From: a virus | Virus record (IMG/VR): IMGVR_UViG_3300033149_006504 | Span: 1-57,790 of that record | DNA length: 57,790 bases | Direction: 5' to 3' (one strand) | Shown here: in pieces, positions 1-57,790 of the stretch | Position numbering within the stretch: the stretch's first letter is position 1 | Layout of the letters: the number at the start of each line of letters is the position of its first letter | Program-made: the position numbers and the translations under genes | The notes under the pieces: model-generated | Seen by the model: only the letters and a program-made list of their open reading frames with translations | What the model was told of the DNA's origin: nothing | Databases searched by the model: none

Positions 1-1
1 T

Positions 2-1456
2 TATCAGGCTGACCTTTTAGCAGATTTCAACGATTATCGATTTAATGTAATTCTCAAAGCCAGACAGCTTGGTATCTCAACTATTGCCGCTGGCTATGTT
101 GTTTGGTTGATGCTGTTTCATAGGGATAAAAATATCCTTGTTATGGCCACAAAATTTAAAACCGCTTCAAACTTGGTTAAAAAAGTTAAGGCGATTATGA
201 AAAATCTTCCAGAATGGATTATTATTTCAGAGATTTCAATAGACAATCGTTCATCATTCGAACTTTCCAATGGTTCCCAGATCCAGGCAGCCTCAACCTC
301 CGGCGATGCCGGCCGCTCAGAGGCTCTCTCTCTGTTGGTTATTGATGAGGCAGCCCATGTTGAAAACCTCGATGAATTGTGGGCGGGACTATACCCTACA
401 ATCTCAACAGGAGGTCGTGTTATCGCTTTGAGCACCCCCAACGGTGTGGGAAATTGGTTTCATAAAGTATATTCGGAAGCTGCAGAAGGCTCAAATGATT
501 TTCATCCCGTTAATTTACGGTGGGATAGTCACCCAGAAAGGGATCAGGCATGGTTTGATAAAGAAACCAGGAATATGTCAAGGAGGGAAATAGCACAGGA
601 ACTCGAATGCAACTTTAATACTTCGGGAGAATCTGTAATTCATCCGGAAGATATCGCCTGGATAGAGGAAATGGTATGTGATCCACAATACAGGACCGGA
701 TTCGATAGAAATATGTGGATTTGGGAAAAATACGAGCCAGACAACTCTTATTTGCTGGTAGCTGATGTTGCTAGAGGTGACGGCGCAGATTATTCTGTAT
801 TTCATATTCTAAAGCTGGAAACAATGGAGGTGGTAGCCGAATATCAGGGCAAGCCGAGCCTCGATATGTATGCAAATATTTTATTGCAGGCCGGTAAAGA
901 ATACGGAAATTGTCTTCTTGTTGTCGAAAATGTTGGCATTGGCATCTCTGTTTTGGAAAAACTCATTGATTTAGAATATCCAAATTTATATTACTCAATA
1001 AAGAGCACTCACGAGTTCGTGGATAGCTACCAGGGGGAAACAAACAGTTCGGCAGTACCTGGATTTACAACATCTTCCAGGACCAGACCACTAATTGTTG
1101 CAAAATTGGAAGAATTCATAAGAAACAAACTAATTAGGGTATATTCAGTTCGTTTTTCAAATGAGATGCGAACTTTTATTTGGCATAATGGCAAACCTCA
1201 AGCAATGAGGGGTTATAATGACGATTTGACAATGGCTCTAGCTATTGCATGCTGGGTTAAGGACACAGCACTGTCGATAAATAAGAAGGAATCAGATTAC
1301 AAAAAGGCTTGTTTAGGGTCAATAATAAAAGTTGATACAAAAATCAATACAACAATCCCAGGAATGCAAGGGTACGATAGAAAACAAGCTCTGGATGAGA
1401 AAATGTTTCAGGCAAAAGATGATTATAAAAAATATTCATGGTTAATAAAAGGATAG
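2..1456 (+). CDS. Terminase large subunit, gp17-like (5' end missing)
   Basis: ATPase-nuclease motor that packages DNA through the portal. The frame is open from the left edge, so the N-terminus is outside the window; 484 residues are visible. Counting from nt 2, the Walker A region is KARQLGIST (19-27). It has Ile where T4 gp17 has the P-loop Lys, and a Lys at the motif start, as in the lambda gpA-type variant. Walker B is LLVIDEA (about 111-117), followed by the coupling motif ALSTPNG. The C-terminal RNase H-like nuclease shows its acidic residues in LLVADVARGDG (Asp near 255), LLVVENVG (Glu near 309) and YNDDLTMAL. The portal gene starts 3 nt after the stop, the usual T4-like order. Identification is secure; the nuclease and ATPase centres look intact. 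Confidence 0.95.
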   Translation, partial: YQADLLADFNDYRFNVILKARQLGISTIAAGYVVWLMLFHRDKNILVMATKFKTASNLVKKVKAIMKNLPEWIIISEISIDNRSSFELSNGSQIQAASTSGDAGRSEALSLLVIDEAAHVENLDELWAGLYPTISTGGRVIALSTPNGVGNWFHKVYSEAAEGSNDFHPVNLRWDSHPERDQAWFDKETRNMSRREIAQELECNFNTSGESVIHPEDIAWIEEMVCDPQYRTGFDRNMWIWEKYEPDNSYLLVADVARGDGADYSVFHILKLETMEVVAEYQGKPSLDMYANILLQAGKEYGNCLLVVENVGIGISVLEKLIDLEYPNLYYSIKSTHEFVDSYQGETNSSAVPGFTTSSRTRPLIVAKLEEFIRNKLIRVYSVRFSNEMRTFIWHNGKPQAMRGYNDDLTMALAIACWVKDTALSINKKESDYKKACLGSIIKVDTKINTTIPGMQGYDRKQALDEKMFQAKDDYKKYSWLIKG

Positions 1457-1459
1457 AAA

Positions 1460-3388
1460 ATGGCAGATAGAAAAAACAACCCCTATAATCCCCAATCAGA
1501 ATTATTCAGGCGCCTCACTCGCTTGTTCTCTGGGCCAATCGTAAATTGGCGCACCCAGATGAATCGCAAAATACGAAGGACCTCATTAGACAAATATTCA
1601 ACACAGTTTAAGTCTGCATCTGGCCAGCAATTTAGAAAAGCAGAGTATAGCCCCTTTGATGTCATGCATTCTAAAATCCTGGCACAACAAAACAGGGCCG
1701 AGAGATATGTTGATTATGAACAAATGGAATACATGCCAGAAATTGCTTCAGCAATGGATATATATGCCGATGAGATGACAACTCACTCTGCTTTATCTCC
1801 GATGTTGAACATTGAGTGCACAAATGAAGAAATAAAGGCTGTCCTGTCCTCTTTATACGAAAATGTCCTAAACATTAACCACAACCTTTTTGGTTGGTGC
1901 CGTTCAATGTGTAAATATGGAGATTTTATTCTCTATATGGATATCGATGAGACGATCGGAGTTAAATCTGTTATCCCCATCCCTCTCAGAGAAGTTGAGC
2001 GAATGGAGGGCGAAGATCCCACCAATCCAAACTATATTCAATATCAATGGAATAGTGCCGGCATGACTTTCGAAAATTGGCAAGTCGCCCATTTCCGAGT
2101 ATTAGGAAACGATAAATACACTCCATATGGCACATCTGTTTTAGATCCAGCTCGCCGTATCTGGCGCCAGCTTGTTTTGATGGAAGACGCGATGATGGCA
2201 TATAGAATCGTCCGATCTTCCGAGAGAAGGGTATTCTACATTGATGTGGGAAATATTGCTCCTCAAGATGTCGAGACATTCGTTCAAAAAACAATTACAT
2301 CTATGAAGCGAAATCAGGTTGTCGATGCCACCACGGGCCGTGTAGACCTTCGCTATAACCCCCTCTCGGTCGAAGAAGATTATTTCATCCCAGTTCGTGG
2401 AGGAGAATCTTCAAAAATTGAAAATCTCCCCGGTGGCCAATTTACCGGAGATATTGACGATGTTAAATATCTCAGAGACAAGATGTTTGCAGCATTGAAA
2501 GTTCCCGCTTCATACCTTTCGGCCGGCGAAGAATCAGCTGAAGACAAAACAACACTCTCACAGAAAGATATGAGATTCGCCAGAACAATTCAGCGCCTTC
2601 AGCGCGCCGTCATTACCGAATTAGAAAAGATTGGTATTGTACACCTCTATACTTTGGGATTTCGCGGAGATGATTTGGTTAGTTTTCGATTAAGACTAAA
2701 CAACCCATCGAAAATCGCAGAAATACAAGAACTAGAGCACTGGAAAATAAAATTCGACATTGCAGGCGGAGCTACTGAGAATTTTTTCTCTCGTCGTTGG
2801 ATAGCACAAAACATTTTCAGCCTCTCTGAAGAAGAATTTGTGCGCAATCAGAGAGAAATGTATCATGATAGAAAATATGAGGCAGAGTTAAATGCGACTG
2901 CAGAGGTAGCCGGCGAACAAGCCGCTGCCGATTTCGGTGGTAATTTGGGATCAGCTGACGAATTAGACCTGGGAGGAGAAGGCCCGCTGGACTTAGAAGA
3001 CCTCGGCGCCGAAACAGAAGCAGATGAGGAAATCGAAGGTTCGCTACTGGCAGCCCCCGCAAATAGGAACGATAGAAATCAAAAATATACTCAAAATTCT
3101 GTTTCCCGAAAGGCAAAAGGTAAGTCATATGTTTCGAAAAAATTGCGAGGTGGTGACTCCCGGTCAGGCCGCCAGCAAAATTATTTAGGAATCGCAATAC
3201 CGAAGCCAAAAGATATTTTACCGGGTTCATCTGACTTTAGGAGTCTTTCACGGGGTATTTACGAGGTCGAGCAACCTACTTATCCCGGTGGAGACGAAAT
3301 TTCTCTTTTTGAGAATAGTCTGAGAGTCCATAAGTTAATTCAAGAATTGGAATATTCGGAGAACCAACCAGATGAAAATGAAACATAA
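1460..3388 (+). CDS. Portal protein, gp20-like
   Basis: Forms the dodecameric vertex ring through which DNA enters and to which the neck attaches. At 642 residues it is somewhat longer than T4 gp20 (524). The family pattern is visible: an N-terminal part containing YEQMEYMPEIASAMDIYADE, a central stretch with VAHFRVLGNDKYTPYG and RRIWRQLVLMEDAMMAYRI, and a stem/crown part with LRDKMFAALKVPASYL and DKTTLSQKDMRFARTIQRLQ. The last 130 or so residues are acidic and then basic and low in complexity, an extension beyond the core fold. It lies directly after the terminase, and its 3' end overlaps the next gene by 17 nt, suggesting coupled translation. Confidence 0.93.
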   Translation: MADRKNNPYNPQSELFRRLTRLFSGPIVNWRTQMNRKIRRTSLDKYSTQFKSASGQQFRKAEYSPFDVMHSKILAQQNRAERYVDYEQMEYMPEIASAMDIYADEMTTHSALSPMLNIECTNEEIKAVLSSLYENVLNINHNLFGWCRSMCKYGDFILYMDIDETIGVKSVIPIPLREVERMEGEDPTNPNYIQYQWNSAGMTFENWQVAHFRVLGNDKYTPYGTSVLDPARRIWRQLVLMEDAMMAYRIVRSSERRVFYIDVGNIAPQDVETFVQKTITSMKRNQVVDATTGRVDLRYNPLSVEEDYFIPVRGGESSKIENLPGGQFTGDIDDVKYLRDKMFAALKVPASYLSAGEESAEDKTTLSQKDMRFARTIQRLQRAVITELEKIGIVHLYTLGFRGDDLVSFRLRLNNPSKIAEIQELEHWKIKFDIAGGATENFFSRRWIAQNIFSLSEEEFVRNQREMYHDRKYEAELNATAEVAGEQAAADFGGNLGSADELDLGGEGPLDLEDLGAETEADEEIEGSLLAAPANRNDRNQKYTQNSVSRKAKGKSYVSKKLRGGDSRSGRQQNYLGIAIPKPKDILPGSSDFRSLSRGIYEVEQPTYPGGDEISLFENSLRVHKLIQELEYSENQPDENET

Positions 3389-4190
3389 TAAAAAACGAAA
3401 TACCGCTTTTATATACGAAGCGATTATAAGGGAGTTGGCGAAAGCCATGGTGGAAAATAATAGACAGAAACAAACAACTATTGTTAGCTTGATTAAAGGC
3501 CATTTCAAGGGCAGTTCTGCTTTAGCAAAAGATTTGGATTTATATAAGTCTATTTTGGAGACCAACGGCGTTGACAAATATACTGCCGAAAAGGTTATTT
3601 TTCAATCTCGAACGATAAAAGGCGGTATAAACCACCGACAATTATTTGAAGAACAGACAAAAGTTATCAATAAGATTAATAAATCTATTTCTCCAGATGT
3701 ATTTTCGAATTTTATTCCCAACTACAAGGATCTGGCTACTATTTTTCAAATATTTAATCCAAAGACCAAAATGAGACAGAGGGTTCTCTTAGAGGGGGAA
3801 ATTATCGAAAAGATGATCTCCGAATCCGCACGAGAAGAAGAACTATTAAAGCCAATTGATAAGCTGACCTATAAGACTTTCGTTAAAAAATTCAATGAAA
3901 AATATTCAAATTCCCTTTTGTCCGAACAGCGCAACTTGTTAAAACATTATATTTCCTCTTTTGCTGATAACGGAATAGATTTAAAAATATACTTAAATGA
4001 AGAGATTCCTAGATTGATAGAACATATGAAAAAATCTTTGGAATTAAAAGAGGTCAGAGAAGATACAGAAATGGAGAGCAAGACACAAAAGGTTATTAAT
4101 ATCCTGGAGAGTACCTCTAAACGTCAAGTTGATAATAAATTTATTCACGAAATATTAAAAATCCAGGATTTGGTTAAGGAATTTAATTAA
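3372..4190 (+). CDS. Unknown protein between portal and prohead protease
   Basis: A 272-residue, lysine- and glutamate-rich, mostly helical protein starting with MKMKHNKKRN and lacking signal or membrane segments. It overlaps the portal gene by 17 nt, and its TAA overlaps the next ATG by one base, so it belongs to the head-assembly operon. I do not recognise a family. The charged helical composition and position would fit a prohead core or assembly factor, but nothing in the sequence proves this. An in-frame ATG two codons downstream (3378) is an alternative start. Confidence 0.8.
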   Translation: MKMKHNKKRNTAFIYEAIIRELAKAMVENNRQKQTTIVSLIKGHFKGSSALAKDLDLYKSILETNGVDKYTAEKVIFQSRTIKGGINHRQLFEEQTKVINKINKSISPDVFSNFIPNYKDLATIFQIFNPKTKMRQRVLLEGEIIEKMISESAREEELLKPIDKLTYKTFVKKFNEKYSNSLLSEQRNLLKHYISSFADNGIDLKIYLNEEIPRLIEHMKKSLELKEVREDTEMESKTQKVINILESTSKRQVDNKFIHEILKIQDLVKEFN

Positions 4191-4738
4191 TGGGAATCTT
4201 AGTCAAATTCGGAAAGGGAGATACCGTACAAACAGTCTCTTTGGAATTAAAAGCGCGAAAGTCACTAGACGGAAACATCATGATTTTTGATCATCAGGAA
4301 ATAGATATTGTCATAATGCCAAAAAAGAGTAAAATTGTAACTTTTGCAAAAAATGACTTTTCAGAAACTGTTTATGGTGCCCAAAATAGAATGTTCGAGT
4401 TTCTGAAGCGAAAAGGTGTTGTGAATTACGACACGATTCGGGGCGGAAATGTTTATGGTTCACTTGAGGGAACAATCCCCACTCCTCAAGATGAAAATGT
4501 AAATTCGATTGATCATGCTATTTATGGAATTTATAAATTCTTAAAAGAAGAAACCCCATATTATAATTATATTAATGATTATGAAGAGATGCTTGAAGAT
4601 TATTTCACCAAGCCGACAGAAGAAGACTCGACAGCCCTCGGCGCTGTCCCCCAATCCACGGAAAAAGGTTCAGTAAGGCCCGGATACTCATACCAACCAT
4701 ACTGGATGAGTTACATGCTCGAAGGAAAAGAAAAATGA
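4190..4738 (+). CDS. Unknown protein, head-gene cluster
   Basis: A 182-residue soluble protein with a beta-rich N-terminal half (residues 1-60, alternating hydrophobic strands around IDIVIMPKKSKIVTF) and a Tyr/Glu-rich second half containing GGNVYGSLEG and YYNYINDYEEMLEDYF. It overlaps the preceding gene by 1 nt and the next by 4 nt (ATGA), so it is translationally coupled to both neighbours. No family was recognised. Its place between portal and protease suggests a head-maturation role, by context only. Confidence 0.75.
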   Translation: MGILVKFGKGDTVQTVSLELKARKSLDGNIMIFDHQEIDIVIMPKKSKIVTFAKNDFSETVYGAQNRMFEFLKRKGVVNYDTIRGGNVYGSLEGTIPTPQDENVNSIDHAIYGIYKFLKEETPYYNYINDYEEMLEDYFTKPTEEDSTALGAVPQSTEKGSVRPGYSYQPYWMSYMLEGKEK

Positions 4739-4968
4739 AAACTAACAAATCACAGTTGAGAAGGCTTATTGAAGAGGAGATCAAATTGATTTCAGAAACC
4801 GGATCCCGCAACCCGATGTACCTCCAAGCGAAACGACTCGTAGGACTCGACCATGCTAAAGCGGCCGCTAAAAATTTGCAAATGGCCATCGAAACGGAAT
4901 TCTTCGATCCAATTGAACACAAAAAGACCTTACTTACATTAATCGACTTAGTCTTAAAATTAGAATAA
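4735..4968 (+). CDS. Small helical protein with MKxxKSQLRRLIEEE N-terminus
   Basis: A 77-residue protein that begins MKTNKSQLRRLIEEEIKLI, a charged amphipathic helix also seen in other small proteins of this window (starts at 5957 and 53095) and, from memory, in many marine phage proteins. The remainder is helical, with no catalytic motif. It is coupled to the upstream gene through an ATGA overlap. Function unknown. The shared N-terminal helix may be a docking or head-targeting tag, which is inference. Confidence 0.75.
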   Translation: MKTNKSQLRRLIEEEIKLISETGSRNPMYLQAKRLVGLDHAKAAAKNLQMAIETEFFDPIEHKKTLLTLIDLVLKLE

Positions 4969-4973
4969 TAGAA

Positions 4974-5267
4974 TTGCCTCTCCTCTATTTTGTTTTAACA
5001 GCCTATGGTCTAACTCAGTTGATCTGCTATGCCAAGATTTTTAATAAAATCCGACCAAGTGGTCATTTTTGGACATGTCCAATGTGCATAGGATTTTGGG
5101 TGGGGATACTTTTATGTGGCATAAACCCATGGACAGAACTATTTATATTTGAATTAACCGCTGTAAATCTATTTATTTGTGGATGCATAAGTTCTGGTAC
5201 TTCATATGTATTGAACATGCTTTTTGGAGACCGGGGTATTAACCTCGTCATAAGGGAGAAAAAATAA
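4974..5267 (+). CDS. Small membrane protein, DUF1360-like
   Basis: A 97-residue hydrophobic protein with about three membrane segments (near residues 2-20, 35-52 and 55-80) and the motif WTCPMCIGFWVG, which resembles the CPxCxGFW signature of phage DUF1360 proteins. The predicted start is TTG at 4974; no ATG is available near the N-terminus and the ribosome site is weak. It would sit in the host inner membrane; function unknown. The reading frame is the same as that of the prohead protease downstream, separated by TAA at 5265 and 25 sense codons. An ACTATTTATAT stretch at 5138-5148 inside the gene resembles the late-promoter motif. Confidence 0.7.
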   Translation: MPLLYFVLTAYGLTQLICYAKIFNKIRPSGHFWTCPMCIGFWVGILLCGINPWTELFIFELTAVNLFICGCISSGTSYVLNMLFGDRGINLVIREKK

Positions 5268-5342
5268 TGTTTAGAAGGTGGATGCTACGAGGGGTTCGAC
5301 GCTGTAAAAACGGTTGTTGACCACTTTAAAAAGGATAATAAA

Positions 5343-5960
5343 ATGAGTAAAGTTTTACTACGAGAATACTATGCCCTCTGTGAGGGCGGCACCTGTCAAG
5401 ATTTGTTAACAGAGGCTGAGAAAATAGATATACAGAAGAACGGATCCCTGTATTTAACGGGTTTGATGCAATGTGCCGCCAAACCAAACGGAAATATGAG
5501 AATATATCCAGAAAATATTTTAGCTCGTGAGGTCCAAAATTATAAAAAATTAGTTAATGAAAATCGTGCTCTTGGCGAACTGGATCATCCGGATGATTCA
5601 GTCATCAATTTAAAGAATGCTTCGCATATTGTAACAAACATCTGGATGGAAGGTCCAGAAGTTAAGGGTACTGTCAGGGTACTTAATACACCATCGGGAA
5701 AAATCCTTCGCTCTTTAGTCGAAGGCGGCTGCCAGCTGGGCATCTCGTCTCGTGGCCTCGGCTCTGTCCGGGAAATGTCTGATGGGTGTGTCGCAGTGGA
5801 AGATGATTTCCAGCTTATTTGTTTTGATTTCGTCTCCGAGCCATCAACACCAAATGCATTTATGAACTTGCAGGAAGGCAAGAAATATAAAGAGCCAAAC
5901 ATTTTTACCAAGGCCGATAGAATTAATCGAGCCTTGAATAATATCTTGGGTGATAAATGA
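5343..5960 (+). CDS. Prohead maturation protease, gp21-like
   Basis: Serine protease of the herpesvirus-assemblin/T4 gp21 type that processes the prohead scaffold and capsid protein before packaging. The 205 residues match the family length. The putative catalytic His is in ALGELDHPDD (near residue 80) and the nucleophilic Ser in LGISSRGLGSV (near residue 138). The C-terminal SEPSTPNAF stretch is also typical. It lies between the portal and the capsid genes, and the next gene overlaps its end by 4 nt. Substrates here are expected to be the scaffold at 12130, the capsid protein at 13163 and any packaged internal proteins. Confidence 0.9.
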   Translation: MSKVLLREYYALCEGGTCQDLLTEAEKIDIQKNGSLYLTGLMQCAAKPNGNMRIYPENILAREVQNYKKLVNENRALGELDHPDDSVINLKNASHIVTNIWMEGPEVKGTVRVLNTPSGKILRSLVEGGCQLGISSRGLGSVREMSDGCVAVEDDFQLICFDFVSEPSTPNAFMNLQEGKKYKEPNIFTKADRINRALNNILGDK

Positions 5961-6382
5961 AAAAAAATGAATTACAAAAAATCTTAAAACCCCTCATCAA
6001 AGAATGTATCAAAGAAGTAATCTTTGAAGATGGTGTCCTGTCTGGAATAATCTCCGAGGTTGTCCAAGGAATAGGCCAACAAAGAATCGTTGAAACCGTT
6101 GAATCAAAACGGCCAGAGCCTGACTTCTCAAGAAGCCAGCGCATCGAACTCCAAGAAGAATCGAGACTTCAAATGGAAGAAAAAAAGAGAAAATTAGAAG
6201 AGTCAATGGGCGGCGGCTTCAAAGGAATTTTTGAAAATGTAGACCCAATTTCGAATGGTGGTTCAACAAGAGAATCCAAAACAAAAGGCCCGCTTTCAGC
6301 ATATGCACCAAACGATGCTGGTGTGGATATTTCCGCCATAATGTCTTTGGGTGGAGCGAAAATATGGAAAAATATGAGCTAG
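5957..6382 (+). CDS. Unknown head-cluster protein with N-terminal amphipathic helix
   Basis: A 141-residue protein translationally coupled to the protease (ATGA overlap). It starts MKKNELQKILKPLIKECIKE, the same kind of charged amphipathic helix found at the start of the proteins at 4735 and 53095. The middle (about residues 50-85) is a Glu/Arg-rich helix likely to form a coiled coil, and the C-terminus is Gly/Ser-rich. No family was recognised. Coupling to the protease and the coiled coil suggest a prohead core component, unproven. Confidence 0.72.
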   Translation: MKKNELQKILKPLIKECIKEVIFEDGVLSGIISEVVQGIGQQRIVETVESKRPEPDFSRSQRIELQEESRLQMEEKKRKLEESMGGGFKGIFENVDPISNGGSTRESKTKGPLSAYAPNDAGVDISAIMSLGGAKIWKNMS

Positions 6383-6459
6383 TTTTTACATCCACTCGTG
6401 GCAAGAGTCTTTAATATTCCGCATCTGCTGATATAAAAAGCAAAAAAACACATTTGAGA

Positions 6460-6471
6460 TAGTATTTATAT
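6460..6471 (+). promoter_or_regulatory. Candidate late promoter (variant)
   Basis: AGTATTTATAT, one mismatch from the ACTATTTAT motif repeated before other structural genes, lies about 20 nt before the ATG at 6491. A GGAAGAGGG ribosome-binding stretch follows. It is in the only sizeable gap between the head cluster and the fibre genes. Confidence 0.5.
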
Positions 6472-6490
6472 GGAAGAGGGTTCCTGAATA

Positions 6491-9400
6491 ATGTCAAGGT
6501 TTAGACCGAGCAGAAATTATGTTAGTGGTAAGGTTGTATTCGATGGTGGACCAGTTGACATAACCGGAGACCTTGTAGTTTCGGGCACGATTACAGCAAA
6601 TCAATATAACGTAAATGTTGTCAATACCAATGTCAGCCACATAGACATGGATGGTTCTACAAAATTTGGTGATACTCCGGACGATACTCATCAATTTACA
6701 GGGTCCGTATTTATTAATGGCCCGATCTCCGCCAGCTCGTTTGTGGGTCCGATCTCCGCCACCCCCGCAGGGGCGGATACCCAAGTCCAGTATAATGATG
6801 CTGGCTCATTCGGCGCCGACACAGATTTTGTTTGGAATAAAACAACGAATACACTGACGGTCACAGGTGATATTACTGCTTCGGCAAATATTTCCGGCAC
6901 ATTCTTTTATGGAGACGGCTCCAACTTAACAAATCTGCCAGAAGGCACACCGGCAGGATTAGATACACAAATACAATTTAACAATGCAGGCACTTTTGGC
7001 GCCACAGCGGACTTGACTTGGGATGGCACAAATCTGTCTTCTTCAACCATCGTCCCGAATGCAACAACAACATATGATTTGGGATCCACAGATTTAAGCT
7101 GGAATACTCTCTATACTGACAGTGTTATTGGAGACCTACAGGGTGCAGTACTATTTGATGCCCGTAACGACGAAGGGGATGCGATATCTAAAGGTCAGGC
7201 AGTTTATATAAATGGTATATCCGGCCAAACACCGACTGTCGCACTGGCTGCATGTGATGATCCGAATAAAATGCCAGCTTTTGGTTTGGCTGCCACCGAT
7301 GCCGCTGACTCTGCCACAGTTCAAATCGTAACATTTGGAAGTATTTCCAACCTTAACCTTACAGCTTTATATGGGCAGGTATTTACAGAAGGAGACACTG
7401 TTTACATCCAGACGGGTTCTGGTGGAACTTCTGGGAGTTTAACACCCCTTGTTCCCACTGGATCAGACCATCTGATACAAAATTTAGGAATAATAGTTAG
7501 AGACGGCGGCGGCGGCGATGGGCAGATTAAAGTCGGTGGTGCCGGCAGAACAAATGCGACTCCGAATTTAGACAAGGGCTATCTATTTATAGGCAATGAT
7601 TCCGACCAATCAGTTCAAGATAACACACTATTTGTCTCTTCGTCTGCCGGAAAGGTTGGTATCAACAATCTAAATCCAACACATACCTTAACAGTATCTG
7701 GCGATTTCAGTGCCTCTCTTAATGTCTCTGCTTCTGCCTTTTATGGTGATGGGTCAAATTTAACCGGTATAGAAGTACCCCTTTTGGTTGGAAACTCCCT
7801 TTTTGTTGATGGCATTAATGGAAATGATGGCACTGGAACTAGGGGCGACAAATCACAACCGTATTTGACGATATCCTCGGCAATTGCAGCTTCAATCGCG
7901 GGCGATGCAATTTATGTCACTCCAGGGGACTATCCTGAAACCTCTTTGGCAATACCCGCAGGCCGAGCCTTATTTTCGCAGGGAGGCTATGCACAAACCT
8001 CTATCGGCATAACATCCTCGGCCACGGATATTATCACAACAGTTGACGATACTTGGATCGAGGGATTCACTGTCCATGTTCCAACCGGCTCTTCAAATGC
8101 GGGCATCCGCTATACCGGTACCGGTGGAACTATGCAGGCTTACTCCATGGCTTTTTCTGGCGATGGGGCTAGTGGGCAAGGGGATGGTTTCGTAAAAACT
8201 GGGACAGGCAAGGTAATTGGATCCGAAATTAGATTGGTTAAAGGCGGATTGAGTTCCATTATCAGGGTAGATCAGGGAGTCATGGCATTTGAATCGATTC
8301 ATGTTCCGTCCGCCTCTGGTGATATCACAAATGTCGCCCTTGCCGAAGGTACAGGGCGCGCCCAATTAATCAATTTTAACGCCGGGAATTCAAATGTTGT
8401 CAATGCAATGACCGTTTCTGGTTCCGCTACTGCAATTTGTCTAAGTGTAAATTGGTTTAATATCCAAAATGGGCTTAATATCCAGCAAGATGGGGTGAAT
8501 GTGGAGATAAATGGCGGAAAGATCCAACCTTCCGCATATGCTGTCACAATGAATAACTCTGTAACCTATACCAGTGCTTCGGTCATCTCTCTAACAAATA
8601 TCAATTCCCACCCCGATTTCAATTTTCCTCCGTCTGCTCTCAATGCTCAATTCGAGATAACATTTGCAACTACCTCAAATACTGATCATGATGCTGCCGA
8701 GAATTTATTTGGCACCGATTTCGTCGTAGGATTCCCAGAAAAAGGATCCGCAATGGCCATTGGCAACGGATCTTCATATGCTTCTGGGATAAAAGTATAT
8801 ACCAGTGACGGAACAGATACTACAACAACAACTGGATCTTTGATTGATGTCACAACTTCGGCATCTTCGATTGTTGGTTCGCCATTTACTTTTCAGGGAG
8901 GATCACCCGATCATTGCATATATTTTGGTTCGACAAGAAAGGATGTAGATTCAAATCCACTTAAATATTATGGGATCAATGTTGATACATCCGTTGGTTC
9001 GTTGACTGGTGCCTATGTATACGAGATCTGGAACGGGTCGGCATGGTCCGATATAGATTATCAATGCACTTCTGTGGATGCTGGCTATCGGTATGCCAAC
9101 AACCCATTTATGCGAACAGATAGCGAGGAATTCATCAGATTTGGACTCGACGACGATACAACCTGGGCTATTTCTACGATCGGTGGCGATGCCGCATACT
9201 GGACCCGCTGTAGGATAGTTACCTCTGCTAGTCTACCACAGTTTGAAAAATGGTGGGTGACCCCAACACACCTTTCTATTAGTGAAGCTGGTGTGAGACA
9301 GTCACACGGTGGTGCTATCTGGCAGGTGGAACTTGGTGCTTCCGGAAATGTTTTTGGTGAATCTGGCGGAGTCGTCGGGGCTAATATCCCTGTCGGGTCA

Positions 9401-9925
9401 GGGGGTCTACCAACAGGGTGGACACAAAGAATGCCCAATTCAAATTTAAATGGATCCGGAGATGCTATCTATACCCAGTTCACACTCCCCCCAGGAATCA
9501 ATACATCGCTGCCACTTAAATTTAAAATTATTTATTCTCTGGATGATCCCGCCGCCGCCGTAACCTTCCCAACTGGAATTCTGTCGGTTATCCCGATTCA
9601 GGTCACCGGTGTCAATGTCGCTGACCCACTGGGAGGCAAAATTCCAACCCCCAGAACATTCGCGAATACCGAAATACTGACAGCCAAGGCCGCCCCACTG
9701 GCACTCTCTAAATTACTACAGCCGACCGGAGCTATCGTCGGTGATGATTTGAGTAACAGAATATTCTCTACTATTTTTTCTCCCCTCTCGGTTGAGGAGT
9801 ACTATGAGGACGATATCGTCGCTATACGCTTCGAGCTAGATAACGACGGCAGTCCAAATTATAATGTCGGTGTTTGGGCAATCATGATCGAGGGACACAA
9901 ATTCACAGAAGGAAAGCCACACTAA
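6491..9925 (+). CDS. Large modular fibre/virion surface protein
   Basis: A 1144-residue, Ser/Thr/Gly/Asn-rich beta-structured protein typical of phage fibres or virion-surface proteins. Three copies of a FYGDGSNLT cassette are visible (near residues 138, 417 and between), with GADTQVQYND/GLDTQIQFNN modules before two of them. Around residue 440 comes FVDGINGNDGTG followed by a PYLTISSAIAA stretch and repeated short strands, which suggests a right-handed beta-helix (pectate-lyase-like) domain. The C-terminal third is a distinct beta-rich region, possibly receptor-binding. It is preceded by a late-promoter-like motif. Its TAA overlaps the ATG of the next fibre gene. Receptor and exact virion position are unknown. 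Confidence 0.75.
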   Translation: MSRFRPSRNYVSGKVVFDGGPVDITGDLVVSGTITANQYNVNVVNTNVSHIDMDGSTKFGDTPDDTHQFTGSVFINGPISASSFVGPISATPAGADTQVQYNDAGSFGADTDFVWNKTTNTLTVTGDITASANISGTFFYGDGSNLTNLPEGTPAGLDTQIQFNNAGTFGATADLTWDGTNLSSSTIVPNATTTYDLGSTDLSWNTLYTDSVIGDLQGAVLFDARNDEGDAISKGQAVYINGISGQTPTVALAACDDPNKMPAFGLAATDAADSATVQIVTFGSISNLNLTALYGQVFTEGDTVYIQTGSGGTSGSLTPLVPTGSDHLIQNLGIIVRDGGGGDGQIKVGGAGRTNATPNLDKGYLFIGNDSDQSVQDNTLFVSSSAGKVGINNLNPTHTLTVSGDFSASLNVSASAFYGDGSNLTGIEVPLLVGNSLFVDGINGNDGTGTRGDKSQPYLTISSAIAASIAGDAIYVTPGDYPETSLAIPAGRALFSQGGYAQTSIGITSSATDIITTVDDTWIEGFTVHVPTGSSNAGIRYTGTGGTMQAYSMAFSGDGASGQGDGFVKTGTGKVIGSEIRLVKGGLSSIIRVDQGVMAFESIHVPSASGDITNVALAEGTGRAQLINFNAGNSNVVNAMTVSGSATAICLSVNWFNIQNGLNIQQDGVNVEINGGKIQPSAYAVTMNNSVTYTSASVISLTNINSHPDFNFPPSALNAQFEITFATTSNTDHDAAENLFGTDFVVGFPEKGSAMAIGNGSSYASGIKVYTSDGTDTTTTTGSLIDVTTSASSIVGSPFTFQGGSPDHCIYFGSTRKDVDSNPLKYYGINVDTSVGSLTGAYVYEIWNGSAWSDIDYQCTSVDAGYRYANNPFMRTDSEEFIRFGLDDDTTWAISTIGGDAAYWTRCRIVTSASLPQFEKWWVTPTHLSISEAGVRQSHGGAIWQVELGASGNVFGESGGVVGANIPVGSGGLPTGWTQRMPNSNLNGSGDAIYTQFTLPPGINTSLPLKFKIIYSLDDPAAAVTFPTGILSVIPIQVTGVNVADPLGGKIPTPRTFANTEILTAKAAPLALSKLLQPTGAIVGDDLSNRIFSTIFSPLSVEEYYEDDIVAIRFELDNDGSPNYNVGVWAIMIEGHKFTEGKPH

Positions 9926-10968
9926 TGGCAGGAAATTTTAATTTATTATATAGTCAAACATTTACAGCGACAGATGCGATCGTAGTCAATCACTCCCTCG
10001 ACAGATATCAAATGGGTGTTATAATCACCATCAATGGATCTGCCGACAGTTCAACAATAATATCCTCCATCGACCTCGACTCAGTAGATCCGAGAAATTC
10101 ACTAACAATTACTTTGAACTCCGCTCAGACTGGGCTTGTCAAAATCGTCGATACGGACTACTCGTGGGCCAACATGCCAACTCCGGAGGAGAGCACTCAA
10201 GTGACCCAACTGACTTCTTCGGCATATTCTCCAGGCGGCGCGGACACTCAGGTTCAATTTAACGATGGGGGATCCAACTTTACCGGATCCGCAAATTTCA
10301 CATGGTTAAAAGCAAGCGACACCTTGTCAATAGCTGGAGATATAAGCGGATCTGGAAATGTTTCGGGATCCTTCTTTTACGGCGACGGTTCAAACTTAAC
10401 AAACCTTCCCGGAATAACTGGTCCCGTCAGTTCCGTCGACAAGGGAATTGTTGTGTGGAATGGAACAACTGGCGATACTCTCACAGACACCGGTCTTCGC
10501 AATTTTGGTGCACAGTCTTCAGCACCTTCCTCCCCATCCCCTGGCAACGGAGATACCTATTACGACACGACCATCAATTCTCAAATGATTTATGATGGAA
10601 CTCGTTCAAAATGGCTTTCTGTGGAATCTTGTACATTTCAATATGGGTCCAATAAGGATAGGGAAGATCAATATCTCTACATGCCGGGTAACCTACAAGG
10701 TAATAGTAATAGGGGATATGCAACCCCTCTTGACGCGACTATCGTCGCCATCGGTTATACAAGAGATGATGCATCTGATACCCCCACTTTTCAGGCCAGG
10801 TCGAACGGCTCTTCCGTAGCTATCATAGCGAGTGCGGCAAATATCACAGAAGGTGTCGATAGTACCATAAATATTGATGTTTCCGCTGTTGATCACATTA
10901 ATGGATATGTGTCTGGTGATAAAGCAAAACACCCTACTTTTTGGGTGAGATTAAAATGGAGAAGATGA
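9925..10968 (+). CDS. Second fibre-like protein sharing modules with the preceding gene
   Basis: A 347-residue protein. I chose ATG 9925, which overlaps the previous stop by one base; the frame is open upstream, but that part only shadows the preceding gene. It carries one GADTQVQFND module and one FYGDGSNLTNLP cassette (about residues 105-160), closely matching the protein at 6491. The C-terminal half includes GDTYYDTTINSQMIYDGT, a pattern common in tail-fibre proteins, and ends basic (RLKWRR). Together with the preceding gene it probably forms part of a composite fibre, collar or whisker structure; the exact location is unknown. Confidence 0.72.
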   Translation: MAGNFNLLYSQTFTATDAIVVNHSLDRYQMGVIITINGSADSSTIISSIDLDSVDPRNSLTITLNSAQTGLVKIVDTDYSWANMPTPEESTQVTQLTSSAYSPGGADTQVQFNDGGSNFTGSANFTWLKASDTLSIAGDISGSGNVSGSFFYGDGSNLTNLPGITGPVSSVDKGIVVWNGTTGDTLTDTGLRNFGAQSSAPSSPSPGNGDTYYDTTINSQMIYDGTRSKWLSVESCTFQYGSNKDREDQYLYMPGNLQGNSNRGYATPLDATIVAIGYTRDDASDTPTFQARSNGSSVAIIASAANITEGVDSTINIDVSAVDHINGYVSGDKAKHPTFWVRLKWRR

Positions 10969-10969
10969 G

Positions 10970-11362
10970 ATGGGTATAGAAAATATTAAAGATGGTATTG
11001 TTTCGTCGATTAAAGATCAAATGGACTATCGTCTAGAGAACGGCTATGTCGTCGCAGAATATCCCGGTGGAAGTGGAAAATATTTTTGCTGTAACGGCGC
11101 CGCTCAAAATCGATGGTTAGTATTATCGATGTTGGATGAGAGGGGCTTGATTACTTATCCTCATAAGGTGCCCACACACGACGAGAGATCAAGTTACAAC
11201 ATAACCAGCAGTGCCGATTTGACAAATTTTCTGTCAGCAATTTTTACAGAAGTCTCCCTAGAGCAAGGTCGTGCTCAAGGATATATAGATGAAGTTCTTG
11301 ATATGAATACTGAAAGTGAGTCTTTGGCAAAATTAAATGCATATATAAATTTAAATACATAA
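10970..11362 (+). CDS. Unknown protein downstream of the fibre genes
   Basis: A 130-residue soluble protein beginning MGIENIKDGIV. Its C-terminal half (ITSSADLTNFLSAIF then alternating helices) loosely resembles the helical ends of small phage tail-fibre accessory or assembly proteins. It starts 1 nt after the fibre gene at 9925, so it belongs to that unit. No catalytic motif is visible; a fibre-assembly role is contextual inference. Confidence 0.65.
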   Translation: MGIENIKDGIVSSIKDQMDYRLENGYVVAEYPGGSGKYFCCNGAAQNRWLVLSMLDERGLITYPHKVPTHDERSSYNITSSADLTNFLSAIFTEVSLEQGRAQGYIDEVLDMNTESESLAKLNAYINLNT

Positions 11363-11374
11363 ATGGAGTAAGAT

Positions 11375-11596
11375 ATGGCTAGAAAACCAGTGAATGTATC
11401 GATTAGACCAAGAGGTCGAAATGATAATCCAATGAGAATGATAAAAAGGTTTATGAAAAAAGTGAAGAAAGAGAGGGTTATTGAACAGTACAGGGAGGGC
11501 CAATATTATGAGAAGCCTTCTGTTATTCGCACAAGAAACACCAAAAAGCGAAGAAGGGTTTTGGATAAGTTGAGAGAAAAAGAGAAAAATTCATAA
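11375..11596 (+). CDS. rpsU: Ribosomal protein bS21 homologue
   Basis: A 73-residue, strongly basic protein matching bS21: a MIKRFMKKVKKERVIEQYR helix (residues 22-40), the family hallmark YYEKPS (44-49), then a Lys/Arg-rich C-terminal helix. Cellular bS21 (about 71 residues) sits by the anti-Shine-Dalgarno end of 16S rRNA and is exchangeable, so a phage copy may enter host ribosomes and bias initiation toward phage mRNA. Phage bS21 genes are known, notably in marine phages. Its site between fibre and capsid genes is informative, because it would be expressed with virion proteins rather than early. It has a GGAG ribosome site and is followed by a late-promoter motif. Confidence 0.85.
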   Translation: MARKPVNVSIRPRGRNDNPMRMIKRFMKKVKKERVIEQYREGQYYEKPSVIRTRNTKKRRRVLDKLREKEKNS

Positions 11597-11603
11597 AACA
11601 AAA

Positions 11604-11615
11604 ACTATTTATATA
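11604..11615 (+). promoter_or_regulatory. Candidate late promoter ACTATTTATATA
   Basis: A full match to the repeated motif, in the 38-nt gap between the bS21 gene and the gene at 11635. A GGAG ribosome site follows at about 11621. Confidence 0.6.
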
Positions 11616-11634
11616 AAATTGGAGTTTTTTAAAA

Positions 11635-12033
11635 ATGTCGATATACGAATACCGAGCAGGATTGCAAAATGTGGGGTCTTATCAGGTTGGGGGAACACCC
11701 TTTCTGACCGGCGGTGTAATTGCTACCAGCACCGAGGCCAAAATTACTTTCCCAAATGTAACAAAAAATATTCTTGTTACGAACACCTCCGGAACCACAG
11801 GTCTCCGAGTTCATTTTAATCCGTCCTCTACACCAAATGTGATTTCTGGCCATCATTTTTTCACATTATCAAACAAGGGCGATAATATAACACTAAATAG
11901 CAAGTGTGCAGAAATATATATCTCCCTAGAGATTCCAGCCGGAGCAGATGGCTCTTTTGAGCTAGTCGCAGATCTAACCGGAATCGCAGCTGGCGAGATG
12001 TTTGCCCTCACTGGATCTGGATTAACGGACTAA
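11635..12033 (+). CDS. Small virion protein candidate (capsid decoration-like position)
   Basis: A 132-residue, Thr/Ser/Gly-rich beta protein starting MSIYEYRAGLQNVGSYQVGG, without charged helices or catalytic motifs. The composition (alternating strands, VTNTSGTTGLRVHF) fits a small beta-barrel structural protein. It has its own late-promoter motif and ribosome site and lies just before scaffold and capsid genes, so strong late expression is expected. A head-decoration or other abundant virion role is inference; no family was recognised with certainty. Confidence 0.65.
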   Translation: MSIYEYRAGLQNVGSYQVGGTPFLTGGVIATSTEAKITFPNVTKNILVTNTSGTTGLRVHFNPSSTPNVISGHHFFTLSNKGDNITLNSKCAEIYISLEIPAGADGSFELVADLTGIAAGEMFALTGSGLTD

Positions 12034-12089
12034 TATAACAACCATAAAATATTACCTTTATAAATTTTTGTCTTTTTACAAAATAAATA

Positions 12090-12100
12090 ACTATTTATTT
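12090..12100 (+). promoter_or_regulatory. Candidate late promoter ACTATTTATTT
   Basis: A match to the repeated motif about 30 nt before the scaffold ATG. The surrounding AAATAAAT-AACT-ATTTATTT is also a perfect 8-bp inverted repeat with a 4-nt spacer. Confidence 0.6.
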
Positions 12101-12129
12101 TGAGATAAATATATAGGGAGTTTTTTCAC

Positions 12130-13140
12130 ATGTCTTCGATGTTAGAACAAGCAATAATAGATGCTTCAGCACTAAGGGAAGCAGCCATCAAAAATGCCGA
12201 AGCGGCAGTTTTGAGTAAGTATTCCACGGATATTAAGGAGGCGGTAGAGTCTCTTTTAGAGGAGGATGAAGTAGATATAGGGGATATACCCTCATCGCCG
12301 CCATCCTCTGCCACCGAGTCACCTAGCCTGGAATCTACCATTCCGCCAGCCCTGGGGGGAGAACTTCAATCTGAAGAACAAGAAATAGTTCTAAATATGG
12401 AAGAACTTAAGGAAATGTCAGAAATTCTTGCTGGAGAAGAGTCTTCTATCGCTGATGATACTCAAAGATCCCGCGAGGATCTAGATATAGACGATCAACT
12501 TGCTCCACCTACCCCAGCCGCCGAAGAAATTCCGGCAGTGTCAATTGACGCCGCTCTTGAAGAGGAAATTGATCTGGGAGAATTAGACCAAATTATAGAA
12601 GAACTCGTTGTCGACATCGAACCACAGAAAAGTGGCTGGTGTGCCACTCCTGACCCAATAATGGATTACAAAGAAGAGATGGCACTCGCCCGTCGATCCG
12701 CCACTGCGGCACTAGAGCAGGTTGATGCTCTTAAGTCCGCTGGCGAACGCCTCTCTGAAGAAAAGAAAAGAATTGAAAAAAAGAGCGCAAAATTTGCTAA
12801 AATGTTGCGTTCTTTAAAAGAAAGCTTTGAGAAATCTCAGCTTTCGAATGCACATTTATTATATACGAATCGTATTTTAACAAACAACTCCTTGAATGAG
12901 CGACAAAAAAATAAAATTGTCGAAGCTTTGTCAAATACCGATTCGATACAAGAAGCAAAGGTAGTTTTTGAGACTCTACAGAGCGGAGTGGGAAGTGTAT
13001 CAGGTAAAACACATCCTCAATCACTTCGCGAGACTATAGAAAGACCCTCTGCCACTTTACCTAGAAGAGCACCTAAAACTAAATCCTCTCCACAAACGGA
13101 TAGGATGCAAATTTTAGCTGGTATTAAAAAACTTAAATGA
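12130..13140 (+). CDS. Prohead core scaffold protein, gp22-like
   Basis: A 336-residue acidic protein. Residues 1-190 are Glu/Asp-rich and low in complexity. Residues about 195-245 form a long charged coiled coil. The conserved C-terminal scaffold signature follows: AHLLYTNRILTNNSLNERQK, then the KIVEAL and AKVVFETLQS stretches. T4 gp22 is the major core protein around which the capsid assembles and is then degraded by the prohead protease. The gene sits directly before the major capsid gene, as in T4 (22-23), and carries its own late-promoter motif. It is longer than T4 gp22 (269) because of the acidic region. Confidence 0.88.
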   Translation: MSSMLEQAIIDASALREAAIKNAEAAVLSKYSTDIKEAVESLLEEDEVDIGDIPSSPPSSATESPSLESTIPPALGGELQSEEQEIVLNMEELKEMSEILAGEESSIADDTQRSREDLDIDDQLAPPTPAAEEIPAVSIDAALEEEIDLGELDQIIEELVVDIEPQKSGWCATPDPIMDYKEEMALARRSATAALEQVDALKSAGERLSEEKKRIEKKSAKFAKMLRSLKESFEKSQLSNAHLLYTNRILTNNSLNERQKNKIVEALSNTDSIQEAKVVFETLQSGVGSVSGKTHPQSLRETIERPSATLPRRAPKTKSSPQTDRMQILAGIKKLK

Positions 13141-13162
13141 CACTAAAGGAGATTTAAAAATC

Positions 13163-14884
13163 ATGTCAATTATTAATAAATTAACGGAAGGCATCGTTCG
13201 CCGAGACCTCGCCAAGGAAGGATCCGCTCTTTTATCCAAGTGGGAAAAGACCGGTCTGTTGGAAGGACTAAATGAACGCACAAAACAAGGTATGGCTAGC
13301 CTTTTAGAAAATCAAGCTAAGGAAATTCTTCGTGAAGCTTCCACTATGGCAGGTTCCGGAGGCGGAGACGTCGAAGGTTTCGCATCTGTCGCATTCCCAA
13401 TCGTTCGCCGAGTATTCGGTGGACTGATCGCCAATGATCTTGTATCTGTCCAGCCAATGAGCCTCCCATCGGGACTCATTTTCTTCTTGGACTTCACTTA
13501 TGACGGCGGTACCACCCCTCGTCTTGATTATGTTGCGGATACTTCCGTATATGGCGGCGGAGTTGTTGGTTCTCAAATTACTGGCGGTATTTCACTTGCT
13601 GGTAACGAAGCAGAACAAAGCTACTATGCTTTGAACAACGGCTACTCAAGCCCAACCGGTTCAGCAAATGTCACTTATGATGGCATGGCTTCTGGAACGG
13701 TCGGTTCTGGTGTTCCTGGTGATTGGACTGCTACCGGTACAGGTGCAGCAGCATTGCAAGCCCTTGGTGACCGTCTGGTTCGTTTCGACCCAGACTTGGC
13801 ATCAGGTTCTTTCGCTGCAGTTGCTAGTGTTCCCCTATCGCAATTCACTGGTGCTGGGCAACTTAACATCAAAGATTATGTCACCATTACTTTGGAAGAT
13901 TCAGGCGGAATCGTCGACGGAAACCAAGTTCGTCGTCTTACCGTAGATGACCCAACCACTCCTGGCAACATCTTGCTTGTCGCAGTTGGTACAACATCTA
14001 TCCTCGCAGAATCAGATTTGCTACTGAATAACACCGCTTCTTTCGTCATCGATGACAATTTTCAAGCAGCTGGTGCAATCGGAGCAGTTACTGGTATTGA
14101 TACTTGGGGACTGGAAAACGAAGCAGCAATCCCAGAAATCGACATTAAGGTTGATTCTGTCGCTGTTACTGCCAAAACCAAGAAGCTCAAAGCTAAATGG
14201 ACCCCAGAATTGGCTCAAGACTTGAATGCATACCACAACTTGGATGCCGAAGTCGAACTGACTTCAATTCTGTCCGAGCACATCGCTCTAGAGATCGACC
14301 AAGAAATCTTGGAAGACCTCGTGAAAGGTGCTACTGCTCAAACATTGTTCTGGTCTCGTCTTCCTGGCAAATTTGTCAATAGAACGACTGGAACACCTCT
14401 CCCAACTTCTGGAACATTCCCAGACTTCACTGGTAATGTTAGTGAATGGTATGAAACCCTCATTGAGACTATCAATGATGTTTCTGCACAGATTCACCGC
14501 AAGACCCTAAGAGGCGGAGCAAATTTCTTGGTGTGTTCACCGGAAATTGCAAATCTTCTTGAGTTCACCGCTGGATTCAGAGGCGCCGTATCCCACGATG
14601 ATGATCGCGGAAATGTCGGTGCTGTCAAAGTTGGCTCTTTGAGCAAGAAGTTTGACGTTTATGTCGATCCCTACTTCCCACGGAACGTTGTTCTTGCAGG
14701 TCGTAAAGGTTCTTCTTTCCTCGAAAGTGGATATGTCTACGCTCCATATGTGCCGCTCCAAATGACTCCAACCATCTTTGGTACAGAGGACTTCGTGCCA
14801 CGCAAAGGTGTCATGACTCGATATGCCAAGAAAATGGTTCGTCCCGATATGTACGGACTCGTAATTGTTCAAGATCTAGTATAA
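13163..14884 (+). CDS. Major capsid protein, gp23-like
   Basis: A 573-residue HK97-fold capsid protein; T4 gp23 is 521. The conserved family stretch AFPIVRRVFGGLIANDLVSV followed by QPMSLPSG is at residues 77-105, and C-terminal signatures ILSEHIALEIDQEILED and a final VRPDMYGLVIVQDL are present. The N-terminal 60 residues are helical and contain Leu-Arg-Glu|Ala at 56-59, which fits the T4-type (L/I)XE cleavage rule, so the mature protein may begin near Ala59. The gene follows the scaffold with a GGAG ribosome site and ends at a strong terminator, consistent with high expression. Confidence 0.95.
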   Translation: MSIINKLTEGIVRRDLAKEGSALLSKWEKTGLLEGLNERTKQGMASLLENQAKEILREASTMAGSGGGDVEGFASVAFPIVRRVFGGLIANDLVSVQPMSLPSGLIFFLDFTYDGGTTPRLDYVADTSVYGGGVVGSQITGGISLAGNEAEQSYYALNNGYSSPTGSANVTYDGMASGTVGSGVPGDWTATGTGAAALQALGDRLVRFDPDLASGSFAAVASVPLSQFTGAGQLNIKDYVTITLEDSGGIVDGNQVRRLTVDDPTTPGNILLVAVGTTSILAESDLLLNNTASFVIDDNFQAAGAIGAVTGIDTWGLENEAAIPEIDIKVDSVAVTAKTKKLKAKWTPELAQDLNAYHNLDAEVELTSILSEHIALEIDQEILEDLVKGATAQTLFWSRLPGKFVNRTTGTPLPTSGTFPDFTGNVSEWYETLIETINDVSAQIHRKTLRGGANFLVCSPEIANLLEFTAGFRGAVSHDDDRGNVGAVKVGSLSKKFDVYVDPYFPRNVVLAGRKGSSFLESGYVYAPYVPLQMTPTIFGTEDFVPRKGVMTRYAKKMVRPDMYGLVIVQDLV

Positions 14885-14908
14885 TATACTATTCTTCTTG
14901 AAAATAAA

Positions 14909-14934
14909 CCCTCCCATATTTGTGGGGGGGTTTT
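14909..14934 (+). terminator. Rho-independent terminator after the capsid gene
   Basis: CCCTCCCA pairs with T-GGGGGGG (7-8 bp with one T-G wobble, loop about 6 nt), followed by TTTT. It lies 25 nt after the capsid stop codon. Confidence 0.85.
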
Positions 14935-14974
14935 GTGCTTTTGAAGACTACTTATTGCTAGGAGGAAGCTCGCT

Positions 14975-16243
14975 ATGGCTTTACCAACATTAACACCCGC
15001 TAGTCAAATGAGTAAGGCAATCCTGCCCCCAACTGGAAATGTGGCAGCAGTGTCTGCACAATTACCACTTGCGGTCTATTCAGATTCGACCGCCTTCCTC
15101 TCCGGCGCCGCAGATCAGGTTGCCTATACCTTTAAGAAGATCGGCGGTGATGTTCTTGACATCGAGCTAAAACCCGGCAATGTCTATGCCAATTATCAAG
15201 AGGCAGTATTAGAATACAGCTATCTTGTTAACCTGCATCAATCAAAAAATATATTATCGGATGTCCTGGGCCAGACCACGGGGACATTCGATCAAGACGG
15301 GCAAATTGTGACCGGCCCCTCGGGTGTAAATTTAAAATTTCCTCGTGTAATGTTTGAGTACGAGAAGAGGGTTGCTGATTACTATTCCTTCGAGGCAAAT
15401 GTGGGAGGAACAATCCCCATATATTCGGCTTCTTTTCAATTACAGGAAGGCGAACAAGATTACGATTTACAGTCCATCATCTCTGGATCCTCCGCATCGG
15501 GAGTGGGTCCAAATGGAGACCCAGCACCATTTGCTGGTATCGTTGGCGATAAAAGAGTTATTGTCAAGAAAGTTTATTACAAAACCCCCCAGGCGATGTG
15601 GAGATTCTTTGGATACTTCGGGGGACTCAACGTTGTTGGAAATATGAACTATTATGGTCAATACACTGATGATTCAAGTTTCGAACTCATTCCCGCATGG
15701 CAAAATAAGCTTCAAGCGATGGCCTTTGAGGACCATATCTGGACACGACTGTCTCACTACTCCTATGAATTAAAAGACAACAAACTGAGAATATATCCGG
15801 CACCACAGCTATTAAGCACATATCGATATATGTGGGTGGATTTTTCCGTAATACTCGATAGTTGGGAAGAATCTGGAGATGTAGACTCCGGCATCGGTGG
15901 AATCAACAATATGAACACTCTTCCTTTCGATAATATTCCATATGAAAATATTAATGCGATAGGTAAACAGTGGATCCGTAGATTTACACTGGCACTCTCA
16001 AAGGAGACTTTGGCACAAATAAGGGGAAAATTCCAGACAATCCCGATTCCTGGTGAATCTGTCACTCTAAATGCTTCGGAGCTTCTATCACAATCAAAAG
16101 ACGAGCAGGAGAAGCTAAGAGAAGAATTAAAAACGATTTTAGAAGAACTAACATACGCGGAGTTAACAAAGAGAGATTCGGAGAAATCAGAAGCGGTGAA
16201 TACAATACAAAAAAGAATACCTAATCTCATCTTCCAGGGGTAA
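14975..16243 (+). CDS. Neck protein, gp13-like
   Basis: A 422-residue protein with the gp13-type N-terminal pattern: a helix with the GGDVLDIEL segment, then VYANYQEAVLEYSYLVN (about residues 55-90). The central region includes MWRFFGYFGGLNV and MAFEDHIWTRLSHYSYEL, and the end is a charged helix (about 370-410). gp13 and gp14 form the neck that closes the filled head and joins the tail. It is longer than T4 gp13 (309). Gene order (capsid, gp13-, gp15-, gp14-like) supports the call. A GGAGG ribosome site precedes ATG 14975. Confidence 0.72.
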   Translation: MALPTLTPASQMSKAILPPTGNVAAVSAQLPLAVYSDSTAFLSGAADQVAYTFKKIGGDVLDIELKPGNVYANYQEAVLEYSYLVNLHQSKNILSDVLGQTTGTFDQDGQIVTGPSGVNLKFPRVMFEYEKRVADYYSFEANVGGTIPIYSASFQLQEGEQDYDLQSIISGSSASGVGPNGDPAPFAGIVGDKRVIVKKVYYKTPQAMWRFFGYFGGLNVVGNMNYYGQYTDDSSFELIPAWQNKLQAMAFEDHIWTRLSHYSYELKDNKLRIYPAPQLLSTYRYMWVDFSVILDSWEESGDVDSGIGGINNMNTLPFDNIPYENINAIGKQWIRRFTLALSKETLAQIRGKFQTIPIPGESVTLNASELLSQSKDEQEKLREELKTILEELTYAELTKRDSEKSEAVNTIQKRIPNLIFQG

Positions 16244-16245
16244 AA

Positions 16246-17115
16246 ATGAGTAGTAAAAAAGAACAAAATGATGATTTTCGACCATATTATCCCAAGGGGG
16301 ACATACCATCCGAACCCCCTCTAAAAGAAATCTCCTTCATGCCATCCACAATCGAGACCATTGATTTTGCCCTATACGATTGGCTTAACGAAGGGCTGGA
16401 TATATTCTGCACAACCAATGATGGGTGGAAAAAAGTCCCCCTCATATGGTCAATGCCCGAAAGGTCCTTTCAAACAAAGGATAACAAAGATTTGAGAAAT
16501 GCTGATGATATTTTTACCTTACCGGTCATCAGTATCGATAGAAGCTCTTTGATAAAGGATCCAAACATGAAAGGTGTCGCATGGTCGCACATTCCCAGGC
16601 AAAACGACGCAAAGGGCGGAGTGCTCACTGTTGCGAGAAGGATCCAGCAAGAAAAAACATCAAATTTTGCAGATGCGGATGCAAAAAGGAAATTTAATCA
16701 AAAAACTTATCCCCTGAAGAACAAAAAGATTGTTTATGAAACGATAACGATGCCAATTCCAACATATGTCGTCGCCAATTACAAATTAACCATTACAACC
16801 GAATACCAGCAACAAATGAATGAAATTTTTACACCTTTTATGTCATATACCGGACAAATTAACAATTTTTTCATAAATCGCGATGGCCATAGATTTGAGG
16901 GGTTTGTAGATGGGCAATTTGGACTAGAAAACAATATTTCGGCCCTTGGCGAGGAAGAAAGAAAATACAAAACAGTCATTAATCTAAAGATTTTGGGCTA
17001 TTTAATGGGTTCTGACAAAAATGATAATCAACCAAAGGCAACGATTCGTGAATCCGCAGCGGAACTTAGGTTTACCAGGGAGAGAGTTGTTTTCGGTGAC
17101 AAGAAGGAGTATTAG
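16246..17115 (+). CDS. Tail terminator / sheath stabiliser, gp15-like
   Basis: A 289-residue protein whose blocks follow T4 gp15 in order: GWKKVPLIWSMPERSF (gp15: FIRVPITYASKEHF), FTLPVISIDRSSL, PTYVVANYKLTITTEYQQQM with NEIFTPFMSY, and a late YKTVINLKILGYLM strand. gp15 caps the tail tube and sheath and attaches the tail to the neck. The length matches T4 gp15 (272). It lies 2 nt after the gp13-like gene and 2 nt before the gp14-like gene, so one neck operon is likely. Confidence 0.75.
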   Translation: MSSKKEQNDDFRPYYPKGDIPSEPPLKEISFMPSTIETIDFALYDWLNEGLDIFCTTNDGWKKVPLIWSMPERSFQTKDNKDLRNADDIFTLPVISIDRSSLIKDPNMKGVAWSHIPRQNDAKGGVLTVARRIQQEKTSNFADADAKRKFNQKTYPLKNKKIVYETITMPIPTYVVANYKLTITTEYQQQMNEIFTPFMSYTGQINNFFINRDGHRFEGFVDGQFGLENNISALGEEERKYKTVINLKILGYLMGSDKNDNQPKATIRESAAELRFTRERVVFGDKKEY

Positions 17116-17117
17116 TC

Positions 17118-17951
17118 ATGGCTGACGAAGAAAATAAATGGACGAAACCCTCTAATCCTCCGCCACCTCTTTTTCTAGGCGAAAGAGAGAGAAATCTTGT
17201 CAAGCAGGTCAATGACGAGCTTATCGAGAGGGTAATAGGCCAAGCAATTACTTATTTACCAATCTCTATGGAGAGATCAAATTTTCACCCACTCTATGGG
17301 GAGGCGATAGAAAAGTCATTTTTACCACCAATTCGAGTATATGCTTTGGTGGAATTTGAAAGTAAAACAACAATAACAACAGATTATGGTATCGATAAAG
17401 ATTATTCAATCATCGTTCGTTTTCATAACCGCAGACTCCACGAGGATCAAAATTTATTCATACGAGAAGGGGATTATGTTCAGTATGGCACTTCTTTTTT
17501 CGAAATAGTCACACTTACTGAAGACAGAGACTTGTTTGGCCAAGTTGACCACCGATTCCAGCTTATCGCCAAGTGCATAAAAACAAGAAGAGGGTTAATA
17601 AACCTGGACATCTTGCCTACCGCTACTGTAGCGGCCCTCACTGATAGCTACGAGGCAGAAGTTGTTCCCACCTTATCTCCCGCATCAATTCCAATAACAA
17701 GTGTTGTTCGGCTTATATACTGTGAGGATGCCATCGTGGATATTTCTTCGGGAACTTCTCTAAATTCTTTTCTTGGTGCCCCAATAACTTTATCTCTAGA
17801 GACTGCGGCCATCTATCTAAATGGACTGAGGCAGGAATTGACCGATAGTCCTATAACCGGAGAATATTATATTGTTTCTGGCGAACTCTACAGCTCCTTT
17901 GACATTTCAATTGGCCAACGCCTGACATTAGAGGTCTTGACATTAGTATGA
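17118..17951 (+). CDS. Neck protein, gp14-like
   Basis: A 277-residue protein containing ITYLPISMERSNFHPLYGEA and then FLPPIRVYALVEFE (about residues 45-80), the same layout as the VPR...LLGEDP...YLE segment of T4 gp14, followed by a beta domain IIVRFHNRRL...REGDYVQYG. T4 gp14 is 256 residues. The C-terminal 110 residues are Ser/Thr-rich. Its TGA overlaps the start of the DUF444 gene by 4 nt, which ties that non-structural operon to virion gene expression. Confidence 0.68.
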   Translation: MADEENKWTKPSNPPPPLFLGERERNLVKQVNDELIERVIGQAITYLPISMERSNFHPLYGEAIEKSFLPPIRVYALVEFESKTTITTDYGIDKDYSIIVRFHNRRLHEDQNLFIREGDYVQYGTSFFEIVTLTEDRDLFGQVDHRFQLIAKCIKTRRGLINLDILPTATVAALTDSYEAEVVPTLSPASIPITSVVRLIYCEDAIVDISSGTSLNSFLGAPITLSLETAAIYLNGLRQELTDSPITGEYYIVSGELYSSFDISIGQRLTLEVLTLV

Positions 17952-19153
17952 GTATTTTCAAAGAACATAAATCAATAGCAGATCGCTCCGCAACAGACAG
18001 AAAAAGACACAAGCAAAAAATAGATAAAGCACTCAGGGAGGGGTTAAAGGGTGTGATTGCTGAAGAATCCATCATAGGTCAAAGTGGCAAAAAGAAGGTA
18101 AAAATTCCAGTTAAGGGTGTCAGGGAATACCAATTTGTTTATGGGGACAACAAAAACAACAAAAAAGCGGGTTCAGCTGGCGATAAAAAAATCAAAAGAG
18201 GGCAGATCTTAAGAAAGGGCGGAGGAAAATCAAAACAAGCAGGCAAAAAAGGATCCCAGGACCCAGGAGAAGAATATTATGAAGTGGAGGTTACATTAGA
18301 GGAGCTAGCGGAGTTGCTCTTCACAGACCTTGAGCTACCTGATCTTGAAAAAAAGAAATTTAGATATATAAAGACCCAAAAACTGAAGAGGCGCGGATTT
18401 AGAAAGAAAGGCATGCGATCACGCCTTTCAAAAAAAGAAACTATTAAGAGAAAAATAAGAAGAAAGAAGAGGGCCGTTGCCGCAGGCACCTATGATCCGG
18501 ATGGCGAAGAGAGATTCCCTTTCCACGAAGACGATTTAAAATATAAACATATGAAATTGAAGCCAGAAGAAAATAATTCTGCAGTCATCTTCTTCTTAAT
18601 GGATGTTTCCGGCTCAATGACGAAAGACAAGAAATACATCGCCAGAAGTTTTTATTTTTTATTGTATCAGTTTCTTCGATACAAATACGATAACATAGAG
18701 GTTGTTTTTATTTCACATTCGACAGAAGCAAAAGAGGTCAGCGAAGATGATTTCTTCAAAAAGGCAACCAGCGGAGGGACCTTGATGTCTACTGCATTAG
18801 AATTAGAAAAAGAGATAATAAATAAAAGATATCACCCATCCAGCTGGAATATATATACTTTTTATTCTGGTGACGGAGAAAACTGGTCCTACGATGACGA
18901 AAAAACAATAAGATTGTTTTCAGAACTAAAAGAACTAAATCAAATGATGTGCTATGCTGAAATAGACCCATATTCGGTGGGAGAAACCGATTTGTCGTTT
19001 TTGTCAAGATCTTTTAATTATAATGTTAGTGAAGCGAGCAAAATGTGGATGAAAATCAATGCCGTCCTGGGTGATAGTTTTAAGAAAGTAAAACTTACCA
19101 AACCAGAACACATTTGGCCATCATTCCGTGAATTATTCGGGGGAAACCCGTGA
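17948..19153 (+). CDS. DUF444 / YeaH-YhbH family VWA protein
   Basis: A 401-residue homologue of E. coli YeaH and B. subtilis YhbH. Residues 11-42 show the family start (ADRSATDRKRHKQKID, then IAEESII). A long Lys/Arg-rich middle (80-180) follows, then a VWA-like domain with a MIDAS metal site: DVSGS (Asp219, Ser221, Ser223), Thr278 in SGGT, and Asp309 in GDGENW. All metal-site residues look intact. In bacteria this protein is encoded with the PrkA kinase/AAA+ protein and linked to stress survival or sporulation; its biochemistry is poorly known. Here it overlaps the neck gene upstream and the SpoVR gene downstream by 4 nt each. Length matches cellular proteins (390-427), so it is not a remnant. 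Confidence 0.93.
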   Translation: MSIFKEHKSIADRSATDRKRHKQKIDKALREGLKGVIAEESIIGQSGKKKVKIPVKGVREYQFVYGDNKNNKKAGSAGDKKIKRGQILRKGGGKSKQAGKKGSQDPGEEYYEVEVTLEELAELLFTDLELPDLEKKKFRYIKTQKLKRRGFRKKGMRSRLSKKETIKRKIRRKKRAVAAGTYDPDGEERFPFHEDDLKYKHMKLKPEENNSAVIFFLMDVSGSMTKDKKYIARSFYFLLYQFLRYKYDNIEVVFISHSTEAKEVSEDDFFKKATSGGTLMSTALELEKEIINKRYHPSSWNIYTFYSGDGENWSYDDEKTIRLFSELKELNQMMCYAEIDPYSVGETDLSFLSRSFNYNVSEASKMWMKINAVLGDSFKKVKLTKPEHIWPSFRELFGGNP

Positions 19154-20451
19154 AAGATTGGTCCATAAAAGAATTAGAGCATTGGGACACAGAAATTTGC
19201 AAAATTGCAAAAGAGAAATATAATCTAGATTGGTTCCCTATCGAGTACGAAATCTTAAATTATCATGAGATGATCGGTGCCATGGCATATTCCGGCCTAC
19301 CGTCACATTACCGTCATTGGTCTTTTGGAAAATCTTTCGAAAGAACAATAACTAGATACAATCTTGGGATGGAGGGTTTGCCGTATGAGATGATCATCAA
19401 TGCGAATCCTTCAATCGCTTACCTCATGCTTGAGAACCCGATGAGTACCCATTTATTAACAATGGCTCACTGTGTGGGACATTCAGATTTTTTTAAAAAT
19501 AACAGAATGTTTAAATATACGAATCCGGCCGACATTCTAGCAAGTTTCAAATCCGCCGCAAAAAGAGTTAAGTCATATATAGAGGACCCAAATATTGGAA
19601 TAGAGAAAGTGGAGAGAATCTTAGATGCATGCCATTCTATTCAATATCAGGTGCCCCGCACACCGGGAATATTTAGAATGAGCGAGCATGAGACTAAAAA
19701 GCTGATTATTAAAAAAGCTAAGGGGAAGATCGATTTATCTTCCGGTCTGGTAAATAAAAATTATAATCTTTTGGATTTTATCAAGAAGAACGCCAGAAAT
19801 CTGGAAGATTGGCAGCAAGACTTAATTGAGATGGTGGAGAGAAGATCTTCATATTTCATCCCACAGGCTCAAACAAAGATCATGAATGAGGGTTGGGCAG
19901 TCACGATTCATGAAAAAATAATGAAAGATTTAAAGCTTGCAGATAAATACTATTTAGCATTCTTAAAAACACACAATCAGGTTGTGAGACCTATAGTCGG
20001 AAGAGTGAATCCTTATCATCTGGGATATATGATTTTTAAAAAAATTGAAGAAAAATATGGATTTGAGGAGAGTCTTCTTGTCAGGGAAACCCACGACGAT
20101 GAGTCCTTTATTCGAAAATATCTAGATGAAGACTTATGTAGAGAACTGAACCTATTCAGCTATTCTTACAGCAATAAACAGAAAAATTATGCCATTAATG
20201 ACATTTCCGATAAAGAAGGGTGGAAAAGCGTTAGGTCCGCCCTAATTAGTAATGTAGGGTTGGGGGGAGTTCCTATCGTTTATGTTAAAGACCATGATAA
20301 AAAGACAAATACACTTTATATCAAGCATGAGCATGATGGTAGGGATTTAGATATCCCGTATGCAAACAAGGTCTACAGCCAGATTTGTTATTTATGGGGC
20401 GATGACGTCGATTTTACAGCAATTATAGATGAGGAACTATGGGAATTTTAA
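19150..20451 (+). CDS. SpoVR / YcgB family protein
   Basis: A 433-residue protein of the SpoVR family (B. subtilis SpoVR 468, E. coli YcgB 510). Family landmarks are YHEMIGAMAYSGLPSHYRHW (38-57), FGKSFE (59-64), INANPSIAYLMLENP (83-97) and the His/Cys-rich AHCVGHSDFFKNN (106-118). QYQVPRTPG follows near 155. SpoVR is needed for spore cortex formation in Bacillus, while YcgB is a stress-regulated protein of unknown activity. The start is GTG, overlapping the DUF444 stop by 4 nt. The residues and length look complete. Located between DUF444 and PrkA it completes the three-gene set conserved in bacteria. Confidence 0.93.
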   Translation: MKDWSIKELEHWDTEICKIAKEKYNLDWFPIEYEILNYHEMIGAMAYSGLPSHYRHWSFGKSFERTITRYNLGMEGLPYEMIINANPSIAYLMLENPMSTHLLTMAHCVGHSDFFKNNRMFKYTNPADILASFKSAAKRVKSYIEDPNIGIEKVERILDACHSIQYQVPRTPGIFRMSEHETKKLIIKKAKGKIDLSSGLVNKNYNLLDFIKKNARNLEDWQQDLIEMVERRSSYFIPQAQTKIMNEGWAVTIHEKIMKDLKLADKYYLAFLKTHNQVVRPIVGRVNPYHLGYMIFKKIEEKYGFEESLLVRETHDDESFIRKYLDEDLCRELNLFSYSYSNKQKNYAINDISDKEGWKSVRSALISNVGLGGVPIVYVKDHDKKTNTLYIKHEHDGRDLDIPYANKVYSQICYLWGDDVDFTAIIDEELWEF

Positions 20452-20452
20452 A

Positions 20453-22393
20453 ATGAAACATTCAAAAACAAATAAATTTTTAGAGATCGCAGAGGGGCAT
20501 AAAAAAAGCAGCAAAAGAGAGAAGTTTTCTGGCACTTTTTCTGATTTTTTGGAATTGTTGGAAGACGATAAAGATATCGCGATATTGGCCCACAAACGCC
20601 TATATAGCACGATCGTTGAAAAGGGAATAACAAGATTGTCAGAAGAAGATTCCCGCTGTAATAACCTATTTAATGGAGAAGCCCTCAAAACTTATGATTA
20701 TTTTCAAGATAGGTTTTTTGGAATGGAGCGACCTCTCGCTAAAATTATGAGATATTTGCACTCTGCATCGATGAGGGGAGAAGAGAGTAAGCAAGTTTTA
20801 CTCCTCCTCGGACCCGTCGGAGCCGGTAAATCGGCACTAGTTGAACACATTAAGCGCGCCTTGGAGAATTCTGGCAAACTATATGCTCTTGGGGACTGCC
20901 CGATACAAGAAGATCCACTCCATCTTGTTCCTCGCTCCCTCAGAGAAAACTTTAAAGATATCTATGGAATAAAGATCGAAGGAGACTTATGCCCGGTTTG
21001 TCGTCACAACCTATTGGAAGTACACGGCGGAGATTATACAAAATTTCCAGTAAAAGAAACTTCCTTTTCAATTCGGGGCCGTCGCGGCATCGGAGTTGTT
21101 CCGCCTATGGATGCCAACACTCAAGACACAAGCATCCTGATAGGGTCAGAAGACATTTCTAAATTAGATCTATATCCAGAGGACGACCCTCGTGTTCTGT
21201 CCCTTAACGGGGCCTTTAATGTGGGAAATCGTGGAATCGTGGAATTCGTAGAGGTCTTCAAAAACGAAATAGAGTTCTTGCATACAATGATTACAGCAAC
21301 TCAAGAAAAAGCTGTCCCGTCTCCTGGTAAAGGGGCGATGATTTACTTTGATGGGGTTATCCTTGCCCACTGTAATGAAGCAGAATGGGTTAAATTCAAG
21401 TCTGAAAATACAAACGAGGCAATTTTAGATAGAATAGTTCGAGTAAACGTTCCATATTGTTTGGAGGTTAGTGAAGAACAAAAGATCTATCAAAAACTTC
21501 TTGACGAATCAGATTTCGATGCACATATCGCACCGCACACACTTGAACTTGCGGCCATGTTCTCTGTACTCAGTCGGCTAAAATCTTCCAACAAAGTTGA
21601 CCCCCTCACTAAAATGAAGATCTATGATGGGCAGGAAATCGTCGAAAAAGGATATATCAAAAAAGTGGATATTAATGATTTGAGGGACGAAGTACGCGAC
21701 GAGGGAATGACAGGCATCTCGACAAGATTCATTATGAAATCTATAGATGCAGCTCTCGCTGATTCCGAAAGGAACATGGTTACACCGATCTCTATTCGGG
21801 ATGCTCTCGTCAAACAAGTTAAAGAACAGGTCGTTGTAGAAGAGCTGAGGGAGAAATATTTATCCTTTCTCCAAAAAGAGCTTCACGATGAATATCTCAA
21901 AATATTGGAAACAGAAATCACGAAAGCCTTTGTTTCTGCATACCAAGAACAAGCAGAATCGCTCTTTGACAATTATCTCGATCATGCGGAATCATATGTC
22001 AATGGGACCAAGGTTAAAGACAAGGTAACTAATGAAGAAATGGTAGCTGATGAACCTTTCCTGTGCTCAATCGAAGAACAAATCGGAATAGTCGGTTCCG
22101 CAAGAGAAAACTTTAGGGCAGATATCACCGCATACATGTTTGCAAAATTGAGAAAAGGCGAAAAGATTGACTGGACATCATATGGTCCTCTTAAAGAGGC
22201 CATCGAAAATAAGCTGTTAACTTCGGTACGAGATATCTCCAGAATCGTCACGAAATCCAAGTCGAGAGATAAGAAGCAGCAAGGAAAATACAATGAAATG
22301 GTGAAAACCCTTATCGAAAATTATGGTTACGACGAGAACTCTGCTACGGAAATTATCAAGTATGCATCGAATAATCTATGGAGAGACAGTTAA
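20453..22393 (+). CDS. PrkA / YeaG AAA+ serine protein kinase
   Basis: A full-length PrkA homologue of 646 residues from ATG 20453 (E. coli YeaG is 644). An in-frame ATG at 20429 would add 8 residues and overlap SpoVR by 23 nt; I prefer 20453 because it follows the SpoVR stop by one base. The AAA+ domain has Walker A GPVGAGKS (120-127), a CPVC pair (180-183) and RGIVEFVEVFKNE (260-272), the Walker B-like region. The C-terminal part, with RFIMKSIDAAL and a helical kinase-like module, is also conserved. PrkA has been described both as a serine kinase and, in Bacillus, as an ATP-dependent protease. A terminator follows directly. Confidence 0.95.
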   Translation: MKHSKTNKFLEIAEGHKKSSKREKFSGTFSDFLELLEDDKDIAILAHKRLYSTIVEKGITRLSEEDSRCNNLFNGEALKTYDYFQDRFFGMERPLAKIMRYLHSASMRGEESKQVLLLLGPVGAGKSALVEHIKRALENSGKLYALGDCPIQEDPLHLVPRSLRENFKDIYGIKIEGDLCPVCRHNLLEVHGGDYTKFPVKETSFSIRGRRGIGVVPPMDANTQDTSILIGSEDISKLDLYPEDDPRVLSLNGAFNVGNRGIVEFVEVFKNEIEFLHTMITATQEKAVPSPGKGAMIYFDGVILAHCNEAEWVKFKSENTNEAILDRIVRVNVPYCLEVSEEQKIYQKLLDESDFDAHIAPHTLELAAMFSVLSRLKSSNKVDPLTKMKIYDGQEIVEKGYIKKVDINDLRDEVRDEGMTGISTRFIMKSIDAALADSERNMVTPISIRDALVKQVKEQVVVEELREKYLSFLQKELHDEYLKILETEITKAFVSAYQEQAESLFDNYLDHAESYVNGTKVKDKVTNEEMVADEPFLCSIEEQIGIVGSARENFRADITAYMFAKLRKGEKIDWTSYGPLKEAIENKLLTSVRDISRIVTKSKSRDKKQQGKYNEMVKTLIENYGYDENSATEIIKYASNNLWRDS

Positions 22394-22423
22394 AATAGCC
22401 AGCACCCTTTAAACACCAATTTT

Positions 22424-22465
22424 AAACAAAGCCTCGTAATATTTTTACGGGGTTTGTTTTTTTTT
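22424..22465 (+). terminator. Rho-independent terminator after prkA
   Basis: AAACAAA-CC-TCGTAA pairs with TTACG-GGG-TTTGTTT (about 15 bp, one bulged G, short AT loop), followed by a run of eight or more T. It closes the DUF444-SpoVR-PrkA unit. Confidence 0.85.
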
Positions 22466-22522
22466 GTTGCCATATTCAGTTATTTTTTGCTTTTGAGGAT
22501 AGGTGGCACTATCTACGAACGA

Positions 22523-22583
22523 CTTGGTGCAACCTTAGACCAAGCTCTTGTTTTTTTGAAAAACCTCGGTTTTTTTTAAGAGC
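22523..22583 (+). promoter_or_regulatory. Structured leader upstream of the LamG gene
   Basis: Within the 255-nt gap, CTTGGT (22523-22528) can pair with ACCAAG (22539-22544). GCTCTT (22544-22549) can pair with AAGAGC (22578-22583), enclosing a second small stem AAAAAC-CTCG-GTTTTT (22559-22574) followed by T residues. The last element resembles a weak terminator or attenuator. The remaining AT-rich sequence to the GGAGG ribosome site of the next gene shows nothing else; a weak ACTATCTAC is at 22508. Confidence 0.4.
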
Positions 22584-22648
22584 AAATTTACTTTTTTTTA
22601 AGGAGAAAAAAATATGAAAATAAATAAAACAAATAGGAGGAACTTATC

Positions 22649-25276
22649 ATGGCTTTAAGTGATCACACTTTAATAGCAGCTTATCCGCTTGGCTTCGGAA
22701 TCGAAGACTTGCAGGACAGCTACGATGGATATAGTGCCCAAAACATGACATTTGCTGGAGATGTGGAACTCGGCGGATTACCCGTCGCAGATTTCAACAG
22801 CTCTTATTACGGCATCGATAATGCTCTAGAAAATGGTCTTGACACAGAGTATTCAATCTCAATGTGGATTAAACCAGATTCGCTTCCTGCGGGCAGTGCC
22901 CAAAGAACTATTATGGCAAATGAGCAACACGGCTCTTATTATAATACCTTTGGAATCCAACAGATGTCCGATGGACAGCTTTACATCCATCACAGATCTG
23001 CCAATGGTGGCGCCTATGATATCGCATTTACCGGTGTGTCCCTTGCGGTAGACGAATGGTACCATGTCACTGCAACATGGAGTGGCACACAAATCAAGTG
23101 GTATGTCGATGGTGAATTGACAAGCACCACGGCCGCCACAAGGGTTCCTTGGAACTCTCCAGCTACACTCTGGATCGGCGCAAATGCAACGAAAACCAAT
23201 AAAACATACTACGACGGTAAAATGTCGGATTTAAGGTTCTGGTATTCAGAACTTACTGCATCCGATATCTCGGAGTTATATGCAGCAGGACAAGTTCCGA
23301 TAGACTTGGGCCTCGTCCTTCATCATGACTGTGATGATGCGACAGCCGAAATCGGTTCGGATGTGACCTTTACTGATGTTTCCATTGGCTCATCTTTAGG
23401 TCGCACACATTGGGATTTTGCGAATCTCAATTCAAAAGCACCATTGGATGTGAATAACCTGCCAGACATGTCTGGCGATTGGACCGTTTCGATGTGGTTT
23501 TCGGAGATGACAGCTCCAACCACTTGGCGATCCATTGCAAAAAGTCAAACAGAAATCTTGGGAGTGGTTTCAAGTCCGCATCACTCACCCGCTAACACAC
23601 TGGGTGTTTACACAACCACTGGTTATGTAAGCGCTGGATACTCGATGAATTATTTGAATTTTCAAAACTGGAATCACATGGTTATCGTCGGTAGCGGAAC
23701 AACTACCAAATTTTATATTAATGGATCACATGTCGGAACAGCACCAGTGAAAATTTCAACAGATCTCTATTCAATAAATAATCAACCCGTTGGGGCTTAC
23801 AATCAGTTGTTTGCAAACAACATGGACGATTTACGAGCTTGGAATCGTGCACTCTCAGAAATTGAAGTTCAAGCCCTCCACCTAACAACAACTGTCACGC
23901 CATCTCTAACAGATGATCTTGTAGCAAAATATGCTCTTGATACTGATGCATCTGATTCTGTTGGATCGAATGACGGAACAGTGACTGGTGTTGATTTCAT
24001 ATCAGATTCTGGAAGAACCGTTGCCTCATTCGACGCATCTGCTGGTGAGAAGATTCATTTTGGCGATGTTGACGATGTTGACTTTGGAACCGCTGATTTC
24101 TCGGTTGGAGCTTGGGTTAACTTTAACTCTATCTCAACGGGCCCATTTGTTTCGCCAGTCGTTCAAAAAGGTCAGACAAGCTTGGCCAATTGGAGCGGAT
24201 ATGCCCTGAACGCTTATCAAGGACAAATGAGGTTCGGGGTAGGTGGAAATAATGGAGTTAAAGTTGCCGCAGCTGCAATTACAACAGGCGATTGGCATCA
24301 TGTAGTTGGTACAAGAAAAGGCGCGGCTATAAAGCTGTATATTGACGGCTCTTTGGTGGATACACAAGCCGATACAATGACTAGGAATGTTAGCACACAT
24401 TTGCCATTAACTTTTGGTTCCATTAACAATGGTACAGAATACAATGGATTGTTGGATGCAATGGTTGACGATGTTCGAGTTTGGTCTAGGGCACTCTCTG
24501 ATTCTGAAGTCTCAACCCTACATGCAGCAGGAGCAGATAGCCCTGCCCCATCCGGCTATGACTGGACTCACGGCGGAAACTTGTCTGATATTGTCAAATT
24601 CTCAAGAGGATATGACATTTCTGGCAATCCTTCTTATGCTTATGCTAAGAAAGAGTCGGGTGATGGTTCAACAACTCTGTACTTTGCGACAGATTTCCAA
24701 ACATGGTCAACATTCTCATCATATGCTTCCGGTGTGTCATCAATTGACGGCTCCCCAATTTGCATGGAATATGGCCCGAATGGAAAAGTTCTGGTAGGAA
24801 CAGATAGCGGCAAGTTATATGAAATCGTCCTTGACGGCTCATCGGCTCCGCAATCTTACTCACTTGTCCATTCAATGGCTGGTAGTGAAGATATCAAGGT
24901 CATTAAATATGGTGTATCTTCCAACTTGTGGGCTTTCGAAGCTGGCGGAAAGGTTTATACCATTCCTGTCGGAGGCGGAGCAGCAGTTGAAAAACTCGAC
25001 CTAAATGTTGTAGATCAAGCTGGCTCTATCGTGCAGGACATGTCCGAAGCGAATGATGCTTGGTCAATTGTGGTTCGTCGCTCTGATTTCACCTTCGTGG
25101 TGTATCTGGTGTCACCTGACTGGTCAACTGTAAACAACCCTGCTTCTTTGCAAGCGGTGTTGAGTGCGATCAATCCGGTGGATTTGAACTACTTCTACGA
25201 TATTGACACTTGGTGTGCTTCTGGTGCTGATGGAACTGTCATTACGACAGACGACATCAATAACTGGATCGTATAA
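22649..25276 (+). CDS. Triple LamG/concanavalin-like virion protein
   Basis: An 875-residue protein with three consecutive lectin-like jelly-roll repeats (about 1-215, 216-425 and 430-635). Each repeat shows the LamG pattern: YSISMWIKP / WTVSMWFS / FSVGAWVNF early, a DEWYHV / QNWNHMV / GDWHHVVGT strand with IKWYVDGE / TKFYINGS / IKLYIDGS, and a closing DLRFWYSELTASDISELYAAG-like end. The last 240 residues have short repeated strands (GKVLVGTDSGKLYEI, GGKVYTIPVGGG), possibly a partial beta-propeller. Such proteins usually bind surface glycans, so it probably contributes to adsorption. Strong AGGAGG ribosome site. It forms a fibre block with the repeat protein downstream. Confidence 0.8.
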   Translation: MALSDHTLIAAYPLGFGIEDLQDSYDGYSAQNMTFAGDVELGGLPVADFNSSYYGIDNALENGLDTEYSISMWIKPDSLPAGSAQRTIMANEQHGSYYNTFGIQQMSDGQLYIHHRSANGGAYDIAFTGVSLAVDEWYHVTATWSGTQIKWYVDGELTSTTAATRVPWNSPATLWIGANATKTNKTYYDGKMSDLRFWYSELTASDISELYAAGQVPIDLGLVLHHDCDDATAEIGSDVTFTDVSIGSSLGRTHWDFANLNSKAPLDVNNLPDMSGDWTVSMWFSEMTAPTTWRSIAKSQTEILGVVSSPHHSPANTLGVYTTTGYVSAGYSMNYLNFQNWNHMVIVGSGTTTKFYINGSHVGTAPVKISTDLYSINNQPVGAYNQLFANNMDDLRAWNRALSEIEVQALHLTTTVTPSLTDDLVAKYALDTDASDSVGSNDGTVTGVDFISDSGRTVASFDASAGEKIHFGDVDDVDFGTADFSVGAWVNFNSISTGPFVSPVVQKGQTSLANWSGYALNAYQGQMRFGVGGNNGVKVAAAAITTGDWHHVVGTRKGAAIKLYIDGSLVDTQADTMTRNVSTHLPLTFGSINNGTEYNGLLDAMVDDVRVWSRALSDSEVSTLHAAGADSPAPSGYDWTHGGNLSDIVKFSRGYDISGNPSYAYAKKESGDGSTTLYFATDFQTWSTFSSYASGVSSIDGSPICMEYGPNGKVLVGTDSGKLYEIVLDGSSAPQSYSLVHSMAGSEDIKVIKYGVSSNLWAFEAGGKVYTIPVGGGAAVEKLDLNVVDQAGSIVQDMSEANDAWSIVVRRSDFTFVVYLVSPDWSTVNNPASLQAVLSAINPVDLNYFYDIDTWCASGADGTVITTDDINNWIV

Positions 25277-25284
25277 TAGAAAAT

Positions 25285-25323
25285 ATATGCATACTGTGAC
25301 CGTGCATATTAATCGGTGGTCAC
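25285..25323 (+). promoter_or_regulatory. Two overlapping, mutually exclusive hairpins
   Basis: ATATGCA (25285-25291) can pair with TGCATAT (25303-25309), and GTGACC (25296-25301) can pair with GGTCAC (25318-25323). The arms interleave, so only one hairpin can form at a time. They lie between the LamG gene and the repeat-fibre gene, where they could act as RNA processing, stability or attenuation elements. Confidence 0.4.
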
Positions 25324-25378
25324 GAATTAATACTTATGTTAGTTAATGGGATAATTTACCCCCAAGGAGAAAAAAACA

Positions 25379-28300
25379 ATGAGTAAACGTACAAGATTAA
25401 AGGGAATAGATCAGGTAGACATCGCGCTATCTGGGGTTTCCGATTATGAGACTTATGCAGATGCTGTATTAGCAGGAGACAGCGGCCTAGCTGACTTATC
25501 GATGGACCTTTTCGATATTAAGGCCCTCGCCCTGAGTGCTAGTGTCGCAGACTATCAGGCTGCAGCTAAAAATCATGCCATCATCAACTATGGCATGCTT
25601 AATTATGCAGTCGGAATTGAAGAGGCTCGTGCCCTCGCAGCAGAAGCTGCAATTCAAGCTGATGTTGATGCAAACGAGGCTGCAGCACTTGCAGCTCGCA
25701 ATGCAATTCAAGCTGATGTTGATCAAAACGAAGCCGATGCAGATGCTGCAATCGCCGCACTCCAAGCCGATGTTGATGGAAACGAAGCTGATGCAGATGC
25801 TGCAATCGCCGCACTCCAAGCCGATGTTGATGGAAACGAAGCTGATGGTGATTCTGATCGTGCTGCTATCCGCAGCGAGATCGCCGCAGCTAAGGTTATT
25901 TCTGATGCTCTTCATGCTGCTATCCAGAGTGATGTTGACCAGAACGAATTAGACTCCGATGCAGCAGAAACATCACTCACGACTCGTCTGGCAGCAGAAG
26001 AAGTCGCTCGTGCCGCTGATGTCGATGCCGAAGAAGCTCGTGCCATCGCCGCTGAAGCAGTGCTTCAAGCTGATATTGATCAAAATGAAGTGGATGCTGA
26101 TATCGCAGCAGCATCACTCACCACACGCGTAGCCGCCGAAGAAGCCGCACGTGCATCTGCAGTTAGTTCTGTTGATGTTCGCTCTGCAGCAGAAGAAGCA
26201 GCTCGTGCCGCAGGTGATTCCTCTCTTCAAGTCAGACTGGCTGCAGAAGAGGGTTCCCGAGCCTCGGGTGATTCCTCACTCCAGACTCGCTTATCCGCAG
26301 AAGAAGCAAGAATGGACGCAGTCCTTCTCTCTTCCTCCGCAGACAAAGACAGTTTCGCTGAAATCGTTTCTTTGATCAACGCTGTTGATCTCACAAACGA
26401 CAATGACTTGGCAGCCGCCGTCCTTAGTTTGGCAAACGTCGATTCCGCAGAAGAAGCCGCAAGACTTGCTGCTGATGCCTCACTCACAACCCGTGTTGGT
26501 GTTGAAGAGGCTGCAAGAGCTGCAGCCGACTCCTCGCTCACCACTCGTTTGGGTGTTGAAGAAGCGGCCCGTATTGCTGATGTAGATGCAGAAGAACTTC
26601 GTGCATTAGCTGCTGAAGCAGCACTTCAGGCAGACATTGATGCAAATGAAGCTGCCTCCGATGCCGCTGAAGCTTCACTCACCACTCGCTTGAGTGCTGA
26701 AGAAGTTGCAAGAGCTGCTGCAATTAGCTCTTCCGACATTCGTGTCGCTGCTGAAGAAGCTGCAAGAGCTGCTGCTGACTCCTCACTCACCACTCGCTTG
26801 AGTGCTGAAGAGTCCGCTCGTGTTGCAGATGTTGCTGCACTTCAAGCCGATGTCGATCAGAACGAATCTGATTCTGATTTCGCCGAAGCATCACTCACCA
26901 CTCGTTTGGGTGCTGAAGAAGTTGCAAGAGCTGCTGCAGATGCTTCTATCGTCGTCAAGCACGACGCAGAACTCGCTGCACTTCAAGCTGATGTGGACGG
27001 AAACGAATCCGACGCAGATGCTGCCATTGCTGCCCTTCAGGCCGACGTGGACGGAAACGAAGCTGATGCAGATGCTGCAATCGCTGCACTTCAAGCTGAT
27101 GTGGACGGAAACGAAACTGATTCCGATGCCGCAGAAGCATCACTCACCACCCGCTTGGGTGTTGAAGAAGCTGCTCGTGCCACGGCCGATGCATCTATAG
27201 TCACAAAGCATGATGCAGAGATGGCTGCCCTTCAGGCAGATGTTGATGCAAATGAAGTGGCCTCCGATGCTGCTGAAGCCTCACTCACCACTCGTTTGGG
27301 TGCTGAAGAGGTTGCAAGAGCTGCAGCTGATGGATCCTTGACAACTCGTCTTGGTGCCGAAGAAGCTGCAAGAGCTGCTGCAATTTCTACCCTGGAATCA
27401 AAGCATGATCTTGAGGATGCTGCAGAACAAACGGCACGTGCCGCTGCAGATGCATCTTTAAACTCTAAAATTGATGCTGAATCTGCCGCACGAATTATCG
27501 ATGTTGATGCAGAAGAAGCTCGCGCCCTAGCAGCAGAAGCTGCATTGCAAGCTGATATCGACCAGAACGAAACTGATTCTGATGTTGCTGAAGCATCACT
27601 CACCACTCGTCTCGGTGTCGAAGAGGCTGCAAGAGCAGCCGCTGATGGTTCTATTGACACTCGTATGGGTGTTGAAGAAGCAGCAAGAGCAGCTGCAGAT
27701 ACCTCACTGTCTTCACGTGTACTCGCTGAAGAAGGTGCAAGGGCTTCAGGCGATTCCTCGCTCACTACTCGTTTGGGTACTGAAGAGGCAAGAGTAGATG
27801 CTATTTTGCTCGCCGCCGATGCAGATAAAGACAGCTTCGTTGAGATCGTTTCTCTGATCAATGCTGTTGATCTTACTAACGACGATGCACTCGCGGCCGC
27901 TGTACTTAGCCTCGCAAATGCTGACTCTGCAGAAGAAGCAGCAAGAATTGCTGCAGATGCTTCTTTAACCACTCGTTTGGGTGCTGAAGAAGTTGCAAGA
28001 GCTGCTGCAGATACCTCACTGACGACTCGTGTCGCAGCAGAGGAGGCCGCACGTGCTGCTGCTGATGCATCGATCGATGTTGTCAACGCTGCAATGCAGG
28101 CTGACATTGATCAGAACGAAACTGATTCTGATGTTGCTGAGGCATCACTCACGACTCGTCTCGGTGTCGAAGAGGCTGCAAGAGCTGCCGCTGATGGATC
28201 CTTGACAACTCGTCTTGGTGCTGAAGAGTCCGCAAGGGCCGCAGCTGATGGATCTATCGACACTCGTATGGGTGTTGAAGAGGCCGCAAGAGCTGCAGCT

Positions 28301-28786
28301 GATGGTTCTTTAACCACTCGTTTGGCTGCAGAAGAAGTCGCTCGTGCTGCCGATGTCGATGCTGAGGAGGCCCGTGCATTAGCTGCCGAGGCTGTACTCC
28401 AAGCTGATATCGATCAGAACGAAGCAGACGGAGATGCTGCAATGGCTGCAGAAATCGCTGCTCGCCTCCTTCAAGAAGGAAAGGTAAGCACAGACATCGT
28501 AGCTATGAACACCAAATGGCAAATGCATGTATATCCAATCCAGGCAGCCGATATCGCACCAGGAATGGTTTTGAGTTTCGCTGCAAACGGACACGATCCA
28601 ATGTCGCAAGTTGCTTATGTATCCATTAACGGTATGATTATGGCACCAATCGTCGGCGGTTCGGGTGATTACACTTTGAACTTGGACGGAAGCGGTGATG
28701 TTGACGGTATTACTTTCGACATTCAGATTTATGCTGGCGATCGTATTGCTTACTACGGTGAGAAAGCTATCACACTTCTGTCGTAA
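25379..28786 (+). CDS. Long alanine-rich repeat fibre protein
   Basis: An 1135-residue protein with a short N-terminal domain (1-80), about 940 residues of Ala/Glu/Asp-rich repeats, and a C-terminal beta domain of about 100 residues (from near 1035, ending DIQIYAGDRIAYYGEK). Two 18-residue units dominate: AEEAARAAADSSLTTRLG and ADADAAIAALQADVDGNE. A DKDSFxEIVSLINAVDLT segment occurs twice, about 495 residues apart, marking a large internal duplication. The repeats should form a long, probably trimeric coiled-coil rod, with the C-terminal domain as tip. It lies between the LamG protein and the sheath gene, so a tail-fibre shaft is the likeliest role. A terminator follows. Confidence 0.8.
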   Translation: MSKRTRLKGIDQVDIALSGVSDYETYADAVLAGDSGLADLSMDLFDIKALALSASVADYQAAAKNHAIINYGMLNYAVGIEEARALAAEAAIQADVDANEAAALAARNAIQADVDQNEADADAAIAALQADVDGNEADADAAIAALQADVDGNEADGDSDRAAIRSEIAAAKVISDALHAAIQSDVDQNELDSDAAETSLTTRLAAEEVARAADVDAEEARAIAAEAVLQADIDQNEVDADIAAASLTTRVAAEEAARASAVSSVDVRSAAEEAARAAGDSSLQVRLAAEEGSRASGDSSLQTRLSAEEARMDAVLLSSSADKDSFAEIVSLINAVDLTNDNDLAAAVLSLANVDSAEEAARLAADASLTTRVGVEEAARAAADSSLTTRLGVEEAARIADVDAEELRALAAEAALQADIDANEAASDAAEASLTTRLSAEEVARAAAISSSDIRVAAEEAARAAADSSLTTRLSAEESARVADVAALQADVDQNESDSDFAEASLTTRLGAEEVARAAADASIVVKHDAELAALQADVDGNESDADAAIAALQADVDGNEADADAAIAALQADVDGNETDSDAAEASLTTRLGVEEAARATADASIVTKHDAEMAALQADVDANEVASDAAEASLTTRLGAEEVARAAADGSLTTRLGAEEAARAAAISTLESKHDLEDAAEQTARAAADASLNSKIDAESAARIIDVDAEEARALAAEAALQADIDQNETDSDVAEASLTTRLGVEEAARAAADGSIDTRMGVEEAARAAADTSLSSRVLAEEGARASGDSSLTTRLGTEEARVDAILLAADADKDSFVEIVSLINAVDLTNDDALAAAVLSLANADSAEEAARIAADASLTTRLGAEEVARAAADTSLTTRVAAEEAARAAADASIDVVNAAMQADIDQNETDSDVAEASLTTRLGVEEAARAAADGSLTTRLGAEESARAAADGSIDTRMGVEEAARAAADGSLTTRLAAEEVARAADVDAEEARALAAEAVLQADIDQNEADGDAAMAAEIAARLLQEGKVSTDIVAMNTKWQMHVYPIQAADIAPGMVLSFAANGHDPMSQVAYVSINGMIMAPIVGGSGDYTLNLDGSGDVDGITFDIQIYAGDRIAYYGEKAITLLS
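25619..28440 (+). repeat. Degenerate tandem repeats coding for 18-residue units
   Basis: Imperfect 54-nt repeats in one frame. The clearest copy is an exact 54-nt tandem duplication at 25739-25792 and 25793-25846. A larger duplication places related DKDSF-containing segments near 26343-26450 and 27826-27935. Long minus-strand frames here are by-products of the Ala/Glu codon bias. Confidence 0.85.
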
Positions 28787-28823
28787 TAATCTATAAAGAT
28801 ATATAATTTCAATTATTTGTCTT

Positions 28824-28851
28824 GCCCCTCCACATTTGTGGGGGGGCACTT
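28824..28851 (+). terminator. Rho-independent terminator after the repeat fibre
   Basis: GCCCCTCCAC pairs with GTGGGGGGGC (10 bp, one T-G wobble) around an ATTT loop, followed by ACTTTT. Closely similar in sequence to the terminator after the capsid gene. Confidence 0.9.
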
Positions 28852-28860
28852 TTATTTGTA

Positions 28861-28870
28861 ACTATATATT
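28861..28870 (+). promoter_or_regulatory. Weak late-promoter-like motif ACTATATATT
   Basis: Follows the terminator and precedes the ATG at 28901 by about 30 nt. It matches ACTAT but has ATA in place of TTA, so it is a variant at best. Confidence 0.35.
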
Positions 28871-28900
28871 AGTGTTAAGAGGAACCGAGGAGGGAACAAA

Positions 28901-29284
28901 ATGTTTAAAAATATAATGTCTTTATTTTCCAAAAAGAAGCAGATCTCCGAAATATTAGAAGAACCCACAGAGGATAAAATTCCAGATCAGCCAGCCCCCC
29001 TTCCGGATGTTATAGAGGTCCCGTGGTCCCAATCAGCTGCCATTAAAAATTTTGAAGATAGCATAAACAAACTACATGGTGATTTAAAGTCCTTTTTCTA
29101 CGATGTGAAAATGAAAGAATATAAGGCCATAAAGGCAATCGAAAGACTGGAAGAGGCATCTGATACGAAAATAAAAGAGATAAAAGAACACTATGGAATC
29201 CCAGAGGGTGTTTTCTATTTTTTCGAAATCCCTGAAGCCACCGGCCGCCCTGGGTTTCTTAAGAAAAAGAAACCAAATAAATAA
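28901..29284 (+). CDS. Unknown small protein upstream of the sheath gene
   Basis: A 127-residue protein with a basic N-terminus (MFKNIMSLFSKKK), a Pro/Glu-rich linker (about 20-40), a helical, probably coiled-coil stretch (47-100) and a basic C-terminal tail (KKKKPNK). AGGAGG ribosome site. It lies alone between a terminator and the sheath promoter. No family recognised; a tail-associated role is suggested only by position. Confidence 0.65.
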   Translation: MFKNIMSLFSKKKQISEILEEPTEDKIPDQPAPLPDVIEVPWSQSAAIKNFEDSINKLHGDLKSFFYDVKMKEYKAIKAIERLEEASDTKIKEIKEHYGIPEGVFYFFEIPEATGRPGFLKKKKPNK

Positions 29285-29306
29285 TCCGTCTTTGGAAAAA
29301 TAAGAA

Positions 29307-29317
29307 ACTATTTATCT
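29307..29317 (+). promoter_or_regulatory. Candidate late promoter ACTATTTATCT
   Basis: A match to the repeated motif, 43 nt before the sheath ATG and after the stop of the previous gene. Confidence 0.58.
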
Positions 29318-29359
29318 ATGTGATAAAACAATCTAGATTTTTATAGGAGAATCCCTGGA

Positions 29360-32227
29360 ATGTCAGTTAAAAAATTCAAATTTGTATCTCCCGGCGTCTT
29401 CGTCAAAGAGATCGACAACTCTCAACTACCTGCAGCTGCACGAAGTGCTGGCCCAGTAGTTATCGGCCGCCTCCCCAGAGGCCCAGCAATGGAACCCATC
29501 AACATTAGTTCTTTTTCAGAATTTGTTGATGTTTTCGGAAACCCCGTCCCAGGGAAAGCAACTGGCGATGTGTGGAGAGACGGAAACCTTCAGGGGCCAA
29601 CTTATGCATCATATGCGGCCCAAGCATATTTAAGAAACAGTGTAGATGCCATTACGGTCTTAAGATTGGCCGGATTGGAAAACGATGATGCCGACGATCC
29701 AGCAGGTGCTGCAGGCTGGGGCACCGTTGACATCGACACTTCTCCGGCATCTAACGGTGGAGCATATGGCCTTTTTCTGTGCAACCCATCGGGATATACT
29801 GCCACAACCACCGAGCAGGGATACCTTGCAGGCATTTTCTATTTTGCTTCCGGCGGTGCAGTAGTAATGACCGGCACTTTGGCTGGTGCAGCCGCTCCAA
29901 CACAGGGAATCGGTGCACTATTCAACACATCCTCGGACATCGGAAGCTCTAAAGGTCCAGACTTCGAGGCTATGATTATTGATGCCTCGGATGCGGAAGT
30001 ATACAAGACAACTTTTAATTTCGATGTATCATCTAGAACATTCATCAGAAAAGTATTTAATACGAATCCGCAGTCAACAAACACCGCAGTTATTCCAACA
30101 GATTCTTTCTCTAGAGGTGAAGAGCTTTATTGGCTTGGGGAGACATACGAATCTTTCATTCAGAAAAAGCTCGATGACGGATCTCTAAGTACCGCCTCTT
30201 ACGGACTCATTCTTCCTTTCGACGACGCAACAAAATCTAATTACAGACAAGATGCAACGAAGGCTGCAACCGGGTGGTTCTTTTCTCAAGATGTGGGAAC
30301 CGACTGGGCATCATGGGAAGCATCAAAGATGCAAAACCTCTTCAAAATCCATGCTACCGAGCCGGGTAAATGGATTCAGGACAATCTCAAAGTATCGGTC
30401 CAAGGCTTAAGCTATTCTAGAGATACAACCGGAACAAATTCTTATGGATCTTTCACGGTAGTCGTTAGAAAGGCTGATGACACTGACGGAATAACTCAGA
30501 TTGTTGAAAGATTTTCAAATGTGAATTTGAATCCGCTCTCTGATAATTACATCGCCAAAAAAATTGGTGATAAATACAGAGTTTGGAGTCAAACAGATAA
30601 AGTTTTGAGAGAATACGGCGAATATGGGAATGCTTCAAAATACATTAGAGTAGAAGTGGCAGATACCGTCCGCAATGGTATTGCAGATCCAGTTTTACTG
30701 CCCTTTGGAGTATACGGGCCTTCCAAAATCAAGGATGTTTTGGTGGAAGCATCAGTAATGACCCCTGCAACTGTTTTAGAACCAGGGTCGGCTGGTCCTC
30801 GTAGTATCGCTGCAGGTGCCGGTGGCACCGAGATCAATACGGGTTCCTTGACACCATACACACTTAATATTAATTTCCCAGAAACACAATTAAGAATTTC
30901 TTCTTCAGCAGGCGGCTTGACGGATCAGACAGATGCTTATTTCGGTCTGAACGCCTCTTCCTACTTGGAGAATACAACATTTTATGCGAGCAATAGAGCA
31001 GATGCTGGCTTGGGAGATTATTTATATCCCCTCGGCGGCATCGCCTCTGGCGACATCGACAATCAGTGGGCTTTCTCTCTTGATAATGTTGTTAAGCCAC
31101 TTGGCAAAACATACACATATTATGCAGCAGGATCCAGAGTTGCTGGTGATTCATACTCAGCATCTGGCAGCTGGAGAGAAGTGGTAGATGACGGATGGAC
31201 TAGATTCACCTCGCCCCTCTTTGGTGGCTTTGATGGTTTGAACTTAGTAGAAGTGGAACCCTTCAGAAATACGGGCATGGACGGCGAAACTCTTCAGAGC
31301 GATTATGCACTGAACACTCTTCGTCAGTCTATTGACATAGTTGCAGACCCAGAAATGATTGATTGCAATCTTATAACTGCCCCAGGGATTACAAATACCG
31401 TTATAACAGATCACATGATGCAAGTTAGTGCAGATAGAGGAGATTGTTTAGCGATCGTGGATATTCAAGATGTTTATGTTCCTTTTACGGAAAATAAAAC
31501 TCAATATGCAGATCCTAGCCAGCGCCCCCAATCGGTCACTGCAGCAGTTTCGACTCTCGAAGAGCGACAAATAAACAACTCTTACGGCTGTACATACTAC
31601 CCATGGGTCCAGATCCAGGATAGTGTGACATCCAACAGCAGATTGTGGGTTCCACCTTCGGTTGTAGTATTGGGGACTTTTGCTTCCTCTGAAGCTCAAT
31701 CGGAAGTTTGGTTTGCACCTGCAGGGTTCAACAGAGGCGGGTTATCGCAAGGTTCCGCTGGAATCCCAGTGTTAAATGTTAGTCAGAGACTGACTTCGAA
31801 AGAGAGAGACAAACTATATGATGCTAACGTCAATCCTATTGCCTCTTTCCCGAATGAGGGCATCGTGATTTTCGGACAGAAAACACTCCAGGCAACACCT
31901 TCGGCTCTTGACCGAATCAATGTGAGAAGAATGATGATCTTTGTTAAGAAGCAAATTTCCATTTTTGCCAATTCGATTCTCTTTGATCAGAATGTGGAAG
32001 TTACTTGGAATAGATTTAAAAGTCTCGCTGATCCTTTCTTGGCCAGTGTACAGACTAGATTAGGCTTAAGCGACTACAGATTAATTTTGGACAATACAAC
32101 TACTACACCAGATTTGGTGGATCAGAACATTGTATATGCCAAAATCTTCTTGAAGCCAGCTAAAGCAATTGAGTATATTGCACTTGACTTTGTTATTACG
32201 AATCAAGGCGCAGGTTTTGAGGATTAA
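29360..32227 (+). CDS. Tail sheath protein, gp18-like
   Basis: The contractile sheath subunit. The N-terminus FVSPGVFVKEIDNSQLPAAA is diagnostic. It is followed by GPVVIGRLPRGPAMEP and YLRNSVDAITVLRLAG, and the C-terminal core has VNPIASFPNEGIVIFGQKTL and DRINVRRMMIFVKKQI, the strands that interlock neighbouring sheath subunits. At 955 residues it is much longer than T4 gp18 (659), with extra beta-rich insertions in the middle (about 120-650) that should decorate the outside of the tail. It has its own late-promoter motif and precedes the tube gene as in T4 (18-19). Confidence 0.95.
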   Translation: MSVKKFKFVSPGVFVKEIDNSQLPAAARSAGPVVIGRLPRGPAMEPINISSFSEFVDVFGNPVPGKATGDVWRDGNLQGPTYASYAAQAYLRNSVDAITVLRLAGLENDDADDPAGAAGWGTVDIDTSPASNGGAYGLFLCNPSGYTATTTEQGYLAGIFYFASGGAVVMTGTLAGAAAPTQGIGALFNTSSDIGSSKGPDFEAMIIDASDAEVYKTTFNFDVSSRTFIRKVFNTNPQSTNTAVIPTDSFSRGEELYWLGETYESFIQKKLDDGSLSTASYGLILPFDDATKSNYRQDATKAATGWFFSQDVGTDWASWEASKMQNLFKIHATEPGKWIQDNLKVSVQGLSYSRDTTGTNSYGSFTVVVRKADDTDGITQIVERFSNVNLNPLSDNYIAKKIGDKYRVWSQTDKVLREYGEYGNASKYIRVEVADTVRNGIADPVLLPFGVYGPSKIKDVLVEASVMTPATVLEPGSAGPRSIAAGAGGTEINTGSLTPYTLNINFPETQLRISSSAGGLTDQTDAYFGLNASSYLENTTFYASNRADAGLGDYLYPLGGIASGDIDNQWAFSLDNVVKPLGKTYTYYAAGSRVAGDSYSASGSWREVVDDGWTRFTSPLFGGFDGLNLVEVEPFRNTGMDGETLQSDYALNTLRQSIDIVADPEMIDCNLITAPGITNTVITDHMMQVSADRGDCLAIVDIQDVYVPFTENKTQYADPSQRPQSVTAAVSTLEERQINNSYGCTYYPWVQIQDSVTSNSRLWVPPSVVVLGTFASSEAQSEVWFAPAGFNRGGLSQGSAGIPVLNVSQRLTSKERDKLYDANVNPIASFPNEGIVIFGQKTLQATPSALDRINVRRMMIFVKKQISIFANSILFDQNVEVTWNRFKSLADPFLASVQTRLGLSDYRLILDNTTTTPDLVDQNIVYAKIFLKPAKAIEYIALDFVITNQGAGFED

Positions 32228-32239
32228 AAAAAGCTAGCA

Positions 32240-32248
32240 ACTATATAG
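32240..32248 (+). promoter_or_regulatory. Weak late-promoter-like motif ACTATATAG
   Basis: Located 12 nt after the sheath stop and 24 nt before the tube ATG, with a GGAGA ribosome site between. It is a variant of the late motif and is also part of the short palindrome AACTATATAGTT. Confidence 0.35.
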
Positions 32249-32271
32249 TTGTAGATAGGAGAAATTAAATC

Positions 32272-32814
32272 ATGGCTAATGAGTTTTGGACAAGTGCTAA
32301 TGTCGATCCAAAAAGGAAATATAGATTTGTGGTGGAGTTCGCAGGAGCTGGCGGAATTGGAGCCCTTTGGTTTGCTAAAACCGTCGACAAACCAGAGATA
32401 ACTGTTAATACTGGGGAAACAAAATTTATGCAACATACTTTTTATTACCCCGGCACCGTTCAGTGGAACGAGATTAACCTTACACTGGTTGATCCAGTAT
32501 CTCCAGATGCATCCGCAATAATGCTTCGGATTTTACAAGAATCTGGCTACACTGGCCCCCAAGGTGCTAAAACAAATATGAGATCTATCTCTAAAGCTTT
32601 AGCAACAGAGAGGCTCGGCCAAGTTGTCATCTCCCAATTATCTGCAGATGGAGAAACACAAGAGAAATGGACTCTGAAAAATGCTTTCATTACCAAAGTA
32701 TCCTGGGACGGTTTGGATTATTCTTCAGAAGAACTGAGCGAACTCACATTGACGATGAGATACGATTGGGCTAGTTGTGAAGTCGGTGAAAACAAAGCCG
32801 AATTCTTGAAATAA
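32272..32814 (+). CDS. Tail tube protein, gp19-like
   Basis: A 180-residue subunit of the inner tail tube (T4 gp19 is 163). It begins MANEFWTSANVDPKRKYRF, the usual tube-protein opening, then KTVDKPEITVNTGE and FYYPGTVQWNEINLTLVDPV, and closes with LTLTMRYDWASCE. The order sheath-tube matches T4. It shares its opening pattern with the protein at 33919, indicating two paralogous tube-fold proteins. Confidence 0.92.
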   Translation: MANEFWTSANVDPKRKYRFVVEFAGAGGIGALWFAKTVDKPEITVNTGETKFMQHTFYYPGTVQWNEINLTLVDPVSPDASAIMLRILQESGYTGPQGAKTNMRSISKALATERLGQVVISQLSADGETQEKWTLKNAFITKVSWDGLDYSSEELSELTLTMRYDWASCEVGENKAEFLK

Positions 32815-32831
32815 TAACATAGAGGTGAAAA

Positions 32832-33692
32832 TTGGCAAGAAACAGTAAGAGTAGGCTGGGCAAAGACCTAGAACCTACCAAACCTTCTGCATCGGACCCC
32901 GTTGCAGAATTAACAGAAACCGGTAGTTTGTCCTTTGCGACTCCAACCGAGTTCGTAGAACTTCCGTCAGGCGGTCATCATTATCCAGAAGGGCACCCAT
33001 TACACAATGTGGCCACCATCGAGATAAAATACATGACCGCGAAAGAGGAGGATATCCTATCTTCCAAAACTTTAATTAAGCAGGGCATTGCTATTGAAAG
33101 ATTGCTAAAAAGCATTATCATTGACAAGAGCATCCGTCCAGACTCTATTTTGAGTGGTGATCGCAACGCTATCCTGGTTGCATGCCGCATTAATGGATAT
33201 GGAAGTGAATACTCGACAAAAATCTCATGCCCTTCTTGCATGAGTTCGGCCGATCAGGAATTTGATTTATCAACCCTGTCGAATCGTGAAAACTCAGAAA
33301 AGGAAGAAGACGATTTTGAATGGACTTCTCCAAATACAATATCTGTTGTAGCCCCATTATGCAAGGTGAGAGTGGAAATGAAGCTCCTGACGGGAAAAGA
33401 AGAAAATTACCTTGCAAGATTAATTGAGTCGAAAAGAAAAAAGAAAATGCCAGAGAGTTCATTGACTGATACCCTAAACATACTGATATCATCTGTCAAT
33501 GGAGAAGAATCGAGAGCAATCATAAAAGAATTCATCGGAATTATTCCAGCTAGAGATTCTAAATTTCTTCGAAGAGCTTATGAGCAGGCTGCACCAAACC
33601 TAGATATGACACAGACCTTTGAATGTGATGTATGCAGTTATGTAACGGACGTGGAGGTTCCGTTCACCACTGACTTTTTTTGGCCTAAGTGA
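32832..33692 (+). CDS. Baseplate hub assembly protein, gp26-like
   Basis: A 286-residue protein of the T4 gp26-type baseplate family. It shows FVELPSGGHHYPEGHPLH (about 41-58), IEIKYMTAKEEDIL, and LLKSIIIDKSI. Two CxxC pairs (CPSC near 135 and CDVC near 269) could bind zinc. The predicted start is TTG 32832 after an AGAGGTG ribosome site. The gene ends at TGA 33690 just after a run of seven T (33675-33681). An open frame continues downstream in another phase (see 33730), so the full product may be extended by frameshifting. Confidence 0.8.
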   Translation: MARNSKSRLGKDLEPTKPSASDPVAELTETGSLSFATPTEFVELPSGGHHYPEGHPLHNVATIEIKYMTAKEEDILSSKTLIKQGIAIERLLKSIIIDKSIRPDSILSGDRNAILVACRINGYGSEYSTKISCPSCMSSADQEFDLSTLSNRENSEKEEDDFEWTSPNTISVVAPLCKVRVEMKLLTGKEENYLARLIESKRKKKMPESSLTDTLNILISSVNGEESRAIIKEFIGIIPARDSKFLRRAYEQAAPNLDMTQTFECDVCSYVTDVEVPFTTDFFWPK

Positions 33693-33729
33693 TGAATACA
33701 TAAAGAATGTCTATGAAGAGTTCTTTTTG

Positions 33730-33870
33730 ATGAAATATCATGGTGGATGGAGTTTTATTGAGGCATACAATTTGCCAATCAAAATCCGACGCTGGTTCTT
33801 AAATAGGTTAGCTGATCAGCTCAAAAAAGAAGCCGATGAGATGAAAAAATCTTCAAAAGGTAAGAGATAG
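33730..33870 (+). CDS. Small ORF after gp26-like gene; possible frameshift extension
   Basis: The frame is open from 33646 to 33870. From the only ATG (33730) it encodes 46 residues (MKYHGGWSFIEAYNLPIKIR...). Codons just upstream also look coding (LSDEYIKNVYEEFFL), which suggests that the real product is reached by a +1 or -2 shift at the T7 run ending the gp26-like gene, adding about 64 residues to it. A partial ribosome site (GAAGAG, 9 nt before ATG) permits independent translation instead. Short YGG/HGGWSF...LP...RRWF patterns recall small T4-like baseplate assembly proteins; function is unproven. Confidence 0.6.
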   Translation: MKYHGGWSFIEAYNLPIKIRRWFLNRLADQLKKEADEMKKSSKGKR

Positions 33871-33890
33871 GGGATTATTTCTTACCTTTT

Positions 33891-33902
33891 ACTATTTATA
33901 TA
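33891..33902 (+). promoter_or_regulatory. Candidate late promoter ACTATTTATATA
   Basis: An exact copy of the motif also present at 11604, lying after the TAG at 33870 and 17 nt before the GTG start at 33919, with GGGAGA between. Confidence 0.6.
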
Positions 33903-33918
33903 AAGGGAGACTATATCC

Positions 33919-34779
33919 GTGGCTGCTGACTTCTGGACAGAAAGCAATTTTCAACCAATGCAGAGATTTCGTTTTGATGTGCAGACGAATCTTTTCAAGA
34001 TGGACTCGGTAGGTGGTCCCGGTTCAAATATCGCTCAATTAGATATAACCCAACCTTTCACTATCAATCCAGCATACATTAAGGCTGTAAATTTGCCATC
34101 AGTTACTTTTGGGTATGATAACGATGCTGCAAATATTGGCTCTGACGGACCAAACATAGAATCACAAGACCCAACGATGACAGAACTCGAACTTCGATTC
34201 TATATGTTTCCCGACCTCGCGATTGATATCCAAGATATATTCCATACATACTATCTGCAAAATCTTAAGTCAAATGGTGCGAACCTGGACACATACCATG
34301 GCAGATTGCCAAGAATACTCAGCAAAGACAGGATCAGCCTAAAACCAAGTCGTTTAATTGTGGAAAAATCACAAATTATTGTTAATATATATGACCCAGG
34401 TGCCGGATCTCCAGTTTCCGGTACGGAACAGGCACTGGGCAACACATCCATCGCAAGGGAAGCCATCGCCCAGCTGCAGCATGACAAGGCGAACGGAATA
34501 CTGGGCATGATATCAGTTAAAAAAAGTGTCGACAGGCTCAAGGGGCGCTTACAACAAACCAGCACTCCGATACGAAGTATAAAATATTATGGAGTATATC
34601 CCGTTTCCTACGATCTTGGGACTCTAGAATACGGAAACTCAGAAATACTGGAAGGATCGATGAAATTTTATTTCCACGGTGTAGAGACCTTATCACCGAA
34701 CAAAAAAGGCAAATATGAGCAAATTATAAATAGCTCCTTCACTAATAAAGGAAAGCGAACCATGGGAGAATTTGAATAA
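33919..34779 (+). CDS. Second tail-tube-fold protein (gp54-like candidate)
   Basis: A 286-residue protein starting at GTG. MAADFWTESNFQPMQRFRFD parallels the opening of the tube protein at 32272, and its end (LEYGNSEILEGSMKFYFHGV) parallels a tube C-terminal strand. It is longer, with an insert about residues 130-215. In T4, gp54 and gp48 are tube-fold proteins that start tube assembly on the baseplate, so a tube-initiator role is plausible. It lies between the hub-assembly protein and the tape measure gene and has its own late promoter motif. Confidence 0.6.
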   Translation: MAADFWTESNFQPMQRFRFDVQTNLFKMDSVGGPGSNIAQLDITQPFTINPAYIKAVNLPSVTFGYDNDAANIGSDGPNIESQDPTMTELELRFYMFPDLAIDIQDIFHTYYLQNLKSNGANLDTYHGRLPRILSKDRISLKPSRLIVEKSQIIVNIYDPGAGSPVSGTEQALGNTSIAREAIAQLQHDKANGILGMISVKKSVDRLKGRLQQTSTPIRSIKYYGVYPVSYDLGTLEYGNSEILEGSMKFYFHGVETLSPNKKGKYEQIINSSFTNKGKRTMGEFE

Positions 34780-35105
34780 TGGAACATATAGAGATAGATT
34801 TAGAAGAGATGAAAAAGAATGAAAACATGCTCAATGAAAGTTTCTTGAGAATGTATGGCACGGTCATAGAACTTCTCATAAAACAAATGTTTGGCATGCC
34901 GATGTTCTCGGGTACCAGCACTATTGCGGGCAAGTCGGGAGACATTAGGGCTTTCGCAAAAGCAATTGGGAACGAAAAGAAATATATCGAGACAGCAAAA
35001 AAATATGGATTAGATAATCCAAAGACCTATAAGCAGAAAAGTGTGTTGACCAAAGCCACCAAAGCTTTTGAGTCGAAAACAGGCATTAAGTGGCCGTTTA
35101 AGTAA
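34779..35105 (+). CDS. Unknown small protein before the tape measure gene
   Basis: A 108-residue protein whose ATG overlaps the preceding TAA by one base. The N-terminal half is acidic and helical (MEHIEIDLEEMKKNENML). The C-terminal half is basic (KAIGNEKKYIETAKKYG and TKATKAFESKTGIKWPFK). It has no membrane segment or known motif. In position it resembles tail-assembly chaperones, which often precede tape measure genes, but no sequence signature supports this. Confidence 0.68.
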   Translation: MEHIEIDLEEMKKNENMLNESFLRMYGTVIELLIKQMFGMPMFSGTSTIAGKSGDIRAFAKAIGNEKKYIETAKKYGLDNPKTYKQKSVLTKATKAFESKTGIKWPFK

Positions 35106-35124
35106 ACAGGAAACCTTTTAAGAA

Positions 35125-37506
35125 ATGGCAGAAGACGAATCAACATCACCAGAAGACATGGGGGCAGCCACCGAGGCAGCCAGTACCATGTCCGAAGTCA
35201 TCACAAATCTAATTAAGGAGTTGTCCAGACTCGGCGAAGCCTCTTCCGAAGCATATGCCAAATTGAGGGAAGAAGCTGAAAAATCTATTCCCTCTATCGA
35301 CAAGGTTAAGAAGGGAATGAAATCTGCAGCAGAACAACTGCAGGATGACGGTGCAAGCCTTGCAGACACAATGCTTGGAATGGCCGGTATAAACGCCGAT
35401 ACGGAAAAGAGTTTCCTTGGAATTGCTAGCCAAATGAAGTGGGGGGGTGATGCAATGAAAGGGTTCACGGCACGACTCAAAAAAGGTTTCGCGCCCCTCG
35501 CCATAGCAAACATGTTATTAAGCAAAGTTGCCCAGTCCACACTATATTTTATGCACCAAATGGATAGCTCCCTGGTGTCATTCAACAAATCCACTGGTGC
35601 CCTCAAACTGTACGGGTCAAACATCGTATCTTTAGAAGAAACGATGTACCAATATGGCATCACGGCAGGAGACGCCGCAGAGGCACAAACGGGCTTGGTG
35701 AGAAATGTCACAAACCTGAGAAATATGTCTGATGCCTCACAGGAGAGCTTGTTAAAGACAACCGCCGTGTTACAAGAAATGGGTGTGGATTCAGACACTA
35801 CTGGTGCGAGCTTTCAATTTATGACAGCCTCCATGGGAATGACAAACGATGCCGCAGAGAGAACAACTAGACAAATGTTTACGCTCGCACAGGCACTTGG
35901 CATGCCCCCACAAGAAATGGCAGCGTCCTTCCAGGAAGCCATGCCACAACTTTCAGCCTTCGGTGCTTCTGCGAGCAAAGTATTCATGAAGATGTCAGAG
36001 GATGCCCGTGTTGCCAATATGTCAGTCTCGCAGATGCTGAGAATAACGGAACAATTTGACAAATTCGATTCAGCGGCCGCATCGGTTGGAAAATTGAATG
36101 CTGCACTCGGCGGCCCATATTTGAGCACCATTAGAATGGTGACAACAACAGACCCAACTGATCGTATGAGGGCATTGTCCGAAGCAGTAAACATGGCTGG
36201 AAAGTCTTTCGATACCATGGACTATTATGAGAGAAAAATGATAGCCTCTGCCATGGGATTATCTGATGTAAATGAACTCGCACTGGTCATGAAAGGCAGA
36301 TTTGATCTTGTTGCCGGAGCCACAGAAATGAGTTCCGATAAAATAGAGGATCTGGCGGCACAAACCAAGGACTTTAACACGATTATGGAAGAGTTCGCCC
36401 AGATTGGAAGAGCTTTCACAATTAATGTGCTTGGTCCGCTCATAAAGGGAATCAAATTCCTAACAGACGGTATTGGACACCTAGCAGCAAATCCGCTGGT
36501 CAATCTGGCTGGTGGATTAGGAGTAGCCACTGCTGGTATCGTCGCGCTATCACTTGCCCTCGGAGGTCCTATCGGCCCGATAATCGCCGCCATCGCATTG
36601 GCAATAGCAGGCCTGGTATTTGTTTTTAAGGGGCTATATGATTTAGTTGGCGGAACTGAAACATTCGTCAAAATATGGGAAGGGGTTCAGAAAAGGTTCC
36701 AGCCCGTCATCGATAGATTGACGAAGGCTTTTGGTGAATTAGTTGGAGAGGGCGAGGAGTGGACTTCTTGGCTAAAATTAAGTGAACCTCAAATCGAAGC
36801 CTTTATTGATTTCTCCGTCAGACTGGTTGCTGGACTCATAGGTGTTGCAGCTTGGATACTTGAAGCCACTAACGAGGCTGGTGGACTCAAACTCATCCTC
36901 ACCAACCTCGCCATCGCATTTTGGCCCCTGCTAGCGGCGATGACCGCAGTCGGCGCTGTCATCACCTTCGTCATCGGAGTTGTTACACTTCTAGCCTGGG
37001 GACTTAGTGAAATATTTCACAGTCTATATGTCGGCAACAGCCCCCCGCTCTTGTTGGTTTTTGCACTACTTGCCGCAGCAATCTATCTTGTCGGTGATGC
37101 ATTTAAATACCCAATTCAAATGATTGGGAAATTGATGGACGGGCTTAAGAGCCTAGCATCTTATCTAGCAGGCAAAGCACTGGGCTTCATTTCTGGTGCA
37201 ATATCTTTTGTATTCGGAGGAGGAACAACAGCTAATATCCCTTCGGCAGAAGTGAGCAACGACTCTTTCAACAGGGCTTCGGATATGGAAAGCTCAAGCA
37301 AAACAATCGCAGATGCAGTTGCCGATGGTGTCGCAGCTGCCCTAGTGGGGATGTTCCCAGAGGGCGGTGTGAAACACATGCTTGAAATAACAGCCGGTGT
37401 TGGAATGCCTCAGCTCTTTGCTTACACTACAACAATGGCAGAAACAGGTGGCAATGATGCCTTATCACAAGCACGGGCCTTTGCCCCAAAACCACAGACA
37501 GCATAG
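35125..37506 (+). CDS. Tape measure protein
   Basis: A 793-residue protein that sets tail length and occupies the tube lumen (gp29 position in T4). Helical Ala/Ser/Glu-rich N-terminal half, with stretches such as LQDDGASLADTMLGMAGI and TRQMFTLAQALGMPPQEM. The centre has strongly hydrophobic helices (about 455-500 and 585-660, for example LGVATAGIVALSLALGGPIG and MTAVGAVITFVIGVVTLLAW), which may insert in the host membrane during DNA entry. Followed by a Gly/Ser-rich tail. Long open frames on the opposite strand are shadows. The size is comparable to T4 gp29 (590), implying a somewhat longer tail. Confidence 0.8.
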   Translation: MAEDESTSPEDMGAATEAASTMSEVITNLIKELSRLGEASSEAYAKLREEAEKSIPSIDKVKKGMKSAAEQLQDDGASLADTMLGMAGINADTEKSFLGIASQMKWGGDAMKGFTARLKKGFAPLAIANMLLSKVAQSTLYFMHQMDSSLVSFNKSTGALKLYGSNIVSLEETMYQYGITAGDAAEAQTGLVRNVTNLRNMSDASQESLLKTTAVLQEMGVDSDTTGASFQFMTASMGMTNDAAERTTRQMFTLAQALGMPPQEMAASFQEAMPQLSAFGASASKVFMKMSEDARVANMSVSQMLRITEQFDKFDSAAASVGKLNAALGGPYLSTIRMVTTTDPTDRMRALSEAVNMAGKSFDTMDYYERKMIASAMGLSDVNELALVMKGRFDLVAGATEMSSDKIEDLAAQTKDFNTIMEEFAQIGRAFTINVLGPLIKGIKFLTDGIGHLAANPLVNLAGGLGVATAGIVALSLALGGPIGPIIAAIALAIAGLVFVFKGLYDLVGGTETFVKIWEGVQKRFQPVIDRLTKAFGELVGEGEEWTSWLKLSEPQIEAFIDFSVRLVAGLIGVAAWILEATNEAGGLKLILTNLAIAFWPLLAAMTAVGAVITFVIGVVTLLAWGLSEIFHSLYVGNSPPLLLVFALLAAAIYLVGDAFKYPIQMIGKLMDGLKSLASYLAGKALGFISGAISFVFGGGTTANIPSAEVSNDSFNRASDMESSSKTIADAVADGVAAALVGMFPEGGVKHMLEITAGVGMPQLFAYTTTMAETGGNDALSQARAFAPKPQTA

Positions 37507-37518
37507 GAATTAACAAAC

Positions 37519-38247
37519 ATGGCAACAGATATTTTTGAAGAACATAAGAATAAGAACGATTTGATCATTAAAATGGTCGCTTCGGGAAAATACTTGAGAT
37601 TTTCGGAGGGAATTGATTCCTTCAGTAGAAGCTATTCCGTACAATGGGACTCTGTAAATGTTTACGGAAGGCAAGATGCAATTCAAACTTATCAATCAAC
37701 TGGTGAAACTATTTCTTTAAGCTGGCCAGTGAAGCCAGATGAGGAAAACGATTTTTATGAACAACAGCTCAAAGCAATTTTAGCATTAGGGAAATTCATT
37801 AGACCCCTATATAGTTATGGTGGAAGAATCTTGGAAGCACCCCTCTTGGAAATAAGATATAGAAATTTGATTGTAGAAGATTATGACACGAGAAAACCCA
37901 TACTATGCGCCCCATCATCAATAGAGGTCAATTATGGCGATAGGGCCAGAAACATAACGACAAAAGATGGCACCCGCCTAATTTTGCCAAAGAGGATAAA
38001 CATCTCTTTGTCTGCCACAATCATAAACCGCACCGAAAAATTTTACAAGAAGGAGACCAGTGAGGATAAAAAAGCCGCAGCCGAGAAAAAAGCCGCAGAG
38101 GCCAAAAAAGCCGGAGGCACTCCCCCCGCCGCCGACCTAACCACCGCGCCCCCCGCCGCCACCAGCGGTATTGATACTGCATCACAAGTAGTGGGTGAAT
38201 TCTTCAGCAATTTGGGGTTTAACCCGTTCCCAGGGAGTAGCGAATAA
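37519..38247 (+). CDS. Baseplate / tube-initiation protein candidate
   Basis: A 242-residue protein. Residues 20-165 form a beta-rich domain (SFSRSYSVQWDSVNVYGRQD, then QTYQSTGETISLSWPV and LEIRYRNLIVEDYD) of a type found in baseplate proteins of T4-like marine phages. Residues 175-225 are a Lys/Ala- and Pro/Ala-rich linker. It follows the tape measure gene and overlaps the LysM-like gene by one base, so a baseplate hub or tube-cap role (T4 gp48-like position) is likely but not proven. Confidence 0.55.
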   Translation: MATDIFEEHKNKNDLIIKMVASGKYLRFSEGIDSFSRSYSVQWDSVNVYGRQDAIQTYQSTGETISLSWPVKPDEENDFYEQQLKAILALGKFIRPLYSYGGRILEAPLLEIRYRNLIVEDYDTRKPILCAPSSIEVNYGDRARNITTKDGTRLILPKRINISLSATIINRTEKFYKKETSEDKKAAAEKKAAEAKKAGGTPPAADLTTAPPAATSGIDTASQVVGEFFSNLGFNPFPGSSE

Positions 38248-38588
38248 TGCCATTAACAAGATATTCAAATAGAGACATAGTGATTAATCAACAAGAAATA
38301 TACGACGAAATCTTCAAAGAAAGAGGAATAAACGGAGTTCGCCAATATGAAACTCCAGAATTGTTTTTCCCAGAAACCTCAGAATTATCAGCCATGGCAT
38401 ACGACACTAGGACTTGGAAAGTTGGCGATAGGCTTTATAAAATAGCATACGAGATGTATGGGGATTCCAGATACTGGTGGATCGTTGCTCAATTTAATAA
38501 GAAGCCAACAGACCATCATTTTAAGGTTGGGGATACATATTATGTTCCGCTTTCTTTAGAAGAAGCTCTACGAAGCTTCGGTTTATAG
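38247..38588 (+). CDS. LysM-like baseplate protein, gp53-like
   Basis: A 113-residue protein. Residues 55-105 form a LysM-type module: WKVGDRLYKIAYEMYGDSRY, then WWIVAQFNK and FKVGDTYYVPL. T4 gp53, a baseplate wedge component, and small tail proteins of the P2 gpX type contain such modules. Overlaps the preceding stop by 1 nt and is followed by the hub candidate. The wedge role is inferred from fold and place. Confidence 0.68.
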   Translation: MPLTRYSNRDIVINQQEIYDEIFKERGINGVRQYETPELFFPETSELSAMAYDTRTWKVGDRLYKIAYEMYGDSRYWWIVAQFNKKPTDHHFKVGDTYYVPLSLEEALRSFGL

Positions 38589-38600
38589 GGGGGGGTGTAG

Positions 38601-41579
38601 ATGAATTCCTTAACTGCCGAAGCATTTGAAAGTGCTAAAAAAAACCAATTTTTAAAAAAAGTCCTTTTAGAATTCGCTGGCGACCCACTTCTCGACAGTA
38701 AACGAGCCTCCGCACTTTATAATACATATACCTCAACGGAGTATTATAATCTCGCCAAAGAGATCGAAAAGAACTTTCCAGCTTTCGAGTCCATCACCAC
38801 CGTTTCCAACCCCCAGGCTGTTGATATAAAATTTGACCGACGGCACCCGGCCGGCCCCAATAATGTAAAAGCCGCCAAAGGCCTCTTCGCCAAAATCAGA
38901 GACAATCTGGATGACCCCGATGGCGAGAGGTCTCTTCTCAAGCCTGACCTCGAACAATCACCCACCATAGCTTTGGTTGGCCTCTTGTTCGAAGAGATTA
39001 GAGATCAAGTGCGCGCCCTGGAATTGAGCGAACCAAACAAGGATACAGTGCTTAACCAGGAACTCCGCAAAGCGATAATGAACCAGACGATATATCTTTA
39101 TTACTTTTTAATTTTCTTGTGGAAATATCAAAGTGGATCCGCGCGAATAGGTGAAATAGCAAAAGATTCAGGGATACTGACCTCGGAAGATCTGTTCTCA
39201 GCAAAGCTGGGACTGCTGGAAGACATAATTGAACAAGAGAAGGAACACAACAGAGAATTACAATCAGGAGAGATTATGAGTTTGGCAGCTGCAGCAGCAG
39301 GGGAATTCGCCACCTCTCGCCAAGCAATCATAGATTCAAGATTTATTGCCCAAAAATATTTAATTCAAAATATGGAATCACTGGACCGCCTTTCACGCGA
39401 ACGAATATCCAAGCGGGTCACTGCTGGATATGATCAACAGCCAATTGGCATCCCCCAGAATAGGTTAGTGAGACTAAAAAACAGCCACCTCCATACAATA
39501 TCATCCCTGACAGGGGCTTCCTCGGGGAAAAAAATATTCAATATGAAGACTGGAACCCTATCAAGGCTGCAGCCAGAGATAAGGATTTTCAAAACAAAAT
39601 ATGATAAAGAGATGGCAAAAAAGGGTGAAGTGGAAATTAAATTTCCCACCCACAATGATTTGAGTATGTTTAAATATAATCCAAATTTCGCAAAAAAGAA
39701 GCCATTAGAATTTCCAAAAACAAAACGGGGATTCGGAATAAAAAGCTTTAGCTGGAGCTACACTGGTGCTGATCCATTTTCGGTAGATAAAGACATAGAG
39801 GCAGTTTTGGAGCTATATTTCCAGGACTTTGCTCAGTTTACTGCCCTACGCGGAATGGACGAGGATAAAACTTATCGCTATATTGATTTAATAGTCCCCC
39901 TCGATGGCGAGCAGCAAGGTGCCAAGGAAAACCTGGGGGCCATTTTTAATAATGATATCCGCATTCAAGCTGGCTGGCAACGCCCAGAATCTATGAGCGA
40001 TGCAGAAGCCAACGCCATCACTGCGGGAAATATTGATCTCCATTTGACAATGCAAGATTACAGTTTGACATTCGATGGCAATGCCAACGGTGCAGCCAGC
40101 ATTACCATCAACTATAGAGCAAGAGCCGAGACTGCGGCAAAGAACAAGCTCATTAATATTTTAGCACCAACGAAAGAGGAGATGACCGATATATTATCCA
40201 CCAAGACTGCAATCGCCGCATTGGGAATCATTGATGAAAGCTCGGGAAAAAGAGAAGAACTCATAAAAGAAAAAACACAAATAGAGACGAATGCTAGGAA
40301 CAGAGCAGTTAAAAATTTGGTTGAGACACTCATCGATGAGAAATCGATTTATTGGAGAGATATAAACACCAGGGGGGTACTTGATTCTGCACTGGGAAAA
40401 CCAACCGCGAAAAGAGCTGTTGACTTATTAGCTTTAACAGCAGTTTCGGCCGATGGAAAATACACTGACGGTTTAAAAAGCTCGCTGGAGGATATCAAAT
40501 CTACAATAACTCCCCCCTCCATCAAAGATCTCGCTCTACTCAAAAATATAAAAGATCGAGAAAAACCGCCATCTGTTCCTGATTCCGTAGAGGCTGGTAC
40601 TCAACACCGTATATTATACACTTTTTTTGGAGATATTGTCCAAGCTGCAATGCAGCATGCTCTGGACCCAGAGCATGCTGCAGAAATGATGGGAACCCCC
40701 AAGGATATTTTGGAGAACATGAAGCTGATATGTTCAGAATTTAAGGTGGGTGGTAAGTCATACAATATTGCCGACTTGCCAATTGACATGGTATTGTTCA
40801 CACAATTCTTATATGACACCATAGGGAGCACCCAAATTAGTTCGAAACCTATCGCAATGTTCATAAAAGAATTACTGGCACAAGTTGTTATTAATAATGC
40901 TGATAAATATATCTCCTTAAAAGACGGAAATACGAGAACCTTTCGCCTCGGATATCACAGTCTTAAAAATCCATTGAAGCCAATTCCTGAAAGGGAATAT
41001 GATTTAGAGGATAAGGATGACACCAGATTATTTGTCCAGGGTGCAAATTATGAATATCTTGTTTTGTACTCCGACTCTCCAACTCCGGCAGAATTTTTGA
41101 TTACTAATGGGGATGGCCCAGATTCTTATAAGAACAAAAGAAAAAGAAATGAAGAAAATGGAATATTCCACTTTGTTCTGGGGACCACAACATCTCTGGT
41201 CAAAAATATTTCTTTTGAAAAAATAGACTTAGAATATGCCAGAGAGAGGAGATTGACAATTGAGAAAAATGACCCCTATGCTTTACTGGCAAACGTTTTT
41301 AATGTCAATATCCAAATGTTTGGAAACAATCTCTTCCGGCCTGGAAGTTATATATACATTGATCCTCGTATTCTTGGATCAATGGGCAACCCTTGGGACA
41401 AAAATTCCATCTCAAATGTGATGGGGCTTGGGGGATATCACTTCGTGACACAGGTGAAGAACACGATAACAAATAACTCTTTCGAGACTTCCATAGATGC
41501 TGTTTGGAATTCCTCTGGTGATGGTGAGGTCGTCTTCGGCGGTTCAGAAACAAAACCCAAGAGGCAGGAGAAGAAATGA
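38601..41579 (+). CDS. Large baseplate hub-like protein
   Basis: A 992-residue protein. The first 350 residues are helical. A middle beta region has GIKSFSWSYTGADPFSVDKD and DYSLTFDGNANGAASITINY (about 375-515). After a charged helical part, the C-terminal 100 residues have FNVNIQMFGNNLFRPGSYIY and LGGYHFVTQVKNTI, a pattern of hub proteins (T4 gp27 / phage late-control fold) whose tip barrel is followed by the needle. It overlaps the next gene by 4 nt. It is much larger than gp27, so several hub functions may be fused; no lysozyme or peptidase motif is visible. Confidence 0.55.
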   Translation: MNSLTAEAFESAKKNQFLKKVLLEFAGDPLLDSKRASALYNTYTSTEYYNLAKEIEKNFPAFESITTVSNPQAVDIKFDRRHPAGPNNVKAAKGLFAKIRDNLDDPDGERSLLKPDLEQSPTIALVGLLFEEIRDQVRALELSEPNKDTVLNQELRKAIMNQTIYLYYFLIFLWKYQSGSARIGEIAKDSGILTSEDLFSAKLGLLEDIIEQEKEHNRELQSGEIMSLAAAAAGEFATSRQAIIDSRFIAQKYLIQNMESLDRLSRERISKRVTAGYDQQPIGIPQNRLVRLKNSHLHTISSLTGASSGKKIFNMKTGTLSRLQPEIRIFKTKYDKEMAKKGEVEIKFPTHNDLSMFKYNPNFAKKKPLEFPKTKRGFGIKSFSWSYTGADPFSVDKDIEAVLELYFQDFAQFTALRGMDEDKTYRYIDLIVPLDGEQQGAKENLGAIFNNDIRIQAGWQRPESMSDAEANAITAGNIDLHLTMQDYSLTFDGNANGAASITINYRARAETAAKNKLINILAPTKEEMTDILSTKTAIAALGIIDESSGKREELIKEKTQIETNARNRAVKNLVETLIDEKSIYWRDINTRGVLDSALGKPTAKRAVDLLALTAVSADGKYTDGLKSSLEDIKSTITPPSIKDLALLKNIKDREKPPSVPDSVEAGTQHRILYTFFGDIVQAAMQHALDPEHAAEMMGTPKDILENMKLICSEFKVGGKSYNIADLPIDMVLFTQFLYDTIGSTQISSKPIAMFIKELLAQVVINNADKYISLKDGNTRTFRLGYHSLKNPLKPIPEREYDLEDKDDTRLFVQGANYEYLVLYSDSPTPAEFLITNGDGPDSYKNKRKRNEENGIFHFVLGTTTSLVKNISFEKIDLEYARERRLTIEKNDPYALLANVFNVNIQMFGNNLFRPGSYIYIDPRILGSMGNPWDKNSISNVMGLGGYHFVTQVKNTITNNSFETSIDAVWNSSGDGEVVFGGSETKPKRQEKK

Positions 41580-42823
41580 CACGCAAGTTCATCACCGACA
41601 ATAACTCACCTCTCAGTTCAATTTTCACGGAAAGGATCTTTTATGATTTTTTTGCATTCTCTCTCCAAGGGAACCCCACGTTTAGAGATCCGACCGGAAT
41701 TAAAAATTATTGGAACTTTGAAAACCTTCTTTATGGAAAGGTTGATAAAACCCTGTCGGTCATTGAACCTATCAGCGAAATATTGGTGACAATACCGAAT
41801 CAGGGCGAGATCATTTATTCTTTCCCAGAAGTTGCGACATCCTTTCTAAACTTCCAGGAAAGGTTCAAAATCCCAGCAAAAACGGGTAGGCTCGCAGAAG
41901 ATGGGTATTTACAAACACCAAATTTATATCGCGGGTTTATTGATGCAACTGTGAACTATAATCAGTTTTTGACGGATATCATTTCTCAGTTCAACAAGCG
42001 CCTGTTCGACACTCAGAAAGAGTCAGAAATAAAGAATATAAAAGATTACTCCAGGGTATTTTTTAAATATATAATTGAAAATATAAATATTCCTTTTTTA
42101 ACAAAGACCTCATATCATTTATCAAGAGAGAACTCTTCTCTGGGATCCGCATTGAGTTTGGAAATTACAGACCTAAACCCGGCATCCAATAAAGACAAAG
42201 ATGAATTCATCAAAGGCAAGAATTTTGCATTTTATAAACAGGCGGCAATTAACTCTGGGTTCCTTATCGATAAGAACATTCCGTGGAGATTAAATTTTGA
42301 TTTGTCATCTCCAGCGAATGCGGAAAAGATATCGCCAGGATACGACTCTGCGGATTTGGCAGCAAGTTTTCTTAATCAAAACTTTGCAAAAGTTGCAACT
42401 CAGGATATGGATTACCTTATCTCTACGGTCGTTGTGGGATACAACTCATTGGTTGCAAGAAAGGATTTTTATATGGATGGCCGCTGTGCGAAAGCGAGGA
42501 CACAAACAACAAAAGAAGATATGCTCAAGAACACTTTGAAAATGAATTATTGGACGAGCAAATATATTAAATTAAGAAATTATGAATCTGGAAATCAATA
42601 TACGGATCCTGAAATAGAAAAAATAATTTTTAATGCCAATGACATGACACGAGGGAAAATTGAATATATAGACAAGAAATTTAGAATGCCGTTTATCCAC
42701 GAAGGATCTACTGTTTTCGAAAATATTAAAAATTATTATGCCAATGGGGAAAACATTTCACTTGACAATTTCTCCGAGCGTGTTATAATGATTATAAAGA
42801 AATCAATTAACGAAATATATTGA
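41576..42823 (+). CDS. Unknown late protein downstream of the hub gene
   Basis: A 415-residue protein coupled to the hub-like gene by an ATGA overlap; it ends the structural region. It is rich in aromatic and Asn residues (YYDFFAFSLQ-like openings, SRVFFKYIIENINIPFL) and has no membrane or catalytic signature. A baseplate or tail-tip component is suggested by coupling. Its last 60 nt contain a sigma70-type promoter (42762-42789) that serves the replication genes. Confidence 0.65.
   Translation: MTRKFITDNNSPLSSIFTERIFYDFFAFSLQGNPTFRDPTGIKNYWNFENLLYGKVDKTLSVIEPISEILVTIPNQGEIIYSFPEVATSFLNFQERFKIPAKTGRLAEDGYLQTPNLYRGFIDATVNYNQFLTDIISQFNKRLFDTQKESEIKNIKDYSRVFFKYIIENINIPFLTKTSYHLSRENSSLGSALSLEITDLNPASNKDKDEFIKGKNFAFYKQAAINSGFLIDKNIPWRLNFDLSSPANAEKISPGYDSADLAASFLNQNFAKVATQDMDYLISTVVVGYNSLVARKDFYMDGRCAKARTQTTKEDMLKNTLKMNYWTSKYIKLRNYESGNQYTDPEIEKIIFNANDMTRGKIEYIDKKFRMPFIHEGSTVFENIKNYYANGENISLDNFSERVIMIIKKSINEIY
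42762..42789 (+). promoter_or_regulatory. Sigma70-type promoter for the DNA polymerase gene
   Basis: TTGACA, 16-bp spacer, TATAAT: both boxes perfect. It lies in the 3' end of the preceding late gene, about 40 nt before the polymerase start. Confidence 0.75.
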
Positions 42824-42830
42824 GGAATCG

Positions 42831-44015
42831 TTGCTATTTCAAACCCTGGATGATAAAAAGGAGTGTGTGGGGATTTATCTTAATGGGGAGCTGTCTTTTA
42901 ACGAGACCCTCCCAGAGAGCCTAACTCACACTTGGTCCTACTCTTCTTTCTTGGGAGATCGTGATATTCAGTATGCCAGCTTGTACTGCGGCGGAAAGTC
43001 CCTTGAGGAACTATGCCCAGAGTCTCTGAGAGACCGCTGGTGCAATGCAAAAAAGAAGTTTGAGGCTTATTTGAAGTCCTTTTCAATAGCTCGTGTATCG
43101 CTAAATGAGAACTGTTTTTATGATTTAGTTCCTGAAAAGTTTCTTTTGGAATTTTGCTATGTAAAGGACTTGATATGTCAATATATTTTCGAGAACTATG
43201 AAAAGCCGAAAAATTACGATTACCTTTTGGGGCTGGCCAAGGGGCTGGAAAATATCAAACATAGAAAGCTGAATATAAACAGAAACAACCTCTCACTTTA
43301 TAAAGCAAAACACAGGAAGTTTAAACACAAATTAAACAATCTAAAACACTATTGCCGGTTTAACATGTGTGGCACCAGGACTGGAAGATTAACAACCTTC
43401 AAAAATAGCTTTCCAGTCCTAACCCTGGATAAACAATTCCGCTGTGTCGTAGAGCCTCACAATGATTATTTCGTAGAGCTTGATTTCAACGCAGCAGAGC
43501 TGAGGACACTGATCGCTCTACAAGGGAAACCCCAACCCAAGGGAGACATCCACGAATGGAACATCCAGAATGTCTTTCGAGGCTTGGGAACGAGAGACGA
43601 GGCCAAGAAAAGAATATTCGCTTGGCTATACAACCCTGAGAGCGATGATTATCTTTGCAGCCGTGCTTATGATAGAGAATCCGTGGTACAAAAGTACTTC
43701 ACTCAGGGTCAAGTGACGACCTTTTGGAACAAGGTCATCCCCTCGGAAGAGCGAACAGCCTTAAATTATATTATCCAATCAACATGCGCTGAAAATGTTT
43801 TGAGACAAATGATTAAAGTATCTAATTACTTAAAAGGATGTAAATCATATGTTGCTTTTCCGATCCATGATTCTATTATATTGGACTTTTCGCTTGAAGA
43901 CCGAGAAAACCTCTCAGAGATAATACACATCTTTTCCAATACGGAATTGGGAAAATTCTTAGTCAATGTTAGTGTCGGGAAGAATTTTGGCAACCTTAAA
44001 AAGCTGGAGGTTTAA
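42831..44015 (+). CDS. Family A DNA polymerase, polymerase domain only
   Basis: A 394-residue protein starting at TTG after GAGGA. Family A landmarks in order: TGRLTTF (184-190, as in TGRLSS of Pol I), motif A ELDFNAAELR (216-225, Asp218), an RDEAKKRIFAWLY motif B (255-267, Lys260), ERTALNYIIQSTCAENVLR (307-325), and motif C HDS (346-348, Asp347). The usual motif C HDE has Ser for Glu here. No 3'-5' exonuclease domain is present; the N-terminal 170 residues replace it and are too short. Rhodothermus phage RM378 splits its polymerase and exonuclease between genes, so a separate exonuclease may lie outside the window. It is the likely replicative polymerase. Confidence 0.85.
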   Translation: MLFQTLDDKKECVGIYLNGELSFNETLPESLTHTWSYSSFLGDRDIQYASLYCGGKSLEELCPESLRDRWCNAKKKFEAYLKSFSIARVSLNENCFYDLVPEKFLLEFCYVKDLICQYIFENYEKPKNYDYLLGLAKGLENIKHRKLNINRNNLSLYKAKHRKFKHKLNNLKHYCRFNMCGTRTGRLTTFKNSFPVLTLDKQFRCVVEPHNDYFVELDFNAAELRTLIALQGKPQPKGDIHEWNIQNVFRGLGTRDEAKKRIFAWLYNPESDDYLCSRAYDRESVVQKYFTQGQVTTFWNKVIPSEERTALNYIIQSTCAENVLRQMIKVSNYLKGCKSYVAFPIHDSIILDFSLEDRENLSEIIHIFSNTELGKFLVNVSVGKNFGNLKKLEV

Positions 44016-44891
44016 ATGAACATCATAGGTCTTGGCAGTGCTGGGTGCGGAATCGCTGAAGCCTTTTCGCAGTATCCTCAATATAAAATATTTAAAATAG
44101 ATGTTGACATTTCTGGTGATAGGTGCTATAATGTACCTAAGTTTAAACAAGCAGAGGAGTATGAGCAATATAAATTTCCAAAATTGAAATCATTTTTTAA
44201 GGGAATATCTGGGGAAACCCTGTTTATCATCGGAGGAGGGGGAAAAATATCTTGTGCCTCCTTAAGGATTCTTGAAATTATCAAAAAGTTACCCATATCA
44301 ATATTATACATAAAACCAGAAGAGGGATTACTGAATCCATCTCAGTGCCTACAAAACCGTGCTGTATTCGGTGTGATGCAGGAATATTCAAGATCTGCCG
44401 TATTTGAAAAGATGTATATTGTCTCTAATGACTCTCTAGATTCCATCGCAGATGGTGCACCAGTAATAGGATATTACGATAAACTCAACGAAATACTTGT
44501 TTCCGCCTTGCACATGATAAATGTATTTTATAATACAGAACCAGTATTTGGTAAAATTTCCAAACTCAAAGACACCCATCGCCTGATAACAATTGGCATG
44601 TTCGATATTGAAAAGAATAAAGAAAAAATGTTTTTTTCCCTTGACAGACCCCGCCATAAATGTTATATTTATAGTATAAACGAAAACAAGTTGAGGTCAG
44701 ATAACAAATTATTTAAAAAAATAAAAAATTTAGTAAAATCAAAGACACAAGAAAATCTTAATATAGAGTATGTGATATACTCAAATGATTGGGATTACGA
44801 CATGGGCTATGTAGTGGAGGCTAGTCCATATATTCAATTAGAAGAACTAAACAAACCCAGCGGGACGAAAGATTTGTCGTCCCGACTATAG
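44016..44891 (+). CDS. Divergent FtsZ/tubulin-like protein
   Basis: A 291-residue protein beginning immediately after the polymerase stop. Three segments align in order with FtsZ: GLGSAGCGIAEAF (5-17; FtsZ GxGGGGxN T1 loop), LFIIGGGGKISCASLRILEI (69-88; the GGGTGTG T4-loop strand and helix), and KMYIVSNDSLDSI (132-144; the LIVIPNDRLL strand of FtsZ), followed by a helix like DKLNEILVSALHMINVF. The second GTG of the signature is replaced by KIS and I see no T7-loop NxDxxE, so GTP hydrolysis and typical polymerisation may be lost. An NAD-binding Rossmann protein is the main alternative. It lies among replication genes, and two promoter-like sequences lie inside it. Confidence 0.6.
   Translation: MNIIGLGSAGCGIAEAFSQYPQYKIFKIDVDISGDRCYNVPKFKQAEEYEQYKFPKLKSFFKGISGETLFIIGGGGKISCASLRILEIIKKLPISILYIKPEEGLLNPSQCLQNRAVFGVMQEYSRSAVFEKMYIVSNDSLDSIADGAPVIGYYDKLNEILVSALHMINVFYNTEPVFGKISKLKDTHRLITIGMFDIEKNKEKMFFSLDRPRHKCYIYSINENKLRSDNKLFKKIKNLVKSKTQENLNIEYVIYSNDWDYDMGYVVEASPYIQLEELNKPSGTKDLSSRL
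44104..44132 (+). promoter_or_regulatory. Sigma70-consensus sequence inside the FtsZ-like gene
   Basis: TTGACA, 17 bp, TATAAT: perfect consensus on the + strand. It is coding sequence, so chance is possible, but the match is complete. The next complete gene downstream is the SSB gene. Confidence 0.5.
44641..44669 (+). promoter_or_regulatory. Sigma70-like promoter upstream of the SSB gene
   Basis: TTGACA, 17 bp, TATATT, about 260 nt before the SSB ATG and within the preceding gene. Confidence 0.5.
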
Positions 44892-44927
44892 CCAACCGGC
44901 ACAATAATAATAGAGGAGAATAATAAG

Positions 44928-45698
44928 ATGGCATTAGACATCTCAAAAATTCGAGCACGACTCGATACTGTAAAAAACAACGGCAAAGCGGGAGGCTCGT
45001 TTTGGCGTCCAAAAGACGGCACACAAGTCATCCGCATTGTTCCAACAGCGGACGGTGATCCTTTCAAGGACTATTGGTTCCACTACAATCTGGGGCCAGA
45101 GCAGCGAGGGGGACTTCTTTGTCCGAAAAAGAATCATGGAGATAGTTGTCCCATCTGTAATTTCAAAGATCAACTTTGGAAAGAGTTTAACGAAACTCAA
45201 GATCAAGATACCATGAAGCTGGCCAAGGATTTATCTCCACGGCAAAGATTCTTCTCACCAGTGATGGTGAGGACAGAGGAGTCTGAGGGCATCCGAATTT
45301 GGGGATATGGTAAAGAGGCGTATACTTCGCTCCTTAACCTTGTTTTAAATCCCGAATACGGAGATATTACAGATATTGATGATGGGACAGACCTGACCTT
45401 AACATATGGAAAGCCCCCAGGTGCAACCTATCCTAAAACTACCCTGACTCCCCGTCGTCGCACAGGTCCACTTTGCGATGATATTGTTGGCGGAGACGAA
45501 GAATGCACTCGATTGCTGGAAAATATTCCAAAGTTTGATACTCTTTTCGTGATGAAGAGTAAGGAGGAGGTACAAGCTGCTCTTGATGGCTTTATTTCGT
45601 CGCTGGAACCCGACACGGGAAACAGTGCACCAGAGCAACTGCAGGCGGAAGAGACATCAGATGTCCTTGCAGCATTTAATGAACTGACTGGCAATTAA
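44928..45698 (+). CDS. Single-stranded DNA-binding protein, gp32-like
   Basis: A 256-residue protein. The N-terminal KAGGSFWRPKDG leads into an OB-fold core. The zinc ligands match T4 gp32 almost exactly: His52-X12-Cys65-X8-Cys74-X2-Cys77 (T4: H-X12-C-X9-C-X2-C). The C-terminal 40 residues are acidic (EPDTGN...EETSD), the usual protein-contact tail. It coats ssDNA and recruits UvsX and the helicase. It is shorter than T4 gp32 (301). GGAG ribosome site; a perfect inverted repeat follows the stop. Confidence 0.9.
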   Translation: MALDISKIRARLDTVKNNGKAGGSFWRPKDGTQVIRIVPTADGDPFKDYWFHYNLGPEQRGGLLCPKKNHGDSCPICNFKDQLWKEFNETQDQDTMKLAKDLSPRQRFFSPVMVRTEESEGIRIWGYGKEAYTSLLNLVLNPEYGDITDIDDGTDLTLTYGKPPGATYPKTTLTPRRRTGPLCDDIVGGDEECTRLLENIPKFDTLFVMKSKEEVQAALDGFISSLEPDTGNSAPEQLQAEETSDVLAAFNELTGN

Positions 45699-45713
45699 GA
45701 GCCGTTTACCCAC

Positions 45714-45739
45714 GAGGAGGGCGGAATTCCGCCCTCCTC
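45714..45739 (+). terminator. Perfect 11-bp hairpin after the SSB gene
   Basis: GAGGAGGGCGG pairs with CCGCCCTCCTC around AATT, forming a 26-nt palindrome. No U-run follows, so it may be an RNA 3'-end stabiliser or weak terminator. Confidence 0.65.
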
Positions 45740-45775
45740 ATCACATTACAATAATTAACATATTTAGAGAGTACA

Positions 45776-46339
45776 ATGACAACAGAGACGACAACAGAGA
45801 CGACAACAGCAACCGAAGGATCCACAGCAACCGTTCATTATCGAGGAACTTTGAATGATGGCACTGAATTCGATAATTCCCATACACGCGGTGAACCAAT
45901 TACCTTTACAGTCGGTGCAGGAATGATGATTCCGGGGTTCAATAACGCCGTCACTGGTATGACAACCGGAGAAACCAAAACAGTGACAATTCCTGCAGAA
46001 GAGGCATATGGTCCTGTGAACCCAGAGGCAAAAACTGTGGTTCCTCGATCCAACTTTCCATCGGAGATCGAACTAACTGATGGCATGCCAGTTCCCCTTC
46101 GCACTCCTCAAGGTCGTACCGTTTATGGTCGTATCACGGAGCAACAAGAGGATGCTGTAACGGTTGACCTAAATCATCCGCTGGCTGGGCAGGATCTCCA
46201 GTTTGAGATTGAGCTGGTTTCGGTTACGAGTGGGCCTACTGACACCACCACCGATACAACCACCACTACTGACACCACCACTACTGACACCACCACTACT
46301 GACACCACCACTACTGACACCACCACTACAACAACCTAG
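45776..46339 (+). CDS. SlyD-like FKBP peptidyl-prolyl isomerase
   Basis: A 187-residue protein. The FKBP core is TVHYRGTLNDGTEFDNS (18-35) and MIPGFNNAV (51-59). An insert-in-flap region (about 77-130), and then the SlyD signature NHPLAGQDLQFEIELV (133-148), return to the fold. SlyD-type enzymes are isomerase-chaperones. The start (MTTETTTETTTATE) and the end (repeats of TTDTT) are unusual low-complexity tails. It lies between SSB and UvsX genes and may help fold phage proteins. FKBP genes are rare in phages, which suggests acquisition from a host. Confidence 0.85.
   Translation: MTTETTTETTTATEGSTATVHYRGTLNDGTEFDNSHTRGEPITFTVGAGMMIPGFNNAVTGMTTGETKTVTIPAEEAYGPVNPEAKTVVPRSNFPSEIELTDGMPVPLRTPQGRTVYGRITEQQEDAVTVDLNHPLAGQDLQFEIELVSVTSGPTDTTTDTTTTTDTTTTDTTTTDTTTTDTTTTTT
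46268..46327 (+). repeat. Four exact 15-nt tandem repeats at the FKBP 3' end
   Basis: ACTGACACCACCACT occurs four times in a row (46268, 46283, 46298, 46313), coding for a Thr/Asp tail. Copy number is likely to vary by slippage. Confidence 0.9.
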
Positions 46340-46447
46340 CAGTTCTTCTCTGGCCGCAGGGAGGCACGGGCTTACAGGTGTCTCACTTTATTTTATAAAC
46401 AAAGAAGCTCAAGTAGATGAAAATACCAATTAAAGGCGGAGCAATAA

Positions 46448-47557
46448 ATGGCAAAGAGAACTAAATCGTCTGCTGGAAAACTTTCTATGACAGATATGAG
46501 AAAGATGATTAATAAAAAGGCGGGAATGAATGTCGCCCACAATTTGAAAGAGGAGAACCCTACAGAGGTCACTCAATGGATCCCAACAGGTTCTCGGTGG
46601 CTTGATTCAATTATTTGTCGAGGTCAGCTGGCTGGAATTCCCGTCGGAAAAGTAACAGAAATCGCGGGCCTTGAGTCTACTGGGAAGTCCTATATGGCCG
46701 CCCAAATCGCGGCAAATGCTCAAAAGATGGATATGGATGTTGTTTATTTTGATTCTGAATCTGCCATCGACCCGGACTTTCTAGAAAACACTGGCTGCGA
46801 CCTGGACAGGCTGGTTTATGTTCAAGCAACTTCTGTCGAGTTTGTTTTAGAAACCATGGAAGAGTTACTCGGCTCTGATAATCAAATTCTCTTTATCTGG
46901 GATTCTCTGGCCCTAACCCCTGCAATTTCGGATGTAGAAGGAGACTTTAACCCCCAGTCATCTATGGCGATGAAGGCTCGCATTTTAGCCAAGGGGATGT
47001 CAAAGTTAACTCTAGCTATAGCGAATACTAAGTCCACATTTTTGGTTCTCAACCAGCTAAAGACAAATATCACTCGTTCACCCAGCGAGGCCATGACGAC
47101 TCCGTATGTCACACCCGGAGGCAAGGCTATGATTTATGCATATTCTTTGCGCATCTGGCTCACAGGCCGCAAGGCAAAGGCAAGCTTCGTTTTGGATAGC
47201 AATGGGTTTCGTATTGGATCCGAGGTCAAGGTGAAGCTTGAGAAATCTCGATTTGGAACACAAGGGCGCCGGTGCAACTTCCGTATCCTGTGGGGCGGTG
47301 ACCAAGTCAGCATCCAAGATGATGAGTCTCTGTTCGATGCTGTAAGAGGGTCCGACACAATTCTCCAGTCCGGTGCTTGGTATACCATGATTTTTGAAGA
47401 TGGTAAATCTGAAAAATTTCAAGCTGCAAAGTGGGCGGAGAAGATGAGTACCGAGAAGTTCAGACAAAGAGTATATCAGATTATGGATGAAGAAGTCATT
47501 ATGAAGTTCAACAAACGCGAAGGTAAAGCCGAAGATTATTACGACATCGAAGAATAG
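46448..47557 (+). CDS. uvsX: RecA-family recombinase, UvsX-like
   Basis: A 369-residue strand-exchange protein (T4 UvsX 391). Walker A is GLESTGKS (74-81), the Walker B-like strand is ILFIWDSLAL (near 147), and FLVLNQLK...VTPGGKAM represents the DNA-binding loop and L2 region. The C-terminus is acidic (EDYYDIEE). It works with the gp32-like SSB upstream in recombination-dependent replication. GGCGGAG ribosome site before ATG 46448. Confidence 0.92.
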   Translation: MAKRTKSSAGKLSMTDMRKMINKKAGMNVAHNLKEENPTEVTQWIPTGSRWLDSIICRGQLAGIPVGKVTEIAGLESTGKSYMAAQIAANAQKMDMDVVYFDSESAIDPDFLENTGCDLDRLVYVQATSVEFVLETMEELLGSDNQILFIWDSLALTPAISDVEGDFNPQSSMAMKARILAKGMSKLTLAIANTKSTFLVLNQLKTNITRSPSEAMTTPYVTPGGKAMIYAYSLRIWLTGRKAKASFVLDSNGFRIGSEVKVKLEKSRFGTQGRRCNFRILWGGDQVSIQDDESLFDAVRGSDTILQSGAWYTMIFEDGKSEKFQAAKWAEKMSTEKFRQRVYQIMDEEVIMKFNKREGKAEDYYDIEE

Positions 47558-47564
47558 CTCATCG

Positions 47565-47582
47565 CACTACCTTTGGGTAGTG
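47565..47582 (+). promoter_or_regulatory. Small hairpin between uvsX and the J-domain gene
   Basis: CACTACC pairs with GGTAGTG (7 bp) around a TTTG loop, 18 nt before the ATG at 47600. No U-tract, so not a clear terminator; it could affect translation of the next gene. Confidence 0.4.
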
Positions 47583-47599
47583 TAGATACTATTTGTAAT

Positions 47600-48190
47600 A
47601 TGGATCCGCTTTTAAAGGCAAAATACGATAAGTTACTTTTTGAATTGAAATATCTAGAAGCGGATCTCGAATATCACAATTCTGTTCTGTCCACCGCCGA
47701 TAGTGAGTTTAAGAATTGCTTTTATGCAGAGGTAGACAAGCGAGGAGTCCGCAGCCGACTGGACATTAAGCCAAAAACTCAAGAAGAAATAAAACTAAAT
47801 CGAAAACAGCGAAGAGCAAAAAAGAAGGCGAGCAAGGCGGCAGAATCTCTTTACAAACAAATCGCAAACAAAACACATCCAGATAAATTATTAAAAGTAT
47901 CTGATGAGGAGCGCGCCGAAAAAGAGAAGAAGTTTCTAGAGGCCAGTGAGGCAAAGGAGACGGACAACATTTTAAAACTTCATTCTTTGGCAAAAGAATT
48001 AAACATAGAGATTTTAGAAATCTCGGAAGAACAACTAGCCCTGTTCGAGCAGAAGACATCAGAGATTAAAAAACAAATATATATTAAAAAAAACACATGG
48101 ATTTGGGCTTGGTATAATGCCAAAAGCGAAAACCGCGATTCGATCATGTCCAGATATCTCGATTGTGTCTTGACAAACATCCCGAAATGA
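47600..48190 (+). CDS. J-domain-like protein
   Basis: A 196-residue protein from ATG 47600. A TTG at 47573 would add 9 residues, but it lies inside a hairpin. Residues 1-80 form charged helices, with a basic RKQRRAKKKASKA segment (68-80). LYKQIANKTHPDKL (84-97) contains the His-Pro-Asp (93-95) signature of DnaJ J-domains, preceded by a helix with basic residues and followed by a helix, as expected. It lacks Gly/Phe and zinc regions. It probably recruits host DnaK to a phage target, perhaps replication complexes, given its place between uvsX and the exonuclease. The 3' end contains the -35 box of the next promoter. Confidence 0.7.
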   Translation: MDPLLKAKYDKLLFELKYLEADLEYHNSVLSTADSEFKNCFYAEVDKRGVRSRLDIKPKTQEEIKLNRKQRRAKKKASKAAESLYKQIANKTHPDKLLKVSDEERAEKEKKFLEASEAKETDNILKLHSLAKELNIEILEISEEQLALFEQKTSEIKKQIYIKKNTWIWAWYNAKSENRDSIMSRYLDCVLTNIPK

Positions 48191-48199
48191 TGATATAAT
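48170..48199 (+). promoter_or_regulatory. Sigma70-type promoter for the exonuclease gene
   Basis: TTGACA, 18-bp spacer, TATAAT, about 18 nt before the ATG at 48217. An AGGAGAAG ribosome site lies between. Confidence 0.75.
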
Positions 48200-48216
48200 A
48201 TATCACAGGAGAAGAA

Positions 48217-49173
48217 ATGAAAAGATTGGTAATTATTGATGCCCTCAACGCATACTTTAGAGCTTATATCGTAGACCCGAGCTTATCCATGAATGGTGAT
48301 CCCATAGGCGGATACAAGGGGTTTATGAAAATTCTGCAAAAACTTTGTCGAGAACTTCAACCAGATGAAATCGTCATCGCCTGGGATGGCCCCGGCGGAT
48401 CGCAAAAGCGCAAGGCGGTAAATAAAAATTATAAAGAAGGCAGAAAGCCGATTAGACTCAACCGTTCCGTGAGGACACTAACGGAAGATCAGGAGTTGCA
48501 AAACAAGGTGTGGCAGCAACTTCGACTTATGGAAATGTTAAACTTCGCTCCAGTGATTCAGCTGGTGAGTGATGGAATAGAGGCTGATGATGTAATCTCA
48601 TATGTGAGCCAGTATCATAAATACGATGGGTGGCAAAAGATAATTGTTTCAAGCGACAAAGACTTCTTCCAGCTATGCGATAATGAGACGGTCTTGTACC
48701 GCCCCATTCAGAAGGTCTTCATGAATCGTCCAAGAATACTTAAGGAATTCGGAATACATCCGACTAACTTTGCCATGGCCAGAGCCATCGTTGGCGATAA
48801 ATCAGATAACCTCCTCGGAGTGAGGGGAGTCGGCCTAACAACAGTGGCGAAAAAGATGCCCTTCTTCGCCGAAGAGGAGGATGTAACCATCGACGACATA
48901 ATGGGGTTTTGTGAAAACGATAACACAGGGCTTAAAACAATAGCATCGATTGGGGAGTCTCGCGATTTGATAGCGGAAAATTATAAAATAATGCAGCTCT
49001 ATAGTCCATCTATCTCGGTACAAACAAAGAGTAAATTAAAATATTCCCTAGACAGTTTTAAATCTGAATTTAATAAAACAGAGATGATTAAACGCATGAA
49101 TGAGGATGGGTTCGGAGAGTGGAATACAACATCTTTATTCTCCATATTTAAGAAAATCGTAAGTAATTCTTGA
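48217..49173 (+). CDS. 5'-3' exonuclease / RNase H, FEN-like
   Basis: A 318-residue enzyme of the FEN/T4 RNase H family that removes RNA primers and flaps at the lagging strand. Acidic metal ligands are present in order: Asp8 (VIIDALNAYFRAY), Asp57 (AWDGPG), Glu122/Asp124/Asp125 (GIEADDVI), Asp147/Asp149 (SSDKDF) and Asp194/Asp197 (GDKSDN). The helix-3-turn-helix GVRGVGLTTVAKKM (201-214) follows. Length matches T4 Rnh (305). It may compensate for the absence of an N-terminal 5' nuclease on the polymerase. Strong sigma70-type promoter upstream. Confidence 0.92.
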   Translation: MKRLVIIDALNAYFRAYIVDPSLSMNGDPIGGYKGFMKILQKLCRELQPDEIVIAWDGPGGSQKRKAVNKNYKEGRKPIRLNRSVRTLTEDQELQNKVWQQLRLMEMLNFAPVIQLVSDGIEADDVISYVSQYHKYDGWQKIIVSSDKDFFQLCDNETVLYRPIQKVFMNRPRILKEFGIHPTNFAMARAIVGDKSDNLLGVRGVGLTTVAKKMPFFAEEEDVTIDDIMGFCENDNTGLKTIASIGESRDLIAENYKIMQLYSPSISVQTKSKLKYSLDSFKSEFNKTEMIKRMNEDGFGEWNTTSLFSIFKKIVSNS

Positions 49174-49198
49174 CAAGAATCACAGCAGATGCTATACT
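49170..49198 (+). promoter_or_regulatory. Sigma70-type promoter for the helicase-RNR genes
   Basis: TTGACA, 17-bp spacer, TATACT, about 24 nt before the helicase ATG. A GGGGGG ribosome site lies between. Confidence 0.72.
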
Positions 49199-49221
49199 AG
49201 TAATTCAACACGGGGGGATTT

Positions 49222-50580
49222 ATGTCAAAGGAAGACTTTAGTCAATATGGTAAGGATTTTCAAGAAGCTTTGTGTCATTTGATTTTAGTCGACCGACCGT
49301 TTGCAGATCAGATGTATGAGGTTCTGGATATAAATTTTCTAGAACTAAAATATTTACAAGTTTTTGTGAGACTCATCCGGGAACATCGAGAGAAATTTCC
49401 TGTTCATCCAACAGAGAATATCATGAAGTCTATTCTGCGAACAGAACTGTCTAATGAATTGGATTCTGTACAGCAACAAATAAGAAACTTTTTTGCAAGA
49501 ATTTTTAAAACAGAAATAGAAGATTCGGAATATATTAAAAGTGTGTCTTTGGACTTCTGCAGAAAACAAAAGCTAAAAGAAGCAATGCTCAAATCGGTTT
49601 CTCTAATTAAAGACTCTTCATTTGATGAGATATCTCAGGTTATAAATGACGCCCTTAAGCTAGGTTCGGATTCCGATTTCGGACACGACTATATGCGAGA
49701 CTTTGAGCAGAGGTTCCTTATAAAGTCTCGGGACCCGGTACGAACTGGCTGGGCAGAAATAGATAGGATCACACACCAGGGTCTTGGTAATGGTGAGCTC
49801 GGTGTTGTTATAGCTCCAACTGGTGCCGGAAAATCTATGGCCCTTGTCCACCTGGGGGCACAGGCAGTCATGGACGGTAGAAACGTTGTCTATTATACTC
49901 TGGAATTGTCGGATACAGTTGTTGGTTCGAGATTTGATAGCTGCATAACTAATGTACCGCTAGACGATCTCCGAAGCTTCAAGGATGAAATATATGAAAA
50001 AATTGATGATCTGGAGGGGAAGCTAATCGTCAAAGAATATCCAACAAAGTCCTCCTCCGTTATGACCCTAAAAGCACATGTAGAGAAATTAATTAATAGG
50101 GGCTTTAAACCCGATGTTCTTATCGTTGATTATGCGGACCTTTTACGTCCTGCCTCAACATTGAGGGAGAAAAGACATGAATTGGAGACTATTTATGAAC
50201 AGCTCCGTGGCTTGGCGCAAGAACATAAATGTTGTGTTTGGACCGCATCGCAGACAAACCGTTCCGGCTTGAATGCTGAAGTTATTACCATGGAATCAAT
50301 AAGTGAGGCTTTTAATAAGTGTTTTGTCGCAGATTTTATATTTTCAATATCCAGAACATCGGAAGACAAATTGAATAATTCCGGCCGTGTTTTTATTGCC
50401 AAGAACAGGAACGGGGTTGATGGGGCAATTTATCCTATTTTCATGGACACCTCCAATATCACAATTAAGGTATTTCCATCCTCCGGAGAAACAATCGGAG
50501 AGGTCAAAAGAGATGCGAAAAAGCGACAAGAGCAGAAGCTAGTAACACTATACAAGAAAAATAAAGGCGGAAGGAAATAA
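49222..50580 (+). CDS. Replicative DNA helicase, DnaB/gp41-like
   Basis: A 452-residue ring helicase (T4 gp41 475). The N-terminal helical domain (1-155) is followed by a RecA-type motor with Walker A APTGAGKS (198-205), LELSDTVVGSRFDS (228-240), Walker B VLIVDYADLL (299-308), WTASQTNRSG (motif H3) and an arginine-finger region ISRTSEDKLN. The C-terminus is a basic tail (KKNKGGRK). The RNR gene begins at the next nucleotide after the stop. Confidence 0.92.
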   Translation: MSKEDFSQYGKDFQEALCHLILVDRPFADQMYEVLDINFLELKYLQVFVRLIREHREKFPVHPTENIMKSILRTELSNELDSVQQQIRNFFARIFKTEIEDSEYIKSVSLDFCRKQKLKEAMLKSVSLIKDSSFDEISQVINDALKLGSDSDFGHDYMRDFEQRFLIKSRDPVRTGWAEIDRITHQGLGNGELGVVIAPTGAGKSMALVHLGAQAVMDGRNVVYYTLELSDTVVGSRFDSCITNVPLDDLRSFKDEIYEKIDDLEGKLIVKEYPTKSSSVMTLKAHVEKLINRGFKPDVLIVDYADLLRPASTLREKRHELETIYEQLRGLAQEHKCCVWTASQTNRSGLNAEVITMESISEAFNKCFVADFIFSISRTSEDKLNNSGRVFIAKNRNGVDGAIYPIFMDTSNITIKVFPSSGETIGEVKRDAKKRQEQKLVTLYKKNKGGRK

Positions 50581-52818
50581 ATGTCAATCAGCACCCTACA
50601 GGATTATACAAGAATAGCAAAATATGCTAGATACTTACCAGAAGAAAAACGCAGAGAAACCTGGAAGGAGCAAGTAAGCAGGGTCTTTTCCATGCATCGA
50701 GAAAAATTTAAAGAATACCCGGAAGTGATGCCTCATATTGACCTCGCAGAATCGGCTGTCTTAGAGAAGGATATATTAGGATCCCAACGTATTTTGCAAT
50801 TTGGCGGCGAACCCATCTTTAAGCACAATGCAAGAGTTTATAATTGCAGTTTCGGGCATATTAACAGACCCAGGGCATTTCAGGAGCTTATGTACCTTCT
50901 TTTGTGTGGAAGCGGCGTCGGGTTTTCTGTACAGAGGCACCACATTGCAAGGCTACCGCCAGCTGCAAAAAGAGTGCATCCCTGTCAGACCTACATAGTA
51001 CCTGATACGATAGAGGGCTGGTCCGATGCTGTCGGTGTCCTCGTCGCTAGTTATTTGGGTGGAATTCCGGAATTTGAAAAATATATTGGGTGTAAGGTTG
51101 TATTTGATTATTCAAATATCCGACCGGCCGGCTCTCCCTTAAGTTCCGGTGCAAAAGCCCCTGGCCCCGGTGGGTTAAAAAGATCCATCGAAAAAATCGA
51201 GGAGATTTTCGAAAAAAGAATTCAATCCCTAAACAGGGTTTCCCTTCGCCCAATAGATATATATGATATTATCATGCATGCTGCCGATGCAGTTATCTCT
51301 GGAGGAGTCAGGAGATCGGCCACAATCGCCCTATTCTCCCCGGACGACAAGGCCATGGCGACCGCCAAGACAGGAAACTGGTTTATCGAGAATCCTCAGA
51401 GGGGCAGGTCAAACAACAGTGCATTGCTGGTAAGAGACAAGACGACAAAAGAAACTTTTAAACAGCTCATGGCATGTGTTAAGGAATACGGAGAACCCGG
51501 ATTTGTTTGGACGGAAAGCACCGAGATGGGATTTAATCCATGTGTCGAGATCGGACTCTATCCCGTAGATGTTGAAACGGGTGCAACCGGATGGCAATTC
51601 TGTAATTTGGCGGAGATTAATGGCAAAAGGGCCAATACCGAGGAGAAGTTTTATGAAGCATGCAAGGCCGCAGCAATACTTGGGACTCTCCAAGCAGCAT
51701 ACACAAGCTTCCCCTACCTTGGGGAAACCACAGAGAGAATTACTAAACGCGAGGCACTGCTGGGTGTCTCCATTACTGGAATGATGGACAGCCCCGATAT
51801 CCTTTTTAATCCACAGATTCAAAGAAATGGCGCAAAAATTGTAAAAGACATCAATAAGGAAATCGCCTCCATTATTGATATTAACCCGGCCGCTAGAACG
51901 ACTTGTATAAAACCAGCTGGCTCAACCAGCTGTATTCTTGGCACTGCTAGTGGCATCCACCCTCATCACGCGAAAAGATATTTCAGGAGAGTACAAGCCA
52001 ACATGCAGGAGAACCCAGTTCGTCATTTTAAGAAGATTAATCCAAGAGCAGTTGAGACTTCCGTTTGGGATCCAAATGGAATGACAGAGGTGATTACATT
52101 TTTGTGTGAAGTTCCCATAGGAGCAAAGACTAAAAATCAAATCAATGCTCAAAATTTGCTAGAGAGTGTCAAACTGACTCAACAGAACTGGGTTAGGTAT
52201 GGGACAAATAAAGAATTGTGCACACAACCGTGGTTAAGTCACAATGTTTCCAACACTATACATGTACGGTATAACGAGTGGGATCTCATAGAGGATTATA
52301 TTTTTAAAAATAGAAAATACTTTGCAGGAATTTCTTTAATTCCAAACTCTGGAGACAAAGATTATCCACAGGCTCCATTCTGTGCAGTGCCGTATCCTCA
52401 AGATATCTTGAGAGAATATGGACCTGGATCCTTTTTCGCCTCTGGTATTATAGAGTCTGCTCTCAAGGCTTTTCTGGGAGACTTATGGGCAGCGTCTGAC
52501 TGCCTGCTGGGAATAGGCGAGCCAATTGAATTGGCTGACTGGTTAAAGAGGGAATGGCTAACCTCAGCAATTAAATTTGCTGATAGTCACTTTGCCGGTG
52601 ATGTGAGGAAAATGACCTATTGCCTGAAAGATATTTATAATCTCAAGAAGTGGGAAAAACTATCTCTTGAGTATAAAGATGTTGACTGGACAACAATGTG
52701 TGAGGAAGAGGATAATATAGATTTTCAACAGGAATCCGCATGTGCCGGCGGAGCTTGTGAATTGCCAGCAGAATACTTAAAGGCACTTAGAAACTTAAAC
52801 AACCTAGAGGAGATATAA
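50581..52818 (+). CDS. Adenosylcobalamin-dependent ribonucleotide reductase (class II, monomeric)
   Basis: A 745-residue class II RNR of the Lactobacillus leichmannii RTPR type (739 residues). Key residues: Cys89 in ARVYNCSF, the thiyl-radical loop NPCVEIG (Cys321, Glu323), the second redox Cys341 in WQFCNLAEI, and the C-terminal reducing pair CAGGAC (Cys721, Cys726). It converts ribonucleotides to deoxynucleotides using B12 supplied by the host or environment, and needs neither oxygen nor a small subunit. It starts directly after the helicase gene and overlaps the GroES-like gene by 1 nt. All catalytic positions look intact. Confidence 0.93.
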   Translation: MSISTLQDYTRIAKYARYLPEEKRRETWKEQVSRVFSMHREKFKEYPEVMPHIDLAESAVLEKDILGSQRILQFGGEPIFKHNARVYNCSFGHINRPRAFQELMYLLLCGSGVGFSVQRHHIARLPPAAKRVHPCQTYIVPDTIEGWSDAVGVLVASYLGGIPEFEKYIGCKVVFDYSNIRPAGSPLSSGAKAPGPGGLKRSIEKIEEIFEKRIQSLNRVSLRPIDIYDIIMHAADAVISGGVRRSATIALFSPDDKAMATAKTGNWFIENPQRGRSNNSALLVRDKTTKETFKQLMACVKEYGEPGFVWTESTEMGFNPCVEIGLYPVDVETGATGWQFCNLAEINGKRANTEEKFYEACKAAAILGTLQAAYTSFPYLGETTERITKREALLGVSITGMMDSPDILFNPQIQRNGAKIVKDINKEIASIIDINPAARTTCIKPAGSTSCILGTASGIHPHHAKRYFRRVQANMQENPVRHFKKINPRAVETSVWDPNGMTEVITFLCEVPIGAKTKNQINAQNLLESVKLTQQNWVRYGTNKELCTQPWLSHNVSNTIHVRYNEWDLIEDYIFKNRKYFAGISLIPNSGDKDYPQAPFCAVPYPQDILREYGPGSFFASGIIESALKAFLGDLWAASDCLLGIGEPIELADWLKREWLTSAIKFADSHFAGDVRKMTYCLKDIYNLKKWEKLSLEYKDVDWTTMCEEEDNIDFQQESACAGGACELPAEYLKALRNLNNLEEI

Positions 52819-53093
52819 TGTTTACACCATGTAACCGATATTTATTAGTTGAGAAAATTGAAAAAGAAGAAAAGACCAGAAGCCTCATAGAACTGCCAGA
52901 GGGAACTTTTGACACAGAAACTAGATTTGAGAAAGTATCTATTAGGGCTATCTCTTCTGATGTTCGCCCCCCTCTTAAGGTGGGCAATGAAATCGTTGTT
53001 CTCAGTCACATGATCGAAGAGGTGGATTTTGGAGATGAAACTGTCTATTTAGTATTAGAGAACCATGTTCTTGGAATTACCGGAGGGAGATAA
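52818..53093 (+). CDS. GroES-like co-chaperonin (gp31 analogue)
   Basis: A 91-residue protein with the GroES layout. An N-terminal strand CNRYLLVEKIEKEEK is followed by a flexible loop (about 20-33, SLIELPEGTFD) at the place of the GroEL-binding mobile loop. PLKVGNEIVVLSHM corresponds to GroES VGDIVIFN, and VYLVLENHVLGI to the final ILIMSESDILAI strand. T4 gp31 replaces GroES so that GroEL can fold the capsid protein. Similarity is low, but order and length fit. It is coupled to the RNR gene by a one-base overlap. Confidence 0.65.
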   Translation: MFTPCNRYLLVEKIEKEEKTRSLIELPEGTFDTETRFEKVSIRAISSDVRPPLKVGNEIVVLSHMIEEVDFGDETVYLVLENHVLGITGGR

Positions 53094-53094
53094 G

Positions 53095-53238
53095 ATGAAA
53101 GTGAATAAAAAATTTTTAAATTTGTTGAGAAGTCTCATTAAAGAGACACTAAAGGAGAGGGAAGTTCTTCTCGAATCTCCAGTCAGGAGCAATCGAGAAA
53201 TAATTGCCGAAGAAAAGATCAACAATCTCATAAAATAA
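53095..53238 (+). CDS. Small protein with helical N-terminal tag
   Basis: A 47-residue ORF (MKVNKKFLNLLRSLIKETLK...) with a good ribosome site (GGAGGG, 6 nt before ATG), 1 nt after the co-chaperonin stop. The first 20 residues form a basic amphipathic helix like those starting the proteins at 4735 and 5957. Function unknown. The start signal and composition argue that it is real. Confidence 0.6.
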   Translation: MKVNKKFLNLLRSLIKETLKEREVLLESPVRSNREIIAEEKINNLIK

Positions 53239-53266
53239 AAGAATCATCGAGCATTTGAAACTAGAT

Positions 53267-54127
53267 ATGCATATATATCATCACAACACCGTAGTAATCG
53301 GAGGGGGGTTAAATGCTGCACTGTATTCTTACTATAATAAGCTCCCTTGCATTTATCGCTGCGGTGCTGCCCCTTTTAGGTTTGATGTGCTGGAACAAGG
53401 ACCACTGTTGGACTCCGAAAATGTCAACATGCTGGAAATCTGGAAAAAATTAAATTTTATTCTTGGGTTATCTGGGCAGATCCCAATGGGTGATCGGGTT
53501 TCTTCAATAAATATTCATGAAAATATACTGAAAGCTATTACTCACAATTCTCGATTAGGGAAATTTGAGTTTGAAAAGCTAATAGTGTTTGATGATAGAC
53601 ACATTTCTGGCCTGCCTCCAATTAAGAAGAGGGACATTAAAAAATGTAGGGTTATTGATTGGTTTCATGTTCGTTCTGGTATGGAGCACGATCATGATTT
53701 GTTGGAGACAGAGGATGAATTTATTCAAAAGGTAATTTTCTACCCCTCGGACAGGTTTGGAAATCAAAAATCAGGAAGAGTCAGAAAAGACCTCGTGTCG
53801 ATATCATATCTCGATGACAATGAGATAAGAGATTTCGAGTATTCTGGCACAATGGCAAGATTTAAAATTCTCCAGATGATGAAGGGTGCAGGAATAAGGG
53901 GTGCTCGCAATGGTCGAGACACATATAACCCAGAGATTTATCGGTACTACTCTCCGAAGATTGAAGCAACACAAAGAGAAATTTTCCCCGACATTAAAAA
54001 TTATTATGAGGATGATAAGAGATTTGAATTTCGATATGATACACCAGAAGAAGTTCTTCATCAGTTTAAGTGCACTCCGGATAATTACTCATCAAAATTA
54101 TTAAAACTATTAACAAAAGGAGACTAA
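53267..54127 (+). CDS. Unknown protein with Rossmann-like N-terminus
   Basis: A 286-residue protein from ATG 53267 (TTG 53255 would add 4 residues; neither has a good ribosome site). The N-terminus TVVIGGGLNAALYSYYNKLP resembles a dinucleotide-binding beta-alpha-beta start (GxGxxA). After that I find no FAD/NAD family signature; ERRYYSP-like aromatic stretches and several His residues (GMEHDHD) follow. It may be an oxidoreductase-like or degenerate nucleotide-binding protein. It lies between the chaperonin and DUF6356-like genes. Confidence 0.55.
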   Translation: MHIYHHNTVVIGGGLNAALYSYYNKLPCIYRCGAAPFRFDVLEQGPLLDSENVNMLEIWKKLNFILGLSGQIPMGDRVSSINIHENILKAITHNSRLGKFEFEKLIVFDDRHISGLPPIKKRDIKKCRVIDWFHVRSGMEHDHDLLETEDEFIQKVIFYPSDRFGNQKSGRVRKDLVSISYLDDNEIRDFEYSGTMARFKILQMMKGAGIRGARNGRDTYNPEIYRYYSPKIEATQREIFPDIKNYYEDDKRFEFRYDTPEEVLHQFKCTPDNYSSKLLKLLTKGD

Positions 54128-54138
54128 TTATATAAGTT

Positions 54139-54336
54139 ATGGGACACTTAAAGGACATTAGCGAAACTTACTTAACTCATTGCCGACATGCATTGGCTTT
54201 GAGTTCTCGTCTTTTGATTGCCTCTGTTTGTCAAACATTCCATGCTTTCATTCCAGATGTTCATCCCCCATTTGGTTCAGATGTGAGATCTCTCATTTCT
54301 TTTCTGGAATCAAAACTACCGGAGAATAGAAAATGA
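54139..54336 (+). CDS. Small DUF6356-like protein
   Basis: A 65-residue protein (YLTHCRHALALSSRLLIASV, then HAFIPDVHPPFGS). The pattern of a helix with ALxLSxxLLxAS followed by HAFIP resembles DUF6356 proteins, which occur in phages and bacteria with unknown role. Ribosome site AGGAG is 14 nt upstream. The stop overlaps the next ATG by 4 nt. Confidence 0.6.
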   Translation: MGHLKDISETYLTHCRHALALSSRLLIASVCQTFHAFIPDVHPPFGSDVRSLISFLESKLPENRK

Positions 54337-56507
54337 AGAAATTATTTGAAGGCTTTCACCGCTGGGAGATCCTCACTGAAGAACAACTTCTTGTCGAGAG
54401 CATCCTTAAAGACGCGAAGAAAAAATATCCAAAATACGTCGACTTTATTAGCAAACTGAGCGAAAGAGACCCGTCTGGGAAAAATAAATACTTGATGTGG
54501 TCGTCAAAGCAGTTCGCAAAGATGGCAGAGGGGTGGGCCAAAAAAGCCGGCCATGAAGACCCCGTCGATGTCCCCCCTGCCGAACTCGCTGCAGCGGTAT
54601 ACCCAATCTATCAGGCGATCGCCGACACTGTCGATCAATTTCACGCCAACCATCAGAACCTAAAAAGTAAAAAGATATCTACGGATATCAACACCTACAA
54701 GACAATAGATCAAATCAACGATGTTTTAAAGAAACTCGGATTGACCCAAAAATTGCAGAGGGCAAAGAAGCGCGAGGCCGCCAAAGAGGGGGCAACGAAG
54801 CTTGATGAAAACGATGATTTTTGGATGATAAGGCCAGACACGACAGAAGCCTCTTGTTATTATGGCCAGGGCACCAAATGGTGCATCGCGGCAACCAAGA
54901 GCAAAAACTATTTCAAGCAATATACTGGCGAAGGCAAAGCTTTCTATATGATCATGATGAAAAATCTCGACCCCACCGATGCTGGCAGGATGATAACCTT
55001 ACAATATAATCGCTATATATATGGCGGTGTCGAACCTGAATTAATCTGGGACTGGCCAAATGACCCAATCAAGGAGGACGACTTTCTCGAACATGTTACT
55101 AAAAACATCATTGGAGGATATATCGCCGATTATGAAAAGGTTTATGAAGAAGTCAAAGAATTCGCCTCGGACCCAACGGATAAAAACTTAACGGAGAATA
55201 TCAAGAAACTCGCCATAGAGATGTTAAAGAGCGGCGAGTATGAAACAGAAATTGATGCAGACGACATCGAAACCCCGCAGCCCGAAGAACTCGCAGAAGC
55301 CATGATGGATACATTCCGAAACGCTCAAAATGGGTTATTTTACACCGCCTCCTCACATGCAGAGGAAAACCCAGCCGGGGCATCGGAGGAGGATTATCAA
55401 GAAATCCTGGCTGAGCACGATCTTCAGAATGTGCATGTCCGTCTCCACGAGTACGAGGAGGGATTCCACTACAGTGCCGATATGAGCTGGCAGCTGCCCG
55501 ACGACCTTACCTATGCTCTAGACGAAGACGGAGAGGAAACAGACTTCGACGACTGGTCTGGCGATATTGAGCAAATTTTCAGAGACATTGCCGATAATTA
55601 TTGGATTTACCCGGATGAAATATCTTTGGATAATTATAGCGGTGAGTCTAGAATTGACTTTCAAATATACCCCACAGATGCTTCCCCTGGTATCGATGGT
55701 TTCGATACTTGGTTGTCTGAATTCGACGAAGCAGATGGCAAATACCATCAAGTTTTAGAAGATGTGCTAGAAGAAATGGCAGAACAGGGGATCACTGTAT
55801 CTCCGGAAAACGAAGAGCGAAAGGACATGTTTGCAAAGCTACAGAAGCTCAAAAACTTTGAATTTAGCTTCGAAAAGGGAAAGGTATCGGTACACCAAAC
55901 AGAACCCTTTGAAGAGGAATTCCCCCTTGCTATCGCCATGGGAATTCCAGATTTGATTTTTCCTGAGCCTCGCCCGTCGGGAAGAGTCTATACCGACCCC
56001 CGATCGGATTGGATAAAGTGGCAGTTAAAAGTGGCATCAACAGCCTACGAAACCAGAACGGCTTTTCAGTATGCCCTCACAAATACATATAGCAAATGGT
56101 ATACTATCGCCCGTGAGGCTGAAAAACAAATGAAATTCCCGCTGGAAGAGGCTCGCTTGAGCCTTCCAGTCGTTCCTTCACCACTACGACCCGGTGAAGA
56201 TTTAAAGGGAGAGTTCGCTTCCTATGAAATTGACTTGGAGAACGGAGGAACAGTCGCCGGCCATATTGAGTTCTATGGATTTCTTCCAGATAGTCCCTTT
56301 ATAAATTATGTTTATTGGCTAGATAACAACCTAGAACTCTTTTACGATGCCACCACCAAATACCTTCTGAAACAGGCCGAAGAACGACATATCTCGAATC
56401 TAAATCAATGGCCAGAAAAATTCAAGACCGGCAAAGAGAGCGCCGTAACAGAGCGAGTTTCCTACAGGAAACTTTATGAAAATTGGAAAAGGTGGCCAAA
56501 GGAATGA
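54333..56507 (+). CDS. Large acidic protein with GTKWCIA motif; candidate internal protein
   Basis: A 724-residue acidic protein. It starts MKKLFEGFHRWEIL, a tag related to those of the next two genes, and contains LLVES (19-23), a fit to the T4 prohead-protease rule (L/I)XE|S. Near residue 175 is CYYGQGTKWCIAATKSKNYF followed by FYMIMMKNL, a motif seen in several uncharacterised phage proteins. The rest is Glu/Asp/Tyr-rich with repeated DYE/DEDGEE segments. The C-terminus carries KLYENWKRWPKE, a second copy of the tag. The ATGA overlap couples it to the kinase-like gene. An injected or capsid-internal protein is possible; no enzyme family recognised. Confidence 0.6.
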   Translation: MKKLFEGFHRWEILTEEQLLVESILKDAKKKYPKYVDFISKLSERDPSGKNKYLMWSSKQFAKMAEGWAKKAGHEDPVDVPPAELAAAVYPIYQAIADTVDQFHANHQNLKSKKISTDINTYKTIDQINDVLKKLGLTQKLQRAKKREAAKEGATKLDENDDFWMIRPDTTEASCYYGQGTKWCIAATKSKNYFKQYTGEGKAFYMIMMKNLDPTDAGRMITLQYNRYIYGGVEPELIWDWPNDPIKEDDFLEHVTKNIIGGYIADYEKVYEEVKEFASDPTDKNLTENIKKLAIEMLKSGEYETEIDADDIETPQPEELAEAMMDTFRNAQNGLFYTASSHAEENPAGASEEDYQEILAEHDLQNVHVRLHEYEEGFHYSADMSWQLPDDLTYALDEDGEETDFDDWSGDIEQIFRDIADNYWIYPDEISLDNYSGESRIDFQIYPTDASPGIDGFDTWLSEFDEADGKYHQVLEDVLEEMAEQGITVSPENEERKDMFAKLQKLKNFEFSFEKGKVSVHQTEPFEEEFPLAIAMGIPDLIFPEPRPSGRVYTDPRSDWIKWQLKVASTAYETRTAFQYALTNTYSKWYTIAREAEKQMKFPLEEARLSLPVVPSPLRPGEDLKGEFASYEIDLENGGTVAGHIEFYGFLPDSPFINYVYWLDNNLELFYDATTKYLLKQAEERHISNLNQWPEKFKTGKESAVTERVSYRKLYENWKRWPKE

Positions 56508-57250
56508 AGCTCCTCATAGAACGCTGGCGCCAATATATAAAAGAGGGCGAAACGGAATATTTCCCATGGCTTAAAGGTATCCGAGAATCCGATGATCTGG
56601 GAAAACAACGAACAATCGCGGAATCTGATCTCTTTAAAAAGCTCGGCTCTGGATCTTTTCGCACGGTATATCAACCAGTTAGCGATCCTGATTATGTTAT
56701 CAAACTTATCCATGGCAATAGTGATTACGAAATGCAAATGAATAAAGATGATTTCGACACCGCTCTAAAATATCCTTTCATTTTTCCGAAGGCATACACT
56801 CATGCTGATGATTATTCTTGGGTTGTTATGGAAAACACATCACCCCTTACTAAATCAGAAGAGATGCAGCAAGTTCTGGACCAGTCCTTCCCCTCTGAAC
56901 AGAAAGCCCTATTGGGATCCCACACATTCCTGGCCGCGAATCCAGGACTCAATACTGCAGACGCATTTGGTATCATGAAGATGATTATGGATTCTTTCAG
57001 GTCTGATAGAGAGGAACTCCCTCTGAGCGGGGATACATCCGATAGCCTTGCCGACGAAATTCAGAAGATTATTGTTCCCGTGTCCGGACCTGCTTACCAG
57101 GAGCTAAGTAAAGTTATGCACGACTTCCCTATTGATAAAGAGGAGATTGGGAGGTACAACATCGGCCGGGATAAGAAAAACAATTTTAAGATTATTGATT
57201 CTTCGGTATTTGATCCGGATTTCGATTATAATCCCGAGGAGGAAGCATGA
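56504..57250 (+). CDS. Protein kinase-like protein with capsid-targeting-like tag
   Basis: A 248-residue protein from ATG 56504 (overlaps the previous TGA). Residues 1-14 (MKLLIERWRQYIKE|G) resemble T4 capsid-targeting sequences (MKTYQEFIAE|A) and contain an (I)XE|G cleavage site. Kinase-fold landmarks follow: a Gly-rich loop LGSGSFRTVY (47-56), VIKLI (66-70, Lys68), a hinge WVVMEN (106-111), Asn219 in GRYNIGRD, and IID (230-232) where DFG lies. The expected catalytic Asp five residues before Asn219 is Glu214, so activity is uncertain. It is a candidate injected or early-acting kinase or pseudokinase. Confidence 0.6.
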   Translation: MKLLIERWRQYIKEGETEYFPWLKGIRESDDLGKQRTIAESDLFKKLGSGSFRTVYQPVSDPDYVIKLIHGNSDYEMQMNKDDFDTALKYPFIFPKAYTHADDYSWVVMENTSPLTKSEEMQQVLDQSFPSEQKALLGSHTFLAANPGLNTADAFGIMKMIMDSFRSDREELPLSGDTSDSLADEIQKIIVPVSGPAYQELSKVMHDFPIDKEEIGRYNIGRDKKNNFKIIDSSVFDPDFDYNPEEEA

Positions 57251-57790
57251 AACTACTACTTGAAAACTGGCGAGAGTATTTAGAAAAACTGAAGGAACAG
57301 CAGACCCCCAACAAAAGAAAAAATTTATACGATGATTATTATATAACTTATGATATCGACGGCCCCGATAGTGTTGATTCCCGTTCAACCGATGAGGTAG
57401 GGTATCAAGTATGCGATAGTGAAGACAAAATTGGAGGTACCGTTAGGTTATATACGGCCAATGGCGATAAAGTGATGTGGTTTTATATACATAAATACAG
57501 AGGCTGGCTAGGAATCCTTCACGATGTCGGCATGTGCAGTTACCAAGATGATGACTGTAAATACTGTGTGTCGGACCTTATCGACTACAAAATTATTACC
57601 GACGAGTTTGCGGACAAGGATTTATACAGCGGGCACTGGGATGTGGACGATGGCGAATTATACAGGAGCGACATCAGCGACTTGACAGCTGCCAAACTTG
57701 GGATAGCACTCAGGGAGTCTGTTTTGGCAATTCTTAAGGAGAAGCTCAAAGCCGAATATTATGTAATGGCCGATGCAACCCACCAGGGAT
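57247..57790 (+). CDS. Unknown tagged protein, 3' end outside the window
   Basis: 181 residues are visible; the frame is open at the right edge. It starts MKLLLENWREYLEK, almost the tag of the preceding gene, coupled by ATGA. The middle has a Cys-rich stretch (VGMCSYQDDDCKYC). The end, LTAAKLGIALRESVLAIL then EYYVMADATHQG, loosely resembles a GNAT acetyltransferase (acetyl-CoA loop, helix, strand), but the RxxGxG signature is not clear. It could be another packaged protein. Confidence 0.6.
   Translation, partial: MKLLLENWREYLEKLKEQQTPNKRKNLYDDYYITYDIDGPDSVDSRSTDEVGYQVCDSEDKIGGTVRLYTANGDKVMWFYIHKYRGWLGILHDVGMCSYQDDDCKYCVSDLIDYKIITDEFADKDLYSGHWDVDDGELYRSDISDLTAAKLGIALRESVLAILKEKLKAEYYVMADATHQG

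Follow-up and report, generated by a model that had tools for sequence, protein, structure and literature searches.

The closest described relatives of the protein considered here are members of the tubulin/FtsZ superfamily. FtsZ is the cell division GTPase of bacteria and archaea, PhuZ (phiKZ TubZ) is a tubulin of jumbo phages of about 210-320 kb, and TubZ is found on Bacillus plasmids, with chains of 381-410 aa in the structures matched here (2xka, 4ei7). In tubulin, FtsZ and phiKZ TubZ protofilaments, the T7 loop, the base of helix H8 and strand S9 form the subunit interface, and the catalytic aspartate sits in T7 (PMC3678025). Divergent families have also been described, namely FtsZl1 and FtsZl2 (PMC2875224), which are cellular and both carry the GGGTG[ST]G motif, with FtsZl1 lacking a confidently alignable T6-H7 and perhaps filaments, and occurring in vWA/kinase operons with coiled coils. 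In addition, Bacillus phage G encodes a putative FtsZ-like protein, gp138, of 376 aa with clear FtsZ similarity.

Here, we describe a compact protein with a predicted tubulin/FtsZ fold that is encoded next to the DNA polymerase gene of an uncultured virus of bacteria. The window analysed is the whole 57,790-base virus record (IMGVR_UViG_3300033149_006504), which encodes a contractile-tailed phage with terminase, portal, T4-type head protein, sheath, tube and baseplate hub. Its head protein is closest to far-T4 phages (far-T4 literature: PMC7198788) such as Flavobacterium phage immuto, Microcystis phage Mel-JY01 and Rhodothermus phage RM378. The gene (Table 1) is intact, begins on the base after the polA stop codon, and lies in a block encoding PolA, this protein, a gp32-like SSB, FKBP, UvsX, a DnaJ-like ORF, 5' exonuclease, DnaB and a class II RNR. 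Elsewhere, in the structural region, the phage encodes a YeaH-SpoVR-PrkA module, a bacterial stress-response set that is unusual in a phage and possibly a host-takeover or dormancy module.

Table 1. Features of the window and of related loci discussed in the text
Feature	Record	Coordinates	Strand	Remarks
FtsZ/tubulin-fold (predicted) protein gene	window	44016..44891	+	291 aa, ATG start
GGAGG, ribosome-binding-site-like	window	44006..44010	+	5 nt before ATG; overlaps the end of polA, suggesting translational coupling
T1 loop GLGSAGC	window	44028..44048	+	residues 5-11; G5, G7, G10 and C11 96-99% conserved in 209 members
T4 glycine loop GGGGKIS	window	44232..44252	+	residues 73-79; altered tubulin signature
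QEYSRS, end of H5	window	44379..44396	+	residues 122-127
N138 in T6	window	44427..44429	+	guanine-contact position
N158, start of H7	window	44487..44489	+	guanine-contact position
H166-M167 in H7	window	44511..44516	+	family-specific, 99% and 96%
Loop in place of T7 and H8	window	44532..44582	+	17 residues (173-189)
Family A DNA polymerase (PolA)	window	42831..44015	+	394 aa; PF00476 E 1.4e-12; stop codon 44013-44015
gp32-like single-strand DNA-binding protein	window	44928..45698	+	PF08804, phrog_1192
FKBP-type peptidyl-prolyl isomerase	window	45776-46339		between SSB and UvsX; Thr/Asp repeat tail (15-base tandem repeat, 6.3 copies)
UvsX/RecA-like recombinase	window	46448..47557	+	phrog_97 E 2.9e-58
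YeaH (DUF444)-SpoVR-PrkA (YeaG-type kinase) module	window	17948-22393		Pfam E 3e-105, 1e-114, 1e-144
Fibre-like ORF	window	25379-28786		1135 aa; several arrays of a 54-base (18-aa) repeat
ORF between PolA and the tubulin-fold gene	L171, L194, L200, L228, L229 (relatives)	about 5170-5500		~105 aa; motif YNKLVRDxIP
ORF between PolA and the tubulin-fold gene	L232 (relative)	5294-7690		799 aa; no Pfam match; L226 and L227 have a gap of the same size
Small conserved protein in the slot after PolA	L335, L338, L339 (far-T4 relatives)	1346-1801; 4992-5381; 4980-5387		motif HRKKxxNTLYTINALN

A predicted tubulin fold with a loop in place of T7 and H8

The initial annotation proposed a degenerate FtsZ/tubulin-like protein with an altered signature and no T7 catalytic Asp, which might bind nucleotide without normal hydrolysis, and our analysis supports this core claim. 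The T1 and T4 motifs (Table 1) and IVSNDSL (residues 135-141) are more than chance, as G5, G7, C11 and N138 are conserved at 91-99% over 209 distinct members. However, "degenerate" fits the motif and not the gene, which belongs to a well-conserved family and has a dN/dS of 0.08 against its nearest non-identical relative, and so is functional and not decaying.

Sequence-only searches against Pfam, PHROGs and PDB, and tblastn against phage records, gave nothing usable. Pfam PF00091 gave no hit for the window protein and matched only 2 of 37 members, at best with E 0.043, and no FtsZ sequence hit was obtained. Thus, membership of the superfamily rests on structure prediction and profile evidence. 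AlphaFold2 on a 37-row alignment gave a model with pLDDT 90.2 and pTM 0.88 and the tubulin order of elements. In a Foldseek search all 50 top PDB matches were FtsZ or TubZ (prob 1.00, E 1e-12 to 5e-11, TM to query 0.59-0.70, 11-16% identity), rather than an unrelated Rossmann fold, and the best viral matches in BFVD include a phage "FtsZ Cell division GTPase", a phage "Cell division protein" and a phage "Tubulin". Profile-profile comparison (hhalign) with an FtsZ/PhuZ/phage-G alignment places the motifs on T1, T4 and T6, and also aligns H7 (Prob 94.8, E 5.4e-8), whereas the reversed family and PolA each give 0.3. A second model, of a member that has lost the nucleotide pocket (L195), gave pLDDT 92.8 and again matched FtsZ/TubZ (E 5e-13).

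Compared with FtsZ, the predicted protein shares the overall fold of both domains (TM about 0.6-0.7), the T1 G-x-G-x-A-G-C loop, the Asn in T6 and at the start of H7, and the order of elements. It differs in having only 9-14% identity, [GSCA]G[SACG]G-x-[IV]-S in the family in place of GGGTGTG, no T7 NxDxxD, no H8, a hairpin where H9 is expected, and no long C-terminal linker, with only a short low-confidence tail (residues 278-291). Compared with PhuZ, which gave the best single-family profile score (Prob 88) and which has T7 and H8 and forms canonical protofilaments (PMC3678025), the family is PolA-linked, lacks T7/H8, and occurs on large contigs of 155-204 kb; the family profile gives no match in phiKZ at E<=1. 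TubZ of Bacillus plasmids is among the top structural matches, but no par-like context was noticed here; phiKZ PhuZ as a query against plasmids gave no match, so no plasmid TubZ sequences were added to the comparison. The GGGTG[ST]G motif of FtsZl1 and FtsZl2 is absent, and the family profile does not hit gp138 of phage G.

Between H7 and strand S7 there is a loop of 17 residues in 208 of 209 members, with no N-x-D-x-x-D motif and no helix in either model. E or D at position 186 was considered as a displaced catalytic acid, but this was not supported, since it is present in about 70% of pocket-bearing members and also kept in most members without the pocket. Given the role of T7 and H8 in known protofilaments, we infer that standard hydrolysis and standard stacking are unlikely.

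Linkage to the DNA polymerase

A first scan found 44 loci, and a profile scan found at least 558 relatives, of which the best 80 were kept. After five scans, one of them anchored on PolA, we had 209 distinct members; as each scan keeps only the best 80 loci, these counts are samples. None was found among 50,697 phage records, and one was found in 84,980 species genomes. The latter (L117, CP070664.1) is a phage segment with PolA, the tubulin-fold gene, SSB and a shortened UvsX ORF inside a WOR-3 MAG whose assembly lacks the phage major head protein, and is thus an assembly chimera or remnant that we do not use as host evidence. The large contigs share the head protein, mostly at 64-81% identity, so this is a coherent phage group. 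The two far-T4 papers read do not mention FtsZ or tubulin, and no phage tubulin of this kind was found in the literature searched.

To avoid selecting on the gene itself, we scanned for the polymerase alone. Of 67 loci with at least 1,300 bases downstream, 67 carry the tubulin-fold gene: 54 within 0-24 bases of the polymerase match, 10 behind one small ORF, and 3 behind a ~2.5-kb insertion. The PolA-anchored set shares the PolA type of this group, so this result describes this group and not all PolA phages. The order PolA, this gene, gp32, UvsX is kept across members down to 38% identity. The polymerase of the window is too short to hold a standard exonuclease domain and has no tblastn match to phage records at E 0.001, although the profile match is clear. 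A search for a bacterial sliding clamp (PF02767) found none in 12 large contigs, but the T4-type clamp search had no positive control and no argument is built on it.

In the cultured relatives immuto and Mel-JY01 and the uncultured LR756508, the same block has an unrelated 130-151-aa protein after PolA. This protein is absent from 12 large contigs with the tubulin-fold gene (0/12), and the tubulin-fold gene is absent from those three genomes (0/3). The possibility that the two small genes after PolA in immuto are a split copy of the tubulin-fold gene was tested and rejected. Replacement in one operon slot is suggestive of a PolA-linked task, albeit on a small sample.

Coordinated losses of the nucleotide pocket

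By the profile column match, N138 and N158 occupy the positions that, in tubulin and FtsZ, probably contact guanine. Both are Asn in 190 members and both are replaced in 19, with neither lost alone. The 19 also have E or D at G76 in 18 (against 4 of 190) and a changed A9 in 18 (against 12 of 190). Ranking all columns by association with this loss puts 138, 158, 76, 9, 73, 157, 29, 140, 151 and 77 on top, that is T1, T2, T4, T6/H6 and the start of H7, with associated columns also in T5. These are far apart in sequence but meet in the nucleotide site of the tubulin fold. As the Fisher values behind this ranking ignore relatedness, the tree test matters more: on a tree of the polymerase the loss needs six changes, five on supported branches, and in nearly all random pairings the sites change together (sign test 0.0625, the lowest that five pairs allow). 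One further member (L196) first looked pocketless but its contig ends within the gene, and it was set aside.

Pairs without the pocket still have dN/dS of 0.04-0.11, like the rest, so they are working genes. Over both classes together, Q122 and R126 are 100% conserved and Y23, S127 and H166 about 99%. The apparent 100% conservation of QYKIFKID in the first alignment was partly a search artefact, because that peptide was a search pattern; in the PolA-anchored set the stretch varies, with only Y23 invariant and Q22 in 66/71. Nucleotide binding is therefore probably ancestral but dispensable.

Possible roles in the replication module

What might the role of this protein be? We propose, with moderate confidence, that it belongs to a new, compact family (about 275-290 aa) of the tubulin/FtsZ superfamily, a core gene of a group of far-T4-like phages, that acts as a protein-protein adaptor of the PolA/SSB/UvsX replication module. 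This is suggested by its position between polA and the gp32-like gene, the strong conservation of residues outside the pocket, and the repeated loss of the pocket under continued purifying selection. We read the invariant residues outside the nucleotide site as a binding surface for a partner, most simply PolA or the gp32-like protein, with the nucleotide, where present, being a structural or regulatory ligand and not a fuel. There is no direct evidence of contact with PolA, gp32 or DNA, operon position is only association, the adjacent slot also carries other genes in some phages (Table 1), and a non-canonical interface could still polymerise. More tentatively, the protein may have left the cytoskeleton altogether, as a non-filamentous (pseudo)tubulin serving as an essential subunit or adaptor of a viral DNA polymerase complex, with an optional GTP site that has been shed repeatedly. 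Of the roles suggested by the initial annotation, the organisation of replication gains strong contextual support from the PolA linkage.

Three alternatives are, in our view, unlikely, and about equally so. The first is a PhuZ/TubZ-like cytoskeletal protein that forms GTP-dependent filaments to position or move phage DNA. In its favour are the predicted fold, with phage FtsZ/tubulin proteins among the best viral structure hits, the pocket residues conserved in 190 of 209 members, and the location among replication genes. However, it is hard to reconcile with the missing T7/H8 and with 5-6 losses of the pocket while selection stayed strong, and there is no chain similarity to PhuZ beyond the fold (no PHROG or Pfam hit). 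The second is an inhibitor of host cell division that docks on host FtsZ through its intact nucleotide (top) face and, lacking T7/H8, caps the filament. The geometry fits a chain terminator, and some phages do appear to target FtsZ with small proteins. This role, also raised by the initial annotation, is not excluded but has no positive evidence. Takeover genes tend to be variable and early, whereas this one is an obligate partner of PolA in the group examined, the pocketless lineages change the very face that would dock, and identity to FtsZ is low. The third is a guanine-nucleotide sensor or carrier for the replication block (for example, dGTP/GTP-dependent control of polymerase or recombinase), with the sensing dropped in some lineages. 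The pocket is conserved as a unit, the operon includes a class II ribonucleotide reductase, and the ~105-aa ORF of some relatives may be a MazG/COG4997-like NTP pyrophosphatase, although the L171 copy has no Pfam hit. A repeatedly dispensable pocket, however, argues that sensing is not the core role. Finally, a convergent Rossmann-like fold misread from glycine-rich loops, for which the lack of Pfam/PHROG hits for the window protein and weak TrkA_N hits in seven members could be cited, is very improbable, since both domains align to FtsZ/TubZ in two models, the profile match stands against its controls, and the co-lost columns are those that line the tubulin nucleotide pocket.

Phage tubulins known so far are filaments that move or centre DNA. 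Here is a large environmental family with the same predicted fold in which the filament-forming and catalytic element is replaced by a short loop in 208 of 209 members and the nucleotide site is optional, yet the gene is a constant neighbour of the replicative polymerase. If it is a replication factor, it would be, to our knowledge, the first tubulin-fold protein with a role in the DNA synthesis machinery, and the recurring pocket losses give a natural experiment for separating the roles of nucleotide and fold.
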